Below are positions 1 to 64,000 of a DNA stretch of 64,000 nucleotides, piece after piece (position 1 is the first letter of the stretch; every line of letters starts with the position of its first letter). The notes under the pieces were generated by a model. That model ran no database searches. It was not told the DNA's origin and saw nothing but the letters and a program-made list of their open reading frames with translations. The translations under genes and the position numbers were made by a program. Where the stretch lies: NCBI GenBank assembly GCA_015493525.1, contig WGCY01000037.1, positions 1 through 64,000 on the forward strand. The letters run 5' to 3'. Source of the DNA: Bacteroidales bacterium. Lineage in GTDB: Bacteria; Bacteroidota; Bacteroidia; Bacteroidales; F082.

Positions 1-2412
1 CGCCCCACCCAGCTCAACGGGCGCATCGCCAAAACGGTCGATTTCTTTTACCGTTTGCAGATAATTGCGAATAATTTCTCTCAGAATACCATAGCCTTTG
101 CCATGCAAAATGTTTACCTCTTTAATACTGAGCAGCAAGGCATCGTCTATGTAACGGGTAAGCAGCTCCATGGCTTCATCGGCACGTTTTCCACGCAAGT
201 CCAGCGTCAGCTCAAATTGCGATGCTTTCCGGTTAATATCCTGCATGATACCCGAATAGCTTCTTTTCCTAGAACTTGTTGTCGGCTTTTTGTTGGTTTT
301 CAACAGCTTGTCGGTGGACAGTTTCAGGCGGATATTGTTCACATTCACCAAACTCTCTTTTCCTTCCACCGACAGCAATTCACCCACAATGCCACGCCCT
401 TTCACCACCACAAAATCGCCGGGTTTTAGCGGCCCTTCCGGAAAATTCTCCCTATTTTCATGGTCAATTTCTGTTGCTTTTTTCTTTTTCGGTTTCTTTT
501 TCTTCTCAATGTGCGGTTGCGACTTCAGAGATTCTTCCAGCTTTTCTTTCGATGCGTTGAGTTGCCGGCGCAGCTGTTTTGTTTTCCCTTTGTCAGCCTG
601 TGCCTCTTTGATTTGCCGAATGGTATTCTCAATTTCACGGTTCGACTGTCGCACAATTTCGAGGGCCTCTTCCTTTGCCTGTCGGATAATCTGTTTCTTC
701 TCCGCTTCCAGCTGTCCGGCAAGCTGTTTGTACTTTTCAATAAGCTGCGAGAGATGTTCATCGGATACGGAAATTTCCTTTTGTTTCTGTGCCATGGAGA
801 GCTTGTCCGCTTCGAGTTGTTGCAGCTGGGTGTCGAAACGCAAGTGTTTTCCGCCGCTTTTCTTTTTGGCACGGTTCAATACATCCTGTGGAAAACCAAT
901 TTTCCGGGCAATCTCAAAAGCAAAAGAGCTGCCCGGCTTGCCGATTTTAAGCTGGTACAGCGGCTTCAGCTCTTTCACATCGAACAGCATGGCCCCGTTG
1001 ATGGTACCAGCAAGACGTTCGGCCGTAAGTTTAAGGCTGGTGTAATGGGTGGTTATGACCCCAAAAGTCTGTTTGTGAACCAGTTGTTCCAGTGTGGCTT
1101 CTGCAATGGCAGCCCCGAGCTGCGGCTCTGTTCCCGTACCAAATTCATCAATCAGGATCAGGCTTTTGCTGTTGGCATGTTGCAGGAAAAACTTCATGTT
1201 CAGCAAATGAGAGCTGTAGGTACTCAAATCATTTTCAAGTGATTGCTCGTCACCGATATCGATAAATATCCGGTCAAAAACACGAAATTCGCTATCAGGG
1301 GAAACGGAGACCGGCAACCCACACTGTAACATGTATTGCAACAGGCCCACCGTTACGAGACAAACCGATTTCCCTCCGGCGTTGGGACCGGAAATAAGCA
1401 GCAACCTGTTTTCCCGTTCCAGTTCCAATTCCAACGGCACCACCGTTTTTCCGGAAGCTTTATGCGAAAGGTACAACAGCGGATGAATACCTTTTTTCAG
1501 ATGAAAATGATTCTTGCTGATAACCGGTCGGACAGCTCCAATTTTTATGGAGAACTTCGCTTTGGCACGAATAAAATCCAGCAGGCCGAGAACACGGTAA
1601 GCTTCTGCCAACGGTTCGAGATAAGGACGCAGCCCATCCGTATAACGGACAAGAATGCGTATAATTTCGCGGCGTTCTTCACTTTCCAGTTCCAGAATTT
1701 CGTTGGAGACTTCAAAGCTGCTGACAGGTTCGATAAAAACTGTTTGTCCCGTGGCCGACTCATCATGGATAATCCCTCTCAACGCACGTTTGTCGGCAGC
1801 TTTTACCGGAATAACCGCCCGGCCGTTACGGATAGTTATTTCTGCATTCTCCGGCAGCCAGCCTGAATTTTTTGCCTGTGAAAAAGCTTTGCGCACCTCC
1901 TTCATAACCTGACGTTGCCTTGTTATCAACTGTCGGCGAATATCTGCCAGTTTATCCGAAGCCGTATCCCTTACCCGGCCTTTGTCGTCCATAATACGGT
2001 CAGCCTTTCCCAACAGCTCACCGGGAATGGCCATATCGGCAAGAAGGGTTTTCAGTTGCGGATAATCCGCTTTATCGGTCTTTTGAAAAAAGGCAAGGAT
2101 ATTTTGTATGGTGAAGAGGGAGCTTTTCAGGTCAAACAATGCTTCCTGCGAAAGGTAAGTTCCGGGGACTTTTATCCTGGCCAGCTCCGGGCGCAAATCG
2201 ATGTAATCCTGTGTGGGAAAGGTTTTTCCCATTTCAAGAATCCGGATAAATTCGGTGGTCTGCAACAACAATTTATCTATCACGGAAGGGTTGGACGAGA
2301 AACGTATTTTCGACACATATTCCCGCCCCATATCGCTGACACAGGCCTCGGCAAGAAGTCTCCTGACGGTATCGAAACCTATCTTTTTTTCAAAATTTTC
2401 CGGATAAATCAT
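1..2412 (-). CDS. mutS2: Endonuclease MutS2 (3' end outside window)
   Basis: About 804 codons are visible, starting MIYPENFEKKIGFD at 2412 and running off the left edge. MutS2 is a DNA-binding ATPase with a C-terminal Smr nuclease domain, linked in other bacteria to suppressing recombination and rescuing collided ribosomes. The core and clamp region is followed by a Walker A GPNAGGKS near residue 340, a Walker B LILIDEFGTGTEP, a long Lys/Glu-rich coiled coil, and the Smr domain with LDLRG and ILHGKGYGILR near residues 735-780. Length and order are normal for MutS2. MutS is excluded because there is no mismatch-recognition N-terminus. Only the last few residues are missing. Confidence 0.96.
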   Translation of the reverse strand, partial: MIYPENFEKKIGFDTVRRLLAEACVSDMGREYVSKIRFSSNPSVIDKLLLQTTEFIRILEMGKTFPTQDYIDLRPELARIKVPGTYLSQEALFDLKSSLFTIQNILAFFQKTDKADYPQLKTLLADMAIPGELLGKADRIMDDKGRVRDTASDKLADIRRQLITRQRQVMKEVRKAFSQAKNSGWLPENAEITIRNGRAVIPVKAADKRALRGIIHDESATGQTVFIEPVSSFEVSNEILELESEERREIIRILVRYTDGLRPYLEPLAEAYRVLGLLDFIRAKAKFSIKIGAVRPVISKNHFHLKKGIHPLLYLSHKASGKTVVPLELELERENRLLLISGPNAGGKSVCLVTVGLLQYMLQCGLPVSVSPDSEFRVFDRIFIDIGDEQSLENDLSTYSSHLLNMKFFLQHANSKSLILIDEFGTGTEPQLGAAIAEATLEQLVHKQTFGVITTHYTSLKLTAERLAGTINGAMLFDVKELKPLYQLKIGKPGSSFAFEIARKIGFPQDVLNRAKKKSGGKHLRFDTQLQQLEADKLSMAQKQKEISVSDEHLSQLIEKYKQLAGQLEAEKKQIIRQAKEEALEIVRQSNREIENTIRQIKEAQADKGKTKQLRRQLNASKEKLEESLKSQPHIEKKKKPKKKKATEIDHENRENFPEGPLKPGDFVVVKGRGIVGELLSVEGKESLVNVNNIRLKLSTDKLLKTNKKPTTSSRKRSYSGIMQDINRKASQFELTLDLRGKRADEAMELLTRYIDDALLLSIKEVNILHGKGYGILREIIRNYLQTVKEIDRFGDAPVELGGA

Positions 2413-2546
2413 TGGGACAAAGGTAAAAAATTGTTTCACCGAACTCATCTGCGTTTGCAATGCGGATGTTTTTTAAAATGCATTATTTTTTAAAGGGAAA
2501 AGGATGTGTTGCCAGGCATTGAATTGAAATCCAGGTTCATTTTTTT

Positions 2547-2573
2547 TTGCAATCAATTTTTTCCCTAAATTGC
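2547..2573 (+). promoter_or_regulatory. Possible Bacteroidota-type promoter
   Basis: TTG at 2547-2549 is followed after 16 bases by TAAATTGC (2566-2573), a weak match to TAnnTTTG. The spacer is shorter than the usual 19-20, so this is tentative. It would drive the secreted propeller gene downstream. Confidence 0.3.
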
Positions 2574-2612
2574 AAACTTATTTATAAAATAGTCCAATAT
2601 AAAACATTGATT

Positions 2613-3911
2613 ATGAAAATTTCTACATTCATTTCATCGAATAGTAAAAGGCAAATTTTAAATGTATTAAAAATGAATCCCGTTTTTTCTGTCTTTTTGT
2701 TGGGATTATTCATCATAACAAGCCCTGCGTTATCACAAAATGACTGGCAACAGACAAATATGCCGCATCATTTAAGTATTTACGCCATGGCCTCTGACAA
2801 TTCAGGCAACGTTTACGCCGGGGGATATGGACAGGGACTTTTCAGGTCGTCCGATCATGGCACCTCATGGGATAGTGCAGGAATGACCGGTTATTGGGTA
2901 CGATCAATGGCTGTGAGTTCCTCGGACAACATCTTCCTCGCAGGGATAGGAAATGCATATGGATCAGGAGTTTTCCGTTCTACCGACCACGGTACAAACT
3001 GGAAAAATATATACAAATCTAATCTTGTTAATTGCGTTCATGTTGCAGGAGACAATTCTATCTGGATAGGCCTCCAATATTCCCATGAGCATAATGGCAT
3101 TTTCAGATCAACAGATAATGGAGAATCATGGGACAGTGTTTTTAGCGATACAAAGAATTTCAATTGCATAGCTACCCTTTCAGGAGGAAAAATATTTTCA
3201 GGCTCCTATGGAAGGGTCTATCGGTCACTGGACAATGGAAAAACATGGTCTTACTCCGAGAAAGGGTTAGCCAATGCCAAAATAACAGCTATTGCCGTCA
3301 ATAAAGCCGGACAAGTATTTGTTGCCACAGCGGGTTATGGCATTTTCCGTTCTGATGATAAAGGTACTACCTGGAAAGAAGTTGGAGAATCGTCTGGTCC
3401 GGATTACTCCTGCCTTCTGGTGGATAAAGACCAGAATATTTACACGGGGACACAAGGATATTGGGTTTATAAATCAACTGACAATGGTGATAATTGGACG
3501 TTAACCAATTCTGGTTTGACCAATAAATACGTACTGTCGCTTACCATGGATAAAGATGGTTATCTCTATGCCGGAACTGATACTTCCGGCGTTTTCAGAA
3601 GTACCAATAAAGTCATTAGTGGAATTTCTGATATTCAATCTTCTTCAAATCAGCCAAAATTATACCAAAATTACCCTAACCCTTTTGCCCATAATACAAC
3701 GATTAGCTACTACGTGTCACGCAAAACCCAGGTAAGTCTGGTTGTTTATAATCTAACGGGGAAAAAGGTCAGAGAGTTGATTAATGAGAGTCAGGATAAG
3801 GGAAGGCACAGCATACTGTTCAATGCTGATAACCTGCCGGATGGCATTTATTACTATACTTTGAGTATGGGGAAAACAGAACAAAGCAGAAAAATGATAC
3901 GAAAGCATTAA
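2613..3911 (+). CDS. Secreted beta-propeller (BNR/sortilin-like) protein with T9SS C-terminal sorting domain
   Basis: An extracellular protein of unknown substrate. After a signal peptide (hydrophobic FSVFLLGLFIITSPALSQ) there are six or seven repeats of the form GIFRSTDNGESW / GLFRSSDHGTSW, typical of BNR or sortilin-like beta-propellers. The last 80 residues are a type A T9SS sorting domain (LYQNYPNPF, then GKKVRELI, then DGIYYYTLSMG), which in Bacteroidota sends proteins across the outer membrane through the type IX system. The start at 2613 (MKISTF) leaves a long pre-signal segment. The ATG at 2673 (MNPVFSVF) gives a more usual signal peptide and is a real alternative. Related to the two propeller genes at 10.4-14.8 kb. 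Confidence 0.85.
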   Translation: MKISTFISSNSKRQILNVLKMNPVFSVFLLGLFIITSPALSQNDWQQTNMPHHLSIYAMASDNSGNVYAGGYGQGLFRSSDHGTSWDSAGMTGYWVRSMAVSSSDNIFLAGIGNAYGSGVFRSTDHGTNWKNIYKSNLVNCVHVAGDNSIWIGLQYSHEHNGIFRSTDNGESWDSVFSDTKNFNCIATLSGGKIFSGSYGRVYRSLDNGKTWSYSEKGLANAKITAIAVNKAGQVFVATAGYGIFRSDDKGTTWKEVGESSGPDYSCLLVDKDQNIYTGTQGYWVYKSTDNGDNWTLTNSGLTNKYVLSLTMDKDGYLYAGTDTSGVFRSTNKVISGISDIQSSSNQPKLYQNYPNPFAHNTTISYYVSRKTQVSLVVYNLTGKKVRELINESQDKGRHSILFNADNLPDGIYYYTLSMGKTEQSRKMIRKH

Positions 3912-3915
3912 TTCT

Positions 3916-4206
3916 TTAAACCTTTACCTTTTCTTTCATCTTTTTTTTCTGTTCTTCGGTAAGATACAGGCGAAGGCTTTCTTTTGCAGGAATTTGGTCG
4001 GCCCGGCGAATGGCGTAGGAGATAAATTCGGACTGTTTTTTAAACCGGCGGCAGAATTTGCAACCGGCCAAATGCATCTTCAGCTGCAGCTGTTCCACAC
4101 ACGACAAGCGGGTAAACTCACCTTTGGTAATCAGCAGGGTAGCCGTATCGCAGTTGAGCATGATTTTGTCCATGCTTTTTGTCCATATTTTCTGAGCTTT
4201 GTTCAT
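3916..4206 (-). CDS. Small soluble zinc-finger anti-sigma factor
   Basis: 96 residues. The motif HLAGCKFC (H-x3-C-x2-C), preceded by LSCVEQLQL, matches the zf-HC2/ZAS zinc-binding fold that sequesters ECF sigma factors. The start at 4206 was chosen because its ATG overlaps the TGA of the sigma gene (ATGA), the usual sign of translational coupling. No membrane segment is present, so it would act in the cytoplasm, as thiol- or redox-sensing ZAS proteins do; whether this one senses thiols is inference. The C-terminus is highly charged (EEQKKKMKEKVKV). Confidence 0.78.
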   Translation of the reverse strand: MNKAQKIWTKSMDKIMLNCDTATLLITKGEFTRLSCVEQLQLKMHLAGCKFCRRFKKQSEFISYAIRRADQIPAKESLRLYLTEEQKKKMKEKVKV

Positions 4207-4784
4207 TTCAGCCATTTGATTTCGATACACTCGCGCAGTTTCAGCCGGGCACGGTGCAAAATTACCCACAGGTTAGACGAGGTACAACCTATTTCCTTAC
4301 ACACTTCATCGGAATTAATCTCTTCCATAACTTTCAGCACAAAAACAGCCCGCCACTTTTCGGGCAGCAATGAAAGGCACAAAGCCATAATCTCCTGAAA
4401 CTCATCCTGCCGTGTAGGCGCGTGCGTTTCCTGTTGCCAGTCCTTGGGGACACGTTCCATAATCCAATGTCCCTGCATCCCATCCTCATTCTGGAAAGGC
4501 TTGCTGAAATGAGCGGCGGCAAACTCTTTTTTGGTACTTTTTTTTCGGTAAAAGTCAATGATTTTTCGTTTTAGGATGGACAGCAGCCAGGTAAGCTCGG
4601 AGCTTTCGCCGCGAAAGGATTGTTTTCCTTTCAAAGCTGAAATAAAAGTTTCCTGCACAAGGTCTTCGGCAGTCTCTTTGGATTGCACCCGCGACCAGGC
4701 AAAATTGTACAGATAATCGCCATGGGCATCCACCCATAATTCGGGATGAAGTTCGGTTTTGGTGTGGGAAACGGTTTTGTTCAT
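4203..4784 (-). CDS. ECF-family RNA polymerase sigma factor
   Basis: 193 residues with the two ECF domains. Region 2 covers DYLYNFAWSRVQSKETAEDL and the following VQETF. Region 4 contains EVCKEIGCTSSNLWVILHRA, a helix-turn-helix with the R-A-R-LKLRECIE ending. The start MNKTVSHTKTE at 4784 was preferred over one 12 codons upstream. Upstream lies pyrG, divergently transcribed; downstream the anti-sigma gene overlaps by 4 bases. Target genes are not shown. The nearby RiPP operon has a possible ECF-type promoter, and ECF control of MNIO-type RiPP operons is known in other bacteria. Confidence 0.9.
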   Translation of the reverse strand: MNKTVSHTKTELHPELWVDAHGDYLYNFAWSRVQSKETAEDLVQETFISALKGKQSFRGESSELTWLLSILKRKIIDFYRKKSTKKEFAAAHFSKPFQNEDGMQGHWIMERVPKDWQQETHAPTRQDEFQEIMALCLSLLPEKWRAVFVLKVMEEINSDEVCKEIGCTSSNLWVILHRARLKLRECIEIKWLK

Positions 4785-4807
4785 TGTGGCAATAAAAGTA
4801 TAAAAAA

Positions 4808-4825
4808 AACCGGGAACCACCGGTT
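4808..4825 (-). terminator. Hairpin with U-run in the leader of the sigma gene
   Basis: AACCGG and CCGGTT form a 6-bp stem. On the minus strand it is followed by eight T. No minus-strand gene lies directly upstream, so it sits in the leader of the ECF sigma gene, 24 bases before its ATG. It could act as an attenuator, but this is speculative. Confidence 0.35.
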
Positions 4826-4847
4826 AATAAATAATGATAAACGGTGA

Positions 4848-6524
<1,677 letters not shown>

Positions 6525-6574
6525 AACGTTTAAAAACCACGAAAGGGCACAAAGGAATTCACCAAGGCAACTTC

Positions 6575-6635
6575 CTATCCGGATTGAAAATCCTTAAGCC
6601 TTTTTAGGTCGGGATTGCAAATCCCGACCAGCAAA
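6575..6635. repeat. REP-like intergenic repeat (GGGATT-GCA-AATCCC type)
   Basis: In the 354-base gap between pyrG and the DoxX gene. It holds GGATT-GAA-AATCC followed by GTCGGGATTGCAAATCCCGAC, two short hairpins. The same pair, slightly diverged, recurs at 16671-16726, so this is a dispersed element. Nothing else is recognisable in 6636-6822, which is AT-rich. Confidence 0.7.
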
Positions 6636-6822
6636 GTTTACCCTGTCCAGTGCCCATAATAAACGCAGTAAAACATTGTGACTTAATCCCGACTTACGGC
6701 TTAATTCGGAAATATTCACTTTGAAAGGAACTGCGTCGGCAATATATTGTTGTTTACAAACAACGTTTTTAATAATTTTATGTAGTTTTAATACAACATT
6801 TCATTTTAGAAAAGCAAAAAAA

Positions 6823-6845
6823 CGTCCGCGTTACAAACGCGGACG
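6823..6845 (-). terminator. Rho-independent terminator of the RiPP operon
   Basis: CGTCCGCGTT and AACGCGGACG form a perfect 10-bp stem with loop ACA. On the minus strand it is followed by TTTTTTT. It lies 34 bases beyond the stop of the DoxX gene and so ends the hvf-like operon. Confidence 0.85.
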
Positions 6846-6878
6846 AGAAGGGTGCGGACGGGAAGGCGGCTGTAATAA

Positions 6879-7340
6879 TTAGGCTTTTGCCGTGGCACCG
6901 GTCATTTTCCGCATCAGCCCTTCGAGACTGAAACGTCCGGAACCGTAAACCAACAGGGTAATGAGCATAATGAGGTAATACAACGGGATTTCAAATCCGT
7001 TGGCACCGGCTTCAAACCCGTTGTGAATATGCACCGTGAAAATGGCGACCAGCATCACGACCATCAGCGGAATGGAGATAAGCCGGGTGGCAATACCAAA
7101 AAACAAAAGGACGGAACCGGCTACTTCAGTACTGGCGGACAAATAGGCATTTACCGTAGGGAAAGGAATACCCATCCCGGCAAACCAGTTGACAATGCCG
7201 TCCATATTTTTCCATTTCATCATGGCAGGTCCCCAGAACCCGTAAGCCAATACCAGCCGCATCAGCAGCAGAGGAATGTCTTTTGTGAATTTTAGTTTGT
7301 CGGATATCGTATCGCAAACACTTAACATTTTACATTTCAT
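6879..7340 (-). CDS. DoxX family membrane protein (HvfD-like)
   Basis: 153 residues with about four hydrophobic segments: PLLLMRLVLAYGFWGPAMMK, a stretch around STEVAGSVLLFFGIATR, ISIPLMVVMLVAIFTVHIH, and LYYLIMLITLLVYGSGRFS. This is the DoxX/DoxD fold. DoxX proteins of uncertain function are the usual fourth member of operons for MNIO-modified copper-binding peptides (HvfABCD in Haemophilus), and here it is the last gene of such an operon. An alternative start is at 7328 (MLSVCD). A role in handling the modified peptide or in membrane redox is inference from context. Confidence 0.85.
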   Translation of the reverse strand: MKCKMLSVCDTISDKLKFTKDIPLLLMRLVLAYGFWGPAMMKWKNMDGIVNWFAGMGIPFPTVNAYLSASTEVAGSVLLFFGIATRLISIPLMVVMLVAIFTVHIHNGFEAGANGFEIPLYYLIMLITLLVYGSGRFSLEGLMRKMTGATAKA

Positions 7341-7472
7341 GATTTTATTTTTTTGATAATGAATAATTCTGATTGATATTGTTTGAAGTCTTGAAACAGT
7401 TTGTATTGTATCAGACTTTGCGTTACGCGCACTCTTTCGGAGAAGCCCTTGAAATATCTGTAAAAAGCAGGA

Positions 7473-8228
7473 TCAGATACCCGCCTGGTATCCACAGAAA
7501 ATTCCCTGCGAAAACATGGTTTGTATGAATCCAAGCAGATTTTGTTTTAACGCCTTCGTGTTAAGAATCTTACCGGATGATTGTTCCAGCTCTTTCAAAA
7601 GCTTGACACCGGTTTTCCCCTGCTTGATTTGTTCGAAATAAAATGCATGCAGAGCCGGAAGGTCAACAAACCGGACATCAAAATCGCGGGTACGAAAAGG
7701 CAACAGGAAATAATCTCCTTCGTGTGCCAGAGCCTCCTCTGCCGCATAGAGATGAACAGGATATTTTAGGCGAATAATACTGTGCTCAGGATGAACCACA
7801 ATCGTATCTGCCAGAGGGTCACCTTCATTTCGGTAAGGCTCAGGCTGTTGGTCTTCCATGGTATGCACGGCAATTTCTATCCACTTGAAGTGAAGCAAGT
7901 CGTTAAGGAAAGGAAGCGAAAACTTTTCGGCATAGCGATGGGCCTCAACGAACGTATAAAACTCTTCCGGCAGCTTCCATACCTGCGGTGTAGCAGCCGG
8001 ATGGTTGGCATGAAAATCATCAATCAACGTATCCCACTGGCTTTCTGTCAAAACCGTGAAAGCAATGGGGAAAGCCTGCTCCATGGCATTATGGATGTTG
8101 TTGCGGAGGAGCCGCCGGTATTGGTCCAGCCCTTTTTGCCGCGTTCCCGGAATGGTAACAGATTCACCTGTTTTGCACCATTGCACGAGGTCTTTTTCTA
8201 TTTGGTATGTCTCAGGCGTGTATAACAT
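7473..8228 (-). CDS. DUF2063 protein, partner of MNIO enzyme (HvfC/BufC-like)
   Basis: 251 residues. The N-terminal part (LDQYRRLLRNNIHNAMEQAF, then PIAFTVLTESQWDTLIDDF) is the DUF2063 fold. In characterised pathways such proteins bind the precursor leader and deliver it to the MNIO enzyme. It overlaps the upstream MNIO gene by 17 bases, which fits translational coupling and a stable two-protein complex. Start MLYTPETYQ at 8228. A 132-base gap separates it from the DoxX gene. The family call is firm; the partner role is known for relatives and inferred here. Confidence 0.88.
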   Translation of the reverse strand: MLYTPETYQIEKDLVQWCKTGESVTIPGTRQKGLDQYRRLLRNNIHNAMEQAFPIAFTVLTESQWDTLIDDFHANHPAATPQVWKLPEEFYTFVEAHRYAEKFSLPFLNDLLHFKWIEIAVHTMEDQQPEPYRNEGDPLADTIVVHPEHSIIRLKYPVHLYAAEEALAHEGDYFLLPFRTRDFDVRFVDLPALHAFYFEQIKQGKTGVKLLKELEQSSGKILNTKALKQNLLGFIQTMFSQGIFCGYQAGI

Positions 8229-9054
8229 GATGTTTGCTGTTTTTGGCGGTTATTTCACGTAATTTTTTCATTTCTAATGCCAGCTCTTCCATTTCGGGAA
8301 AGTTAAAATCGCGCTCCAGCAACACCGGAACATTTTTTCCCATTTTAGCTGTCGTATAGTCAAACAGATCATAAACCGGATCGATAATCGGCTCACCGTG
8401 GGTATCAATAATCAGGTCGGGAGCAACTTGCAGATGACCGGCCATGTGGAAATAATTGACTTTATCCAATGGCATTTGGTCGATAAATTCTTTGGCATTG
8501 TAGCCGTGGTTATGGGCATTGACGTAAACGTTGTTTACATCCAGAAGCATTCCACAACCGGATTCAGCCACTATTTCGCGGATAAAATCAGTTTCACGCA
8601 TCTCGGCGGCAACAGGCGTGTAGTAGGAGACATTTTCGAGTGTAAGTTGCATTTCGAGAAAATCCTGCACCTGCCGTATGCGTTTCACAATATGTTTTAT
8701 GGCGTCCTTACGGAAAGGGATGGGTAGCAAATCGTAGAGATGTGCGTTATCCAGTTTGGCAAACGACAAATGTTCGGAATAAATTTTCACGTTATACTTC
8801 CGGATCATTTTTTTCACCTCTTTCAGAAAAGTCCAATCAGGTTCTTCAGGACTGCCAATGGAAAGTGACAAGCCATGCAATATCACAGGATAGCACTCAG
8901 TTACACGGCGAAAGACATCTCCCCAATATCCGCCGAGGCCTACCCAGTTTTCAGGGGCCATCTCGATAAAATCGGGCTGAAGAACCGTCTGGCCAAAGAA
9001 GTCATCGGCAATCTCTCTTCTGAATCCTATCCCTGTTTGTATTGATGGTTGCAT
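8212..9054 (-). CDS. MNIO (DUF692) multinuclear iron RiPP-modifying oxidase (HvfB/BufB-like)
   Basis: 280 residues, full length for DUF692. These TIM-barrel enzymes carry two or three irons and convert peptidyl cysteines to oxazolone-thioamide or thiooxazole groups. Visible metal-site segments are ILHGLSLSIG, YSEHLSF, LENVSYY, LLDVNNVYVNAHNHG, FHMAGH and DTHGEPI, all bearing the conserved His/Glu/Asp/Asn. Start MQPSIQTGIGF at 9054. It lies between the precursor gene and the DUF2063 partner, as in hvfABCD. The product chemistry on this precursor is inferred from the family. Confidence 0.93.
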   Translation of the reverse strand: MQPSIQTGIGFRREIADDFFGQTVLQPDFIEMAPENWVGLGGYWGDVFRRVTECYPVILHGLSLSIGSPEEPDWTFLKEVKKMIRKYNVKIYSEHLSFAKLDNAHLYDLLPIPFRKDAIKHIVKRIRQVQDFLEMQLTLENVSYYTPVAAEMRETDFIREIVAESGCGMLLDVNNVYVNAHNHGYNAKEFIDQMPLDKVNYFHMAGHLQVAPDLIIDTHGEPIIDPVYDLFDYTTAKMGKNVPVLLERDFNFPEMEELALEMKKLREITAKNSKHHVIHA

Positions 9055-9180
9055 GGTATGGCTCTTTTAAACGTTTATTTTTATGGTTTTTTACTAAAAA
9101 ATCTCAAATGACAAATAAATGACAATGTTCAAAAATCAAAATCCGAAACAGTTTGTTATTTGTTTTATTGGAATTTCGGT

Positions 9181-9238
9181 ATTATTTGTGATTTGTCATT
9201 TGTGATTTGTGTTTTGTGTTTTGTGTTTTGGTTTTGGT
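9181..9238. repeat. Low-complexity TTTGTG/TTTTGTG tract
   Basis: The gap between the precursor and MNIO genes (9055-9301) contains a run of short imperfect units (ATTTGTG, ATTTGTC, GTTTTGTG). It could vary in copy number. No terminator or promoter is evident, so the operon probably continues across it. Confidence 0.6.
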
Positions 9239-9301
9239 AATTTCAAAAAGTGCACACGCAGGGCATGGCCCCGGTGTACACTTATGAACAAGCTGACTTG
9301 T

Positions 9302-9700
9302 TTATGCAGCCCCACATTTACCCTGGCCACACTTACCTTCGGTGGTTTTGGATTTTTTATCGGCTTTCTTTTCGGCTTTCTTCTCGCCCTTTTTCATTTC
9401 CTTTTTGTGTGCTTTTTTATCGGCACCGCATTTACCCTGGCCACATTTGCTTTCGCCGGTTTTACTCTTTTCGGTTTTCTTCTCTGTTGTTGCCGTTCCT
9501 GCACCACACTGCATCTCAAACACATTGGCAGGAGAAGCAATCACGTTCAGGTCGATAATTTCGGTACGAAGTTCGGCACCGTTACCCAACACACGGGTGG
9601 TGGCAGGACGCGCTTCCACGTTAGAGATTGTAAATGTTGCAAGTGCTCCGGCCAAAATGGCTCCGGTTAAAAGGCTGTTTCTTTTGTTCTTGTTTTCCAT
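9302..9700 (-). CDS. Cys-Gly-rich RiPP precursor (HvfA/oxazolin-like)
   Basis: 132 residues. The N-terminus MENKNKRNSLLTGAILAGAL is an export signal of the bufferin/HvfA kind, followed by a leader-like region to about residue 63. All five cysteines (65, 86, 91, 124, 129) are followed by glycine. Two copies of KCGQGKCGA, preceded by GES or TEG, match the EGKCG motif of HvfA, the precursor modified by MNIO enzymes to bind copper. A Lys/Glu/Ala-rich spacer separates the two copies. The start at 9700 was chosen over an ATG 15 codons upstream because the signal peptide begins here. First gene of the operon. Confidence 0.88.
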   Translation of the reverse strand: MENKNKRNSLLTGAILAGALATFTISNVEARPATTRVLGNGAELRTEIIDLNVIASPANVFEMQCGAGTATTEKKTEKSKTGESKCGQGKCGADKKAHKKEMKKGEKKAEKKADKKSKTTEGKCGQGKCGAA

Positions 9701-9744
9701 GATTTTAATTTTAAAATGTTTTAATGATTTTGTTAATTCGTTCA

Positions 9745-9774
9745 TTTAGTCGCAGCCACAACAAAATCCTTACA
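9745..9774 (-). promoter_or_regulatory. Possible ECF-type promoter of the RiPP operon
   Basis: On the minus strand TGTAAGGATTTT (9774-9763) and GCGACTAAA (9753-9745) are spaced like the -35 and -10 of an ECF promoter, giving a leader of about 40 bases before the precursor ATG. No good TAnnTTTG box was found here. Only one example is seen, so confidence is low. Confidence 0.3.
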
Positions 9775-9826
9775 AATTATTTAAAATGTTTTTAAATTAA
9801 GGCATGAAGAACTAATTATCAACAAG

Positions 9827-10243
9827 ATGTATTTTATTGTTTTTGGTTTCAGGAGATGCCATCTTTCAAAGATACAATCCGCGTTTAGCAAGGTTTTCCA
9901 GTCAGTAATTCTTGCAAAAGCCAATGAAGAGGGGAGCATGACCGGCATTGGTTCTTATCAGACAGGACAAAGAAAATTTGTTCTTGAGCAAAATTATCCC
10001 AATCCGTTTACCGGTTTCACCACCTTATCCTATACCATTCCCAAAGTAAACGGAACCATTCCGGTATCCATCAGTATTTACAACATGGTGGGGCAAAAAG
10101 TAAAAACGCTGGTCAATTCCAAAAAAGCTGCCGGAACCTATTCCATGCTGTTTCATGCCGATGGACTTGTTCCCGGAATTTACTTCTACCAACTTAAAAC
10201 CGGCAACCGGATAGCGGTAAAGAAAATGATACTGACTAAATGA
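9827..10243 (+). pseudogene. Orphan T9SS C-terminal sorting domain, remnant of a secreted protein gene
   Basis: An open frame of 138 codons whose last 90 or so encode only a type A T9SS sorting domain (LEQNYPNPF, NMVGQKVKTLV, GIYFYQLKTG, KKMILTK). The first 40 residues show neither a signal peptide nor a cargo domain. The tail is closely similar to that of the next gene (ending at 12699), which suggests a partial duplication or a deletion that removed signal and cargo. Without a signal peptide it could not reach the T9SS. It might still be translated, but no function is expected. Confidence 0.7.
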
Positions 10244-10244
10244 T

Positions 10245-10275
10245 TTGTTTTTTTTTCGGATTTCCCTTATATTTG
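10245..10275 (+). promoter_or_regulatory. Promoter of the propeller gene pair
   Basis: TTG at 10245-10247, a 20-base spacer and TATATTTG at 10268-10275, a full match to the Bacteroidota consensus. The TTG falls just after the stop of the orphan tail. It implies a long leader of about 165 bases before the gene at 10450. Confidence 0.65.
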
Positions 10276-10449
10276 CTTTCAACTTGTTTAAAGTTTTTTA
10301 AACCCGTTAAAGGATGAATTCCTTTGGTGGCCCCATACCGTTTTTTCTGTTTCGGTTGGAGAGGTGCTTTTCTTCAGCCTGTTGTTTCTTTTGGTTTTTT
10401 TTAGCGATTGACTTTCAAAGAATTCAAATTCATTTTAAAAATCGATGCT

Positions 10450-12699
10450 ATGATGAAAAAAATTCACCTTTTTTTGATTCTGGTGTTCACTGTGTCGGGG
10501 CTTTTGGCCCAAAAGCCCCAATGGGTGAACTACACTTTCACCAACCATGTAACCTGTTTGCAACGAACCGGAACTTACTGGTGGGCAGGTACTACCGGCG
10601 GCCTGATACGTTACGATACGGTAAGCAGGTCGATAATGCTTTTTAACCGGGGCAACTCGGAGCTCCCAGCCGATTACATCAACGATTTAACGGTGGATGA
10701 CAAGGGAACCCTGTGGGTGGCCACGCATAACGGCCTTGCCCGTTACGAGGGCGGCCGTCAGTTTTCGGTGTTCGGCCCGGCTACCGCGAGCCTCTATTCG
10801 GATAATGTTTTGTTTGTCAGAAACGAAAAAAGAAGGGGACTCTGGATAGCCACGGATACGGCTCTTACCTTTTACGATGGAAATGCCTGGACTCATTTTT
10901 TTGCTGATGATCAGGGATATAAACTGGAGGATATTACTTACATTTTCCCTGTTGCCGGCAGCGGGGTGATTTATGCCAACAACAACCAGTTGAAATTTCT
11001 GAACCATGACAGTGTCTTTATGAATTATGACTATCCGGGGCCGGGTGTCCGGGGTTTGGCATTTGATGGGATGAATAATATGTATGTGGCCAGTAACGGG
11101 TATGCCGGCGGCTTTTATGAAATGACTTCCCAATGGGATTTTTATGATAAAAGCAATTCGCCTTTGGCCGATAATTTCGTTTACGACCTGCAAAACGACA
11201 GCAAGCAGAATCTCTATTTCCTGCATGGCAACGGGTTTACCATGAAAACGGCCAACGGGGGTTATTGGAGCCGTGAAACAGGCGAACTTGACAGCCGGCT
11301 GAGTAATGTTGTAACAACCGCAATCTACCCGGATACGCTGGGTGCTTTGGGACTTGCTGGCGGACTGATGCCCTATTCTTTACAAGAAAGTTACAATGGC
11401 GGATATTCTTCCCATTTTACCTTTTCGCCTGTTGTCAACCTTAACACCAGTCCTCTGGAAACCAATGAGGTGCGAAACATTACTTTTTTTAAAGGACAAA
11501 AATACATAGGTACACGGGGTGTGGCTGTTTGGAACGGTGACAATCATCTGGTAATGAAATACGACAGCGGTTCAACGGTACTGACCAACCCCATTGGCCC
11601 CATGGAAGTAGATGCTTTCGGCAGGATTTGGGTGGCTGATTTCAGTTCGCCCGAGGAAAGTTCTCCGGGTGGTTTTGGGGTAATTAATCACGGAAAATTT
11701 ACCGAAATAAAAGGCGACAGTATTTTGGGTTTCCCCTTTTCGGGTGTTACAGCCATACAGTGGGAAACCACGGGTTATTCACCGGATACCAGCGGCAGGC
11801 TGTGGATTAGCTATTGGGGAAATAAATCGGGAATAGCCTGGCTCGAAGGCAATACCTGGCATACTTTTCCGGCTGATGCCGGTGCGCCGGGAAGTTTTGA
11901 GCAATTTGTGAACGATGGGCATGGTGTAAAATGGTTTGCCACCTGGAGTGGTATTTATTCTTTCGATGGACAAACATTTACAAGGTATTGGGACATTGCG
12001 CCCATACACCGCGTAACCTGTGTTGCTAAAGATAAACAGGGTAATTTGTGGTTTGGGGCCAAACCGGATAAACATCTGGGCTGGAAAGGCGGACTGGCCA
12101 TGTACGATGGCCAAAACTGGAGGCATTATACCACGGACAACTCCAAACTGCCGTCGAATTGGGTCACTTCCATTGCGGTGGATACCAACGGCGTGATTTG
12201 GGTCGGTACATGGGGTGGCGGAGTTTTGCGGATGTCTTCTCCCTACGGCAGTTCAACCGTTCTGAACAGCCATAATTCTGTTTTCGACAATGACCATATC
12301 GTTAAAATTGCCGTGGATACAGTTAAAAACGATGTGTGGTTCCTGAACGATAAGGCAGGCATTTTTGTGCACAATGCAAAAGGAATTGCCACCGGTATTT
12401 TGCAGCCGAAAACACGTCCGGACAATGCAGGGGTAATTTTACAACAAAATTATCCCAATCCGTTTACTACAAGAACAATGATTTCCTATACCCTTCCCAA
12501 AAACCCGGGAAGCACACCGGTTACTTTGCAGGTGTTTAACCTGTTGGGACAGCAGGTAGAAACACTGGTGCGGTCGGAACAATCGCCCGGAACGTATTAC
12601 GTTCCTTTCAGGGCCGAAAACCTACGCCCCGGCATTTATTTTTACAAACTGACGGTAGCTGGCCATTTTTTGGCAAAGAAAATGTTTATCACGAAATAA
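10450..12699 (+). CDS. Secreted two-component-regulator-type propeller protein with T9SS sorting domain
   Basis: 749 residues. Signal peptide MMKKIHLFLILVFTVSGLLA, then many Reg_prop-type propeller blades (WWAGTTGGLIRYD, LWVATHNGLARYEG, IWVGTWGGGVLRM), and a type A T9SS tail (LQQNYPNPF, GIYFYKL, KKMFITK). Reg_prop blades usually form the periplasmic sensor of hybrid two-component systems. Here there is no membrane segment or kinase, so this is a free or surface-attached extracellular propeller of unknown ligand. The ATG at 10453 is an equivalent start. Probably cotranscribed with the next gene, 45 bases downstream. Confidence 0.88.
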   Translation: MMKKIHLFLILVFTVSGLLAQKPQWVNYTFTNHVTCLQRTGTYWWAGTTGGLIRYDTVSRSIMLFNRGNSELPADYINDLTVDDKGTLWVATHNGLARYEGGRQFSVFGPATASLYSDNVLFVRNEKRRGLWIATDTALTFYDGNAWTHFFADDQGYKLEDITYIFPVAGSGVIYANNNQLKFLNHDSVFMNYDYPGPGVRGLAFDGMNNMYVASNGYAGGFYEMTSQWDFYDKSNSPLADNFVYDLQNDSKQNLYFLHGNGFTMKTANGGYWSRETGELDSRLSNVVTTAIYPDTLGALGLAGGLMPYSLQESYNGGYSSHFTFSPVVNLNTSPLETNEVRNITFFKGQKYIGTRGVAVWNGDNHLVMKYDSGSTVLTNPIGPMEVDAFGRIWVADFSSPEESSPGGFGVINHGKFTEIKGDSILGFPFSGVTAIQWETTGYSPDTSGRLWISYWGNKSGIAWLEGNTWHTFPADAGAPGSFEQFVNDGHGVKWFATWSGIYSFDGQTFTRYWDIAPIHRVTCVAKDKQGNLWFGAKPDKHLGWKGGLAMYDGQNWRHYTTDNSKLPSNWVTSIAVDTNGVIWVGTWGGGVLRMSSPYGSSTVLNSHNSVFDNDHIVKIAVDTVKNDVWFLNDKAGIFVHNAKGIATGILQPKTRPDNAGVILQQNYPNPFTTRTMISYTLPKNPGSTPVTLQVFNLLGQQVETLVRSEQSPGTYYVPFRAENLRPGIYFYKLTVAGHFLAKKMFITK

Positions 12700-12744
12700 A
12701 GATATAAAAAACTGATTGTCAACTTATTTTAAAATTATAGAAAA

Positions 12745-14826
12745 ATGAAAAAGCAATTTAACAAATCGGTTTTGCTGGTTCTTGTGTTAATGTTGGCAAC
12801 CCTGCTTTCTTTTGGCCAGAATATGCATTTTCAAATGTTGCCCGGTTTGAACGGCGGCTATATTACGGCCCTTGACAATGTGGGGACCACTACCCTATAC
12901 GCAGGAACCCCTTTGGGGATTTACCGTTCGGATGATCATGGAAATTCCTGGAAAAGAGAACTCTCCGGCGTCAGCGTGAACAAAATTGTGGTGTATTCAA
13001 AAGAGCAGGTTTATGCAGCTACCCATTCGGGCCTTTACCTGCGTAGCGGAAACCAATGGAACAAAATCGCTTTTTCGGGAAAAATGATTACCGATATCGG
13101 GATTACGGCTTCCGGGCTAATTTTTGTGAGTGTGAAAGATGATGGCACCCTTTACAAAGGCAGCACTTCAGGTAACACGTTCACCAAAGTTACCACGTTG
13201 GATTATGCTTCTTCAGAATACACCATTGCCTGCTCCGGCGATTCCACCGTGTTGGTCGACCTGAGCCTCTCCTCCGATGGCGGGCAAACCTGGATGAAAA
13301 TAGATAGTACTTTCCCGCAATTCCGTTCCGTACGGGCCCCGGCTTTGGACATTGCCGACAGTATCCTGATTGTGGGAACCGACAACGGTGCATTCCGGTA
13401 CGATTTTCATAAAAAACAGTGGGAAGACCTGCATCTTATGGAAGCTGCTTTTAACACCATCGACATGCCCGACAGAAACCACATTCTGGCTGCCACATTT
13501 GGCGGGGTTTACCGCTCCTCCGACCAGGGTGATAAATGGCAGCAACTCAATGGGGGGCTATCGTCTGCTGTGGTAAACGATGTGTGTATTGCCGGCGACC
13601 GCATCTTTGCCGCTACCATAAACGGGCTGGATGCTTCCACTTTTTCAGGAACATCATGGTCTCCGGCAGATAAGGGCATCCATGAGGTAAAAACGTATGC
13701 CCTCACTTTTTATAACGGTAAGCTGCTTGCCAGTACCTCCAAAGGCCTTTTGATCACAGCGGATGACGGTGCCAACTGGACACATGCCCGCCGTATGGAC
13801 TACTACGGGGCAAATTTCGAGTGGCCGGTAAATCATTTTGTCAAAAAACAGGATAACTCGCTAATTTATGCCGCCACCCACGGCGGACTTTTCTTTTCCG
13901 GAAATAGCCTGAACTGGAATAATCACGGCGGTTTTGTGGGTCAGCAGGTGAACGACCTGTATATCGAATCGGGTGGTGCCTTGATAAAAGCGGCCGATGA
14001 CGGGGTGTTTAAATCAACGGATGATGGTCTTACCTGGACCAAACTAAACGAAAAACAAAATCTGGAGGCCGTAACCTGCGTGGTAGAAGATGGCGGGGGC
14101 AACATTTATGCCGGTACGGTCAGCGGAATGTACGAGTTGCCGGCCAAGGGAACGAAATGGAAAGAGGTTTCTTCAGACAGCATCAGTAAAATCGCCTTTA
14201 ATAAACTGCTTTTCGATAACGATAATATTTTTGCGGCCACTTCCAAAGGGATGCTGATTTACGATGTGTTCTACAACAACTGGTCGCAAAGCAATACGGG
14301 CATGAAAACGCAGTGGGTGTACGATATAACCCGGAACGCCAAGGGGGATTTCTATGCTTCGACCACAACGGGAATTTACCATTCCAACGACAACTGCAAA
14401 TCGTGGTCGTCTGTGGATATTGGCGATGCGCAGCCTCCCGTAAGTTGTGTTACTTTTGACCCGGAGGGAAACCTTTATTTCGGGACCACTGGCGGGGGGA
14501 TTTATACTTCCAAAGAATCCCTTACCGGCATAGGCCGGCCGGAGCGGGTTGATCTTTCGTTGAAAGCATTTCCCAATCCCTTTGTTTCCCACCTCAGGAT
14601 ATCCTACACCCTTCCTGAAAGTTACGGCAAACCGGAAGTTACGGTTTCCCTGTTGAACGAATTGGGACAAAAGATAAGGGTTTTGGAAAGCGGTTCCCGG
14701 CTACCCGGAACTTATCATCTCACGTTGCAGGGGGCAGGTTTAACACCCGGAATTTATTTCCTTCGTTTGAAAGTGGGAAATGTTTCTTCGGAACGAAAAA
14801 TTATAAAAACGGAACCTTACCGGTAA
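12745..14826 (+). CDS. Secreted BNR/sortilin-like beta-propeller protein with T9SS sorting domain
   Basis: 693 residues. Signal peptide (VLLVLVLMLATLLSFGQ), then more than ten BNR-type blades with the Asp-box-like pattern GIYRSDDHGNSW, GVYRSSDQGDKW, GVFKSTDDGLTW, and a C-terminal type A sorting domain (KAFPNPFVSHLRISYTLPES, ending ERKIIKTEPYR). The blades resemble photosystem-stability-factor or sortilin folds; the ligand is unknown. The tail begins with FPNPF instead of YPNPF. It follows the upstream propeller gene closely and is followed by a strong terminator. Confidence 0.87.
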   Translation: MKKQFNKSVLLVLVLMLATLLSFGQNMHFQMLPGLNGGYITALDNVGTTTLYAGTPLGIYRSDDHGNSWKRELSGVSVNKIVVYSKEQVYAATHSGLYLRSGNQWNKIAFSGKMITDIGITASGLIFVSVKDDGTLYKGSTSGNTFTKVTTLDYASSEYTIACSGDSTVLVDLSLSSDGGQTWMKIDSTFPQFRSVRAPALDIADSILIVGTDNGAFRYDFHKKQWEDLHLMEAAFNTIDMPDRNHILAATFGGVYRSSDQGDKWQQLNGGLSSAVVNDVCIAGDRIFAATINGLDASTFSGTSWSPADKGIHEVKTYALTFYNGKLLASTSKGLLITADDGANWTHARRMDYYGANFEWPVNHFVKKQDNSLIYAATHGGLFFSGNSLNWNNHGGFVGQQVNDLYIESGGALIKAADDGVFKSTDDGLTWTKLNEKQNLEAVTCVVEDGGGNIYAGTVSGMYELPAKGTKWKEVSSDSISKIAFNKLLFDNDNIFAATSKGMLIYDVFYNNWSQSNTGMKTQWVYDITRNAKGDFYASTTTGIYHSNDNCKSWSSVDIGDAQPPVSCVTFDPEGNLYFGTTGGGIYTSKESLTGIGRPERVDLSLKAFPNPFVSHLRISYTLPESYGKPEVTVSLLNELGQKIRVLESGSRLPGTYHLTLQGAGLTPGIYFLRLKVGNVSSERKIIKTEPYR

Positions 14827-14853
14827 TACCATAAAACTCTTCCTGATGGAATT

Positions 14854-14885
14854 AACCTTTCAGCCCGGATGAGAGCTGAAAGGTT
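14854..14885 (+). terminator. Terminator after the propeller operon
   Basis: AACCTTTCAGC and GCTGAAAGGTT form a perfect 11-bp stem with a 10-base loop, followed by GAATTTTGATTT. It lies 28 bases after the stop of the propeller gene. Confidence 0.75.
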
Positions 14886-14996
14886 GAATTTTGATTTAAT
14901 AACCGGAATAAATACGCCTGCGCTGCAAACGGCGGGTGAGAACAGATTTTTTTGTTGCTAAAGTGCCTTGAGATTCGGGTCTGCTTTAGCTCAATA

Positions 14997-15653
14997 TTAC
15001 AGCCTGTTGTACAACACCTTTCGGTTTATTTCGCCTTTCAGGTCATTTTTTTCTTTAAAGCTATCAATATATCGCAACATATTAGAAAAGTTTTGATTGT
15101 CAGGACAGAAATAATACACCGAAAAACCAAAGATATTGTCGGGCAAAACTATATTCCCATTCCTGTCAATGATATAACTGTCCATGATGTCCTGAGAACC
15201 ATCTCCGAGGTATTTGTCCCTGATAATTTGTACAACTTCCTCATAACTCTCAGGACTAAGATATGGAAAGTTATATGAGAAGAAAACTAAATCCTTTTTG
15301 TAAAAATGAAATTCTAATTTGACTTTATATTCGCCTATCTGCCGTTTATAAAATAAAATAGTAATATCGGGAAATGCTTCATTTTTAATTTTATAGTTTG
15401 GCCTTCCGTATTTTTTGACTACTTCTTTTCTTATAATATTGTTAGGTGTCTTACCATCAAGAACCCTTATTTCAACCGTTGACTTCCTTCCAGCCAAAAG
15501 AGCCAATCTGTCTTTCAGATTTTTGTAAAACAGCCCGTCACTGTATTTATCCAAAAGCTCTTCGTAGTAGTAGTCCCTCGAAAAGTAATACAATCTCTTT
15601 CCCAAAATGACTCTGGAAATAAAGTTATTTATGCTTGTGCTTATCGCTTTCAT
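14997..15653 (-). CDS. Hypothetical protein
   Basis: 218 residues, not recognised. It is rich in Tyr, Lys and Phe (RLYYFSRDYYYEELLDKYSD) and has no signal peptide, membrane segment or known motif. The coding sequence is clearly more AT-rich than its neighbours, which hints at transfer. It stands alone, facing the propeller operon and followed by a tandem of thioredoxins on the same strand. The open frame and lack of any overlapping alternative support it as a real gene. Confidence 0.6.
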   Translation of the reverse strand: MKAISTSINNFISRVILGKRLYYFSRDYYYEELLDKYSDGLFYKNLKDRLALLAGRKSTVEIRVLDGKTPNNIIRKEVVKKYGRPNYKIKNEAFPDITILFYKRQIGEYKVKLEFHFYKKDLVFFSYNFPYLSPESYEEVVQIIRDKYLGDGSQDIMDSYIIDRNGNIVLPDNIFGFSVYYFCPDNQNFSNMLRYIDSFKEKNDLKGEINRKVLYNRL

Positions 15654-15771
15654 GCAACGCTGTTTCTAAAAATAAACCACATCTGACCTCTCTTTTATAA
15701 GCCAGTTTCAAAAAATCAAATACCTAAAACAATGGGTTGCAAAAAATGTTGGGAATATGGGTGCAATGATA

Positions 15772-16200
15772 TTAGCTGGCAAGGGCATTCTTTACTGCTT
15801 TCATCAGGACACTTTTGGTTTTCACACCGACAAATTTCTTGACGATTTTACCCTCTTTGAAAATAAGAATTGTAGGAATATTACGAATACCCAGCTCTGT
15901 AGCCACGCGCTGGTTGTGCTGTACATCGAACTTGCAGATTTTAGCCTGGTTGCTGATCTCTTCGGCAAGTTCGCTGACCACCGGCCCCTGAATTTTACAG
16001 GGAGTACACCATTCGGCCCAAAAGTCCACCAGGCTGACCCCTTTGGCAACCTGTTTTTTAAAGGTGGCGTCGGTCAGGATAACCAACTTGTCGCTCACAG
16101 GAGCTTTTGACATGGCCGCCACCATTTTGTAACGGCGGTAAAATGTAAATACAATAACTAAGAAAAAAATACCGAAAATAATCCAGAAATACGTGTTCAT
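15772..16200 (-). CDS. Membrane-anchored thioredoxin-like protein
   Basis: 142 residues. One N-terminal membrane segment (YFWIIFGIFFLVIVFTFY) is followed by RRYK and a thioredoxin domain with active site WCTPC in LVDFWAEWCTPCKI and the cis-proline segment RNIPTILIF. WCTPC differs from the WCGPC of classical thioredoxin. The positive residues after the membrane segment suggest a cytoplasmic domain, but this is not certain. Its ATG overlaps the stop of the preceding thioredoxin gene by 4 bases, so the two are translated together and may form a relay. Confidence 0.9.
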   Translation of the reverse strand: MNTYFWIIFGIFFLVIVFTFYRRYKMVAAMSKAPVSDKLVILTDATFKKQVAKGVSLVDFWAEWCTPCKIQGPVVSELAEEISNQAKICKFDVQHNQRVATELGIRNIPTILIFKEGKIVKKFVGVKTKSVLMKAVKNALAS

Positions 16201-16520
16201 TGAATTTGTTGTTTGATTTGGTTGATTAAATACGCTTTGCTTTGAATACCCGGCATTTGCATAACCACACTGCCTTCGCTCATCAACAGGAAAAAAGGGA
16301 TATTGCGTACACCAAAGCGGTCGGCCAGCAAGCGGTTGTCGCTGACGTTGATTTTGCCAATGTTCAGTTTGTCGCCAAACAGGCCGGCCAGCTCTTCGTA
16401 AACTTTATCCTGGACGGTGCAGGCAGTACACCACTCCGCCCAAAAATCCACCAGCCACAAACCGGTATTCAGATACCTTTCCCAATTAACAAAATTAATA
16501 TTCACAAAGCCTTTTCCCAT
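16197..16520 (-). CDS. Thioredoxin family protein
   Basis: 107 residues, a single thioredoxin domain with active site WCTACT in LVDFWAEWCTACTVQD and cis-proline segment RNIPFFLLM. No signal or membrane segment. WCTAC is unusual: the proline that sets the redox potential of thioredoxin (CGPC) is replaced by Ala. First gene of a pair with the membrane-anchored thioredoxin. A promoter box ends only about 8 bases before the ATG, so the transcript would be nearly leaderless. A role in thiol homeostasis is inferred. Confidence 0.88.
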   Translation of the reverse strand: MGKGFVNINFVNWERYLNTGLWLVDFWAEWCTACTVQDKVYEELAGLFGDKLNIGKINVSDNRLLADRFGVRNIPFFLLMSEGSVVMQMPGIQSKAYLINQIKQQIQ

Positions 16521-16527
16521 GCACGGG

Positions 16528-16535
16528 CAAAGATA
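16528..16535 (-). promoter_or_regulatory. -7 box TATCTTTG before the thioredoxin pair
   Basis: On the minus strand TATCTTTG matches TAnnTTTG. No TTG is seen at the right distance. Transcription would start within a few bases of the ATG at 16520. Confidence 0.45.
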
Positions 16536-16586
16536 GCGGTTTTTGGCTATTTATTGCACGGGATTTAGCGAAGAAAACAAAAATCT

Positions 16587-16806
16587 CAGGTATCCGTTTC
16601 GGACGTCCACGCCCGAAGTATCGTTAATTATGCTGGTCAAGATTTGTAATCCTGACCTTTTCTATTTATTCATACGGATTTAAAATCCTTATTCCCCTGG
16701 GGCCGGGATTGCAAATCCCGGCCAGCGTTAATTTTTGTATCGTTCCGGCGGCCACTTTCCAGACCGTTTTATGCATCTGCTTCGGGCATCCACGCCCGAA
16801 GCAGAT
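16587..16806. repeat. Cluster of REP-like palindromic repeats
   Basis: This fills the 294-base gap between the thioredoxin and dynamin genes. It contains a perfect 13-bp hairpin (ATCTGCTTCGGGC at 16775-16787 and its complement at 16794-16806, loop ATCCAC), a diverged copy of the same unit at about 16595-16617 (TTCGGACGTCCACGCCCGAA), and a copy of the GGGATT-GCA-AATCCC unit at 16671-16726 shared with 6575-6635. The 13-bp hairpin lies just past the stop of the dynamin gene and may also stop its transcript. Confidence 0.75.
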
Positions 16807-16814
16807 ATTAAACA

Positions 16815-18461
16815 TCAGGCGGTTTCCTTCTCTCCGGCATTTGGCTCATAAGCCGACAGCTGATTTAAATAAGTACGGATTTCCTCTTCGCCCGAATGTT
16901 GCTCATCCAGCAGATGCTCAATACTCTCCAGTTTGCTGGTAACATACGTTAATGCTTCTCTATGCGATTTATTGATGGCCGTATTGATGTTTTTTGTCAG
17001 GATGGAAACCAACCGCCGAAGGTTTTTCTCTGCCTCACCGGGCAGCTGATTGGCAAAAGACTTACGAAAAACATTTCTGAAAAATTTCATGGGAATCAGA
17101 AACCAAAGCAAATCGATATGACTCTCAAATGCCCACGAGGTAATAATATCGGGTTTCTTCAACGGGGCTACTTTCACCTGAAATTCCTCTTCGGGCAATT
17201 GTACATGCAGTACCTCACGGATACGCTGGTTCAGTCTTTCGCGAAAATGGTCAGTGTAATTATTGAGATGGGCTTGTGTTTTGGACAGCAGGTCATTGGC
17301 AAAACCGTGTTCCTGTTTTTCAATACGGTCAAGTGCCCTGGCCATATTCTCTTTCAGCCATTTTTCATAATTTCTGGAGATTTTGTAAAGATTTCCTGTC
17401 CATCTGTCATATTCGGCATGAAATTCTTTTATCAGCAACGCCCGTAACGGTTCGAGATGGTTTCCCAGCAACTCCTTTTCCAGCTCATCACGTGTACTGT
17501 TCTGATAACTTTGTGCGATGTATCCCAACTCTTTCTGGATAAAATTCAATTTAAGCTGTTCATCCAGAATTTTGTTTTTCAATGCCTGGCGTTCGCTATC
17601 CTTTTTACTGGCAAGGTTCAGCCGGATCTCCAGATAACTTTGTGTCAGCGAACGCAGGTGCGTCAGTTTATGGCTAAAAATATTTTGCTGTGTCTCCGTA
17701 AGGTGCCGGCTCAGATGATCCAACACGGTAGTCTGGATCCGGGTCCTGAATTTTCCCACAGAATCTTTTATGGAATAGGGAAAAACCCGAAAATTACGTC
17801 CTGTGGCTTCCAAAGATTTGGCCTTTAGGAAGTCCATAACCTCTTCCACCTCCGCTTTGCTCAACAAGTCGGTTTTGCTCAACACAAGATAAACTTCCGG
17901 ACTTTGTTCGGCAGCCGTTTTTATCACCTCCTGGTCATTCTCCGAAAGGGGTTGTGCAGCACTTATCACCACAAAGGCAGCACCAATACGGTTAAACCAG
18001 TTTTCGGTAACTGTTGTGTTGTGTTTAAAAGCACTTCCCAGCCCGGGCGTATCAATCAGCCGCAGCCTTTCAAATCCTTTTAGCTCGGGAAGCTCGATAT
18101 CCACAAGATAAACCTCTTTTTTGTTTTCAGGGTTCTTTTTTTCGGTAACATATTCATCCAGTTCCTCCAACGGTATTTCAAATTTTAAACCATCCAGCCG
18201 GGTGATGACTACTTTTTCCTGCGGAGCGTAAACCAGCCTTGTAATAATGGCCGTTACGGGCAAAACACCCATAGGAAGCACATCGCGCTTCAGGAAGCTG
18301 TTAATAAGCGAACTCTTTCCGGCCTTAAACTGCCCCAGTATGACCACATCCAGCCATTGGTTCGACCGGGTAAACTGCTTCAGGTCGTTGGCTTCTTTGA
18401 GAATCCCCTGAAAATCCTGCTTTTCAGCAATGTTACGAATAGTTGTTAGTAAATCCTGCAT
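16815..18461 (-). CDS. Dynamin-family GTPase
   Basis: 548 residues. N-terminal dynamin-type G domain: P-loop GQFKAGKSSLIN near residue 46, G3 DTPGLGS, G4 SKTDLL. The rest is helical, with coiled-coil stretches and a possible membrane-facing segment (DLLWFLIPMKFFRNVFRKSF) near residue 440. Bacterial dynamin-like proteins bind and remodel membranes, some in response to stress or phage. No pairing with a second dynamin gene is seen. It follows the alpha/beta hydrolase gene by 6 bases, so the two form one unit. Confidence 0.9.
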   Translation of the reverse strand: MQDLLTTIRNIAEKQDFQGILKEANDLKQFTRSNQWLDVVILGQFKAGKSSLINSFLKRDVLPMGVLPVTAIITRLVYAPQEKVVITRLDGLKFEIPLEELDEYVTEKKNPENKKEVYLVDIELPELKGFERLRLIDTPGLGSAFKHNTTVTENWFNRIGAAFVVISAAQPLSENDQEVIKTAAEQSPEVYLVLSKTDLLSKAEVEEVMDFLKAKSLEATGRNFRVFPYSIKDSVGKFRTRIQTTVLDHLSRHLTETQQNIFSHKLTHLRSLTQSYLEIRLNLASKKDSERQALKNKILDEQLKLNFIQKELGYIAQSYQNSTRDELEKELLGNHLEPLRALLIKEFHAEYDRWTGNLYKISRNYEKWLKENMARALDRIEKQEHGFANDLLSKTQAHLNNYTDHFRERLNQRIREVLHVQLPEEEFQVKVAPLKKPDIITSWAFESHIDLLWFLIPMKFFRNVFRKSFANQLPGEAEKNLRRLVSILTKNINTAINKSHREALTYVTSKLESIEHLLDEQHSGEEEIRTYLNQLSAYEPNAGEKETA

Positions 18462-18467
18462 AGTACA

Positions 18468-19292
18468 TTAATTTAAAGTATCTTCTTCGTTTAGGCTTCT
18501 ATACCATGTTGGGTTCCCCTTCAGAAACCCATAGGTCAACTGATAAAAACGCTCCGGGGCTTCCACATGAACCCAGTGGGAAGTCCCGGCAATGGTAACA
18601 ATCTCAGCATGGGGGAAATTTTTCCGAATAGCATCAAAATCTTCCAACAAGATGTAGTCTGAAGCACCACCTTTGATAAACAAAACAGGTTTCCCGAATG
18701 TCTGGCCGGTTTCGATGGCATCGAACATGTCATCGAGGTTGGTTTCGATTCCATCGAGGTTCATACGCCATGCAAAATTATTCCGGGATGTGCGGTGCAA
18801 ATTTTTCAAAACAAACTGACGGATACGATGTTCTGAAATAAGTGTTTCGAGCTGCCCTTCCACCTGCCTGCGATTTTTTACACTTTCGAGGTCAACCTGC
18901 CGCATGGCTTTGATGATTTGTTTGTGTTGTGTCCGCGGCGGATAAGCTTTGATGCTTATGTCCACAACCACCAGCCTTTTCACCAGCTCCGGATTCTCTA
19001 ATGTAAAGCGCATGACAACCTTTCCGCCCATGGAATGTCCCAACAGCACAGGACGTTCAATTTCGTGTTCATCAATAAACTCAAACAAGTCATCGGTAAG
19101 GGCAAGATAATTGAAATTACCGCTGTGTGGCGATTGTCCGTGGTTTCGCTGGTCGGGGACAAAAACTTCAAATCCTTCCATGGCTATCCGGCGGGCAAAG
19201 GTTACCCAATTGTCGGACAACCCGAACAATCCGTGTAAAATAATCAGCGGCTGGTCGCCCTCGTTACCGAATTTCCTGTAAAAGAGTTCCAT
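18468..19292 (-). CDS. Alpha/beta hydrolase (YbfF-type esterase)
   Basis: 274 residues. Oxyanion-hole segment LHGLFGLSDNW, nucleophile elbow LGHSMGGKV, and the C-terminal His in GTSHWVHVEAP, the complete catalytic set of a serine hydrolase. The order and length fit YbfF-like acyl esterases with broad substrate range. No signal peptide, so cytoplasmic. First gene of a two-gene unit with the dynamin GTPase. The actual substrate cannot be told from the sequence. Confidence 0.9.
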   Translation of the reverse strand: MELFYRKFGNEGDQPLIILHGLFGLSDNWVTFARRIAMEGFEVFVPDQRNHGQSPHSGNFNYLALTDDLFEFIDEHEIERPVLLGHSMGGKVVMRFTLENPELVKRLVVVDISIKAYPPRTQHKQIIKAMRQVDLESVKNRRQVEGQLETLISEHRIRQFVLKNLHRTSRNNFAWRMNLDGIETNLDDMFDAIETGQTFGKPVLFIKGGASDYILLEDFDAIRKNFPHAEIVTIAGTSHWVHVEAPERFYQLTYGFLKGNPTWYRSLNEEDTLN

Positions 19293-19358
19293 AAAAAACT
19301 TTCGGACAAAGTTAATTTTTTAATCACTATTTATTCCCCCTCCGGAGAGATCAATTTT

Positions 19359-19490
19359 TTGCCGGTCAACGGCAAGTAATAACGCCAAAACAGCGCGTAC
19401 GCTTAAGAACGAAAACAGAGGGGATTTTTGTTTAAGCTAATAACCCCTCGCAGTGTTTGGTGCAAAAAGCACCGAACAGAGGTCATTAGC
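19359..19490. other. Two hairpins in a 591-base non-coding stretch
   Basis: TTGCCG-GTCAA-CGGCAA (19359-19375) and a long hairpin at 19436-19490. The latter has GCTAAT/ATTAGC at its base, CCTC/GAGG in the middle, and TGTTTGGTGC/GCACCGAACA with an A5 loop at the tip. The long one could be a transposon end, an attachment-site-like structure or a small RNA. No complete gene is present in 19293-19629. Confidence 0.5.
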
Positions 19491-19629
19491 CCGTATCAGG
19501 ACGATTAAGGGTGAACCTCATCACCAAATCTGTTGTAAAAATAATAAATACTTGTTGAGCAGGCGAATTCAGGTTGTTTTTTGTGTAATTTTAACGGGGT
19601 ATAAACAACGATGAACGAAACAGTGATAA

Positions 19630-19887
19630 AATAGCAGAAACGCCTTATCCAAGGTAAAGTTTTTCAGACAATTTGAAAAGATACTTCATTTCCGCCGCGA
19701 TTCCATCGAAGCCTATTTTGCCCGGTTAAGACAATCTGTCTCTCCGTTACAAAAGGGAACAACCCTGCTCCTTCGCTCTTTTATTAAAAGACGTTTACAG
19801 AAACGCTCAGAACCTTATAAAGCTCTCTGTGAGAATAACACAGAAGATATTGCCTATTTCTTTCGAAGCAGGAAACCGGAAGGTTAA
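19630..19887 (+). pseudogene. Start-less open frame, likely gene remnant
   Basis: From 19630 an open frame of 85 codons without ATG runs to TAA at 19885-19887. It reads KFFRQFEKILHFRRDSIEAY, then FARLRQSVSPLQKG, ending AYFFRSRKPEG. The codon use looks like real coding sequence (basic, helical). No family is recognised; it may be the 3' end of a lost regulator or recombinase. It touches the end of the rhodanese gene on the other strand. Confidence 0.4.
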
Positions 19888-20522
19888 CAACCTCCTGCTG
19901 CCACAGCTGCCTTTCTTTTCCTGCGGACGATAACCGGTTTTTTCATTTTTTGGGTAGTTGTTGCAGGTACGTTTTTGCTGCTGGCCACTACGGCATAATT
20001 AAAACGGGGAATGCCCGTCAGGTAACTGTTGTCGTTTTTGGTTTCCGCCAGATTATCCTTGTGGGCCTTGTAGTAGCCGTAACCGCCTGCCAGGTATTTG
20101 ACATTGGAAAACCCGACCATACGAAACCACATCCAGGGGCCATTGGCCTGCAATGGGCCATTACCGTAAAGGACTACCGTTACGTTTTTACCGGCGAGGG
20201 CTTTCAGGTGACGGATATTCTTCTTTTTGGTTAAATCAAAAGCCGAAATATTTTCCGCCCCGGGGATATGCCCGCGACTGAACACAAACTTGTTCCGAAT
20301 GTCAATCAGGACCACTTTCGGATGGGTTTTGTCAAGGACGTCCGGCAGTTGCCAGGGATAAAAGCAATTGGTTTTGTTTTGCAGCATCTGTACACTTTCC
20401 GCCATGTTTAGTTTGTATTTAAACCTGGGCCGGTGCAAGGTCAGAAAGCCGATGACAATAACCAGGACAAAAAGAATAATTGTTATCAGTGTTTTTTGGG
20501 GATTTGACTCGTGTACATGCAT
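19884..20522 (-). CDS. Membrane-anchored rhodanese-fold protein lacking the loop cysteine, C-terminal GGC tail
   Basis: 212 residues. N-terminal membrane anchor (TLITIILFVLVIVIGFLTLH), then a rhodanese domain (VVLIDIRNKFVFSRGHIPGA; YLAGGYGYY). The active-site loop reads LYGNGPLQA (about residues 118-126) where rhodaneses have a catalytic Cys, so normal sulfurtransferase chemistry at that position is not possible. The protein ends VIVRRKRKAAVAAGGC with Cys212 as the last residue; the only other Cys is 53. The next gene upstream ends in the same tail. Last gene of the psr-yeeE-rhodanese operon. A role as a sulfur carrier is inference. Confidence 0.85.
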   Translation of the reverse strand: MHVHESNPQKTLITIILFVLVIVIGFLTLHRPRFKYKLNMAESVQMLQNKTNCFYPWQLPDVLDKTHPKVVLIDIRNKFVFSRGHIPGAENISAFDLTKKKNIRHLKALAGKNVTVVLYGNGPLQANGPWMWFRMVGFSNVKYLAGGYGYYKAHKDNLAETKNDNSYLTGIPRFNYAVVASSKNVPATTTQKMKKPVIVRRKRKAAVAAGGC

Positions 20523-20558
20523 TTTTCGGTTCTTTTTGAAATGAATAAAACTAATGGA

Positions 20559-21173
20559 CTAACAGCCTCCTGCCGCTACGGCCGCTTTTTTCTTGCGATG
20601 GATAACCACTTTTACCTTTTTTGAGACAGTGGATTTCTCTACTTTGGCACCTGTGAAATAGAGCCGTGCCCCCTTACGAAATTCATACTCTTCAAAGGCA
20701 GTATAAGGTTCACTTTCTCCGGGTTCTTTCGGCTGGATAATGGTCTCTATCCAGCGATTTAGCCCACCTTTCATAACGTACATATTCTTGAATCCCAATC
20801 GTTTGGCCAACACCCATTCCTGGTCGGCTTTGATACCATCGTCAGAGATGAAAACGATTTTTATTCCCGGAATACCAAAGTAATCGTTGGAAGAGGGAGC
20901 CATCAAGCTGTCCGGCGGAATATTGATGGCATTGGGAAGGGAGAATTTGGCAAATTCTTCGGGTGACCTGACATCCAGTATTTCCAGCGAAGGGTCTTTC
21001 TGAATAATCATCCTGGCCACCTGATCGGTGGTTACAAAGCGGCTGGGCTGAATTATTTCCCACAGCAGCTTATCCGCGTTAATTTGCTTATAATCTGTTT
21101 GTTTCTTAAGAAAGAATGTTCCTGCAGCCAGTATCAGCATCAAGATAGTCAGTAAAAAATAATTCCTGTTCAT
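20559..21173 (-). CDS. Membrane-anchored rhodanese-fold protein whose only cysteine is the C-terminal residue
   Basis: 204 residues from MNRNYFLLTI at 21173, chosen because the membrane anchor (YFLLTILMLILAAGTFFL) starts here and the gene then follows the YeeE gene by 4 bases. The rhodanese domain is clear (LEILDVRSPEEFAKFSLPNA; RLGFKNMYVMKGGLNRW). The active loop is ISDDGIKA (about residues 109-116), without Cys. The tail is VVIHRKKKAAVAAGGC. Cys204 is the sole cysteine of the protein. SoxY carries its substrate on a mobile C-terminal GGC motif; by analogy this tail could carry a persulfide. Periplasmic location is inferred from the anchor. Confidence 0.87.
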   Translation of the reverse strand: MNRNYFLLTILMLILAAGTFFLKKQTDYKQINADKLLWEIIQPSRFVTTDQVARMIIQKDPSLEILDVRSPEEFAKFSLPNAINIPPDSLMAPSSNDYFGIPGIKIVFISDDGIKADQEWVLAKRLGFKNMYVMKGGLNRWIETIIQPKEPGESEPYTAFEEYEFRKGARLYFTGAKVEKSTVSKKVKVVIHRKKKAAVAAGGC

Positions 21174-21177
21174 AATC

Positions 21178-21780
21178 TTAGAATTTATAATCTTTGATTC
21201 TTTTTCTAACCTTCTTCTCAATTAGCCAGGAAACCCAAAAGGCGACAAGGGCAATAACGGTAAATCCAAATGCCCACCAGGGGGCACTAATACCGGTTAC
21301 ATCCGTAAGTGTTGCATTTCCAAGGTTTCCTTTGTAGTAAAAGCCTTCAATATAGGGAAACACTTCGGCGAAGAAAAATATCCCGATAAAAAGGCCGACA
21401 GCAAATACCAGGGCATCCAGTTTACCGATAACAATGGCCGTGAAACTTGTCCCGGGACAAAACCCTCCGATAATAAATCCAATCCCCATGACAACTCCTC
21501 CCACAATCATGGAAGGCAGAAAGGTAGGTAGAATAAAAATTTTGGAAAGGTCAAGCCAACCAAAATAGTTGAAGTATAGCAAGCCAACCATGGCCACGAT
21601 AACGGCGGTAAAAAACACCCGCAACACAACGAAATTATAACCATAAAAGACACCGGCAAGATTTCGGGAGGAAGAAAAGCCCGAGGCTTCCAATAAAAAT
21701 CCAAAGGCGATACCAATTAAAACAGCGAAGACGAGATTCCAATCACCGGAAATCAAGCCATTAGGAAATAGAGGTCCCAT
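21178..21780 (-). CDS. YeeE/YedE family sulfur transporter, half-size, copy 2
   Basis: 200 residues with about five membrane segments (e.g. LVFAVLIGIAFGFLLEASG, MIVGGVVMGIGFIIGGFCPG, LVFAVGLFIGIFFFAEVFP). The conserved Cys motif is GGFCPGTSFTA, and the first segment carries LEASGFSSSRNLAGVFYGY. YeeE/YedE (TsuA) proteins import thiosulfate or related sulfur compounds through relays of Cys residues. Half-size members usually occur as pairs, as here with the gene just upstream. It lies between that partner and the two tail-cysteine rhodaneses. Confidence 0.9.
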   Translation of the reverse strand: MGPLFPNGLISGDWNLVFAVLIGIAFGFLLEASGFSSSRNLAGVFYGYNFVVLRVFFTAVIVAMVGLLYFNYFGWLDLSKIFILPTFLPSMIVGGVVMGIGFIIGGFCPGTSFTAIVIGKLDALVFAVGLFIGIFFFAEVFPYIEGFYYKGNLGNATLTDVTGISAPWWAFGFTVIALVAFWVSWLIEKKVRKRIKDYKF

Positions 21781-21809
21781 TTTATTATATTTTTAGTTTT
21801 AACAATCGA

Positions 21810-22343
21810 TTATGTCCACAGTTTTCTAAACAACCAGGCAAAAAGATAGGCGGAGGCAAAAATGAGCAGCATAACCATGACCCCTCCAAAAGAAAAAGTT
21901 GAACTTCCGCTAAGAGCAGCGCCACTGGTACAACCACGTCCCAACCGCGTACCAAATCCCCACAAAATTCCTCCTATCAAAGCAACAAGGAGTCTTCTTC
22001 TGGAGGTAATATTCGGGCCATGTTCTACAAAGGGTTTTCTAACCCTTTTAAAAATAATACCCGACAAAAATGCGCCGATAAAAACACCCAAGACTTCAAA
22101 TACCAGCCAGCTATCCATGGGTGAACGACCCTCCTTAATATATTGACCATAATAGGGATGGGCCTTTGCCGCCGTGGGACTAATAATGTGGGCTGCTTCA
22201 ACAACGGTATCTTTTACCGCGCCACTGATTCCCAGTTCGCGTCCGGAAATAAAAATAGTAACAATCATTAATAGCCCCATCAGAACACCCCCGAGATAGG
22301 GATTTATGTAATGGGTACCGTTATTGAGATTAGATTTTTTCAT
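21810..22343 (-). CDS. YeeE/YedE family sulfur transporter, half-size, copy 1
   Basis: 177 residues from MKKSNLNNGTHY at 22343, preferred over an ATG 18 codons upstream that would overlap the psrC end. Membrane segments include LGGVLMGLLMIVTIFISG, WLVFEVLGVFIGAFLSGIIF and MVMLLIFASAYLFAWLF. Signature motif GRGCTSGAALSG with the conserved Cys. Pairs with copy 2, 29 bases downstream, to form a two-part transporter. The link to psrABC and rhodaneses points to thiosulfate, sulfane sulfur or polysulfide as cargo. Confidence 0.9.
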   Translation of the reverse strand: MKKSNLNNGTHYINPYLGGVLMGLLMIVTIFISGRELGISGAVKDTVVEAAHIISPTAAKAHPYYGQYIKEGRSPMDSWLVFEVLGVFIGAFLSGIIFKRVRKPFVEHGPNITSRRRLLVALIGGILWGFGTRLGRGCTSGAALSGSSTFSFGGVMVMLLIFASAYLFAWLFRKLWT

Positions 22344-22365
22344 TGTCCTATATTTTTTATACTTA

Positions 22366-23307
22366 TTAATACAAAAACCGTGTAATTTGCCCTGCATCTA
22401 CCATGACAAAACGGAAAACCAGTCCGCCAAACAAAATCAGGAGCGGTGGCAGCCAGGCAGGAACATGAAACCCCCTCAGCTCCATAGCCTCCAGTGTAGC
22501 CGGGAAAACAAGTCCCAAAATGACCACGAACACCCAAAAGGTAACCGTAAACTCCCCACCGAGAAACAAAGCGGCTGCTTCATTTTTAACGGCTGTTCCG
22601 GCAAGAAAACCCATAAAAAGATGAACGATAAAGAAAAGTTCCACAAGAATGAGAACCAGGTCAATACGGCTGATAGTCTTCCGCTCGTGTTCGTTTTTTG
22701 AAATCCATAAAATGGCCGCCAGCCCTGTGGAAAGTCCTGAAGTAAGAAACAACGGGCCGAGGATGGAGGTATTCCACAACGGACGGGCATTAAATGCCGA
22801 TAAAAGGATACCGGTGTAAACCCCAAGGATAATGGACAATACCATCATTATCCAGGCAAAAGGCACGCGGTTTTCAATAACCCAGGCTTCAAACCGGTCG
22901 AGGATTTTCAGTTTCCAGTCCCAGCCTGGGAACATCTCCTTCATGTAACTGGCTACCCACACAAACGACAACGGCGTAATGGCCATCAGCGTCCAGGCAC
23001 CCCACGACATGGGCGAGGTAAAACGAATAGTGGTGTACAACTGCCAAAAATAGAGTTTGTGGTGCAGGTCATAAAACAAAGCCAACAGGCCGATAACCAA
23101 CGCAATGGGAGCAATAATGGGAGCCCATTTCACGGTGGCGGGCATCTCTTTTTCTTTCCCTTTCACCACAAAATATCCGGCAAAAAATAAAATTCCGGCA
23201 GCCAGTCCTCCCAGAAAAAGATACAGGGCAATGGGCCAGTGCCAAATGTTCAGGTACGGGTCGATGTGGGGAATATGTCGTCCGCTGGCAAAAATTTCTT
23301 CTTTCAT
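22366..23307 (-). CDS. psrC: Polysulfide/thiosulfate reductase membrane subunit (NrfD/PsrC family)
   Basis: 313 residues with eight or nine membrane segments, starting MKEEIFASGRHIPHIDPYL. NrfD/PsrC subunits bind menaquinol in the membrane and pass electrons to the Fe-S subunit. Length and start motif (IWHWPIALYLFLGGLAAG) are typical. It follows psrB by 20 bases in the same operon. Psr, Phs and Srr complexes share this subunit type, so the substrate (polysulfide, thiosulfate or another oxyanion) is not settled by it. Confidence 0.92.
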   Translation of the reverse strand: MKEEIFASGRHIPHIDPYLNIWHWPIALYLFLGGLAAGILFFAGYFVVKGKEKEMPATVKWAPIIAPIALVIGLLALFYDLHHKLYFWQLYTTIRFTSPMSWGAWTLMAITPLSFVWVASYMKEMFPGWDWKLKILDRFEAWVIENRVPFAWIMMVLSIILGVYTGILLSAFNARPLWNTSILGPLFLTSGLSTGLAAILWISKNEHERKTISRIDLVLILVELFFIVHLFMGFLAGTAVKNEAAALFLGGEFTVTFWVFVVILGLVFPATLEAMELRGFHVPAWLPPLLILFGGLVFRFVMVDAGQITRFLY

Positions 23308-23327
23308 TTTATATACATTTTAGCAAA

Positions 23328-23861
23328 TTACATCAGAAAATACAATTGCGGTTTGGTTCCTGCTTCGGGAGCCAGCACTCTCCATTTACGGTCTTTCATG
23401 GCGAGGGAAACATCCGAATTGGGATCTTCCAGATCGCCGAAATGGAGGCAATGGGTGGGACACACATCCACGCAGGCCGGATTTTGCCCTTTTTCCACGC
23501 GGTGGATACAAAAAGTACATTTGTCCACGTACCCATCCGGATGAGGATAACGGGCATCGTAGGGGCACGACTCGATACAGGCACCGCAACCGATACACTC
23601 GTCATGGGTAACCAGCACAATGCCCCCTTCGGCAATGTGGCTGGCACCTGTAGGACAGCATCTTACACAAGGTGCATTGTCGCAGTGGTTACAACGTTCG
23701 GAGCGAAACTCCATTTCAACTACCGGATAGGTACCACTCACATTTTCCACAATCCAGTCGCGGCAATATCCGTGGGGAACATTATTTTCTGTCTGGCAGG
23801 CAACCACGCAGTCGCTGCAGCCGACACACTTTTTGGTATCGATGGCCATGGCGTATCTCAT
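23328..23861 (-). CDS. psrB: Iron-sulfur electron-transfer subunit (PsrB/PhsB family)
   Basis: 177 residues with sixteen cysteines arranged for four [4Fe-4S] clusters: CVGCSDCVVACQTEN, CNHCDNAPCVRCCPTGA, CIGCGACIESCPYDARY, and CTFCIHRVEKGQNPACVDVC. It passes electrons from the NrfD-type subunit to the molybdopterin subunit. The start at 23861 is fixed by a 4-base ATGA overlap with psrA. No signal peptide, as expected when it is exported bound to the Tat substrate PsrA. Confidence 0.95.
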   Translation of the reverse strand: MRYAMAIDTKKCVGCSDCVVACQTENNVPHGYCRDWIVENVSGTYPVVEMEFRSERCNHCDNAPCVRCCPTGASHIAEGGIVLVTHDECIGCGACIESCPYDARYPHPDGYVDKCTFCIHRVEKGQNPACVDVCPTHCLHFGDLEDPNSDVSLAMKDRKWRVLAPEAGTKPQLYFLM

Positions 23862-26119
23862 GCTTTAACCTCCTCTCTGTTTTTTCTGGGATTTTCTTTT
23901 AAAAATGTAACAAAATTGCTTCGCATACCTGTACCTCCCATAACAGGATCTTCATAAATTTTTGAAACGAGTTCCGAGTCGCTGGCCCCGTGCCCAAAAG
24001 CACGGGTAAGCTTTGTATCGGTTTGGCCAAAGCCATGGACCATGTACACCGAATCCCATCGGATACGTTCGGTAACCCGTACCTTTACCGGGAAAGAAGA
24101 GATGATGCCATCCTGGTTTTTCAGCCATACTTCCTGTCCGTTTTTCAGCTCCCACAAATCGGCTACTTTGGGGTTTACCCAAACGTTGTTCTCCTTTTTC
24201 AGGTCCCACAGGTTGTGGTTGTTGACCGTACGGCTGAAAGTGTGCATGGGGGCACGTCCGTAATTCAGCCGGTAATAGCCTTCGGGTGGCTCAGGGTGAT
24301 GGGTATAATCGGGCAGCGGTTCGAAACCTTCGGCTGCCAGCTCGGTGGAATAAAGCTCAATTTTCCCCGTATTGGTATTAAATTCATAGTCGGGCAAACC
24401 CTGCAGGTTGTACAGGTCTTTGTACTCGCGTGGAAACTTCTTCACGCCGATACGTTTCATTTCTTCTAAAGATGACCCCACTTTTTTTAATTGCCAGTCG
24501 AGCATTTCTTCGATGTTGTCCCACTTAAAATAATCATCAAGTCCCAGTTTGTGTGCCAGTTGTTTGGCTATCCACCATCCGGGTTTCGTGTCGTACTTAG
24601 GCTTTGCTGCCGGCATGCGCAAGGCAATGTAGGGTTCGCGATGGGGTGAAGTACGAATGGGGTCATACCTTTCGAGATAGGTACACTCGGGAAGTACCAC
24701 ATCGGCATAGCCGGTAATGTCCATGGGCATGGTGTCGATGACCACCAGAAAATCAAGGTTATGAATGGCTTCCAGTGTTTTTTGCTGTTCGGGCAACGAT
24801 GCCATGAGGTTTGTCCCATACACAATCCATCCGTGCATACGGTAGTCCATATCGGGATTGGGAATGGAAGCATAACAGATTCCTGAAGAAAGCACTTCGG
24901 TAACGAGTTTATATTTGTCTTTGGGGAAAGCATCGCGCCAGGAGCGTTTGGGTTTGGGATAGGGCGGATAAGGATAGTTGGGGAGATGTACCTTTTCGGG
25001 ATTGTAAAATCCTCCCCTGCGTCCCCACGAGCCCAACAGTGCATTCAGGATGGCAATGGCCCTGGAACGCTGTGTATCGTCGCCATACCAGGTAACATGG
25101 CGGCCCGGATGGACAATTACCGAAGGTGCTGCAGCGGCCATTTCTCTAGCCGTGCGCCGGATAACTTCGGGCTCAATCGTTGTAATGCCATAAGCCCATT
25201 CGGGCGTTTTGTCTTTGACGTGCGCTTTTAATTCATCAAATCCGAAGGCATATTTTTTTAAATAAGGCTCATCATAAAGCTTTTCCTCAATAATTACGTT
25301 TATCCAGGCAAGCAACAGGGCCAGATCGGTAGCCGGTTTGATGGGAAGCCAGTATTTGGAGTGCGAAGCGGCAGTGGAAAAGCGCGGGTCAACAGTAATG
25401 ATGGTGGCTCCGTTGTCAAGGACCTGCGACATCTCCTGAATCTGCCCGTTGTGCATATTTTCACCAATATGCGAGCCAATAAGGACCAGACATTTTGTGT
25501 CGCGTATGTCAGTCCTTTCGGGCGACAATACGCCTTCGCCATAAGTAGCCGTGAAGCCTACCTCACGCGGGCCCCGGCACTGGGCAAAGGAGGGTGCCGT
25601 GATATTCGGCGTACCGTAAGCTTTCGCCAGGTGGGTCATAAGTTTTCCACCGGTACCGTGTGAAAAGAGTGCCAGGCTTTCGGGGCCATAATCCTTGCGG
25701 AGCTTTTCCATTTTGGAAGCCACCAGGTTTAATGCCTCTTCCCAGCTGGCCTTACGGAAATACTGGTATCCGTTTTTGTCGATTTCACGAATCAACGGGG
25801 TACGCAGCCGGTCTTCGTCGTTGTACATACCAACGCCGCCGGTTCCTCTCGGACAAAGGCGGCCCTGACAATGCGGGTCCTCTTTGTTCCCGATAATTTT
25901 CCTGAGATTTTTTTTCTTGTCAACATAAGACCAACCGGCGCATTTCCAAAAACAAACTTCGCAATAAGTGGGGGTGGCTTTCATGTTCTCGTCGCTGACA
26001 GGTTCCTGTTCGTTGCTGTCGAACAGGCTGAGCCCCTTTACATTTAAGGTGTGTAAGCCAAGGGCTGCCGCCCCGGCACCTGCCGCCGAGATTTTGATGA
26101 ATTGACGTCTTGTTTTCAT
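23858..26119 (-). CDS. psrA: Molybdopterin oxidoreductase catalytic subunit (PsrA/PhsA family)
   Basis: 753 residues. Tat signal RRQFIKISAAGAGAAALGLH at the N-terminus, so it works outside the cytoplasmic membrane. A [4Fe-4S] site CEVCFWKCAGW followed by CPRGTGGVGM, and bis-MGD-binding segments including GSHIGENMHNGQI and HPGRHVTWYG. A Cys in SFAQCRGPREVG is the likely Mo ligand. The length fits PsrA and PhsA (about 760) and is too short for TtrA. Genes for a membrane and Fe-S subunit, YeeE transporters and rhodanese-fold proteins follow, which favours polysulfide or thiosulfate as substrate. Confidence 0.92.
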   Translation of the reverse strand: MKTRRQFIKISAAGAGAAALGLHTLNVKGLSLFDSNEQEPVSDENMKATPTYCEVCFWKCAGWSYVDKKKNLRKIIGNKEDPHCQGRLCPRGTGGVGMYNDEDRLRTPLIREIDKNGYQYFRKASWEEALNLVASKMEKLRKDYGPESLALFSHGTGGKLMTHLAKAYGTPNITAPSFAQCRGPREVGFTATYGEGVLSPERTDIRDTKCLVLIGSHIGENMHNGQIQEMSQVLDNGATIITVDPRFSTAASHSKYWLPIKPATDLALLLAWINVIIEEKLYDEPYLKKYAFGFDELKAHVKDKTPEWAYGITTIEPEVIRRTAREMAAAAPSVIVHPGRHVTWYGDDTQRSRAIAILNALLGSWGRRGGFYNPEKVHLPNYPYPPYPKPKRSWRDAFPKDKYKLVTEVLSSGICYASIPNPDMDYRMHGWIVYGTNLMASLPEQQKTLEAIHNLDFLVVIDTMPMDITGYADVVLPECTYLERYDPIRTSPHREPYIALRMPAAKPKYDTKPGWWIAKQLAHKLGLDDYFKWDNIEEMLDWQLKKVGSSLEEMKRIGVKKFPREYKDLYNLQGLPDYEFNTNTGKIELYSTELAAEGFEPLPDYTHHPEPPEGYYRLNYGRAPMHTFSRTVNNHNLWDLKKENNVWVNPKVADLWELKNGQEVWLKNQDGIISSFPVKVRVTERIRWDSVYMVHGFGQTDTKLTRAFGHGASDSELVSKIYEDPVMGGTGMRSNFVTFLKENPRKNREEVKA

Positions 26120-26249
26120 CCGGAATATTTTAAATGATCATCTGTTTTCAATCTGTCTTTCTTTTTAGGTTTACGTAGCGTACTGTTGAATTTTTCCTCA
26201 TTTCAGGTAGCATGCAATATAAATATGTTTATGGTTACATATACAAAGA

Positions 26250-26257
26250 CAAATATA
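26250..26257 (-). promoter_or_regulatory. -7 box TATATTTG upstream of psrA
   Basis: On the minus strand TATATTTG matches TAnnTTTG exactly; no clear TTG lies 19-20 bases before it. It would give a leader of about 125 bases to psrA. A missing -33 box may mean dependence on an activator. Confidence 0.4.
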
Positions 26258-26360
26258 TAATATTTACATGAAGAGTTAAACAAATATAACTATTTGAAAA
26301 CGTTACAAATAAAGGCCTTAACCCTTGATATTCTGCCACTTATTAACACAACCCCTATCT

Positions 26361-26374
26361 ATGATAAAAATCAT
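26361..26374. promoter_or_regulatory. Fnr-like palindrome ATGAT-N4-ATCAT
   Basis: ATGATAAAAATCAT has the layout of Crp/Fnr-family sites (compare TTGAT-N4-ATCAA). It lies about 105 bases upstream of the psrA -7 box and just before the Fnr-type gene remnant. The same half-sites with the same spacing recur at 55813-55826. Binding is not shown. Confidence 0.35.
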
Positions 26375-26432
26375 AATATTTATAGCAGATTGATTTATAT
26401 GATTTTAAAGATTCTATTTAGATTGCCAATAA

Positions 26433-26612
26433 ATTAATTTATCGACCGAAAGCATTTTCCTGCTCTCTTTTGCCAAAGAAATTTATCAGGCAAACGAATT
26501 CAACCTGCCACTGAGCCGCAGCGAGCTGGCCGATTTGGTATGTACTTCCCGTGAAACGGTAAGCCGGTTGCTCAACAATCTTTTTCAGGAAAAAATAAGC
26601 AAAAACGGGTAA
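26433..26612 (+). pseudogene. Remnant of a Crp/Fnr-family regulator (helix-turn-helix end only)
   Basis: Frame opening after a stop at 26430 and ending with TAA at 26610-26612. It reads LLSFAKEIYQANEFNLPLSR then SELADLVCTSRETVSRLLNN then LFQEKISKNG, the C-terminal DNA-binding part of Crp/Fnr proteins, including the recognition helix TSRETVSRLL. The cyclic-nucleotide/heme-type sensor domain is absent, and no start codon is present. Divergent from psrA, where such regulators usually control anaerobic respiration genes. Between 26120 and 26432 the DNA is AT-rich with the sites listed separately. Confidence 0.75.
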
Positions 26613-26617
26613 CAGGC

Positions 26618-28843
26618 CTAAAACCAATAGCCTATATTAAGAAAAGCCTGGAGTTTCCGACTTTTATTGGAACTCATCAGGGTAAGTTCCAGCGGGCCGA
26701 TAAAGCTGTCGTAGCTATAAGTTAACCCGTATCCTATCAGGAAGTTATCATGATTAAAAAGGTTATCGAACACATCCGAATTGCTCCCCACATCGCACCT
26801 GAACAGCAGGTAATGCTTTTTGGCCACCTGATATTGCAGTTTCATTTTAAGGGCGGCAGCGTACAGCCCGCCCTTTTGGCTGAACCTGATGCCGGTAAAG
26901 TCCTGAAAAGTTTCAATATAATTTGTGGTCATAAGCCCGCCAAAAGTAAAATAGTCCTGTAACGGCGGTGAACCGTTCCTGCTGAAAGTAGCCCCGAGAA
27001 AAACACCCGGGCGCAAAGCAATTTTTTGCCCAAGCTTTATCGCCTGGTCGTACCTGAAATAGACTATCAGGGCAGGATCAAAAACTTCTTTTACCCATCC
27101 TTTAGACAACGGAAACGCATATTTGGCTACCAACAGGGAGCGAAACCCTTTTTTGGGATAATTACGGTTGTCGTAGGTGTCTGAGCGGAAAGAAAAGAAT
27201 ACATTGCCGTAACTGTTGTAGTTGTTAATCAATTTGGCCAAATCAGAGGTGTCGTATTCCAAATTGAATTTCAGGTACTCGTATTGGAAACCCGCCCTGA
27301 AATTGTAAATGTTTTGCACTGTTGCGTTAAAAAAAACGGAACCGGAGAAGTTTGTGAAAAATACTTTGTCAGTTTTCTCATCTCCCTCGTAGGTTTTAAA
27401 TCCGAAATGGTACATATCAATCTCGGTTCCTAATCCGGGAGTTTGTCCGTTACCGGTTAAAAAGAGGATACGCCCGCGCGGATTAGGTCCCACGACCATG
27501 TCCGTAAAAAGTCGCGTTCCCGGAAGCAGGTTACGGAACGTTGCGCCCGCAATAATACTGGCCGAATAATTATTGTCGTAATGCACCGATGCCCAGACCG
27601 TTCCCAGGCTTTTTTCCTTTATTTTCAGTATCAGCATGGCCGTGTCGCCTTTGCCTACCGGTTGCAATTCATAAAAAACATGGTCAAAATAGTTTGTCCC
27701 ATAAGCATAGGTAATTTTGTCTTCAAGCTGTTTCAGGCTGATTTGTTTATGGACAATATCTTTAAAAATATGGCCTATAAAGGGAGCTTTTAGCCTTTTC
27801 AGCCCTTCTATTTCCACTTCATTAATGTAAATCGAATCCAGCAATCGGGCATCACATTTGTTGGCCGGAATATACTTGATGGCATTGAGTGAGTCAGCCA
27901 GGGCTTTCAGCTCCGCATAATGTGCACGGGCTACCCTTTCTCCCAAAGCGATAATGGAATCGTACTTGGTAAAGTCCATCATTCCAAAATCCATTTTAAA
28001 ATGGATGAGCATATCCGTATTTTTGTATGCCTGGTTATTGGCCCGAACACGGTTAAAAGAGATGACCTGATCCAGTATCTTGGTAAAAGAATTGAGTCCT
28101 TTGATATCTTTTGTCAGCCCCTGTTGCACATCGCCCCCAACAATGTAGGGAATCCCCTTTTTCTTCACATTGACCACCGGAAAATTATTTACCACGCCCC
28201 CATCTACAAGATAATGGCCCTGATAATGCGTAGGGGAGAAATAACCCGGAATCGACATACTGGCACGAACAGCCATGGGAAGATAACCGCTGTCCAGTTC
28301 AATTGCTTTGCCGTTCAATAAATCCGTGCCGATACAGAGAAAAGGGATGGGAAGCTTTTTAAAATCCCGTATTTTATAGGATGAATTCAACATGTGGTTT
28401 AACATAAGGTTCACCTCCTGGCCTTCGTACAAAGCTTCTTTCAGCCCGACGGATTTTCTTTTGAGGGGGAGGCTGACCACCTGTTTCTCTTCAAAGTTTT
28501 TTGTCTCAAAATCCACATATTTTCTCGGAATTTTATCGGTTAGCAAGGCATTCCAATCCTGTTGGCCGATAATCTTCGCTATGGTATCCGGTGCATATCC
28601 CACGGCATATAACGCCCCCACAATACTGCCAATGCTGGTTCCGCCAATATAGTCGATGTGCAGGTTGACTTCCTGCAAAACTTTCAGCAGGCCGATGTAT
28701 GCAAACCCTTTGGCCCCTCCCCCGCTCAGTATCAGTCCCACTTTCGGACGGACCCTTTTTACAGAAAGTGTGTCATTGCCCTGGCTGTAAAGAAAAGCGG
28801 GCAAAACGAAAAAAGAAAAAAAGAGAAGTACAGATTTTTTCAT
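26618..28843 (-). CDS. Patatin-like phospholipase with Omp85-type outer-membrane barrel
   Basis: 741 residues. Signal peptide (VLLFFSFFVLPAFLYSQG), then a patatin domain with the oxyanion-hole motif SGGGAKGFAYIG, nucleophile elbow GGTSIGSIVG and the dyad Asp in DGGVVNNFP. A POTRA-like segment and a C-terminal beta-barrel with alternating aromatic strands ending LQAFLNIGYWF follow. This is the architecture of type Vd/PlpD-like lipid hydrolases, with the enzyme probably kept in the periplasm or presented at the surface. Stand-alone gene, divergent from sdaA. Confidence 0.92.
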   Translation of the reverse strand: MKKSVLLFFSFFVLPAFLYSQGNDTLSVKRVRPKVGLILSGGGAKGFAYIGLLKVLQEVNLHIDYIGGTSIGSIVGALYAVGYAPDTIAKIIGQQDWNALLTDKIPRKYVDFETKNFEEKQVVSLPLKRKSVGLKEALYEGQEVNLMLNHMLNSSYKIRDFKKLPIPFLCIGTDLLNGKAIELDSGYLPMAVRASMSIPGYFSPTHYQGHYLVDGGVVNNFPVVNVKKKGIPYIVGGDVQQGLTKDIKGLNSFTKILDQVISFNRVRANNQAYKNTDMLIHFKMDFGMMDFTKYDSIIALGERVARAHYAELKALADSLNAIKYIPANKCDARLLDSIYINEVEIEGLKRLKAPFIGHIFKDIVHKQISLKQLEDKITYAYGTNYFDHVFYELQPVGKGDTAMLILKIKEKSLGTVWASVHYDNNYSASIIAGATFRNLLPGTRLFTDMVVGPNPRGRILFLTGNGQTPGLGTEIDMYHFGFKTYEGDEKTDKVFFTNFSGSVFFNATVQNIYNFRAGFQYEYLKFNLEYDTSDLAKLINNYNSYGNVFFSFRSDTYDNRNYPKKGFRSLLVAKYAFPLSKGWVKEVFDPALIVYFRYDQAIKLGQKIALRPGVFLGATFSRNGSPPLQDYFTFGGLMTTNYIETFQDFTGIRFSQKGGLYAAALKMKLQYQVAKKHYLLFRCDVGSNSDVFDNLFNHDNFLIGYGLTYSYDSFIGPLELTLMSSNKSRKLQAFLNIGYWF

Positions 28844-28953
28844 AAAAATAAAGACTTATCCGGGTTTGGCTTTTAAATAATTATGCAAATATATGAATAT
28901 TACAAATAATTCCTTTTTATTACTTTTACCGGTTCATAAAATAGCGAAAACAA

Positions 28954-30165
28954 ATGGAATCAATCAAGGAGATATTCAGGATAGGGCGCGGGCCATCCAG
29001 CAGCCACACCATGGGGCCGGTAAGAGCCGCCAAACGTTATAAAGCCAGGCATCCGGAAGCGCAGTCGTTTCGGGTAACCCTTTACGGAAGCCTGGCACTC
29101 ACCGGCAAAGGCCATTTGACGGATGTGTCGGTTATCCGCGAATTGCAACCGGCCCGTACGGAAGTTGTCTGGAAAAAAGACGAAACAAAACCTTTCCATC
29201 CCAATGCACTGGAATTTGAAGTGGCGGATGCCGGTGCCAGGCCGGACAAATGGCTGGTGTACAGTGTGGGCGGAGGAAAAATTGTGGATGAACCGGACAA
29301 GGGCAAGGAACCGGAACTGATTTACCAACAGACAAATATGCAGCAGGTCCTCCACTATTACAAGGAAACGGGAAAAACACTGTGGGAGCTGGTATTTGAA
29401 ACCGAAGGCGATGCCATAAAAGCCCATTTGGCCAGGGTGTGGGAAATCATGCAACAGGCTATGGAAAACGGGCTTCAGCATGAAGGACTGATTCCGGGCG
29501 GGTTAAAATTACAGCGTAAAGCAGCCGCGTATTATGCCAAGTCGATGGGCTTAAAAGATTATGCCCGTGTTACCAGCCGTCTTTTTGCTTACGCGCTGGC
29601 AGTAGCCGAAGAAAATGCTTCGGGTGGAGAGGTGGTAACGGCACCTACCTGTGGTTCTGCCGGCATCCTGCCTGCCGTACTGAGGATGAGCCGGGAACAT
29701 TTTAAAATCGGCGATGATAAAATTATCAGGGCATTGGCTACGGCAGGCCTGGTAGGGAATATTGTAAAGTACAACGCCTCCATTTCGGGTGCAGAAGTAG
29801 GTTGTCAGGGCGAAGTGGGCACAGCCTGTGCCATGGCTGCCGCTGCTGCCACACAGATTGGCGGTGGCACGCCTGCACAAATTGAGTATGCGGCCGAAAT
29901 GGGTCTTGAACACCATTTAGGGCTGACCTGTGATCCGGTGAACGGGCTGGTACAGATTCCCTGTATCGAACGCAATGTACATGCAGCTGCCCGGGCATTT
30001 GATGCGGCACGGTTCTCTTTGTTGTCCGATGGGAAACACTTTATTGGTTTTGATACGGTAACCCGGGTAATGAAACAGACCGGAAAAGACCTGCCCAGCC
30101 TCTACAAAGAAACCTCTCTTGGCGGGCTGGCCATATTCGGCGACAAAGATTTTGTGGACAATTAA
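28954..30165 (+). CDS. sdaA: L-serine ammonia-lyase, iron-sulfur dependent
   Basis: 403 residues, a single-chain enzyme turning L-serine into pyruvate and ammonia. N-terminal beta domain FRIGRGPSSSHTMGP with the serine-binding GPSSSHT motif, then the catalytic alpha domain with APTCGSAGI, the [4Fe-4S] cluster cysteines including GCQGEVGTACAMAAAA and CDPVNGLVQIPCIERN. The slightly short linker is normal in Bacteroidota. Stand-alone gene facing the flavoprotein gene. A small hairpin ATGAGT-ATA-ACTCAT (30200-30214) sits between them. Confidence 0.93.
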   Translation: MESIKEIFRIGRGPSSSHTMGPVRAAKRYKARHPEAQSFRVTLYGSLALTGKGHLTDVSVIRELQPARTEVVWKKDETKPFHPNALEFEVADAGARPDKWLVYSVGGGKIVDEPDKGKEPELIYQQTNMQQVLHYYKETGKTLWELVFETEGDAIKAHLARVWEIMQQAMENGLQHEGLIPGGLKLQRKAAAYYAKSMGLKDYARVTSRLFAYALAVAEENASGGEVVTAPTCGSAGILPAVLRMSREHFKIGDDKIIRALATAGLVGNIVKYNASISGAEVGCQGEVGTACAMAAAAATQIGGGTPAQIEYAAEMGLEHHLGLTCDPVNGLVQIPCIERNVHAAARAFDAARFSLLSDGKHFIGFDTVTRVMKQTGKDLPSLYKETSLGGLAIFGDKDFVDN

Positions 30166-30229
30166 AAAGCTACAAGTTTTAACCTATCCGAGAAATACGA
30201 TGAGTATAACTCATTGCAATACCAGGGTT

Positions 30230-31591
30230 TTACTTATTTGAGTTCAACATGCCAATGGCAATTTCCGCTGCCTTGATAATAACCGGTTTTGTTGGTGCTC
30301 CGGTCAGTAGAGGATGTGTGCCAATCTGAAATGAGATTAACTCATAAACAGTAATGTATTTTTGAATGGCAAGGCTCAGGGTGTTAATGATTTCCGCAGC
30401 CGTAGGGCCACCCCAGACTTCTGCTCCAAGGATTGCCCCATCGCAGGGGGAAAAATTTATACGTACCGTAAGCGGAGAAGCATCGGGAAGTGTTCCGGGA
30501 TGCCGGTCCACATCGGTAAATTCAGCAGTCAGGAAGTCTACATTGGCATCTTTCGCTGTATTTTCATTAATACCGGCAGAAGCCATGGTTAATCCGTTAA
30601 TTTTTGTGGAAAAGACAGCAAGGGTCCCTTTAAAATGCTTTCTTATCCGAATGCCAAACAAATTGTATCCCAAAACACGTGCTTCGGCAGTAGCAGTGGA
30701 AGCCAGCATAATATGGTCGCTGCGACCGGTAAGAAATCCGATGGTCTGCGAGCAATCGCCTACGGCACAGACATCTCTTACCGAAGTACGTTCGTAACTA
30801 TCCACTTTTATAGCCCCCATAATATTCAAAGGCAATCCGGCTTTTACTGCCAAATTGGTATTAGGTTTATAACCAACAGAAAGAATAACCACATCGGCAG
30901 GAATTTCTTCCCCCTCTTTTAAAATTACTTTTTCGACTGCACCCTGAGTACCAATAATTTCTTCCACCATGGCAGAGGTGCGCACGTTTACTTTTGTATT
31001 ACGAAGACGTTCTGTGGCCATTTTGCTCAATTCTTTGGAGAAAGCTTTAGAAAAACATTGTGGCTCTGTCTCAATAATCGTTATTTCTTTATCAGGATAG
31101 GCAGCGAGTTGCTCCGCGACTTCTGCACCGATAAATCCTCCACCCACAATCACTATTCTTTTTTTGTTTTCCAATTTTTCGAAAAGCTCCTGAATATAAC
31201 GGTAACTTTTCTTTATATAAAAGACATTCTCCAGGTTGTGCCCTTTGATAAAAGTGGCTTCAGTGGGAGTAGAACCAGTGGCAAACACCAATTTGTCGTA
31301 ACCATATTCCTGGTTTGAATTTCCATAAACAATTTTTTGTTTTAGGTCTACATCGGTAACGCTATCCACAATTACCTCGCCACCCAAATTCAGCAGAGGT
31401 TTTGGTCCCATCGCATCGGCTTCCACCGAATTTAGTTTATTGAAGATATAAGGAATCCCACAGGGGACCAGTCCTTTTTTCTCTTCCGTTAATATTAAAA
31501 CTGATTTCTCAGGATAGTATTTCTTAACCGTTACGCCTGTAACAATTCCGGCAGGCCCGGCACCAATAATAATCACATCGTACTTTTTCAT
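30230..31591 (-). CDS. CoA-disulfide reductase / NADH-oxidase-type flavoprotein
   Basis: 453 residues. Two dinucleotide-binding motifs, FAD GAGPAGIVTG at the N-terminus and NAD(P)H GGGFIGAEVAE near residue 160, plus the late FAD motif VCAVGDCSQ. Cys44 in LVPCGIPYIF aligns with the single redox-active Cys of CoA-disulfide reductases and Npsr-type polysulfide reductases. The neighbourhood of sulfur genes suggests reduction of CoA disulfide, CoA persulfide or polysulfide. No C-terminal rhodanese domain is fused. Monocistronic, with an unassigned gap of 240 bases upstream. Confidence 0.87.
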   Translation of the reverse strand: MKKYDVIIIGAGPAGIVTGVTVKKYYPEKSVLILTEEKKGLVPCGIPYIFNKLNSVEADAMGPKPLLNLGGEVIVDSVTDVDLKQKIVYGNSNQEYGYDKLVFATGSTPTEATFIKGHNLENVFYIKKSYRYIQELFEKLENKKRIVIVGGGFIGAEVAEQLAAYPDKEITIIETEPQCFSKAFSKELSKMATERLRNTKVNVRTSAMVEEIIGTQGAVEKVILKEGEEIPADVVILSVGYKPNTNLAVKAGLPLNIMGAIKVDSYERTSVRDVCAVGDCSQTIGFLTGRSDHIMLASTATAEARVLGYNLFGIRIRKHFKGTLAVFSTKINGLTMASAGINENTAKDANVDFLTAEFTDVDRHPGTLPDASPLTVRINFSPCDGAILGAEVWGGPTAAEIINTLSLAIQKYITVYELISFQIGTHPLLTGAPTKPVIIKAAEIAIGMLNSNK

Positions 31592-31779
31592 GTTTAAAAC
31601 CTTTTTAAGAATTTGTTAATCGTTTAACAATGCAAAAGTACATATAAAAGTTTACGCCATATTAAATTTTAACATTTTTTTATTTTGGTCATGCAAGGAT
31701 ATATCAAGGTCGGGACAAATGCATTATTTTTCATTGTCAAATCCTTTTCTTCAGGAGGCCGTCCAAAAAATAAAAAAAA

Positions 31780-31800
31780 GCCCCTTGAACTTCAAGAGGC
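31780..31800 (-). terminator. Terminator after the cytochrome b-PAS gene
   Basis: GCCCCTTGAA and TTCAAGAGGC form a stem with one mismatch. On the minus strand a T-rich run (TTTTTTTTATTTTTT) follows. It lies 30 bases past the stop of the gene at 31830. Confidence 0.75.
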
Positions 31801-31829
31801 CTTTTCTCCAATTTATTCACTTTATAAAC

Positions 31830-33368
31830 TTAAATCTGCTCACTCTCTTTCAATTCTTTTTCGGCCAGTTTTTTGTCTGTTTTATCAACGATAAATCCTT
31901 CTACACCCACTACTTTATCGCCTTCGTAAACAGGCGTCATGGTAATATGGTGGTAGCCAATGGAGTTGTCTTTACAATGGCGGCGCGTAATACCAAACGG
32001 GATGGTTTCGCCTTTCAAGACACGTTCAAAAGATTTTTTCAGGGCTTCAAAGTCCTCTTTGGTGCGGCTGAGCGAATAATGCTTGCCGATAATTTCATCT
32101 TTTGAATCGTATTTGTACAACTTCACATAAGTATCGTTCACATCCTGATAGAAGCCATCTTTTCCAATGCGATAATAACCCACATCTTTCGAGGAAGCCA
32201 TTAGCTTGTAAAACTCATCGCCTTTATGACCGGAGGTTATTTTCTTTTCCAATGCCTGTTCGGCTTCCACCTGAGGCGTAATATCCATAATGAAACCTTC
32301 CAATCCGGCGATATTTCCATCTTCGTCCTTGTAGGGAGCAGCCGACACTGTATGGTAACCAATGGAACCATCTTTACAAACACGTTGTACACGCTCGCCC
32401 GAAATGGTCTCTCCCGAAAGAACACGGTTCACGAGTGCCATTATTTTCTCTTTACCCTCGGGCGTACGGTCAAGCGTTACATGTGAGCCAACAACTTTTT
32501 TCTTGTCAACGCATTTGTAAAAAGATAACCAAACATCATTCACCTCTTCGTAATTACCCTCTTTGTTTATTCTGAAATAGCCCACATTTGAATTCAGCAG
32601 CTTCTCGCGAAGTCGTGTGGATTCGGTATTGATACCCAATTTTTCGACTACATCTTCAAAAGCCGTATCGAACATCCCTTCTTTTTCGATAGTACCCTGT
32701 CCACTAATCCCTTTGCGGCTTTCTATCAGGGCAACTTTCAGGTTTTCTTCCAAAGCAATTTCGGCATCTTCATCCGACATCTCTTCCCAACCCGTGAGCA
32801 TGGCTTTAATAGCCGAAAGTGGTTTAAGCCCTGTAGTGGTCAGATAAACGTGGCCTACTACAAAACCCAGTAACAAAAAGGCACCGGCAACGTGAAAATA
32901 GGCAATGGGGCCCAAATCGTGGACAACACCTTTGTTTACAAAATAAATGTAATACATGTAAAGCAATCCGCTGAAAACAACCACCGGAATAATTAAAACA
33001 CGTAATCCGAGATAGGTAAGACGTTGCAACGGATTAAATTTGTTGTAAACAGTTTTCCGGGTCGGGTGCGGTGCATGGCGAAATATTCCGGTAATATAAT
33101 ATTCAATTTGTGCTTTCAAAAGTTTAGCCGAAGGCACATACTGGTGCCATTCTCCCGTAGTCACGTTCCAGAACTGGGTGAAGACAATCAATATAATGAA
33201 TGCCCAGGCCAGGTTGCGGTGAAAAAGCACCGCCTGCTCATAGCCAAACAGATGATAAACACCGTGGACTTCAAATCCCGTTAAAGCGAGCAACAAAATC
33301 AAAGCAGCCTGTGTCCAGTGCCAAAACCGTTCGTATCGTTTATAAATCAATACTCTTTTCATAGTCAA
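31830..33368 (-). CDS. Cytochrome b561-like membrane protein fused to two PAS domains
   Basis: 512 residues. Four membrane segments in the first 210 residues with His pairs in ERFWHWTQAALILLL, VLFHRNLAWAF, YFHVAGAFLLL and VVGHVYLTT, as in Ni/Fe-hydrogenase/formate-dehydrogenase type cytochrome b. Two PAS domains follow at roughly 265-385 (VGYFRINKEGNYEEVNDVWL) and 390-505 (VGYYRIGKDGFYQDVNDTYV), each with a PAC-like end (GLEGFIMDIT, GVEGFIVDKT). No kinase, cyclase or methyl-accepting domain is attached. It follows the octaheme cytochrome gene by 8 bases and is its likely quinol-side partner; the role of the PAS pair is unknown. Confidence 0.88.
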   Translation of the reverse strand: MTMKRVLIYKRYERFWHWTQAALILLLALTGFEVHGVYHLFGYEQAVLFHRNLAWAFIILIVFTQFWNVTTGEWHQYVPSAKLLKAQIEYYITGIFRHAPHPTRKTVYNKFNPLQRLTYLGLRVLIIPVVVFSGLLYMYYIYFVNKGVVHDLGPIAYFHVAGAFLLLGFVVGHVYLTTTGLKPLSAIKAMLTGWEEMSDEDAEIALEENLKVALIESRKGISGQGTIEKEGMFDTAFEDVVEKLGINTESTRLREKLLNSNVGYFRINKEGNYEEVNDVWLSFYKCVDKKKVVGSHVTLDRTPEGKEKIMALVNRVLSGETISGERVQRVCKDGSIGYHTVSAAPYKDEDGNIAGLEGFIMDITPQVEAEQALEKKITSGHKGDEFYKLMASSKDVGYYRIGKDGFYQDVNDTYVKLYKYDSKDEIIGKHYSLSRTKEDFEALKKSFERVLKGETIPFGITRRHCKDNSIGYHHITMTPVYEGDKVVGVEGFIVDKTDKKLAEKELKESEQI

Positions 33369-33376
33369 AGATTTTT

Positions 33377-35038
33377 TTAATTATTTTTTTTGTTGCTTAC
33401 AATCCTTAAAATGCCGTGGATGCTCACGCCTGCCAAAACCAGGATAATGAAAATCAGGCCTGCGTTGTCCAGTAAAGAACTGTGGTCTCTGCCGGGCAGG
33501 TAAAAACCTGTCAGATTTTTTAAGCGGCTGTCCTGTGCATTATGGCAATCGGTACATTGCAGTGCCTTGCCTTCCGGCGAAACTTCGTGGTTAAGGGGCC
33601 AGATAGTTTCCGTTTTGATAAAAGTATAATGCCCGCTGTATGGCAAACCAATGTATTTCATGCCGTGTTCAAAAGAGGCTTCCCAGTTAAAGTCGGCCCA
33701 AAGGGCACCGCTGCCCTTAATTTGTCCGGCCAGATAGGGCTGGATCAATAATTTATTTACCGGGTCGAACGGCTGTTTTCCGCGCATGACTTTTACCGGC
33801 CATATTTTGGACGGATGTTTGGGATCATGTGGCAACACATTGTCTTTGTAAGAACCATTTAACGGGTTCAAAATAAGTGGTTTTGTGGTGTCGGCCACTT
33901 TGTCTTTCAACAAATGGTGATTGGCCGTTCCGTTAAACCAGATGTATTCGGGTTTTACACCTTTTTTAAAGACGGCGGTTCCGTGACGTGAATCATATTG
34001 AATCTCCACATCTTTATATGTTTTGCCATCGTAAGTATAAGTATTCCCCGGAAGGTCTTTGTCGAAAATCGGTTTTCCGTTTTTATCCATTTTGGTAGCT
34101 GTGGACCAGTCCCAGATAATCTTGGTATGAAACCCCTTGGCATATTCCGAAATATGGCAGGTTTGGCAGGCCACAGTTTTAAAGTGATCGTTGAGCAATT
34201 TGCTTTTGTGGGGTTTGTCGGTATGGCATTCCACACAGGTGGCCCGGTTGTGTGCCGAAGTGGCTACCGTATATAAATGGCCTGTAATATTATGGTTTTC
34301 CGTTTTGTGGCAGTCCTGACAACGCATGTTTTTGGCATCTTTTCCTTTGGAGGCCATGTGTACATCAAAATCACGGGTACAGTGTAGCAGCCCCATTTCC
34401 AGGTCGCCGTGTTTTACGTTGTTTCCGCCGCCTCCGGTAAAGTGACACTGGCCACAATTACTTTTGCGGGGCTCTCCCACATGTTGTGCCACTTTATTCA
34501 GGTCAACACCCAGAGCCGGCATACCTGATTTGGGGAGATTGGGACCCATGCAGGGATTCGATTTATGATAGGTGCCCGTGTTGTCGTGACAAACCACACA
34601 ATCGATGTTATTTTGATTATGAAAGTCGAAATTTTTGTCTCCGTATCCGTATCCGGCATGACACATGGAACAAAGATGCTCGTTGCTGTTAACCCCGATA
34701 CAAAAATCGTTGAGCAAATCGCGTTTTCCCAGATTAAAAATCCCCCTACCGGGAATGGTATCGCGTTGCAACCATTTCCAGTGTGGGGTTTTCATGAACT
34801 CTTTCCCCCGTCCGTTATGACAGCTCAGGCAGGCTTTGGTCATGTCCTGCGGGGTTTTAAACTTCTGCTGCAACACGGCAAACTTAGAGTGGTCCACAGG
34901 AACAGAATCACGCTTAATTTCAATCTTCTTTTCAGAATAATAATCCCTGTCTTTGTCACCATTGTAGGTGAAAACAATCCAAAAGATAACAATCCATGGG
35001 ACAATCACAATCAAAACAATTTCGAAAAACTTTTTCAT
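33377..35038 (-). CDS. Octaheme c-type cytochrome, tetrathionate reductase (OTR) family
   Basis: 553 residues with eight CxxCH heme sites: CLSCH, CSMCH, CVVCH, CGQCH, CQDCH, CVECH, CQTCH and CTDCH. An N-terminal membrane anchor (IVLIVIVPWIVIFWIVFTYN) and a C-terminal one (LIFIILVLAGVSIHGILRIV). The heme number and spacing fit octaheme tetrathionate reductase, which in Shewanella also reduces nitrite and hydroxylamine in vitro. The downstream cytochrome b-PAS gene would feed it electrons from menaquinol. Tetrathionate as the physiological substrate is an inference supported by the sulfur genes nearby. Confidence 0.92.
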   Translation of the reverse strand: MKKFFEIVLIVIVPWIVIFWIVFTYNGDKDRDYYSEKKIEIKRDSVPVDHSKFAVLQQKFKTPQDMTKACLSCHNGRGKEFMKTPHWKWLQRDTIPGRGIFNLGKRDLLNDFCIGVNSNEHLCSMCHAGYGYGDKNFDFHNQNNIDCVVCHDNTGTYHKSNPCMGPNLPKSGMPALGVDLNKVAQHVGEPRKSNCGQCHFTGGGGNNVKHGDLEMGLLHCTRDFDVHMASKGKDAKNMRCQDCHKTENHNITGHLYTVATSAHNRATCVECHTDKPHKSKLLNDHFKTVACQTCHISEYAKGFHTKIIWDWSTATKMDKNGKPIFDKDLPGNTYTYDGKTYKDVEIQYDSRHGTAVFKKGVKPEYIWFNGTANHHLLKDKVADTTKPLILNPLNGSYKDNVLPHDPKHPSKIWPVKVMRGKQPFDPVNKLLIQPYLAGQIKGSGALWADFNWEASFEHGMKYIGLPYSGHYTFIKTETIWPLNHEVSPEGKALQCTDCHNAQDSRLKNLTGFYLPGRDHSSLLDNAGLIFIILVLAGVSIHGILRIVSNKKNN

Positions 35039-35066
35039 AGTTTTTTTCTTTGGATAGAATAATGTG

Positions 35067-35074
35067 CAAAGCTA
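35067..35074 (-). promoter_or_regulatory. -7 box TAGCTTTG of the octaheme cytochrome operon
   Basis: On the minus strand TAGCTTTG followed by C matches TAnnTTTG; the -33 region lacks a clear TTG. The predicted leader is about 22 bases. The weak -33 agrees with the idea that the palindrome upstream binds an activator. Confidence 0.5.
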
Positions 35075-35142
35075 TAGAAACTTCTCCCATAATAAGAACA
35101 CTTTCAATTATTTGTAATATATTTAAATAGGATGGATGTTGT

Positions 35143-35168
35143 AATTTATTACGCATGCGTAATAAATT
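35143..35168. promoter_or_regulatory. 26-bp perfect palindrome, likely operator
   Basis: The half-site AATTTATTACGCA is followed directly by its exact complement, with no spacer. It is centred about 95 bases upstream of the probable transcription start of the octaheme cytochrome gene. Length and position fit a dimeric regulator, most likely an activator. It is not followed by a T-run, so it is not a terminator. Confidence 0.6.
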
Positions 35169-35276
35169 GTGATACTGTTAATTACAAGCAATGTTGTTTG
35201 GTAACCGGCAAAAACATATACAAAAAAAGTAATTTATTTTCTCTCTAAATCTCCCGGTGGGCATGTTAAAATAAAA

Positions 35277-35302
35277 AAACCGGGCTTTTTTTCGCCCGGT
35301 TT
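35277..35302 (-). terminator. Terminator after the hypothetical gene at 35322
   Basis: AAACCGGGC and GCCCGGTTT form a 9-bp stem. On the minus strand seven T follow. It lies 20 bases past the stop codon. Confidence 0.85.
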
Positions 35303-35321
35303 CCTGTTTGGTTTGTTCATC

Positions 35322-36056
35322 CTATTTCAGCAATCGTTTAATCTCCTTGTCCAGAAATTCTGCCAGCAGGGGCAGCCGCTCTTCATTACATTCGTGCGTA
35401 TAAAGGGCCACCAGGTCTAAAATTCTGTCTTTTTCATGGTAGTAAACCAGGGCCGTATTGAACATGTTCAGCTCACAGTTGTTTTTGATGTCATCAATCA
35501 TGGTTTCAAAGACAGCGTATTCGATGTCGGAAGGAATTTCAACAAAATGGGAATTTTTGTCCCCTTTGTTCCGGTAAACGCCTTCGGAAAGCTCCTCCAG
35601 TTCTATATATTTTTTAAACTGCACGAAACTTGTGTAGGGTTTTAAATGTCTGAAACGGCGGCCATAAAAGAATTCAATGCCCATGTCTTCCAGGTCATCA
35701 ATAAAATCGCCCAGCAGGCCAATCTCCTGAACCCTCACCCGGATACAAGAATGAATTTCATTTTCAAATATCATCTGTCCCGGTGAAATATGCAGGTGAA
35801 GCTTTGATTCTTTGTCAACAGAATAGGCCAGCCGGATAATTTTGTCCTGAAAACAGGGAATGGTTTTGCGTATCACAAAATAGAGGTGATGGTCGTTGGC
35901 ATGGTGCATTTCTTCGGGCAGGCGGCCACCAAAAAAGTAACCCTGTTTGGGGTTCGATTCCAAAATCAATAAATCATGGAGTTCTGAAGATGGAAATTTA
36001 TCCATCTGTAACTTTTGTGAAAAGCAGGCATAACCTGCCAGATCAGGTTTTTTCAT
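35322..36056 (-). CDS. Hypothetical protein
   Basis: 244 residues, not recognised. No signal peptide, membrane segment or metal-binding motif. Mixed alpha/beta composition with segments such as HHLYFVIRKTIPCFQDKIIR and DFIDDLEDMGIEFFYGRRF. It stands between the octaheme cytochrome operon and the Rieske/cytochrome genes, divergent from the latter and followed by its own terminator. Its place suggests a link to respiration or its control, but nothing in the sequence shows this. Confidence 0.75.
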   Translation of the reverse strand: MKKPDLAGYACFSQKLQMDKFPSSELHDLLILESNPKQGYFFGGRLPEEMHHANDHHLYFVIRKTIPCFQDKIIRLAYSVDKESKLHLHISPGQMIFENEIHSCIRVRVQEIGLLGDFIDDLEDMGIEFFYGRRFRHLKPYTSFVQFKKYIELEELSEGVYRNKGDKNSHFVEIPSDIEYAVFETMIDDIKNNCELNMFNTALVYYHEKDRILDLVALYTHECNEERLPLLAEFLDKEIKRLLK

Positions 36057-36215
36057 AAGTAATTGAAATTAGCGTTTTATGCAGTGCAATTTACAAATTT
36101 TAAGAATAGAATGAAAATAAATATCTGACTGTACCCAAAATGGCCCACCGGTTATGGCAATAAATATCCGGCTTCAGGCTTACTTTTTGTATTTTCGCCT
36201 GAAATCTGTTGCCCT

Positions 36216-36620
36216 TTGACCTTAAAAAAACATACCCGTAGAAAATTCTTTCAGCTTGCTGCTGCCGGTACCGGATTTTCCATGGTTTATCTTTGGGACA
36301 GGATGATGGGAAACCAACTGCTGACAACCCTGCATCAAAAAATCGTGCTCCCACTGACGCGCCATTTGGTTTCCTTTTATGGCGACTATATCGTGATAAA
36401 CCAAAAACAGCATGTCAAAGTATTTTCATCCCATTGCACCCATTTGGGTTGTCTTATTGATAAGGTGGAAAACGACAGGCTCATTTGTCCGTGTCATGGT
36501 TCCGAGTTCAACCTGGAAGGCGATGCCGTAAAAGGGCCGGCATACAAACCGCTGAAAGCTTTCCCTTTCAAAGAAAGCAGCGACGGACAGCAAATTACAA
36601 TCCAACCCGCTGAAACGTGA
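36216..36620 (+). CDS. Rieske [2Fe-2S] protein
   Basis: 134 residues. An RR-containing start (KKHTRRKFFQLAAAGTGFSM) looks like a Tat signal kept as an anchor. The Rieske site is complete: CTHLGC (Cys74, His76, Cys79) and CPCHGSEF (Cys91, Cys93, His94). The start is TTG at 36216; the next ATG would cut into the anchor. The last bases overlap the GTG start of the cytochrome b fusion (GTGA). With that gene it forms an alternative quinol:cytochrome complex. Confidence 0.92.
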   Translation: MTLKKHTRRKFFQLAAAGTGFSMVYLWDRMMGNQLLTTLHQKIVLPLTRHLVSFYGDYIVINQKQHVKVFSSHCTHLGCLIDKVENDRLICPCHGSEFNLEGDAVKGPAYKPLKAFPFKESSDGQQITIQPAET

Positions 36621-39364
36621 AACAAAAGGCAGCACATATACGTTTCCACACCACCTATGGCCAAATCGGCCTGGCGGTGTTTTTATACGTACTGATTTCC
36701 GGTATTTTGCTTGCCGTTCCGTTCGATGTAAACAGGCCTTATGCCTCTGTCAGCAGTCTGGTGGTAATGAACCCGTGGGCCTCTTTTATCCGTAATTTTC
36801 ACTACTGGAGCGCGCAATTTTTCCTGATATTCAGCCTGTTACATATTTATGACCATTATCGGAAACAACGTGCAACCGGTTTGAAACGGGGGATGGGTTT
36901 TCGGTTAAGCCTTGGGGTGCTCCTTATTTTTATGGCCATGCTCACTGGATTTCTGCTGAAAGGCGATGCCGACAGCCTGCAAGCCCGGCAAATTCTGGGG
37001 ACGCTGACAACCGGAATTCCCCTTGTCGGGAAATTTCTCTCTGCGACCCTGCTGGGAAAAGAAGGTAGTTTTCAGCTGATTTATGTCCATCATATAGCTA
37101 CTTTCACCATCCTGCTTGCTGTAATCATTCTGGAACACAGCCGGAAGTTCTGGCCAAAGGCAGGAGATTTTGTGGTTGTTTTCCTGGTACTGGTGTTGGT
37201 AAGCTGGCTGTTCTCTGCTCCGCTGCACGACAACCTGAACCCAACAGTAAAAGGCCCCTGGTATTTTGTGGGGTTTCAGGAAGTATTACATTGGCTCAGC
37301 CATCCCGAATGGGCTTTACTTTGGATATTGCTGCTGCTAATACTGATTTATTTTGCCAATTCAGGCAAAGAAACCAAAGCCTTTCTCAGTAAGCGCACGT
37401 TGCTCATCCTCACCATTTTATATTTCCTGCTTACAATTGTCGGGTTATTTTTCAGGGGCGAACACTGGCAATGGATGGTTCCGGGACAAAAGGACTACGA
37501 CTACAGTGTGATGAATAATTTTAAAACGGAACACGTTGATTTTCATCCCAATTTCTCTGCTGCGCAAGCCACTGATGCGCCACTGATTCAAGGCAAAAAA
37601 GAGAGTTGTGTTATCTGTCATAGCAAAGTACACGGTTTCACAGATGCCCATAATCCGAAAATCATCGGATGCTTTTCGTGCCACGGAGGGAACCCTTTCG
37701 CCACAGACAAAAAGCAAGCGCACAAAAATATGCTATTGATTCCGGGCAACCTGAACAACGCAGCGCAAAGTTGCGGTACTACTGCCTGTCATCCCGATAT
37801 CACACAACGCATCAACAGCAGCCTTATGACTACCCTTAGCGGGATGATCAGCGTGGACAGGTACGTGTTTGGCGAACAGGACAGCCCCAATTTACTTACG
37901 GACATACATCATTTGGGACACCCGGCAGCCGATGAGCACCTGAGAAATCTCTGTGTCCGCTGTCATCTCGGGAATCCGAAAACCATTCCGGGGCCGGTAA
38001 CCGAAAAAAGCCGCGGGGGCGGCTGCCTGGCGTGCCACCTGAATTACGACAAACAAGCTTCCGAAGCCATAGCAACACATCAAAATGACAAAAACGATAC
38101 TGCCTTTCTTCGTTATCATCCTTCCATTGATTTGAATGTGAACGACAACCACTGTTTTGGTTGCCACAGCCGCTCGGGAAGAATTTCCACGAACTATGAA
38201 GGTTGGCACGAAACACCACTTTTGGCAAATCAAATGCCGGACAGCACAGATTATCGTCTCGTGGAAGGCACGCGTGTCTTCAGAAAAGAGCCGGAAGATG
38301 TCCATCACAAGCTGGGGATGGAATGTATTGATTGCCACAATTCTTATACGCTAATGGGCGATGGTAAACATTACCAACACGAGGAAAATCAGGAAGATGT
38401 GCAGTGCACAGATTGTCATTTTCCCGGTGTGCCACTCACTACCACAAGCCGAGAGTTAGATGTGGAATCAGCTACTATTGCTGCTTTGCGTTTTGGGAAA
38501 ATTTCCGGGCACAATTATCTCACAACACACAAAAGGCATCGTGCGCTGATAAACACTACCGTGAGGTCGGATACGGCCCGGCTTTCCACAAAAAACGGCG
38601 GAAAAACTTTCCGTCTGAAAAGTCCTGCAGCTGTTTGTCTAGCACCGGCCCACAAAGCGGTCAGTTGTTCGGCCTGCCACAGTGCCTGGGCACCGAGTTG
38701 TATTGGATGCCACAACGCTTACGACCCCAACGAAAAAGGGTACAATATGGTTACCAACAAAGAAAAAAAAGGCAGCTGGGTGGAATATACCGGACAATAT
38801 CTTGCCGGGTTGCCCGCACTTGGGATACGTCAAGATGGGAACAAAAAGGAAATCATTCCCGTCATTCCCGGCATGATACTGACCATCGACCGGCAGAGCT
38901 ACACCCACAAAAAACATGATTCGCTGCTTTTCCGCCGGCTGTTTGCGCCTGTTGCCCCACACACTACGGCTGCCAAAGGCAGAAGTTGCAAAAGTTGCCA
39001 TAACAACCCGGTGGCACTGGGATTTGGAAAAGGAAAACTGAAATATGTCATCGATGGGAACCGCGGCTCCTGGCGTTTTCAACCGGCTTACGAAAACAAC
39101 CCACACGATGGGTTGCCCGAAGATGCCTGGACCGGATTTCTGCAAAACAGAACCGGCAGGGTTTCCACACGCAAAGATGTTAAACCTTTTGCAGTTGAAG
39201 AACAAAAGCGGATATTGCTGGCCGGTGCCTGTCTGACCTGCCACAAAGGAAATTCAAAAGTTATGCGGGAGAGTTTAACTGACTTTGCCAAAACATTGCA
39301 CCATTGCAGCCCAAAATGCCTATTGCCGGTGTGGCCCAAAAAAAGTAACACAAATATTCCCTGA
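36617..39364 (+). CDS. Cytochrome b (b6/petB-like) fused to a dodecaheme cytochrome c domain
   Basis: 915 residues starting with GTG. Residues 1-290 hold about eight membrane segments with His-containing helices (FHYWSAQFFLIFSLLHIYDH; YVHHIATFTILLAVIILEH), as in cytochrome b of bc-type complexes. The rest is a soluble multiheme domain with eleven CxxCH sites (CVICH, CFSCH, CVRCH, CLACH, CFGCH, CIDCH, CTDCH, CSACH, CIGCH, CKSCH, CLTCH) and one CGTTACH with four residues between the cysteines. Together with the overlapping Rieske gene it would oxidise menaquinol and pass electrons to periplasmic or outer carriers. No separate cytochrome c1 is seen. Confidence 0.9.
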   Translation: MKQKAAHIRFHTTYGQIGLAVFLYVLISGILLAVPFDVNRPYASVSSLVVMNPWASFIRNFHYWSAQFFLIFSLLHIYDHYRKQRATGLKRGMGFRLSLGVLLIFMAMLTGFLLKGDADSLQARQILGTLTTGIPLVGKFLSATLLGKEGSFQLIYVHHIATFTILLAVIILEHSRKFWPKAGDFVVVFLVLVLVSWLFSAPLHDNLNPTVKGPWYFVGFQEVLHWLSHPEWALLWILLLLILIYFANSGKETKAFLSKRTLLILTILYFLLTIVGLFFRGEHWQWMVPGQKDYDYSVMNNFKTEHVDFHPNFSAAQATDAPLIQGKKESCVICHSKVHGFTDAHNPKIIGCFSCHGGNPFATDKKQAHKNMLLIPGNLNNAAQSCGTTACHPDITQRINSSLMTTLSGMISVDRYVFGEQDSPNLLTDIHHLGHPAADEHLRNLCVRCHLGNPKTIPGPVTEKSRGGGCLACHLNYDKQASEAIATHQNDKNDTAFLRYHPSIDLNVNDNHCFGCHSRSGRISTNYEGWHETPLLANQMPDSTDYRLVEGTRVFRKEPEDVHHKLGMECIDCHNSYTLMGDGKHYQHEENQEDVQCTDCHFPGVPLTTTSRELDVESATIAALRFGKISGHNYLTTHKRHRALINTTVRSDTARLSTKNGGKTFRLKSPAAVCLAPAHKAVSCSACHSAWAPSCIGCHNAYDPNEKGYNMVTNKEKKGSWVEYTGQYLAGLPALGIRQDGNKKEIIPVIPGMILTIDRQSYTHKKHDSLLFRRLFAPVAPHTTAAKGRSCKSCHNNPVALGFGKGKLKYVIDGNRGSWRFQPAYENNPHDGLPEDAWTGFLQNRTGRVSTRKDVKPFAVEEQKRILLAGACLTCHKGNSKVMRESLTDFAKTLHHCSPKCLLPVWPKKSNTNIP

Positions 39365-39380
39365 CAAATCAAAAATTTAT

Positions 39381-39388
39381 TAATTTTG
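39381..39388 (+). promoter_or_regulatory. -7 box TAATTTTG before the tRNA genes
   Basis: TAATTTTG followed by C matches TAnnTTTG. The predicted start is about 28 bases before the first tRNA-like sequence. No clear -33 TTG is present. Confidence 0.45.
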
Positions 39389-39422
39389 CCGTCTCTAAAA
39401 AATTATAGTTCTTCAACATATT

Positions 39423-39498
39423 CGGGGTGTGGTGCAGTTGGCTAGCATGTCCCGACATGGATTGTCGGGATGGTCGCAGGTTCGAGGCAGCTCCCCGA
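39423..39498 (+). pseudogene. Decayed tRNA-Pro copy with altered anticodon arm
   Basis: The acceptor 5' strand, D-arm and first T-arm strand are identical to the intact tRNA-Pro 111 bases downstream. The anticodon arm is instead a 7-bp stem (TCCCGAC/GTCGGGA) with loop ATGGATT, which would read GGA. The second T-stem strand is CAGCT-like and cannot pair with GCAGG, and the acceptor has a T-T mismatch. It cannot fold into a working tRNA. Probably a tandem duplicate damaged by recombination or insertion. Confidence 0.75.
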
Positions 39499-39533
39499 CA
39501 AATAAGGTGAAAGAAAAAACGTTCTTAACATAT

Positions 39534-39607
39534 CGGGGTGTGGTGCAGTTGGCTAGCATGCTTGCATGGGGTGCAAGTGGTCGCAGGTTCGAGTCCTGCC
39601 ACTCCGA
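39534..39607 (+). tRNA. tRNA-Pro (anticodon GGG)
   Basis: A full cloverleaf. The acceptor stem CGGGGTG pairs with CACTCCG (one G-T pair), the D-stem is GTGC/GCAT, the anticodon stem CTTGC/GCAAG has loop ATGGGGT (anticodon GGG), and the T-stem is GCAGG/CCTGC with loop TTCGAGT. CCA is not encoded. It follows the decayed copy and is followed by a terminator. Confidence 0.95.
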
Positions 39608-39613
39608 CAACCT

Positions 39614-39656
39614 AAAGGGATAACTTGTTTATTTACAGGTTATCCCTTTTTTGTAT
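39614..39656 (+). terminator. Terminator of the tRNA unit
   Basis: AAAGGGATAAC and GTTATCCCTTT form an 11-bp stem, followed by TTTTG. It begins seven bases after the tRNA-Pro. Confidence 0.85.
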
Positions 39657-39713
39657 TTTATAATTGCAACGACCGTTGCACCACGTTTATCAGGTTTTGT
39701 ATTTGATGATGAG

Positions 39714-40748
39714 TTAAATTTTGCCTTTGTTTACCGCTTCAATAAATTTTATCAGCCCTGTGAAATAGGTTTGCTGGTCATCGTACATGGCCAGATGGCT
39801 GCCTTTGGAGCAATAAACATTTTGTCCGTGCTGTACCTGTGTGGCCATCCACTTCATATATTCCGGGTCCATGGTGTCGTATTTGGCACCTATGGTGAGT
39901 GTCGGGACCGTTATTTTCGGCAAGTCCCGCGAACGGTCCCAATGCAGCAGCCGTCCGGAGCCACGAAACTCACTGGGGCCCTGCATGAGCGTGTAAATGG
40001 TCTCGTTGCAATGGGTAAACCCGCGCGTTACCGGATCGGGATATTGTTTCATCCGAAGGATATGCTCCGGGTAGTAATATTTGTTCAGCAGCCCCATATA
40101 CTGCGGATTGTCGTAATCTTTGGCCGCTTCAAATTTCTCAATTTGTGCCAGTACTTTTGGTGGCATCTGTTTGGCCAGCACGTCTTCAGCATATTTGTTG
40201 TACGCCGGGATGCTGCACATCATGTTGGAGATAATAAGCCCTTTGAGGTTTTTCTGATATTTCAAGGCATATTCCAGTGCCAGGATCCCGCCCCAGGAGT
40301 GCCCCAGCAGGTAAAAATTGTTTTTGTTCAGTCCCAGTGCCTTACGCACCTGTTCCACCTCCTCCACATACCGGTCGAGATGCCACAGGCTGGTATCAGC
40401 CGGTTGGTCACTGAAAGTAGAGCCAAGTTGATCATAGTAAAAATATTCGATGCCTGCTTTCGGAAAAAAGCTGTCAAAACATTCGAGGTATTCGTGTGAA
40501 CATCCCGGCCCGCCGTGGAGAAGCAACACTTTTATTTTGGGATTGTTGCCTATCTGTTTTGTCCAGACCTTAAATTTTCCTTTGGGCGTGTTGATGGTAA
40601 TCATTCTGACGCCACCATCTTTTACACCGGTTTCGTGCAGGTTGTTATAAACGGCTACGGTGGTTTCTTTGTTTCTTTGCGGTGCACAGGCAGAAAAAGC
40701 CAGCAGCATAAATCCGACAAGGGCAAGAAGCGTGTATTTATTTTTCAT
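39714..40748 (-). CDS. Lipoprotein proline iminopeptidase-like alpha/beta hydrolase (S33 family)
   Basis: 344 residues. A lipoprotein signal ends LLAFSAC (Cys21), so the enzyme is tethered to a membrane outside the cytoplasm. The hydrolase shows LLLHGGPGCSHEY (the HGGPG motif of prolyl aminopeptidases), nucleophile elbow LGHSWGGILAL, the Asp in GAKYDTMDPEY and the His in CSKGSHLAMYDD. Family members release N-terminal proline or act on amino-acid amides. Stand-alone gene convergent with the tRNA unit. Confidence 0.9.
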   Translation of the reverse strand: MKNKYTLLALVGFMLLAFSACAPQRNKETTVAVYNNLHETGVKDGGVRMITINTPKGKFKVWTKQIGNNPKIKVLLLHGGPGCSHEYLECFDSFFPKAGIEYFYYDQLGSTFSDQPADTSLWHLDRYVEEVEQVRKALGLNKNNFYLLGHSWGGILALEYALKYQKNLKGLIISNMMCSIPAYNKYAEDVLAKQMPPKVLAQIEKFEAAKDYDNPQYMGLLNKYYYPEHILRMKQYPDPVTRGFTHCNETIYTLMQGPSEFRGSGRLLHWDRSRDLPKITVPTLTIGAKYDTMDPEYMKWMATQVQHGQNVYCSKGSHLAMYDDQQTYFTGLIKFIEAVNKGKI

Positions 40749-40792
40749 AAGGGGAAATTAAGATTTTTAATTTGTTAAAATTACAACATTTT

Positions 40793-40848
40793 GCAATAAC
40801 CTGAGTTCAAGATAAGACTTGCTTACGGTTATAGATAATCTTTCCATA
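40793..40848. repeat. 56-bp dispersed repeat, copy 1
   Basis: Begins GCAATAACCTGAGTTCAAG and ends CTTTCCATA. Identical to 63123-63178 except for one base (C at 40840, T in the other copy). Both copies are intergenic. It may be the end of a lost mobile element. The rest of 40749-41018 holds only the promoter of the toxin-antitoxin pair. Confidence 0.85.
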
Positions 40849-40989
40849 AGATGACACAATACGAATTATGGTAGGGATGTGCAAAAAGTAAAGTTCACGC
40901 AAAAATAACCATTGAACCTTAAATGTAATTTGGAATTATCCATGTTAAAAAATAGTTTAGAAGCATTTTAGGTATATGCTATTTTTATA

Positions 40990-40997
40990 TACCTTTG
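40990..40997 (+). promoter_or_regulatory. -7 box TACCTTTG of the toxin-antitoxin operon
   Basis: TACCTTTG matches TAnnTTTG. The -33 region is T-rich without a perfect TTG. The leader would be about 15 bases before the antitoxin ATG. Confidence 0.5.
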
Positions 40998-41018
40998 TGA
41001 TATCAAAAAGCACAACTT

Positions 41019-41258
41019 ATGAGAAATATATCTTTAAAAATGGACGACAGTATTTTCGGGGAAACCGAAAAAATACTTTCCAAAATCAAAAAGCCCCGGA
41101 ACAGATATATAAACGAAGCCATAAAGTATTACAACAGGCTTCAAAAAAGATTATTGCTTGAAAAAAGGCTTAAAGCAGAATCGGAATTGGTGAAAAACGA
41201 TTCATTGAAAGTGCTAAAAGAATTTGAGGAGGTCGACTATGCCGATGAAACAATTTGA
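41019..41258 (+). CDS. Antitoxin, ribbon-helix-helix type
   Basis: 79 residues. N-terminus MRNISLKMDDSIFGETEKIL followed by RNRYINEAIKYYNRL has the strand-helix-helix pattern of RHH antitoxins. The C-terminus is acidic (LKEFEEVDYADETI), the part that usually masks the toxin. It overlaps the toxin gene by 20 bases, as is common in type II modules, and would repress its own promoter. Confidence 0.82.
   Translation: MRNISLKMDDSIFGETEKILSKIKKPRNRYINEAIKYYNRLQKRLLLEKRLKAESELVKNDSLKVLKEFEEVDYADETI
41226..41232 (+). promoter_or_regulatory. Strong Shine-Dalgarno site of the toxin gene
   Basis: GAGGAGG lies six bases before the toxin ATG at 41239 and decides that start over an in-frame ATG at 41224. 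Such sites are rare in Bacteroidota and nearly absent elsewhere in this window, so it may mark imported DNA. Confidence 0.7.
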
Positions 41259-41589
41259 AATCTGGGTAGCAGATTTAAACCCTCAAATCGGGACAGAACC
41301 GGGAAAAACAAGGCCTGTTTTAGTGGTTCAAACCGACTTGTTGAATAAAGCCGGTCATCCTTCAACAGTCATCTGTCCCATCACCACAAACGTAAAACAA
41401 AATGCTGAGATATTAAGGGTGCACCTAAAAAAGGGAACGGCAAACTTACACAAGGACTGTGACATAATGATGGACCAAGTCAGGGCGATTGACAACAAAA
41501 GACTGGTAAAAAAATTAGGAAAATTACCCAAAAAGCTGGCTGAAAATGTTTCAGAAAACTTGCGAATAATCCTTGATCTGGAATATTAA
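41239..41589 (+). CDS. MazF/PemK-type toxin (endoribonuclease)
   Basis: 116 residues. FEIWVADLNPQIGTEPGKTR then PVLVVQTD, the start of the MazF/PemK fold with the conserved Arg and the GTEPGKTRP loop, followed by STVICPITTN and DIMMDQVRAID with the conserved Thr/Ser and Asp-Gln residues. MazF toxins cut mRNA at short motifs in the cytoplasm. Partner of the RHH antitoxin just upstream. The combination RHH plus MazF, rather than AbrB-type MazE plus MazF, is also known. Confidence 0.92.
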   Translation: MPMKQFEIWVADLNPQIGTEPGKTRPVLVVQTDLLNKAGHPSTVICPITTNVKQNAEILRVHLKKGTANLHKDCDIMMDQVRAIDNKRLVKKLGKLPKKLAENVSENLRIILDLEY

Positions 41590-41614
41590 CCTTCAATCCC
41601 CAAATTTGGAAAGA

Positions 41615-42562
41615 TTATATCCCCTGTTGCAGTGCCTTCACTTTCTCCACAATGGTAGCGGCGAGTTTCAGGTTCGATTCGTGTGTCCATCCGGCCACAT
41701 GGGGCGAAAGAATAACATTTTGCATCTGGGCAAGCTCCGAAAAAGTTTCAGGCAGGTCCTTTGCCTCCAGGTTTTCAAAAGAGAGGCCTTCAAACTCCAG
41801 CACATCGAGGCAGGCACCTTTCACTTTTCCCGATTTCAGGGCAGAAACCAAGTCGGCGGTTTTCACCACTTTCCCGCGGGAAGTGTTGATAAGCCAGATA
41901 TTTTTTGAGAACCTGCTGAGGAAATCCCCGTCAACCATGAAACGGGTTTCATCGGTAAGCGGGACATGTAAGCTAAGGATATCGGCCTGTTCAAAAAGGG
42001 TTTCCAGCGAAACTTCTTTCACAAAACTGTCGGAGAAACCTGTTTTGTATTTGTCGTAAGCCAGCACCTGAGCACCAAAGCCGCTGATTTTGGCGGCAAA
42101 AGCCCCGCCCATATTTCCATATCCTATAATGCCAACGGTTTTCCCTTCAATCTCCACGCCCCGGTTTTCCTCGCGCAGCCAAAGCCCGCGGCGCACCTCG
42201 GCATCTCCTTTTTTCAGGTTGTTAAACAGCATGAGCAGCATCCCAATGGCATGCTCCCCTACGGCACTGCGGTTGCCTTCAGGCGCATTCAGGCAACGGA
42301 TGCCTTGTTTTTCGGCCACAGCCACATCGATATTCTCCATACCGGCCCCTACCCTGCCGATAAACTCCAGTCTGCGGGCTTGTAAAAGTATCTCCCGGTC
42401 AAGTTTTATTTTACTACGGATAATTACCCCCTGGTACCCTCCAATAATCTTCTTAAAATCATCGTACTGAAAATCAGGAAAATAATCACATTGAAACCCC
42501 AGCTTTTCCAACCCTTTCTGCAAAGAGGGATGTGCCGTATCTATAAATAAAACTTTTTTCAT
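41615..42562 (-). CDS. NAD-dependent 2-hydroxyacid dehydrogenase (phosphoglycerate dehydrogenase-like)
   Basis: 315 residues from MKKVLFIDTAHPSLQ, chosen over an ATG seven codons upstream. Rossmann motif VGIIGYGNMGGAFA, catalytic Arg in NTSRGKVV, Glu in VLEFEGL and His in LSPHVAGWTHES. The substrate-side motif GRVGAGMENIDV is typical of D-3-phosphoglycerate and related dehydrogenases. No ACT domain. The substrate (3-phosphoglycerate or another 2-hydroxyacid) is not fixed by the sequence. Divergent from the MMPL operon. Confidence 0.88.
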   Translation of the reverse strand: MKKVLFIDTAHPSLQKGLEKLGFQCDYFPDFQYDDFKKIIGGYQGVIIRSKIKLDREILLQARRLEFIGRVGAGMENIDVAVAEKQGIRCLNAPEGNRSAVGEHAIGMLLMLFNNLKKGDAEVRRGLWLREENRGVEIEGKTVGIIGYGNMGGAFAAKISGFGAQVLAYDKYKTGFSDSFVKEVSLETLFEQADILSLHVPLTDETRFMVDGDFLSRFSKNIWLINTSRGKVVKTADLVSALKSGKVKGACLDVLEFEGLSFENLEAKDLPETFSELAQMQNVILSPHVAGWTHESNLKLAATIVEKVKALQQGI

Positions 42563-42680
42563 GTCTAAAATATTATCGCACAAATATCCGAAAAAAGCGC
42601 ATGAAACCGGATTTGAACAGGCATAATTTTTCTTTGTCTGAATGCCAAAAGGGGCAAAAAGAAGGGCCGTAACAAATATT

Positions 42681-42710
42681 TTGCAAACATGAAAACATCT
42701 GTTAACTTTG
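42681..42710 (+). promoter_or_regulatory. Promoter of the MMPL-rfbA-prenyl synthase operon
   Basis: TTG at 42681-42683, a 19-base spacer and TAACTTTG at 42703-42710, followed by C: a perfect match to the Bacteroidota consensus. The leader to the ATG at 42799 is about 80 bases. Confidence 0.75.
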
Positions 42711-42798
42711 CGCTTCTGAAAAAGTGAGGTTTTTGTGTGTTTTAAATATTGGAAATCAGCACAAAAGCAAGTGGGATTTTTTGATAAAGTGAAATAAT

Positions 42799-45225
42799 AT
42801 GTGGCAATTTCTTGTTCGGTTTACCCTTAGAAACCGCTTGGCAATATTGGTAGTGATCGGTTTATTGACGGTTTTTATGGGATACGAAGGGTCGAAAGTC
42901 CAGCTCTCCTACCATTTGGCCAAAATGCTCCCTTCCACTGATCCGACCAGTATAGAATACAATAATTTTAAAAAGGAATTTGGGCAAAGCGGCGATGGAA
43001 GTGTCAGTTTTGTGGCGGTAAAAGACCCCAAACTGTTTACGCTTCAGCACTTTGACGACTGGTACGACCTCACGCAAAACCTTATGAAGATAAAAGGCGT
43101 GAAACAGGTGTTGTCGTCTGCACGTGTTTTTACCCTTGTAAGAAATGACAGCCTGCATAAGTTTAAATTTGTAAACCTTGTCCCACACAGGCCCACAACA
43201 CAAAAGGAAGTCGATTCCATAAAAAACGTCCTCTACAGCCTTCCGCTTTACCAGGGCAGGTTGTTTAACCGGAAGACAAATGCCCACCTCATCATGATAA
43301 CGGTGGACAAGGCCATTCTGAACTCAAAGGCCAGAATCCCCATGATGAAAAAAATAACGGAGGTAGCAGAGAAATACGGGCAGAAATATCATTTAATTGT
43401 ACGGAAATCAGGGCTCCCCTACATCCGGACTATCCAAAGTGCCTTGATTCTTCACGAGTCATTCCTTTTTGTCTTTTTATCTGCCTTCGTTACTTTTGTT
43501 TTGCTGTTTGTTCTGTTCCGATCGGTCAGGGCCGTATTTTTTGCCATGGTTGTGGTGATTATTGCGGTTATCTGGACTTTGGGAACGGTTACCCTGCTGG
43601 GCTACAAATTCACCATTCTGACCGGTGTCCTGCCACCGTTGCTCATAGTTATCGGCGTAGAGAATTCCATTTTCCTGCTCAACAAGTATTTGGATGAAAT
43701 ACGTCTTCACGGGAACAAGGCCCGTGCCCTCTCGCGCATGATTGTCCGTATCGGGAAAGCCAACCTGCTTACCAACGCCACTACGGCTGCCGGATTTGGT
43801 GCTTTTATCGTAACCTCCAACACATTCCTCGTGGAATTCGGGATTGTGGCCACCCTCAATATTTTGGCCATTTATGTGCTTTCCATGCTCATCCTTCCCA
43901 TCCTGTTCAGCTATTTTCCAGTCCCCAAGCACCGGCACCTGAAACATCTGGGCAACGACAAAAGCCTGACGACAAAAATTATTGGCAAAGTTGGTATTCT
44001 CATAACAAATTACCGAACCGTAATCTACATAATTACGCTTTTAATTGTGGCAGCCGGGGGGTATGGCATTACCAAACTCCGGACAACAGGAACCATTGTG
44101 GACGATATCTCCAAGAAAAATCAGCTGCAAAAAGACCTGTTTTTTATGGAACAAAACTTCAAAGGGGTTATGCCACTGGAGATTACCGTCAATACAGAAA
44201 AAAAGGGGGGCCTTTTACGCCTTTACAACCTGAAGAAAATAGAGCAGTTGCAGGACACACTGGCTTTGTATCCGCAATTTGCACGTCCTGTTTCCATTGT
44301 GGAGGTGGTAAAGTCTGCCAAACAGGCATTTTACAGGGGAAACCCAAAAATGTACTCACTGCCCAACCGTCAGGAGAAAAATTTTATTTTAAGTTACATT
44401 CCCCATTTTAAGCAAAAAGCACATAACCACAAACGAAACCTGCTCAGTGCCTTTGTTGATTCCACTTTACGCATTACCAGGGTCTCGGTACAGATGGCCA
44501 ATATCGGAACCAACGAAATTGATAGTATTTTGCGTACCATAAGGCCCAAAATCAATAAAATTTTTCCGCCTTCCAAATACAAAGTACACCTGACCGGTAC
44601 CAGTGTGGTATTTTTGAAAAGCACCAACTATCTTGTTAAAAACCTAGCCTACAGCCTGCTGCTTGCCATTGCCGTCATCACCATCCTCATGTCGTTTATT
44701 TTTTCTTCGGCCAAAATGGTGATTGTATCACTCATCCCAAATACTATCCCGCTTATCCTTACTGCCGGGATGATGGGTTATTTCGGCATCTCCATAAAGC
44801 CTTCCACCATCATCATCTTCAGTATTGCACTGGGAATCAGCGTAGACAATACTATCCACTATCTTTCGCGATACCGGCTGCATTTAAAAACAAACCACTG
44901 GAATGTGAAAAAATCTGTTATGGATGCTTTAAACGAAGCGGGTTACAGTATGATATTTTCCGCCACCGTACTGTTTTTCGGCTTTTACATTTTCACATTT
45001 TCCTCATTTGGCGGAACCGAAGCCCTGGGATACCTTGTTTCGTTTACCCTACTGATAGCCCTGCTTACAAACATGATTGTGTTGCCGTCCCTGTTGCTCA
45101 CGTTTGATAAATGGCTGTTTACAAAATCGTTTAAAAAATCTGAAAGAGAAGTCTTTGTGGAAGAAAAACATGATGAATTGGATGACATTGTCCGTAGAGA
45201 ATTAGAGAACAAGAAAAAATCATAA
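42799..45225 (+). CDS. RND/MMPL family transporter
   Basis: 808 residues with twelve expected membrane segments in two halves. The first half has [18 protein letters not shown] and [20 protein letters not shown]; the second has [18 protein letters not shown] and [26 protein letters not shown]-type helices such as [20 protein letters not shown] and [20 protein letters not shown] carry the Asp/Glu expected in proton relays. Such proteins export lipids or hydrophobic compounds across the inner membrane. It is followed at 2 bases by rfbA and then by a polyprenyl synthase, which hints at a lipid or glycolipid cargo. Confidence 0.9.
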
Positions 45226-45227
45226 TT

Positions 45228-46088
45228 ATGAAAGGAATTATTTTGGCCGGTGGTTCCGGTACGCGCCTGCACCCGCTTACCCTAGCGGTCAGCAAACAGC
45301 TTATGCCTGTTTACGACAAACCCATGATTTATTATCCCCTGTCCATTCTTTTGATGGCCGGGATAAAAGAGGTCCTTATCATTTCAACGCCACACGATAC
45401 GCCTAATTTTGAGCTTTTGCTGGGCGATGGCTCTCAAATCGGATGCCGGTTCGAGTACGCCGTGCAGCATGAACCCAACGGGTTGGCACAGGCTTTTGTG
45501 ATAGGAGAAAAATTTATTGGAGATGACAAAGTAGCCCTGGTTTTGGGCGACAATATTTTTTATGGAAGCGGTTTGCAACAGCTGCTTATGGACAGTTCCG
45601 ATCCGGAAGGCGGCATCGTCTTTGCTTACCATGTAAAAGACCCCGAACGTTATGGCGTTGTCGAATTTGACGACGAAATGAATGCCCTCTCCATCGAAGA
45701 GAAGCCGGAACATCCCAAATCCAACTATGCCGTTCCGGGCTTGTATTTCTACGATAACTCCGTTGTTGAAATAGCCAAACAGCTAAAACCAAGTCCCAGG
45801 GGAGAGTATGAAATTACGGATGTCAACAAACAATATTTGGAGGCCGGGAAGCTTAAGGTAGGTTTGCTGAGCCGCGGAACGGCCTGGCTCGACACCGGTA
45901 CTTTCTCTTCACTGACACAGGCTTCGCAGTTTGTGGAAGTCATTCAGGAACGCCAGAACCAAAAGATAGGATGCCTCGAAGAGATTGCTTTTAACAAGGG
46001 ATTTATTGATGCCGGACAATTAAGAAAAATTGCAAAACCACTTTTGAAAAGCGGGTATGGACAATATTTATTAAATTTACTCGATTAA
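45228..46088 (+). CDS. rfbA: Glucose-1-phosphate thymidylyltransferase
   Basis: 286 residues, standard for RmlA/RfbA. It makes dTDP-glucose from dTTP and glucose-1-phosphate, the first step to dTDP-rhamnose and other deoxysugars. [20 protein letters not shown] is the nucleotide-binding and activation loop; [11 protein letters not shown] and [20 protein letters not shown] are family motifs. None of rfbB, rfbC or rfbD is in the window, so it is separated from the rest of the pathway. Confidence 0.96.
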
Positions 46089-46102
46089 AAAGATACAGGG
46101 CA

Positions 46103-47077
46103 GTGTATAGTTACGATGAGTTATTCCGGATTTTTTCCAATCATTTGGAAAAGCAAAGTTTCAGCCATAACCCCAAAGAGCTGTACGAGCCGATTGTTTA
46201 CAGTATTGCACAATGTGGCAAGCGGCTCCGGCCGGTTATTGCGCTTATGGCCTGCGACCTGTTTGGTGGCGACATAAAGAAAGCCTTGCCACAAGCCCTC
46301 GCCATTGAACTGTTGCACAATTTTACATTGATTCACGATGACCTCATGGACCAGTCTCCCATCAGGCACGGAAAAGAGACCGTTTTTAAGAAATGGGATT
46401 CCAAGCTGGCCATTCTTGCCGGAGATGCCCTTTTCGCTTTGGCTTACGACTACACACTTCAGTCGGAAACTCATCAGCTCCCCGAGATTTTAAAAATCTT
46501 TAATAAAACAGCGTTGCAGGCATGTGAAGGCCAGCAGATGGACCTGAATTTTGAAAAGCGCAAGGATGTCTTGCTGGATGATTATCTTGAAATGATCCGG
46601 CTGAAAACAGCCGTACTTTTCGGGACAAGCCTTGAAATAGGGGCACTTGTTGCCGGTGCTTCCAAAAAAAACAGGCAACTTATCTATGATTTTGGTATCA
46701 ATGTGGGGATGAGTTTCCAGCTGAAAGATGACCTGCTGGACTTATATGGCATGGAAGAAGTTTTTGGAAAAAGAACCGGCCAGGATATCCTTGACAACAA
46801 GAAAACCTATCTTTTTGTCCAGGCACTGTCCGCTGCCGGCCCGAAAGCCAGAAGTGTCCTTCTGAGTTATTTCCATGAAAAAGAACTTCCCGAAAAAGAA
46901 AAAATCCGTTCTTTAAAAAAAATATTTGATGAACTGGGTATTGAAAAAATGACCGGCAATGCCATTTCTGGTTTCCTAAACAAAGGAATGGAAAAACTGG
47001 ATATGATTGAACTCCCCGAAGAACGAAAACAACCGCTGAGAAACCTGGCACAAACCATGATAAACCGGAATAAATAA
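46103..47077 (+). CDS. Polyprenyl diphosphate synthase
   Basis: 324 residues beginning with GTG (VYSYDELFRIF). A trans-prenyl chain-lengthening enzyme: first Asp-rich motif FTLIHDDLMDQSPIRHGKET, which carries the small DDxxD form, and second motif FQLKDDLLDLYG. In menaquinone-using Bacteroidota such enzymes make geranylgeranyl or longer diphosphates for quinone side chains. The residues before the first motif (LLHNFTL) suggest a short to medium product but do not settle it. Third gene of its operon, 14 bases after rfbA. Confidence 0.93.
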   Translation: MYSYDELFRIFSNHLEKQSFSHNPKELYEPIVYSIAQCGKRLRPVIALMACDLFGGDIKKALPQALAIELLHNFTLIHDDLMDQSPIRHGKETVFKKWDSKLAILAGDALFALAYDYTLQSETHQLPEILKIFNKTALQACEGQQMDLNFEKRKDVLLDDYLEMIRLKTAVLFGTSLEIGALVAGASKKNRQLIYDFGINVGMSFQLKDDLLDLYGMEEVFGKRTGQDILDNKKTYLFVQALSAAGPKARSVLLSYFHEKELPEKEKIRSLKKIFDELGIEKMTGNAISGFLNKGMEKLDMIELPEERKQPLRNLAQTMINRNK

Positions 47078-47117
47078 ATTCTTTTTTCTTCTTCTTATCT
47101 CATACAATTCCGGCCGT

Positions 47118-49043
47118 TTACTCCTCCAGTTTCAATTGCAACGCTTCCCATTGAACAAAAAAGGCATCTAATTGCTCCTGAAGCCGGCTGTGTTTCTTAT
47201 AAAGTGTCCCATCTTTCATTTCCTCAGCATAGCGGTCCGGTTGCGAAAGCTTATCATTTATCATGGCCAGGGCCTGTTCCGTTTCTTCAATCTTTTGTTC
47301 TATTTCGTCAAGTGCTTTTCGCAGCTTACGCAGATGGCGTTCTTTTTCTTTTCGCTGTTGCCAGTTTTGTTTTTTTTCTTTGTTTTCCGCCTTAGCAACA
47401 GACTTTTTCTCAACGGCCTCCAGTTCTTTCAAATGATCAATGTTCCGCTTGGCGAGATAGTCGTTCAGCGTTCCGCGAAATTCTTTCAGCTTATGGTTCC
47501 GAAATTCAAAGAAATATTCGCTCAGCCCCTGCAGAAAGTCACGGTCGTGCGAAACGACAATGAGCGTGCCATCGTATTGTAAAAGGGCATTCTTCAAAAT
47601 ATCTTTGGAAAGCATGTCAAGATGATTTGTGGGCTCATCAAGTATGAGCAGGTTGGAAGGGCTGAGCAACAACCTTGCCAGTGAGAGGCGGGCTTTTTCG
47701 CCCCCCGAAAGGACGCCTACCCTTTTGTTAACATCTTCGCCCTGAAACAAAAAAGCACCGAGGATGGCATTGAGCCGGGTTCGCACATCGCCCACGGCAA
47801 TATCGTCCATCGTCTCAAAAACAGTTTTTGAAGGGTCAAGCATCTCCCACTGGTCCTGTGCGTAATAGGCAATCTGCACATTATGCCCGTATTTTATTTC
47901 ACCTTCATAATTGAGCTGCCGGGCAATTATTTTGGCCAAAGTGGTCTTTCCTTCACCATTGCGCCCCACAAAAACAATTTTGTCGCCTTTGACAACCTGA
48001 AAGTTCAACGATTGCAACACACGTTTTGGGCCATACGCCTTAGACACATTGATTCCCTCCAGCACCACCTTACCGCTGCGCGGGGCCGGGGGAAACCGGA
48101 AATGAATCCCTGCGTTGTCAAGGTTGTCCACCTCCACTTTCTCCATTTTCTCCAATTGTTTCAGCCGCGACTGTGCCTGGCGGGCTTTGGTAGCTTTATA
48201 ACGAAACCGCTCGACAAAATTTTCCAGCTCCCTGATTTGCTTTTGCTGGTTAGAAAATACAGCCTTTTGCTGTTCGATACGTTCGTTGCTCAGCTCCAGG
48301 TATCTGGAATAAGGAACTTTATAATCGTAAATTTTTCCGTTGTTGATTTCCAGCGTACGCGTTGTAAGGCTGTCAAGGAAACTTCTGTCGTGGGATACAA
48401 GCAAAACCGATCCGCGATAGTTCTTCAGGAAATTTTCGAGCCATTGGATTGCATCAATATCCAAATGGTTGGTAGGCTCGTCCAACAGCAGCAAAGTGGG
48501 CTGCAACAACAGCAGTTTGGCCAATTCCATACGCATCTGCCATCCCAGGCTGAAACTGCTTACCGGCTTCGACAACTCTTTTTCAAGAAAGCCGAGGCCT
48601 TTCAGCACTTTTACGGCATTCCCTTTTTGTTTGTCAACATCATTTACCGCGAGCAGGTGCTGTATCTCTTCCTGCCTGTCGTACAGGCGGATATAAGCCT
48701 TGCTTTGATAATCTGTCCTGGTAAAGAGCGTTTGATGAACCTGTTCCAATTCCGCTTTCAGGTCATTCAAAAAAGAAAAAACAGAGAGGGTCTCTTCCAG
48801 AATATTTTTGACGCTGTCGATTTGTTTTTCCTGGGGCAGGTAGCCAATAGTTTCGCTGTCCGGAACAATAACCCCGCCGCTTGTTGGTTCCTGTTTGCCC
48901 ACAATAATACGCAACAACGTTGTTTTGCCTGCTCCGTTTTTGCCGGCCAGCCCTATGCGTTCTTTGTTCCCGATATGAAACGAGACATCCTTAAAAATCG
49001 GCTCTCCGCCGAATTCCATGATAAGATTACTAACAGATATCAA
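47118..49043 (-). CDS. ABC-F family ATPase (translation factor/ribosome protection type)
   Basis: 641 residues with two ABC domains and no membrane segments. Domain 1: Walker A GKNGAGKTTLLR, signature SLGWQMRMELAKLLL, Walker B LLLLDEPTNHLD. Domain 2: GRNGEGKTTLAK, signature LSGGEKARLSLARLL, Walker B LLILDEPTNHLDM. A linker helix rich in Arg/Lys/Gln joins them, and the C-terminus is a coiled coil (AENKEKKQNWQQRKEKERHL), as in Uup/YdiF-like proteins. These act on the ribosome E site. Convergent with the prenyl synthase gene. Confidence 0.94.
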   Translation of the reverse strand: MISVSNLIMEFGGEPIFKDVSFHIGNKERIGLAGKNGAGKTTLLRIIVGKQEPTSGGVIVPDSETIGYLPQEKQIDSVKNILEETLSVFSFLNDLKAELEQVHQTLFTRTDYQSKAYIRLYDRQEEIQHLLAVNDVDKQKGNAVKVLKGLGFLEKELSKPVSSFSLGWQMRMELAKLLLLQPTLLLLDEPTNHLDIDAIQWLENFLKNYRGSVLLVSHDRSFLDSLTTRTLEINNGKIYDYKVPYSRYLELSNERIEQQKAVFSNQQKQIRELENFVERFRYKATKARQAQSRLKQLEKMEKVEVDNLDNAGIHFRFPPAPRSGKVVLEGINVSKAYGPKRVLQSLNFQVVKGDKIVFVGRNGEGKTTLAKIIARQLNYEGEIKYGHNVQIAYYAQDQWEMLDPSKTVFETMDDIAVGDVRTRLNAILGAFLFQGEDVNKRVGVLSGGEKARLSLARLLLSPSNLLILDEPTNHLDMLSKDILKNALLQYDGTLIVVSHDRDFLQGLSEYFFEFRNHKLKEFRGTLNDYLAKRNIDHLKELEAVEKKSVAKAENKEKKQNWQQRKEKERHLRKLRKALDEIEQKIEETEQALAMINDKLSQPDRYAEEMKDGTLYKKHSRLQEQLDAFFVQWEALQLKLEE

Positions 49044-49161
49044 TTGAATTTTTTTGCAAAAATATCATTTCTGTGTAAGCAAAAGGTTACGTGGGGAAGA
49101 GAATATTAAGCTTTTAAAAATAGGAATTAGCCAAAAAGGGAGGCAAAATGGTTTGTAGATA

Positions 49162-50511
49162 TTACTTTCCTGAAAAAAGCAGCCGTTCGCCCCGTACCGT
49201 CTCGTTGAATTTTCCCCGATGGTACACCATCTGCCCGTTCACAAAAGTCGTTTGGACCCGGGAGTGAAACCGGATGCCCTCCATGGGCGACCAACCGCAT
49301 TTGTACAGGATGTTGGATTTACTTACTTCCCCTGTTTTATCCATGTCCACTAATACGAGGTCGGCAGCGTATCCCGGCCGAATAAAACCACGGTTTTGAA
49401 TACGAAACAAAACAGCCGGATTATGGCACATCTTCTCCACCACTTTTTCCAGGGCCATTTTCTTTTGGTGCACAAATTCGAGCATAGCCATTAAAGCGTG
49501 TTGCACCCCGGGGCCGCCGGAAGGAGCCTCAAAATAAGGACGTTGCTTTTCTTCCAAAGTATGCGGCGCATGATCCGTTGCCACCACATCGATGTGGCCG
49601 TCAAGCAGGGCATCAAACAAAGCCGCACGGTCAGCCTCCGTTTTTATGGCCGGGTTCCACTTCACAAGATTGCCCTTTGTCCGGTAATCCCTGTCTGAAA
49701 ACCAAAGATGATGCACACAGGCTTCAGCCGTTATTTTCTTGTCTTTCAAAGGGATATGATTATCAAACAGCTCCGTTTCGCGGGCAGTTGACAAGTGCAG
49801 AATATGCAACCGCGTTCCGTACCTGCGTGCCATGGAAACCGCTTTTGAAGAGGACAAATAGCAGGCTTCTGCCGTTCGTATTTTAGGATGGACAGAGGTT
49901 GTGGCCTTTAGCCCCAATGCATTATAATACTTGGTCGTATTGTTTTGAATGGTCTTTTCATCTTCGCAATGGGCGGCAATGAGCAGGGGAACTTTTGAAA
50001 AGACAGCCTCCAGCATATTCTCTTCGTCCATCAGCATATTTCCCGTAGAAGACCCCATGAACACTTTTACTCCGCAAACCCGTGATGGGTCGGTTTTCAG
50101 TACTTCCTCCAGGTTGTCGTTGGAGGCCCCCATATAAAAAGAGTAATTGGCCAGTGATTTTTCTGCAGCCAGTGCATATTTCGCTTCCAGCAGTTCCTGT
50201 GTCAAAACAGGCGGACGTGTGTTGGGCATCTCCATATAGCTGGTTATCCCTCCCGCCACGGCAGCACGGCTTTCGGTAAAAATATCGGCTTTGTGTTCCA
50301 ATCCAGGTTCACGGAAATGAACATGTTCGTCAATAACACCCGGGAGCAAAAAGAGGCCATCGGCATCCACCACCTCCCAATCATTCTGAACAACTTCATT
50401 TTCCCCTTCGCAGACTTTCGCAATCATACCGTCCTTAACATACACATCACCTGTAAATTGCCGGCCTTCGTTGACAATACGCGCATGTTTTATGATAAAC
50501 GGATGATGCAT
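49162..50511 (-). CDS. pyrC: Dihydroorotase
   Basis: 449 residues, class I type. It closes carbamoyl-aspartate to dihydroorotate in pyrimidine synthesis. Metal site: DEHVHFREPG, the His in ASNDN/AAHCEDE, HILHLSTA, and DHAPHTLEEK. Length and motifs separate it from allantoinase, but not absolutely. pyrG is in the same window though unlinked. It follows the glycosyltransferase gene by 14 bases. Confidence 0.92.
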   Translation of the reverse strand: MHHPFIIKHARIVNEGRQFTGDVYVKDGMIAKVCEGENEVVQNDWEVVDADGLFLLPGVIDEHVHFREPGLEHKADIFTESRAAVAGGITSYMEMPNTRPPVLTQELLEAKYALAAEKSLANYSFYMGASNDNLEEVLKTDPSRVCGVKVFMGSSTGNMLMDEENMLEAVFSKVPLLIAAHCEDEKTIQNNTTKYYNALGLKATTSVHPKIRTAEACYLSSSKAVSMARRYGTRLHILHLSTARETELFDNHIPLKDKKITAEACVHHLWFSDRDYRTKGNLVKWNPAIKTEADRAALFDALLDGHIDVVATDHAPHTLEEKQRPYFEAPSGGPGVQHALMAMLEFVHQKKMALEKVVEKMCHNPAVLFRIQNRGFIRPGYAADLVLVDMDKTGEVSKSNILYKCGWSPMEGIRFHSRVQTTFVNGQMVYHRGKFNETVRGERLLFSGK

Positions 50512-50525
50512 CAGGCAAAAAGATA

Positions 50526-51269
50526 TCAGGTCTGTTTTTTTGGCTTAATTTTTCCCAACATGCCGCGCCTTCTCAACGAAATTACACCGAAGACAGCTTC
50601 ACGGAAGATGCTGTTGTTCATTTTTGATTCGCCAAGGGTACGATCAGTAAAAATGATAGGAATCTCCACCACTTTGAAACCTAATTTAATGGCCGTAAAC
50701 TTCATCTCAATCTGAAAAGCATACCCCACAAATTTAATTTTATCCAAATCAATGGTTTCCAACACTTTTCGTGTCCAGCCCACAAACCCGGCCGTGGTAT
50801 CACGAATTTCCATTCCGGTTATCAGCCGGACGTAAGCCGAGGCATAATAGGACATGAGCACACGTCCCATGGGCCAGTTGACCACATTTACACCGGTAAT
50901 GTAACGGGAGCCTATGGCCACGTCGGCATTATCATCGTGCAAGCTTGCGTAGAGCCGTTCCAAATCAGCAGGATTGTGAGAAAAATCGGCATCCATCTCA
51001 AAAATATAATCATACTTGTGCTGCAACGCCCATTTGAAACCCGTAATATAGGCCGTCCCCAAACCCTGTTTCCCTTTTCGCTCAAGAATATTGAGCCTGG
51101 CAGGAAATTCGGCCATAAGGCGTTTCACAATAGCAGCTGTTCCATCGGGGCTGTTGTCCTCCACCACAAGGATATCAAAAGGCGTATTTAAGGTAAAAAC
51201 CGTACGGATAATATTTTCAATATTCTCCTTTTCGTTATAAGTTGGGATAATAACCAGCCCTTTGTTCAT
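50526..51269 (-). CDS. DPM1-like polyprenol-phosphate glycosyltransferase (GT2)
   Basis: 247 residues. GT2 motifs: VIIPTYNEKENIENII, VVEDNSPDGTA, GLGTAYITGFKWA, MDADFSHNP (the DxD), and IGSRYITGV. The C-terminal NNSIFREAVFG and RTLGESKM match bacterial dolichol-phosphate mannose synthase-like enzymes, which put a sugar on undecaprenyl phosphate in the inner leaflet. No membrane segments are fused. The product supplies glycosylation, perhaps of T9SS cargo or lipoproteins. First gene of a pair with pyrC. Confidence 0.9.
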   Translation of the reverse strand: MNKGLVIIPTYNEKENIENIIRTVFTLNTPFDILVVEDNSPDGTAAIVKRLMAEFPARLNILERKGKQGLGTAYITGFKWALQHKYDYIFEMDADFSHNPADLERLYASLHDDNADVAIGSRYITGVNVVNWPMGRVLMSYYASAYVRLITGMEIRDTTAGFVGWTRKVLETIDLDKIKFVGYAFQIEMKFTAIKLGFKVVEIPIIFTDRTLGESKMNNSIFREAVFGVISLRRRGMLGKIKPKKQT

Positions 51270-51346
51270 GGAAATAATTTTTTGCTAAAATAATAGAATT
51301 CCATCAAACAAACGGGACGGAATTTCTTAAAAAAGTGCAAAATAAA

Positions 51347-51382
51347 AAACCGGCTGTGGAGAAAAAATCCCACAGCCGGTTT
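51347..51382 (-). terminator. Terminator of the DUF5689-TonB operon
   Basis: AAACCGGCTGTGG and CCACAGCCGGTTT form a 13-bp stem. On the minus strand TTTTTTATTTT follows. It lies 25 bases beyond the stop at 51407. Confidence 0.9.
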
Positions 51383-51406
51383 AAAAATCTCAGTTCCGTA
51401 CCGGAA

Positions 51407-53236
51407 TTATTTACTGAACAGTTTAATGTTGTCTATCCGGTAAGAAGTTGTTTCTCCCTTAGTATCATCGCCATGGTACCTGAAAGCGATGTAAATTTTA
51501 CCGGAATAGGAGGACAAATCAACATCTCCCGATGGTATCCAGGTGTTGTCAGCATCGCTTTCAACGGCCACTTTCGGATGAATTTCCGTCCAGGTAGCCG
51601 AAGCGATATTGGTTCCATCAAAATCGGTTGATACCAGCACGGCAAACGGGCTGGCCCCTCCTTTAGGCAACCAGTAAGCTTTTTCGGTATCAAAGCTGAT
51701 GGTTGGGTTGGTCATGGCATCCAAATCAATTTTTGGCGTAATCAGCCAGCATTCATTTTCTTCCGTTGACTTATAAGAGGTTGCCTGGGCATAGAGTTTT
51801 CCACTTCCGGTGGGATACTCTTTGGCCTGCCAGTTACGCTTGCCAATGGTAGCCTTGTTCAGCCATCCGGCAATGGAAATATCTTTGTAAGCGGTCTGGC
51901 CGGAAAAATCAATATCAAACGAAGTTACGGTTGACCCGCCGCCACCGCCACCACCGCCGCTATTGGCGTTAATGACTATATCGTCAAGTTGGATAGAAGT
52001 CGATTCGGTATCGCTGCCTTTGTACTTGAAAGCAATGGAAACATTCCCCACAAAATTTGCCAAAGAGACATCCCCCGATTTAACCCAGGCATAATTGGTA
52101 CCGCCGGCCGTGGGAAGCGTAGGCGATAGTTCTGTCCATGTAGCTGTGGCAAAATTAGTTCCATCAAAATCTGTTGAAGCAAGGACGGTAAGCGGTTTGT
52201 CGTTACCGGTATGTTTCCAGTAAGCCATGGCCGATTTAAAATGGAGCACTTTATCGCCATTTGTATTGATTACCGGAGGGGTAATCAGCCAGGTTTCCAT
52301 ATCATTCAGCTTGGAGTTATATCCTGAAGCCTGGGCATAAGTATCGGTATTATGCACCTTCCCCTGCCAGGCACGGCTACCGGCTACTTTAATATTGCTC
52401 CAACCGTCTATTTCGATATCCGTATAATTTTGGGCATTCGCAAAGTTTTCGTTAACACTGTCAACAGGTGTAATGGGATTTCCGCCACCACCACCAGACT
52501 GGCAACGGGCACTGTCCATAACCACTTCAGAAAGGGAGCGCAGATACAGCTGCGGGCTTCCGTTGAAAGCCCCCACGATAGCCACAACGGAACCCCGTTT
52601 GGCCGGAACTTTAGCCGAAGCAAAAGTAGCATAGCTGCTGGTACGGACGTCCACCTGATTGCCGCTACAATCTTCCAATTTACGGTTAGTTGCCGAAGTC
52701 GAAGTCTCGGCAAAGACTTTTCCCGTATCTGGATCGGCAAACTGCACATTGTTAAGTTTCACCAGCTGTGCCTGGTATTTGTTGGCCAGCAGGTCTTCAA
52801 CAGATACATCTTTTGGTGTAACAAATTTCTGGGTTGCAAGAATCACGATGCTTGAGTCGTTGTTTACATTGTCCAGCTGAAACATTCCCGCATAATCTGA
52901 CAAAACGACCCCTTTCAGGTACACACGAATGGAATCTCCCACACGCAATCCGCCGGTTTGTTTCAAGTGCATGTTTACGGCATCGCCGGCATCCTGAATA
53001 TAAGCACTTTTATAAATGTTTCCCGAACTTTCGTCCATGGTTACAACCGCATAAACGGAAGCATCTTTATTTATTTGATAAGCTCCCGAGTCGGCATACA
53101 TCTGACGGAGCTGGGAAATGGTATAAATGGTTCCCACCGGGATATCTTTAATGGGAGGGGTGTCAAAATCCTGCTTAACGCAAGCAGAGAAGAAAAGAAG
53201 CATCGAGGCTGCGAAAAATAAAACTAACTTTTTCAT
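51407..53236 (-). CDS. DUF5689 lipoprotein with two choice-of-anchor J domains
   Basis: 609 residues from MKKLVLFFAASMLLFFSAC, a lipoprotein signal with lipid-bearing Cys. Residues about 25-250 are DUF5689, an OB-like domain (YTISQLRQMYADSGAYQIN). Two jelly-roll domains of the DUF5017/choice-of-anchor J type follow (NFANAQNYTDIEIDGWSN; FSGQTAYKDISIAGWLNKA), each with WLITP and a STDFDGTN segment. Poly-Gly linkers SGGGGGN and SGGGGGGGGS separate the domains. Likely on the cell surface, working with the TonB receptor 33 bases upstream. Confidence 0.87.
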   Translation of the reverse strand: MKKLVLFFAASMLLFFSACVKQDFDTPPIKDIPVGTIYTISQLRQMYADSGAYQINKDASVYAVVTMDESSGNIYKSAYIQDAGDAVNMHLKQTGGLRVGDSIRVYLKGVVLSDYAGMFQLDNVNNDSSIVILATQKFVTPKDVSVEDLLANKYQAQLVKLNNVQFADPDTGKVFAETSTSATNRKLEDCSGNQVDVRTSSYATFASAKVPAKRGSVVAIVGAFNGSPQLYLRSLSEVVMDSARCQSGGGGGNPITPVDSVNENFANAQNYTDIEIDGWSNIKVAGSRAWQGKVHNTDTYAQASGYNSKLNDMETWLITPPVINTNGDKVLHFKSAMAYWKHTGNDKPLTVLASTDFDGTNFATATWTELSPTLPTAGGTNYAWVKSGDVSLANFVGNVSIAFKYKGSDTESTSIQLDDIVINANSGGGGGGGGSTVTSFDIDFSGQTAYKDISIAGWLNKATIGKRNWQAKEYPTGSGKLYAQATSYKSTEENECWLITPKIDLDAMTNPTISFDTEKAYWLPKGGASPFAVLVSTDFDGTNIASATWTEIHPKVAVESDADNTWIPSGDVDLSSYSGKIYIAFRYHGDDTKGETTSYRIDNIKLFSK

Positions 53237-53269
53237 ATTATTTATTTTATGATTATTCATGGTTTGGGT

Positions 53270-55786
53270 TTACATTCTGAAATATACATTGAAGAAAAAG
53301 GTCCTGCCATACAGATAGCCGTATTTGGGCGGAAACTTATTGATATTTTGCGGGTCGTAACGCAATTGTTCATAACCTCCCGTGATATGGTTCGTATCAT
53401 TTAGCAGGTTACTCAGGCTCAGCGTGAAACCAACAGTGTATTTGTGTTCTATCCTCCACGATTTACCGCCAAACAGATCCAGTGTCATTCCATCGGGAAG
53501 TTTTTCCTGGGCCAAAACGCCCGAAATACGGTAATCGCCATCGGGCAGGCTCTCCAGTGCTTCTTTTGTATGGCGGTCAGGATTTACCGGAAGATAAGCA
53601 TTGCCAAAGTAGTTTCCGTTTAGCCCGATAAACCAATATTTCGGTGCATTGTACCTGATTCCCAACGAAGCCACCGTTTGCGGCATGCCCCCGACATAAT
53701 AATTTTTCAGGTAAACTTTACGGTCTTTGGCCAGCAGCCTGGCATCGTTATCCTGTGTGATGGTAGCCACAGGCCTCGAGGTATAAACATACTGCCCGTA
53801 GCCAAACACCCCCGAAACGGAGATGGTAGGCGATAAATTGGCTTCAATGCCCAACTCCAGGCCGGTATTCAGCTCATCAACGCCTGTCATAATATAGTTT
53901 ACAAATGAGTTTAACGCTTCGTGATAAAAACTCCGCGACCATGTTTTGTCCTTAAACTGTGTGTAGTAAACCGTAATCCGGGCTTTTACGGCCGGCGTAC
54001 GAAGCAGGTAACTCAGGTCGCCCGAATAAATCGTTTCGCTTTTCAAATTGTCCACGGTAAAGTCGCGTGTACGAACGGAAATATAAGCATCCCTAAAATA
54101 AGGTGCACGCGTCATGTACATGAGGTTGCCCCTGATATAGTTCCTGCCGTTGGCTTTATACGTTATGCCGCCTTTCAGCCCAAAGTTCAGAAAACTGTTG
54201 TTGTGGCCATCGCCATAGGAATGGAGCGGAAAATGACCGTTGCGCATATTTCCCGTCCGCCAGAAATTGGTATGGGAAATTGTTGCCCCAAAATAGAAAT
54301 CCAGTTTTCTATAGGTAAATTCGGCTTCGCCAAAAGCAGATTGCATGTTGATGTTGGCATCATAATCATAACCAAAAATATCTCCTTTTTTCACCAGCCT
54401 GTTCGGTCGGTTCAGGTCGCTTTGGGCGGCAGCCGGTATCTTAAACGGGTCTCCCGAGGCATATTTGTCAATATCGAGCCAATACTGTCCGCCGAGCAGA
54501 TCGTTGATTTCTTTATATTGATGGCCCTTGTAAAAGTTTAAATTAAAGCCACTGTGGATAGCGATGTGGTCATTCAGGTCAGAGGTGAAATCACCATTTG
54601 CCTGGATCTGGCTTTTGTCGTTTCTTCTGTCCTCAATAATATATTTGGAACGGAGGCCTGTTACATCATTGCCTTTAATGCCGTCAACATTTTTCACCGT
54701 GTACAGGAACTTGCTGTTGGCAAAATAAAGGGCATCCCAGTTGACCTGCCGGTAACTGTCGTTGGTTTCCCATTGGTTTGTATAATATTCGGCTGAAGCA
54801 GAGTCGCCAATCAAATTATACCAGCTGGGCAGATAGCGATAATAATCAGGACGCGGATCGTTGGCTTCTACCCAGTTGAGGGCTGTGGAACCACCTTTTC
54901 CAAACCAATAAGAAACAGAAAGCTGTGCTTTGGTTTTATCCGATATTTTCCAATAATCGCTTAAGGTTATCATGGGCTGATGGTAAGAACTCACCCGTGA
55001 GTTACGTTTTTTCCCATTCTGATATCCCCAATAAGGGTTATAGTAATTGTTTCCGGTCAGGTTGTAGGCTTCCTGAACAGCAATACCCGACTTTCCACGT
55101 GTGGAAGGGGCACCAAAAATAGTCAAAGCCAGGCTATGGCGTTTGCTCAGTTTCTTTTCGACACCGAGAAAATATCCCCAGGCATCATAAAAGGTACCGG
55201 CCACATAGCCTTCCTGTGCCCACCTGCGCGAAACGGAAGCCACCAGCGACCATCCGCTGGGCAACACGCCCGTTGAATAGGTAAGCATCAGCCTGTTACG
55301 ATAGCTCCGGTTGGACAGGGAGTAAGAAAATTTTAGCTGTTTCCTGAAAGTAGAGGGACGGGCAGTAATCTCCGTAATCCCGCCTACACCGCCAAAACCA
55401 AATTCGGAAGAGACAATACCGTTTTGCACTACATTGTACCGTGTGATGTCGTTCAACCCGCCCCAGCTCGACCAGTAAGCACGGCCTGAAGTCGGGTCGT
55501 TGAGCGAAACACCATCCATCAGCACCGAAATATTCTGTGAGTCGTAACCCCGGACACGGAAACGGGCAGGACCAAAGACATACCCGGCCGTGGAGACAAA
55601 AATATCGCGCGAAGCCTGTAAAAGGCCGGAAACATCCTGCGACTGGCTTTCATCGTTCAAACCGGTTTCGCTCAAAGTGAAAGTCGGGATTTCCGTTTGC
55701 TCGTTCGACACCGTGGTAGTATCTGTCTGCGCCCACACCTGCTGAATCATCAACAGGATAATAAAAATAGATAGAAACCTTTTCAT
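53270..55786 (-). CDS. TonB-dependent outer-membrane receptor
   Basis: 838 residues. Signal peptide MKRFLSIFIILLMIQQVWAQ, then a plug domain (LLQASRDIFVSTAGYVFGPA; RVRGYDSQNISVLMDGVSLN) and a 22-strand barrel ending TFFFNVYFRM with the C-terminal aromatic. No N-terminal carboxypeptidase-like domain, unlike SusC. The substrate is unknown. It pairs with a DUF5689 lipoprotein downstream and a divergent secreted nuclease/phosphatase, which suggests uptake of products of extracellular nucleic-acid or phosphoester breakdown. Confidence 0.92.
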   Translation of the reverse strand: MKRFLSIFIILLMIQQVWAQTDTTTVSNEQTEIPTFTLSETGLNDESQSQDVSGLLQASRDIFVSTAGYVFGPARFRVRGYDSQNISVLMDGVSLNDPTSGRAYWSSWGGLNDITRYNVVQNGIVSSEFGFGGVGGITEITARPSTFRKQLKFSYSLSNRSYRNRLMLTYSTGVLPSGWSLVASVSRRWAQEGYVAGTFYDAWGYFLGVEKKLSKRHSLALTIFGAPSTRGKSGIAVQEAYNLTGNNYYNPYWGYQNGKKRNSRVSSYHQPMITLSDYWKISDKTKAQLSVSYWFGKGGSTALNWVEANDPRPDYYRYLPSWYNLIGDSASAEYYTNQWETNDSYRQVNWDALYFANSKFLYTVKNVDGIKGNDVTGLRSKYIIEDRRNDKSQIQANGDFTSDLNDHIAIHSGFNLNFYKGHQYKEINDLLGGQYWLDIDKYASGDPFKIPAAAQSDLNRPNRLVKKGDIFGYDYDANINMQSAFGEAEFTYRKLDFYFGATISHTNFWRTGNMRNGHFPLHSYGDGHNNSFLNFGLKGGITYKANGRNYIRGNLMYMTRAPYFRDAYISVRTRDFTVDNLKSETIYSGDLSYLLRTPAVKARITVYYTQFKDKTWSRSFYHEALNSFVNYIMTGVDELNTGLELGIEANLSPTISVSGVFGYGQYVYTSRPVATITQDNDARLLAKDRKVYLKNYYVGGMPQTVASLGIRYNAPKYWFIGLNGNYFGNAYLPVNPDRHTKEALESLPDGDYRISGVLAQEKLPDGMTLDLFGGKSWRIEHKYTVGFTLSLSNLLNDTNHITGGYEQLRYDPQNINKFPPKYGYLYGRTFFFNVYFRM

Positions 55787-55812
55787 GTAAATTATTTCAA
55801 ATTAACTAATTA

Positions 55813-55859
55813 ATGATTTTCATCATTATTGAAACAGGTATTCCAAAAGGAAAACCTGT
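55813..55859. promoter_or_regulatory. Inverted repeats in the TonB receptor leader
   Basis: TAATGAT-TTTC-ATCATTA (about 55811-55828) has the same ATGAT-N4-ATCAT core as the site upstream of psrA. A second hairpin, ACAGGT...ACCTGT with inner TTCC-AAAA-GGAA, is at 55834-55859. Both lie between the -7 box and the receptor ATG. Confidence 0.4.
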
Positions 55860-55884
55860 CAATTTCTCCGTGAGAAAAAGTAGC

Positions 55885-55892
55885 CAAAGGTA
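55885..55892 (-). promoter_or_regulatory. -7 box TACCTTTG of the TonB receptor operon
   Basis: On the minus strand TACCTTTG, followed by GC, matches TAnnTTTG. No TTG at the right distance. It lies 20 bases from the opposing box of the nuclease gene, so one regulator could act on both. Confidence 0.5.
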
Positions 55893-55912
55893 AAACATTC
55901 TCAAATAAAACC

Positions 55913-55920
55913 TACATTTG
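55913..55920 (+). promoter_or_regulatory. -7 box TACATTTG of the endonuclease/phosphatase gene
   Basis: TACATTTG followed by C matches TAnnTTTG. The leader is about 21 bases. The -33 TTG is missing, as in the opposing promoter. Confidence 0.5.
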
Positions 55921-55947
55921 CCCTGAAAAATTATCAATCTACATAAA

Positions 55948-57012
55948 ATGAAAAGAGTATTGTCTTCCTTCCTGTCGGGCCTGTTGTTGTTATCATTTGT
56001 CAATTTCCCGGCATCAAATTTGAAAGCACAGCAAAAAAAGAAACTTGCCGTGGCCATCGTCGGTTTTTACAATCAGGAGAACCTGTTTGACACCATTAAC
56101 GACCCTAAAATTAACGATGAGGAGTTTCTGCCCAACAGTGCCAACCACTGGGACACAGAAAAATATATGCACAAACTGGCCAATATGTCAAAGGTCATTT
56201 CCAAAATCGGAACGGACATTAACCCGGATGGCATTGCCCTGCTGGGCGTGTCTGAAGTGGAAAACCTGCGCGTGATGAAAGACCTCGCCAACCAGCCGTT
56301 GTTAAAAAACCGTCATTTGGGCATTGTCCATTACGACTCACCCGACCGGCGCGGCATAGATGTGGGACTTTTTTATAATCCGAAATATTTTAAGTTCATC
56401 TCCTCCAAATCGTACAAGTTGCATATTCCGGATAAATCCTGGTTCCGCACCCGCGACCAGCTTTTGGTTTCCGGTTTGTTGCTCGGCGATTCGGTTTACG
56501 TCATTGTAAATCACTGGCCATCGCGTTATGGCGGGGAGAAAAGGTCAAGGCCCATGCGTAACTATGCTGCCGACCTTACACGGCATATCTCCGACTCACT
56601 GCTCAAGTTGAACCCACAGGCAAAGATTATTGTTATGGGCGACCTGAACGACAACCCAACCAACGAAAGTGTGATGAAACACATGCGGGCCGTTCCCAAA
56701 AACAAAATGAAACCGGGCGATTTTTACAACCCCATGTACAGGCTTTATAAAGAAGGTATCGGTTCTACAGCCTGGCGCGACACCTGGAGCCTGTTTGACC
56801 AGATTTTTGTTTCCCCCGGATTGCTGGGGCCTGTTACGCTCCATTCTGGCCTGAAATTCTACAAAGCTTTTATCTTCAACAAGCCTTTTATGCAACAAAA
56901 AGACGGACGCTACAAAGGCTATCCCTACCGTACTTTTGCGGGCGGAACATGGCTGGGTGGCTACAGCGACCACTTTCCGGCTTATGTTGTGATTGTTAAA
57001 CAGGTGCAGTAA
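55948..57012 (+). CDS. Secreted endonuclease/exonuclease/phosphatase-family protein
   Basis: 354 residues. Signal peptide VLSSFLSGLLLLSFVNFPAS. The EEP fold shows FYNQENLFD (metal-binding Asn/Glu region), LLGVSEVEN with the catalytic Glu, VNHWPSRYGGE with the His, GDLNDNP with the catalytic Asp/Asn, and GYSDHFPAYV at the C-terminus. Family members are DNases, sphingomyelinases or phosphatases. The divergent TonB receptor and DUF5689 lipoprotein suggest a nutrient-scavenging role outside the cell. Confidence 0.9.
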   Translation: MKRVLSSFLSGLLLLSFVNFPASNLKAQQKKKLAVAIVGFYNQENLFDTINDPKINDEEFLPNSANHWDTEKYMHKLANMSKVISKIGTDINPDGIALLGVSEVENLRVMKDLANQPLLKNRHLGIVHYDSPDRRGIDVGLFYNPKYFKFISSKSYKLHIPDKSWFRTRDQLLVSGLLLGDSVYVIVNHWPSRYGGEKRSRPMRNYAADLTRHISDSLLKLNPQAKIIVMGDLNDNPTNESVMKHMRAVPKNKMKPGDFYNPMYRLYKEGIGSTAWRDTWSLFDQIFVSPGLLGPVTLHSGLKFYKAFIFNKPFMQQKDGRYKGYPYRTFAGGTWLGGYSDHFPAYVVIVKQVQ

Positions 57013-57046
57013 TTCACCGGTTATCAGAAACATAAACCGTTTCCCA

Positions 57047-57442
57047 ATGTTTAAAGAAACTTTAGTTGCCGGTCAGGCATTTGAAAAAACCATAACGGTG
57101 GAACACAAAGATACTGCTGCTGCATTCGGCTCCGGCAGCGTGGAAGTTTTTGCCACGCTGGCCATGGTTTCCCTTATGGAAGGAACAGCTTTGGAAGGGG
57201 TACAACCGTTCCTTGCAGACAATTTCACCACCGTAGGAATTGATGTTTGTGTGAAACACATCAAAGCTACCCCGGTGGGCATGAAAGCAACCTGCAAAGC
57301 CGTGTTGACAGAAGTGGATGGGGCCAAACTTTCTTTTAACGTGGAAGTGCAGGATGAGGAGGGAAAAATTGGCTACGGAACCCACCAGCGTTTTATCATC
57401 AACCTGCCCGAATTTATGAAAAAAGCGGGAAGAAAAGGTTAA
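57047..57442 (+). CDS. Hotdog thioesterase (FlK-like)
   Basis: 131 residues from MFKETLVAGQAFEKTI at 57047, preferred over an ATG 18 codons upstream inside the previous gene's 3' end. Hotdog fold with EHKDTAAAFGSGSVEVFATL and MEGTALEGVQPFL, the pattern of fluoroacetyl-CoA thioesterase-like proteins with the conserved Thr/Glu/His. FlK proper splits fluoroacetyl-CoA; relatives are general acyl-CoA thioesterases, which is more likely here. Downstream of the nuclease gene by 34 bases and possibly cotranscribed. Confidence 0.87.
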   Translation: MFKETLVAGQAFEKTITVEHKDTAAAFGSGSVEVFATLAMVSLMEGTALEGVQPFLADNFTTVGIDVCVKHIKATPVGMKATCKAVLTEVDGAKLSFNVEVQDEEGKIGYGTHQRFIINLPEFMKKAGRKG

Positions 57443-57544
57443 AACCTGCACAAAAACAGCCTTCAGTTTTACAATTCGGGAATTATTAGACAAATTTCAA
57501 ATTGATTACGATGGGTTTCACATGATGAAGGACATACAATAACA

Positions 57545-57615
57545 TATCGTCCCTACCGGGACTTAGCATTTATTTTGCTTTTTTTCTAGAAATATTTTGT
57601 CCCTGACAGGACATC
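57545..57615. repeat. Short GTCCC...GGGAC-type palindromes
   Basis: The gap 57443-57727 has GTCCCTACCGGGAC (57549-57562) and TGTCCCTGACAGGACA (around 57598), two imperfect hairpins. They resemble dispersed intergenic palindromes of this phylum. No gene is recognised there. Confidence 0.45.
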
Positions 57616-57727
57616 CAAATAATAACCTGCTTCTGAAATCCTGGCACATAGAAAACTTGTCTGCCTCTGGCATGATAGAAATTAACCTTTGAAATGGCAA
57701 AATAAAGAAAAGGCGCATGTCCAGGAT

Positions 57728-58063
57728 TTAAAGCTCTTTGGCCGGGTCCCAGAAAATCTCGTTAAAATTCACAATCTGATCATCTTTAATCCGGATGCCT
57801 TCACTCTCCAGGAGTTCTTCCATGGTATGCTGTCCGCCGAAAGCACGTTTTCCGGTGAGCAGGCCCTGCCGGTTGACCACACGATGTGCCGGAATCCCGT
57901 GCAGGTTATATTTGGAGCTGTTGAGTGCCCAGCCCACCATGCGTGCCGACCCTTTGCTGCCAAGATATTGGGCAACAGCCCCGTAAGAGGTTACCCGCCC
58001 ATAGGGGATTTTTTGTACCACGGCATAAACCTTTTGGAAAAAACCGCTCTTTTCTGCGTCCAT
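57728..58063 (-). CDS. Alkyltransferase-like protein (ATL), MGMT fold without the active cysteine
   Basis: 111 residues. The DNA-binding part of O6-alkylguanine-DNA alkyltransferase: IPYGRVTSYGAVAQYLG (helix-turn-helix), ARMVGWALN (Arg finger) and the active-site motif, which reads IPAHRVVN instead of IPCHRVV. Ala59 replaces the alkyl-accepting Cys. ATL proteins bind O6-alkylguanine and hand it to nucleotide excision repair. It starts one base after the TrmB stop. Confidence 0.93.
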   Translation of the reverse strand: MDAEKSGFFQKVYAVVQKIPYGRVTSYGAVAQYLGSKGSARMVGWALNSSKYNLHGIPAHRVVNRQGLLTGKRAFGGQHTMEELLESEGIRIKDDQIVNFNEIFWDPAKEL

Positions 58064-58756
58064 CTAATCCTGCTTTTTAAAAAACTGCGGATGAAGCCGG
58101 AATGCCAAATACCGGATGGGCGTTCCGTATTCCAGCCACTTTTTTTCATAAAAAGTCTGTATCTGTGTTATTTCATTGTCCATTCCCGAACCGTATATGT
58201 CTTCATTGGCTTCCAGCAGGATATGGCCATCTTGTTTTATCATTTCCAGGGTGTAATCGTAAAGCAGCAAAGCATCCGTTTTAAGGTGAATGATGGCATC
58301 CGGTTTCAAAAAAAGCGCATACCGTTTTAAAAACCGGGGGGAGACAAGCCGTTTTCGCTCTCTGGCAGCCTTTATTTGCGGGTCGGGAAATGTAATCCAC
58401 AGTTCATCCACCTCCTCCCGGCCAAAATAAAACTCCGATTGTTCGATGCGTGTCCTGACAAAAGCAACATTTTTCAGGTTTTCTTCCTGGGCCGTTTTTA
58501 GCCCGCGCCACATGCGTGCACCTTTTATATCCAGTCCGATAAAATTTCTTTCGGGATGGCGGCGGGCCAGTCCAACGGTGTATTCGCCCTTTCCACAGCC
58601 CAGTTCCAAAGTCAGCGGATGGTCATTTTTAAAAAAATCCTGTTTCCATTTCCCTTTCAGGAAGAAACCATTCACCACTTCTTCGTAACGATACTGGAAA
58701 AGATTGGAGAACGTGAGGTTTTCGGCAAACCGCTGTAGTTTGTTTTTATTTCCCAA
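58064..58756 (-). CDS. trmB: tRNA (guanine-N7-)-methyltransferase
   Basis: 230 residues. It methylates G46 of tRNA with SAM. SAM-binding motif TLELGCGKGEYTVGLAR, then NFIGLDIKGARMWRG, the substrate-site motif ITFPDPQIKAARERKRLVSP and KTDALLLYDYTLEM. The R-x-R-K-R segment in the PDP loop is characteristic. Directly adjacent to the ATL gene, with no obvious terminator between them. Confidence 0.95.
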   Translation of the reverse strand: MGNKNKLQRFAENLTFSNLFQYRYEEVVNGFFLKGKWKQDFFKNDHPLTLELGCGKGEYTVGLARRHPERNFIGLDIKGARMWRGLKTAQEENLKNVAFVRTRIEQSEFYFGREEVDELWITFPDPQIKAARERKRLVSPRFLKRYALFLKPDAIIHLKTDALLLYDYTLEMIKQDGHILLEANEDIYGSGMDNEITQIQTFYEKKWLEYGTPIRYLAFRLHPQFFKKQD

Positions 58757-58768
58757 GCCGGAAGTTTT

Positions 58769-60010
58769 TTATTTGACCAAAATCCATGCAGCAGGGTTCT
58801 CTTTCTCGCGGATAATCCCCAGCTGTTTTTTTGCCTGCCAAAACCTGTGGAATGTCCCGACAGCTACCCGGTGAAGACCGTTTGACGTACTGCCGGCAGC
58901 AAAAGCATTGTAGCCTTTTTTCTGTAAAAGGGCAATGAGCGTTTGGACATTGCGGACATCTTTAAAAGAACCCGTAATAATGATATACTGCCGGGAATGG
59001 GCCATTTGCCTGACCGGAACAGGCTTAGGTTCCGGATTTTTGGAAGATGACTTTGGGGCAACTTTAGAAGCTGCAGGGGTGTGCGTTTCCGGTTTCTTCA
59101 AAGTATGGGACTCGGGCTTTTCCGTTACACCGGCCGGCACTGCAACAGTATGCTTAACGGAAACGGTACCTGATGTATTGGAAGCAACAACTTTGGTTTT
59201 GTGTACTGCATGGCTTTTCTCAAAAAGGCCTATCCACCACGAGCCAAACCCGCTGCTGTTGACCTTGTCGATATTGTCTATCACATAAGCGTTGGGCTGC
59301 GCATAAAAAAACGGAATGACGGAAGTAAAATTATCATAACCGGAACCCGGTTTTGCCCTGTCCCTGGCATTCCAGCCCAGAAAAGCAGTGATCACCAATG
59401 CCACAAGCAATATTCCTATCAGTCTATAAATCAGATTATTTTGTACTGCAAGACGTTTAGCATGTTTTTTCCTGCTTGTGCGAGAAGTATGTGTATTTTC
59501 AACCTGCTGTTTTTTATTTTGTTTTGCAGAAACGGCTTTCTTTTCGCGGACCGTACTGACCACCTGACGCAATTTCTCTTCGGGATGGGAACGGCGAATG
59601 GCGGGCGAAACAAAATCGGTAAGCCCGAAAGCTTCCGCGTTATAATTAACAAGGTTGTCCTGTTCAAAAACAATCTTTTTGTTTTCATTTAGATAAAGGG
59701 CACCGATTTTATCAAAAATGACACGCTCTCCCAGCCTTAATGTTTCTAATTGGGAAGAAACAAATTTATCCACCTGTTCCTTTGCCTCCTTGTAAGGGAT
59801 GTTTTCTTCACGGGCAATATAATTCACCAGAAGGCCATCATTTGTTTTCAGGTAAGCATTGAACATTACCCGTTTATAAGGAGGGTGGAAATGATGGGTT
59901 TTGGTTTGAATGGAAGCAGGCTTATCGTGGGTAAGGAAGCCACCCAAACCGGGGATAATTACACATTCAAAATCATACAGTAAGTCAGCTATGTATTTGT
60001 CTATCTTCAT
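58769..60010 (-). CDS. HU (CCDC81-type) and SPOR domain membrane protein
   Basis: 413 residues. Two N-terminal HU-CCDC81 domains (MKIDKYIADLLYDFECVIIP; YNAEAFGLTDFVSPAIRR), one membrane segment (LIYRLIGILLVALVITAFLG near residue 195), a low-complexity Pro/Lys/Thr stretch and a C-terminal SPOR domain (YIIITGSFKDVRNVQTLIAL). SPOR domains bind denuded septal peptidoglycan, so it is likely at the division site. Typical of Bacteroidota. Confidence 0.92.
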   Translation of the reverse strand: MKIDKYIADLLYDFECVIIPGLGGFLTHDKPASIQTKTHHFHPPYKRVMFNAYLKTNDGLLVNYIAREENIPYKEAKEQVDKFVSSQLETLRLGERVIFDKIGALYLNENKKIVFEQDNLVNYNAEAFGLTDFVSPAIRRSHPEEKLRQVVSTVREKKAVSAKQNKKQQVENTHTSRTSRKKHAKRLAVQNNLIYRLIGILLVALVITAFLGWNARDRAKPGSGYDNFTSVIPFFYAQPNAYVIDNIDKVNSSGFGSWWIGLFEKSHAVHKTKVVASNTSGTVSVKHTVAVPAGVTEKPESHTLKKPETHTPAASKVAPKSSSKNPEPKPVPVRQMAHSRQYIIITGSFKDVRNVQTLIALLQKKGYNAFAAGSTSNGLHRVAVGTFHRFWQAKKQLGIIREKENPAAWILVK

Positions 60011-60055
60011 AATACAAATTTTATAGTTTACAGAAATTGGAACCTGCTAAGATAC

Positions 60056-60820
60056 TCATCGCGGTTGTCCATTGCAAATTTTGTTAATAAGTTTTGTGAG
60101 GTTTTCCGGCGTATCAATTCCAATACCCTCATAGTCAGTTAGTCCGACCTTTATCACAAGGCCATTTTCCAGCCAGCGCAATTGTTCAAGTTTTTCGGCT
60201 TTTTCCAATAATCCTTCCGGCAGCCTGACAATTTTTTTCAGCACGGTTGAGCGATAGGCATAGATGCCGATGTGCCCGAGGAATGCAGCTTTTGTTAACC
60301 AGCCCTCCTGTTTTTCGCCCCGCACAAAAGGGATGGCCTGCCGGCTGAAATAAAGGGCTTTTCCCTGCAAATCAGTAACTACCTTGACCATATTGGGACT
60401 CATGAGCTCCTCCCTTTGTTTTATGGGACGGGCAAGCGTGGCAATGTCCGTTGCCTTGTCCTGAAAAAGCGAAAGGAGTTGCCCGATTTGTTCCGGTTGG
60501 ATCATCGGTTCATCGCCCTGAATATTGATTACCACATCAAAAACCTGTCCCCCTTTTTCCAACTTCTCCATCACTTCGTTGCAGCGTGAAGTCCCATTGG
60601 TATGCTGTTCATCGGTGAGCATGGCTTCTCCGCCAAAACCCTCCACATGCCGGAGGATACGCCCATCGTCGGTGGCCACCACTGCCCGGTCAACATTTTC
60701 CGTAGCCACAACCTGCTCATAAACCCGTTGGACCATGGATTTGCCACAGATATCAGCCAGTGGTTTTCCGGGAAAACGGGTCGATGCATAACGCGATGGA
60801 ATAATGCCGAGGACTTTCAT
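60056..60820 (-). CDS. kdsB: 3-deoxy-manno-octulosonate cytidylyltransferase
   Basis: 254 residues, full length. It activates KDO with CTP for lipopolysaccharide. GIIPSRYASTRFPGKPLADI is the CTP-binding start; NIQGDEPMI and HIGIYAYR are the family motifs; the end DYEGIGIDTPENL is conserved. A KDO-containing outer membrane is thus expected. Precedes the SPOR gene by 45 bases. Confidence 0.96.
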   Translation of the reverse strand: MKVLGIIPSRYASTRFPGKPLADICGKSMVQRVYEQVVATENVDRAVVATDDGRILRHVEGFGGEAMLTDEQHTNGTSRCNEVMEKLEKGGQVFDVVINIQGDEPMIQPEQIGQLLSLFQDKATDIATLARPIKQREELMSPNMVKVVTDLQGKALYFSRQAIPFVRGEKQEGWLTKAAFLGHIGIYAYRSTVLKKIVRLPEGLLEKAEKLEQLRWLENGLVIKVGLTDYEGIGIDTPENLTKLINKICNGQPR

Positions 60821-60834
60821 AGGCGTTGGATATT

Positions 60835-61446
60835 TTAAAATAAACCGTTGATTTCAGCATCAATTTTTTCAATGACCACACCGATGTCTTCGGGACGGGA
60901 GAAATCAAGCTTATCCACATTTATTATCAGCAGTTTACCTTGTTTGTACTTGGAAATCCAGGCTTCGTAACGCTCATTCAGCAATTTCAGGTAGTCGAGC
61001 CGGATGGACTCCTCATACTCCCTTCCCCGCTTTTGAATCTGTTCCACGAGTGTGGGAACGGAAGCACGCAGGTAAATCAACAAGTCAGGGGGCTGGATAA
61101 ACGAGCTCATCAGTTCAAAAAGCGAACTGTAATTTTCAAAATCACGGGTTGACATAAGGTTCATTTCGTGCAGGTTGGGCGCAAAAATATAAGCATCCTC
61201 ATAAATACTGCGGTCCTGTATTACTTTTTTGTTGCCCCGCCTTATCTCTACCACCTGACGGAAACGGCTGTTCAGAAAGTAAACCTGAAGGTTAAAAGAC
61301 CATCGTTGCATATCGTCATAAAAACTTTGCAGGTAAGGATTGTGGTCCACATCTTCGTAATGGGCTTTCCAGCCATAATGTTTTGATAAAATTTTCGTCA
61401 GGGTTGTCTTCCCCGATCCAATGTTTCCGGCAATTGCAATGTGCAT
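60835..61446 (-). CDS. Deoxynucleoside kinase
   Basis: 203 residues. P-loop GNIGSGKTTLTKIL, the DRS motif in VIQDRSIYEDAYIF and the ERS-type arginines, LID-region PPDLLIYLRASVPTLVEQIQ. It phosphorylates deoxyadenosine/deoxyguanosine or deoxycytidine; Bacteroidota usually carry such a gene near kdsB or GH3. The exact nucleoside cannot be told. Short spacing to both neighbours suggests one transcript. Confidence 0.92.
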   Translation of the reverse strand: MHIAIAGNIGSGKTTLTKILSKHYGWKAHYEDVDHNPYLQSFYDDMQRWSFNLQVYFLNSRFRQVVEIRRGNKKVIQDRSIYEDAYIFAPNLHEMNLMSTRDFENYSSLFELMSSFIQPPDLLIYLRASVPTLVEQIQKRGREYEESIRLDYLKLLNERYEAWISKYKQGKLLIINVDKLDFSRPEDIGVVIEKIDAEINGLF

Positions 61447-61458
61447 TATCGTATTGAT

Positions 61459-62991
61459 TTAAAAATTAAAATTTTTTTTTGTTTTGTTACTGTTTTTCAA
61501 TATCTCATCCACAAAATCGCGGCTGTTGTGCAGGCGCGGTATTTTGTGCTGGCCCCCCAGCCTGCCATTTCGCTTCATCCACGCATAAAAAGAGCCTTTT
61601 TTCATAGACTTAATGAGCGGTGGTTTCAACACAAGGTCGTGGTACCTTTTGGCTTCATAATCCGAATTGAGTGCTTTGAGGGCATTGTCAAAAAGTTCGG
61701 CAAAGAAATCAAAATTATCCGGCATTTTCTCAAATTCAATCAGCCATTCATGCCGGATGGTGTTATCAAGATAAAGGGGAGCTGCCGTATAATCCCTTAT
61801 GGCCGCACCGGTTTTGGAACAAGCCGTGGCAAGGGCTTTCTCAGCATTGTCTATCATCAGTTCCTCCCCCACGACATTAATAAAATTCCGGGTACGGCCG
61901 GTAATTTTTATCCGGTACGGAGACAACGAAGTAAACCGGATGGTGTCGCCAATCATATATCGCCAAAGTCCTGAGTTAGTAGTTATTACCATGGCATAGT
62001 TGGTATTCAGTTGCACTTCGTTGAGATCAAGTGCATGGGGAAATGCCTGTTCTGCCTCGTCAACAGGAATAAACTCATAATAAATACCATAGTCGAGCAT
62101 CAACAGCATATCGTTGGCATCGCTCCTGTCCTGAATGCCAAAGAAACCTTCGGAAGCATTATACGTTTCAAAATAGCGCATACTTTTATCAGGAATCAAT
62201 GTGGCAAACTGTTCACGGTAAGGCGCAAAACTCACACCGCCATGAAAAAAGACTTCCAGATTGGGCCACACCTCGGTCATTGTTTCTTTTCCGGTAAGTT
62301 CAAGCATCTTCCGCATCAATACCAATGTCCACGAAGGCACCCCCGAAAGGCTTGTAACATTATGGTTTTGTGTGGTTTCAGCCATAAGCTGCAACTTGCT
62401 TTCCCACTCATCCATGAGGGCAATGGAGAGCGATGGTGTCCGCATAACCTGTGCCCAGTAAGGCATGTTGTGTATCAAAATTGCGGAGAGGTCACCCTCG
62501 AAATAAGATTGGTTGTTTACTTCCTGAATATTCTGGCTGCCCCCCATGAGCAGGCCTTTTCCCTGAAAAATAGAAGAGTCGGGATGGTTATTCAGATAAA
62601 GTGTCAGCACATCTTTCCCCGCCTTGAAGTGGCACTCTTCGATGGTCGACTGGCTTATGGGTATAAACTTACTTTTGTTGTCCGTTGTCCCCGAAGACTT
62701 GGCAAACCATTTAATCTCTTCAGGCCACAGCAGGTTTTTTTCACCCTTTCGCATCCTGTCAATCAGCGGTTTTATGTCTTCGTACCTGCTCACAGGAACC
62801 CTTTGCCTGAAAATTTCCGGACTCCGAATGCTTGCATAATCATATTTTTTTCCCCACTCGGTAGAGACACCGGCCTGTATCAGCTTCTCAAACCAATCGT
62901 GTTGCACCTCCATGGGAAATTTCAAAAAGAGGTCAATCTGGTGCATCCTCTTTTTAATCAGCCAGGTGAGTACGGAATTTATTATTGCCAT
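61459..62991 (-). CDS. GH3 auxin-responsive promoter family protein
   Basis: 510 residues from MAIINSVLTWLIKKR, chosen over an ATG 11 codons upstream. Acyl-adenylate fold: FAKSSGTTDNKSKFIP is the ATP loop, LSGVPSWTLVLM and YNASEGFFGIQD are GH3 motifs, and the C-terminal RTRNFINVVGEELMIDNAEK contains the hinge. Plant GH3 enzymes join acids such as auxin to amino acids. Bacterial members are common in Bacteroidota and their substrates are mostly unknown. First gene of a minus-strand run, divergent from ispE. Confidence 0.92.
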   Translation of the reverse strand: MAIINSVLTWLIKKRMHQIDLFLKFPMEVQHDWFEKLIQAGVSTEWGKKYDYASIRSPEIFRQRVPVSRYEDIKPLIDRMRKGEKNLLWPEEIKWFAKSSGTTDNKSKFIPISQSTIEECHFKAGKDVLTLYLNNHPDSSIFQGKGLLMGGSQNIQEVNNQSYFEGDLSAILIHNMPYWAQVMRTPSLSIALMDEWESKLQLMAETTQNHNVTSLSGVPSWTLVLMRKMLELTGKETMTEVWPNLEVFFHGGVSFAPYREQFATLIPDKSMRYFETYNASEGFFGIQDRSDANDMLLMLDYGIYYEFIPVDEAEQAFPHALDLNEVQLNTNYAMVITTNSGLWRYMIGDTIRFTSLSPYRIKITGRTRNFINVVGEELMIDNAEKALATACSKTGAAIRDYTAAPLYLDNTIRHEWLIEFEKMPDNFDFFAELFDNALKALNSDYEAKRYHDLVLKPPLIKSMKKGSFYAWMKRNGRLGGQHKIPRLHNSRDFVDEILKNSNKTKKNFNF

Positions 62992-63122
62992 GCGTTTTTT
63001 GTACAGGATATTAAAAGAAACCAAATTTAAAAAGTTTTTGCAAACAGTTGGAACAGAAAAACCATCCGTTGGAATAATATTTTGAACCTTACCCGTTTTT
63101 CAGGTTTATTGATACGGGATGG

Positions 63123-63178
63123 GCAATAACCTGAGTTCAAGATAAGACTTGCTTACGGTTATAGATAATTTTTCCATA
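63123..63178. repeat. 56-bp dispersed repeat, copy 2
   Basis: Same as 40793-40848 apart from one base. Here it lies about 130 bases upstream of the GH3 start and next to the structured block at 63250-63495. Flanking DNA differs from copy 1. Confidence 0.85.
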
Positions 63179-63249
63179 GACGACTCAAATTGACGAAGTA
63201 CTATCGGGATAATTCAAGGAAATTTGAGGAAGTATAGGGGGAAATTATC

Positions 63250-63495
63250 CGGGTCTTTTGGGCGGCAAACGGGCTGTACGCCATAGCTTCCTCAGGCCTT
63301 CCATGCACCTGTAGCCGGTGCGTGGTCTCGTCTCAAACGAGCCTCCGCCCGCCAACAGTTGCTATGAAGCCCTTTCGTCAGGCTATTTGCTCCATCCCTG
63401 CCGCGGGAAAAACTTCTCCACAAAAAGCCTACTTTTGTTCTTCAGGAAACTTCTCATAATTTGTTTCCTGAAAGAAAGGGATTATGAGAAGTCCC
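63250..63495. other. GC-rich structured intergenic block, candidate structured RNA or element remnant
   Basis: Upstream of ispE. It has hairpins ATGCACC/GGTGCGT (63303-63323) and CTCGT/ACGAG (63327-63341, with two further G-C pairs past a bulge). Longer pairings are GGGCGG (63260-63265) with CCGCCC (63345-63350) and CATAGC (63282-63287) with GCTATG (63361-63366). At the 3' end two overlapping, mutually exclusive hairpins occur: TTCAGGAAAC/GTTTCCTGAA (63441-63472) and ACTTCTCATAA/TTATGAGAAGT (63449-63492). The block is more GC-rich than its surroundings. A short frame from 63318 has no recognised product. Confidence 0.5.
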
Positions 63496-63511
63496 CCTTA
63501 AATTATCAACC

Positions 63512-64000
63512 ATGATACTTTTCCCTTCGGCAAAAATCAATCTCGGACTTTGGGTAACAGCAAAACGCAACGATGGTTTTCACAACATCGAAAGTATTTT
63601 TTATCCTATACCGATGCACGATGCCATCGAATTCAGGGAGTCTTCAAAATTTAAGCTCAACATCTTTGGGCTGTCAGTACCCGGAAAACTTTCGGAAAAC
63701 CTGCTGGTCAAGGCATGGGAGCTATTGCACCGCCACTACCAGGTTCCTCTGCTGGAAATCAACTTACTGAAAGCCATCCCTGTTGGAAGCGGCCTTGGTG
63801 GCGGTTCGGCAGATGCGGCTTTCTTTTTAAAAGCATTGAACAATTTTTTTCAACTAAACATAAAGGAGGATGAACTGCTCAGCCATGCCGCCCAAATCGG
63901 CAGTGACTGCCCGTTTTTTATCCGGAACAAACCGGCTTTTGTTACCGGACGAGGAGATTTTATCAGGCCGTGCAGGGTTAACCTCAAAGGTTTTTATCTC
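63512..64000 (+). CDS. ispE: 4-diphosphocytidyl-2-C-methyl-D-erythritol kinase (partial)
   Basis: 163 codons to the right edge. A GHMP kinase of the non-mevalonate isoprenoid route. N-terminal FPSAKINLGLWVTAKRNDGF with the substrate-binding Lys/Asn, and the ATP loop PVGSGLGGGSADAAFFL, followed by IGSDCPFFI. Start ATGATACTTTTCCC at 63512, 20 bases after the terminal hairpin of the structured block. It fits with the prenyl synthase at 46 kb as part of isoprenoid supply. About 110 residues are missing at the C-terminus. Confidence 0.95.
   Translation, partial: MILFPSAKINLGLWVTAKRNDGFHNIESIFYPIPMHDAIEFRESSKFKLNIFGLSVPGKLSENLLVKAWELLHRHYQVPLLEINLLKAIPVGSGLGGGSADAAFFLKALNNFFQLNIKEDELLSHAAQIGSDCPFFIRNKPAFVTGRGDFIRPCRVNLKGFYL

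Follow-up and report, generated by a model that had tools for sequence, protein, structure and literature searches.

The C-terminal Cys tail of RhdA and RhdB, two neighbouring rhodanese-fold proteins encoded in the window (the whole analysed stretch of 64,000 nucleotides of Bacteroidales DNA), is probably, judging from sequence, an undescribed kind of sulfur-carrying arm. We consider it rather likely that both proteins are periplasmic, membrane-anchored sulfur carriers with a SoxY-like arm on a dead rhodanese, linked to YeeE and usually to PsrABC. In this reading we infer the sulfur on the Cys, the docking at YeeE and Psr, and the direction of flow.

The genes for RhdA and RhdB stand at the end of an operon in the order psrA-psrB-psrC-yeeE1-yeeE2-rhdA-rhdB, all on the minus strand (Table 1). 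The original prediction of two adjacent, N-terminally anchored rhodanese-fold proteins at these coordinates was confirmed, as the Pfam Rhodanese matches of the two ORFs (E 4.9e-15 and 1.5e-16) are well over the cut-off and each protein has one N-terminal hydrophobic helix. It had also held that the catalytic Cys is lost from the loops LYGNGPLQA and ISDDGIKA; at the column where two reference catalytic rhodaneses both have Cys, RhdA has S (FISDDGIKA) and RhdB has G (LYGNGPLQA). Likewise, the two proteins do share a nine-residue end with a final Cys, which in the 204-residue protein is the sole Cys (C204). The cores of RhdA and RhdB are only ~24% identical, while the final KAAVAAGGC is identical but written in different codons; together with the invariance of GGC in the alignments described below, this bears out the earlier view that the tail is under selection and the cores have diverged. 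The AlphaFold2 model of RhdA (pLDDT 86) comprises a confident rhodanese domain, a helix at residues 157-174 and a disordered arm at residues 175-204, and its nearest solved folds are single-domain rhodaneses. In the same genome, RhdA and RhdB were the only ORFs of more than 60 aa ending in GGC-stop among 22 of 24 matches inspected (two on one contig were left out). Three further rhodanese-domain genes of this genome lack the GGC tail and are cytoplasmic in appearance, so that RhdA and RhdB are the sole exported rhodanese-fold proteins found in it.

Table 1. Positions in the window of the operon genes, of the parts of RhdA and RhdB, and of a nearby gene pair
Feature	Position	Strand	Description
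psrA	23858..26119	-	Tat-exported molybdopterin catalytic subunit; Mo-ligand Cys conserved
psrB	23328..23861	-	4Fe-4S subunit
psrC	22366..23307	-	NrfD-type membrane subunit
yeeE1	21810..22397	-	half-size YeeE/YedE; corresponds to C-terminal part of Sulf_transp model; conserved Cys in GRGCTSG
yeeE2	21178..21780	-	half-size YeeE/YedE; corresponds to N-terminal part of Sulf_transp model; invariant Cys in GGFCPGTS; fused to rhdA in 21 relatives
rhdA	20559..21173	-	204 aa from ATG; N-terminally anchored rhodanese fold without catalytic Cys; sole Cys is C204
rhdB	19884..20522	-	212 aa; N-terminally anchored rhodanese fold without catalytic Cys; C53 and terminal C212
Rhodanese domain of RhdA (residues 49-143)	20745..21029	-	Pfam PF00581; AlphaFold2 model, pLDDT 86
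Rhodanese domain of RhdB	20064..20321	-	Pfam match
Ex-catalytic loop of RhdA (SDDGIKA)	20826..20846	-	S110 at the Cys column; alignment
Ex-catalytic loop of RhdB (GNGPLQA)	20145..20165	-	alignment
Flexible C-terminal arm of RhdA (residues 175-204)	20562..20651	-	ends KAAVAAGGC; low pLDDT in AlphaFold2 model; invariant GGC
KAAVAAGGC end of RhdB	19887..19913	-	sequence
Overlapping pair of thioredoxin-domain genes	15772-16200 and 16197-16520	-	downstream of the operon

With regard to the other genes of the operon, PsrA aligns over nearly its full length with that of Thermus thermophilus (2vpw; E 1e-192); conservation extends to the Cys aligned with chain residue 173 of 2vpw, which we take to be the Mo ligand. 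This Cys and the four N-terminal Fe-S cysteines are retained in 125-126 of 126 relatives. PsrA of the window thus has the full-length homology and the Mo-ligand Cys of the PsrA/PhsA/SreA group, within which Phs, Psr and Sre are indistinguishable from sequence (PMC8359478), so that the label Psr does not fix the substrate here. YeeE1 and YeeE2 are Sulf_transp proteins of half size, each with one conserved Cys, as in the split YeeE type (PmpAB/YedE1E2), and the Cys is kept in 168/169 YeeE1 and 176/176 YeeE2. Of the thioredoxin-domain proteins encoded downstream, one has the motif WCTPC and an N-terminal hydrophobic stretch, the other the motif WCTAC; they could be candidate reductants for persulfides.

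The system is common: of 393 genomes of the order that were sampled, 148 have RhdA. Elsewhere in the sampled class, a single family gave strong full-length matches. Named loci belong to Maribellus, Draconibacterium, Prolixibacteraceae, Lentimicrobiaceae, Flavobacteriaceae (Maribacter, Yeosuana), Cyclobacteriaceae, Ca. Neomarinimicrobiota and Ignavibacteriaceae, with cultured hosts in Maribellus, Maribacter and Yeosuana. After removal of duplicates, 156 RhdA, 122 RhdB and 21 YeeE2-RhdA fusions were compared. A Cys lies within the last three residues of 155 RhdA, 119 RhdB and all 21 fusions; 152 of the RhdA end in GGC or GGCx, and every fusion ends in GGC. The catalytic column is other than Cys in 153 RhdA, 116 RhdB and 21 fusions (Cys in 3, 6 and 0, respectively); nearly all members of the three groups thus lack the Cys with which the active-site loop of catalytic rhodaneses and sulfurtransferases begins. 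The arm Cys is the protein's only Cys in 84 RhdA and 64 RhdB, and in 16 fusions no second Cys occurs within the C-terminal 205 residues. GGC is invariant in the RhdA alignment, which was too variable for a pattern scan, and makes up three of just seven invariant columns in the RhdB alignment; the PF00581 domain was present in all 54 RhdA checked. These counts support the predicted conserved design of a dead rhodanese with a terminal-Cys arm.

Within these loci the tail is confined to the rhodanese fold. GGC or GGCx ends were found in 336 of 375 ORFs with a rhodanese profile and in 0 of 2027 non-rhodanese ORFs of at least 100 aa, the single formal match among presumed non-rhodaneses being a partial tandem rhodanese missed by the profiles. 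Chance or sequencing error as the source of the tails is rejected by these figures and by the retention of the tail across homologues. Nor was a final Cys clearly lost from an intact operon: the only RhdA without it has a frameshift near the gene end, and the other frame reads KKAVQGGCS-stop. Every tailed protein that we found is accompanied by sulfur genes. Ends in GGCE, GGCS, GGCG and GGCD also occur; this fact indicates that the thiol matters and the C-terminal carboxylate does not, and makes a carboxylate chemistry of the ThiS/MoaD type unlikely. A match to the selenoprotein TsoB was dismissed as irrelevant. At one locus the rhdB end including the tail is exactly repeated in two more tandem copies, 2391 bases apart and without the remainder of the gene (around 2634974, 2637365 and 2639756 on G004:C1).

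Many relatives have a third gene, rhdC, for a tandem rhodanese of 350-380 aa with intact CxxG loops. RhdC is usually a lipoprotein (lipobox in 20/34 tailed RhdC) and often carries the tail of RhdA and RhdB. Seven loci encode further GGC-ended exported rhodaneses with an intact catalytic Cys near psrA or a psr operon (tandem forms of 299-301 aa, single forms of 172-179 aa), whose tails are unlike those of RhdA and RhdB of their own genomes. The tailed, catalytically intact RhdC, the YeeE2-RhdA fusions and the genome-by-genome matching of tails described below go beyond the original prediction.

An N-terminal hydrophobic helix is present in 152/152 tailed RhdA and 114/116 tailed RhdB, with more positive charge before the helix than after it; counting RhdC, nearly all tailed proteins have such a helix, and 31 have a lipobox. 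In the fusions, an extra hydrophobic stretch lies between the basic end of YeeE2 and the rhodanese domain. The predicted model of a fusion was poor (pLDDT 55). From this charge pattern and the extra stretch, the arm is most likely periplasmic, on the same side of the membrane as the Tat-exported PsrA, as the anchors in the original prediction had implied.

YeeE adjoins RhdA in 159 of 159 cases, a count biased where loci were found via YeeE2 and unbiased where they were found via RhdA, and all 21 fusions include it. Among the operons with 5 kb or more of upstream sequence, Psr precedes 130 of 134 unfused and none of 16 fused ones; the invariant partner is therefore YeeE, not Psr. Thus the expected co-occurrence of GGC-ended rhodaneses with yeeE held throughout, and that with psrABC held in the unfused operons but failed in the fused ones. 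At three loci, a psr-less operon yeeE1-yeeE2-rhdA (ending in GGCE) is followed by a tail-less rhodanese-like protein, with a tail-less tandem rhodanese adjoining. The Psr-less fusions and the constancy of YeeE would fit a narrower form of the carrier reading, in which the sulfur-carrying tail serves only import of sulfur or thiosulfate by YeeE1/YeeE2, and Psr is a co-regulated consumer of the same substrate that never touches the arm; a SoxY-SoxT route is a published proposal of this kind (PMC11582611). However, besides the presence of Psr in nearly all unfused operons, the mean net charge of the Lys-rich stretch before GGC is +4.6 in Psr operons versus +1.7 in those without (p 1e-10), a comparison that ignores kinship and includes some contig-limited loci in the class without Psr. 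We regard the restriction to YeeE as unlikely, though it deserves serious consideration. The stronger basic stretch in Psr operons rather suggests that GGC serves sulfur transfer in general and the basic stretch docking at Psr.

Moreover, the tails of RhdA and RhdB match each other genome by genome. We compared the ten residues that precede GGC in 107 RhdA/RhdB pairs. Their identity is 72% between proteins of one genome, 59% when the partner is taken from the nearest relative and 33% over all pairs (p 8e-9), whereas no within-genome effect is seen for the cores of these proteins (21.1% vs 21.1%, p 0.52). Phylogeny alone is rejected as the cause by the nearest-relative comparison together with this core control. 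Residues after the Cys also agree between RhdA and RhdB in 57 of the first 60 loci. At identical tail residues the same codon is used in 53% of cases, barely above the 48% expected from codon usage; therefore selection at the peptide level maintains the match, and gene conversion as its main cause is rejected. A few loci look almost the same in their DNA and may reflect recent conversions. The simplest reading of the matching is a common dock that recognises all arms of one cell. As a further and more tentative proposal, which is possible but on balance somewhat doubtful, the GGC tail would be an exchangeable carrier tag: a genome-specific Cys peptide on two to three rhodanese-fold proteins (dead RhdA and RhdB, active RhdC and the YeeE2 fusions) with common docks on YeeE and PsrA, forming a multi-arm sulfur relay distinct from Sox and Sud.

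The matching tails could instead speak against a carrier, if RhdA and RhdB touch each other with their tails or are linked by disulfides. The terminal Cys would then be structural, the tails of RhdA, RhdB and, where present, RhdC pairing through inter-protein disulfides into a scaffold around YeeE and Psr that carries no sulfur. Touching tails would be expected to match within a genome, and in many of these proteins the tail Cys is the sole one. However, a tailed RhdA stands alone at four loci and at five of Ca. Neomarinimicrobiota, and a lone fusion at three more, with no tailed partner beside them, which makes a structural role improbable. Very improbable is a sorting or modification signal with a lipid, metal or cofactor on the Cys, in spite of the short C-terminal motif common to several exported proteins of one genome, because the tail is restricted to rhodanese-fold proteins of these loci, has no hydrophobic stretch and variable residues after the Cys, and sits on proteins that, with few exceptions, have an N-terminal helix or lipobox for anchoring or export. 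We give equally little credit to a redox or sulfide sensor gating YeeE or Psr, which a mobile arm with one reactive Cys and the signalling role of SoxT1B, another YeeE-like protein (PMC11582611), would suit, since we saw no regulator among the conserved operon genes and up to three arm copies per operon point to capacity rather than sensing.

In the carrier reading, the rhodanese domain would do no chemistry at its own loop and would act as a binding or docking platform. The terminal Cys would bear sulfane sulfur as persulfide, polysulfide or thiosulfonate, and the arm of ~30 residues, disordered, Lys-rich and hinged by Gly-Gly, would swing it between partners. The split YeeE1/YeeE2 channel, with one conserved Cys per half, would be the invariant partner, and PsrABC the second one in most operons, reducing the carried sulfur or, working backwards, making it. 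RhdC, where present, probably loads or unloads the arm. YeeE-type proteins import from the periplasm into the cytoplasm, so carriers outside more likely feed YeeE or exchange with Psr. The earlier proposal that the carrier is fed by YeeE and serves Psr was therefore right in linkage and doubtful in direction, flow from YeeE to the carrier being less likely than the reverse. Against the carrier reading, the loop Cys is retained in the few RhdA and RhdB counted above, and a search of this genome gave no clear TusA/YeeD acceptor (one sub-threshold match).

If these proteins are carriers, the rhodanese has been re-used as a scaffold with its cysteine relocated to an arm, and an exported rhodanese ending in GGC beside yeeE is a sequence marker for a sulfur route. 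Carrier models for Psr and YeeE would become testable by one point mutation. This would bear on the open problem of how Psr-type enzymes are supplied with insoluble or polymeric sulfur and how sulfur is moved through the membrane, towards these enzymes or away from them. If the proposal of an exchangeable tag is true, it would also represent a way of periplasmic sulfur handling distinct from Sox and Sud.

Finally, several known systems resemble parts of this one. The SoxY arm is C-terminal and Gly-rich and holds the sulfur-binding Cys. RhdA and RhdB share with SoxY the nature of a putative periplasmic carrier with such a Cys on a flexible arm, here a terminal Gly-Gly-Cys, and a YeeE-like transporter as proposed partner; it has been considered conceivable that the SoxY Cys hands its sulfur on to the YeeE-like SoxT, along whose cysteines it would pass (PMC11582611). 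However, SoxY does not have the rhodanese fold, whereas RhdA and RhdB match only Rhodanese in Pfam, and their operon has Psr and the YeeE halves but no sox genes. A genome search with PF13501 (SoxY) gave no match, its controls being likewise silent. Sud (Str) of Wolinella and SbdP of Aquifex are rhodaneses that bring polysulfide sulfur to Psr or sulfur reductase via a loop Cys. RhdA and RhdB are similarly exported rhodaneses linked to psrABC, but they have lost the loop Cys, and their one conserved Cys is that of the tail. DsrC is alike in having a C-terminal arm whose (pen)ultimate Cys bears sulfur, but it is cytoplasmic, of another fold and a partner of DsrAB.

With regard to the transporters PmpA/PmpB, YedE1E2, TsuA and SoxT, YeeE1/YeeE2 form two Sulf_transp halves with one conserved Cys each, as do PmpA/PmpB, whose two cysteines correspond to the two needed in TsuA (PMC11582611), and the closely similar YedE1E2 was reported as a zero-valent sulfur transporter (PMC10812762). 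We found no report in the literature of these transporters fused to or paired with GGC-tailed dead rhodaneses. In its near full-length alignment and conserved Mo-ligand Cys, PsrA resembles the catalytic subunit of T. thermophilus PsrABC. Polysulfide reductase clusters are known in Marinimicrobia, where psrABC was proposed to oxidise H2S besides reducing polysulfide (PMC5688066). In the full-text literature searched, we found no account of a rhodanese carrier that is dead or has a GGC tail, in agreement with the original prediction of an undescribed family, though a 2014 source on the Marinimicrobia clusters might list an adjacent rhodanese gene. As far as can be read from the genes, RhdA and RhdB would thus belong to a known kind, the protein-bound sulfur carriers, and what appears to be new is the architecture.
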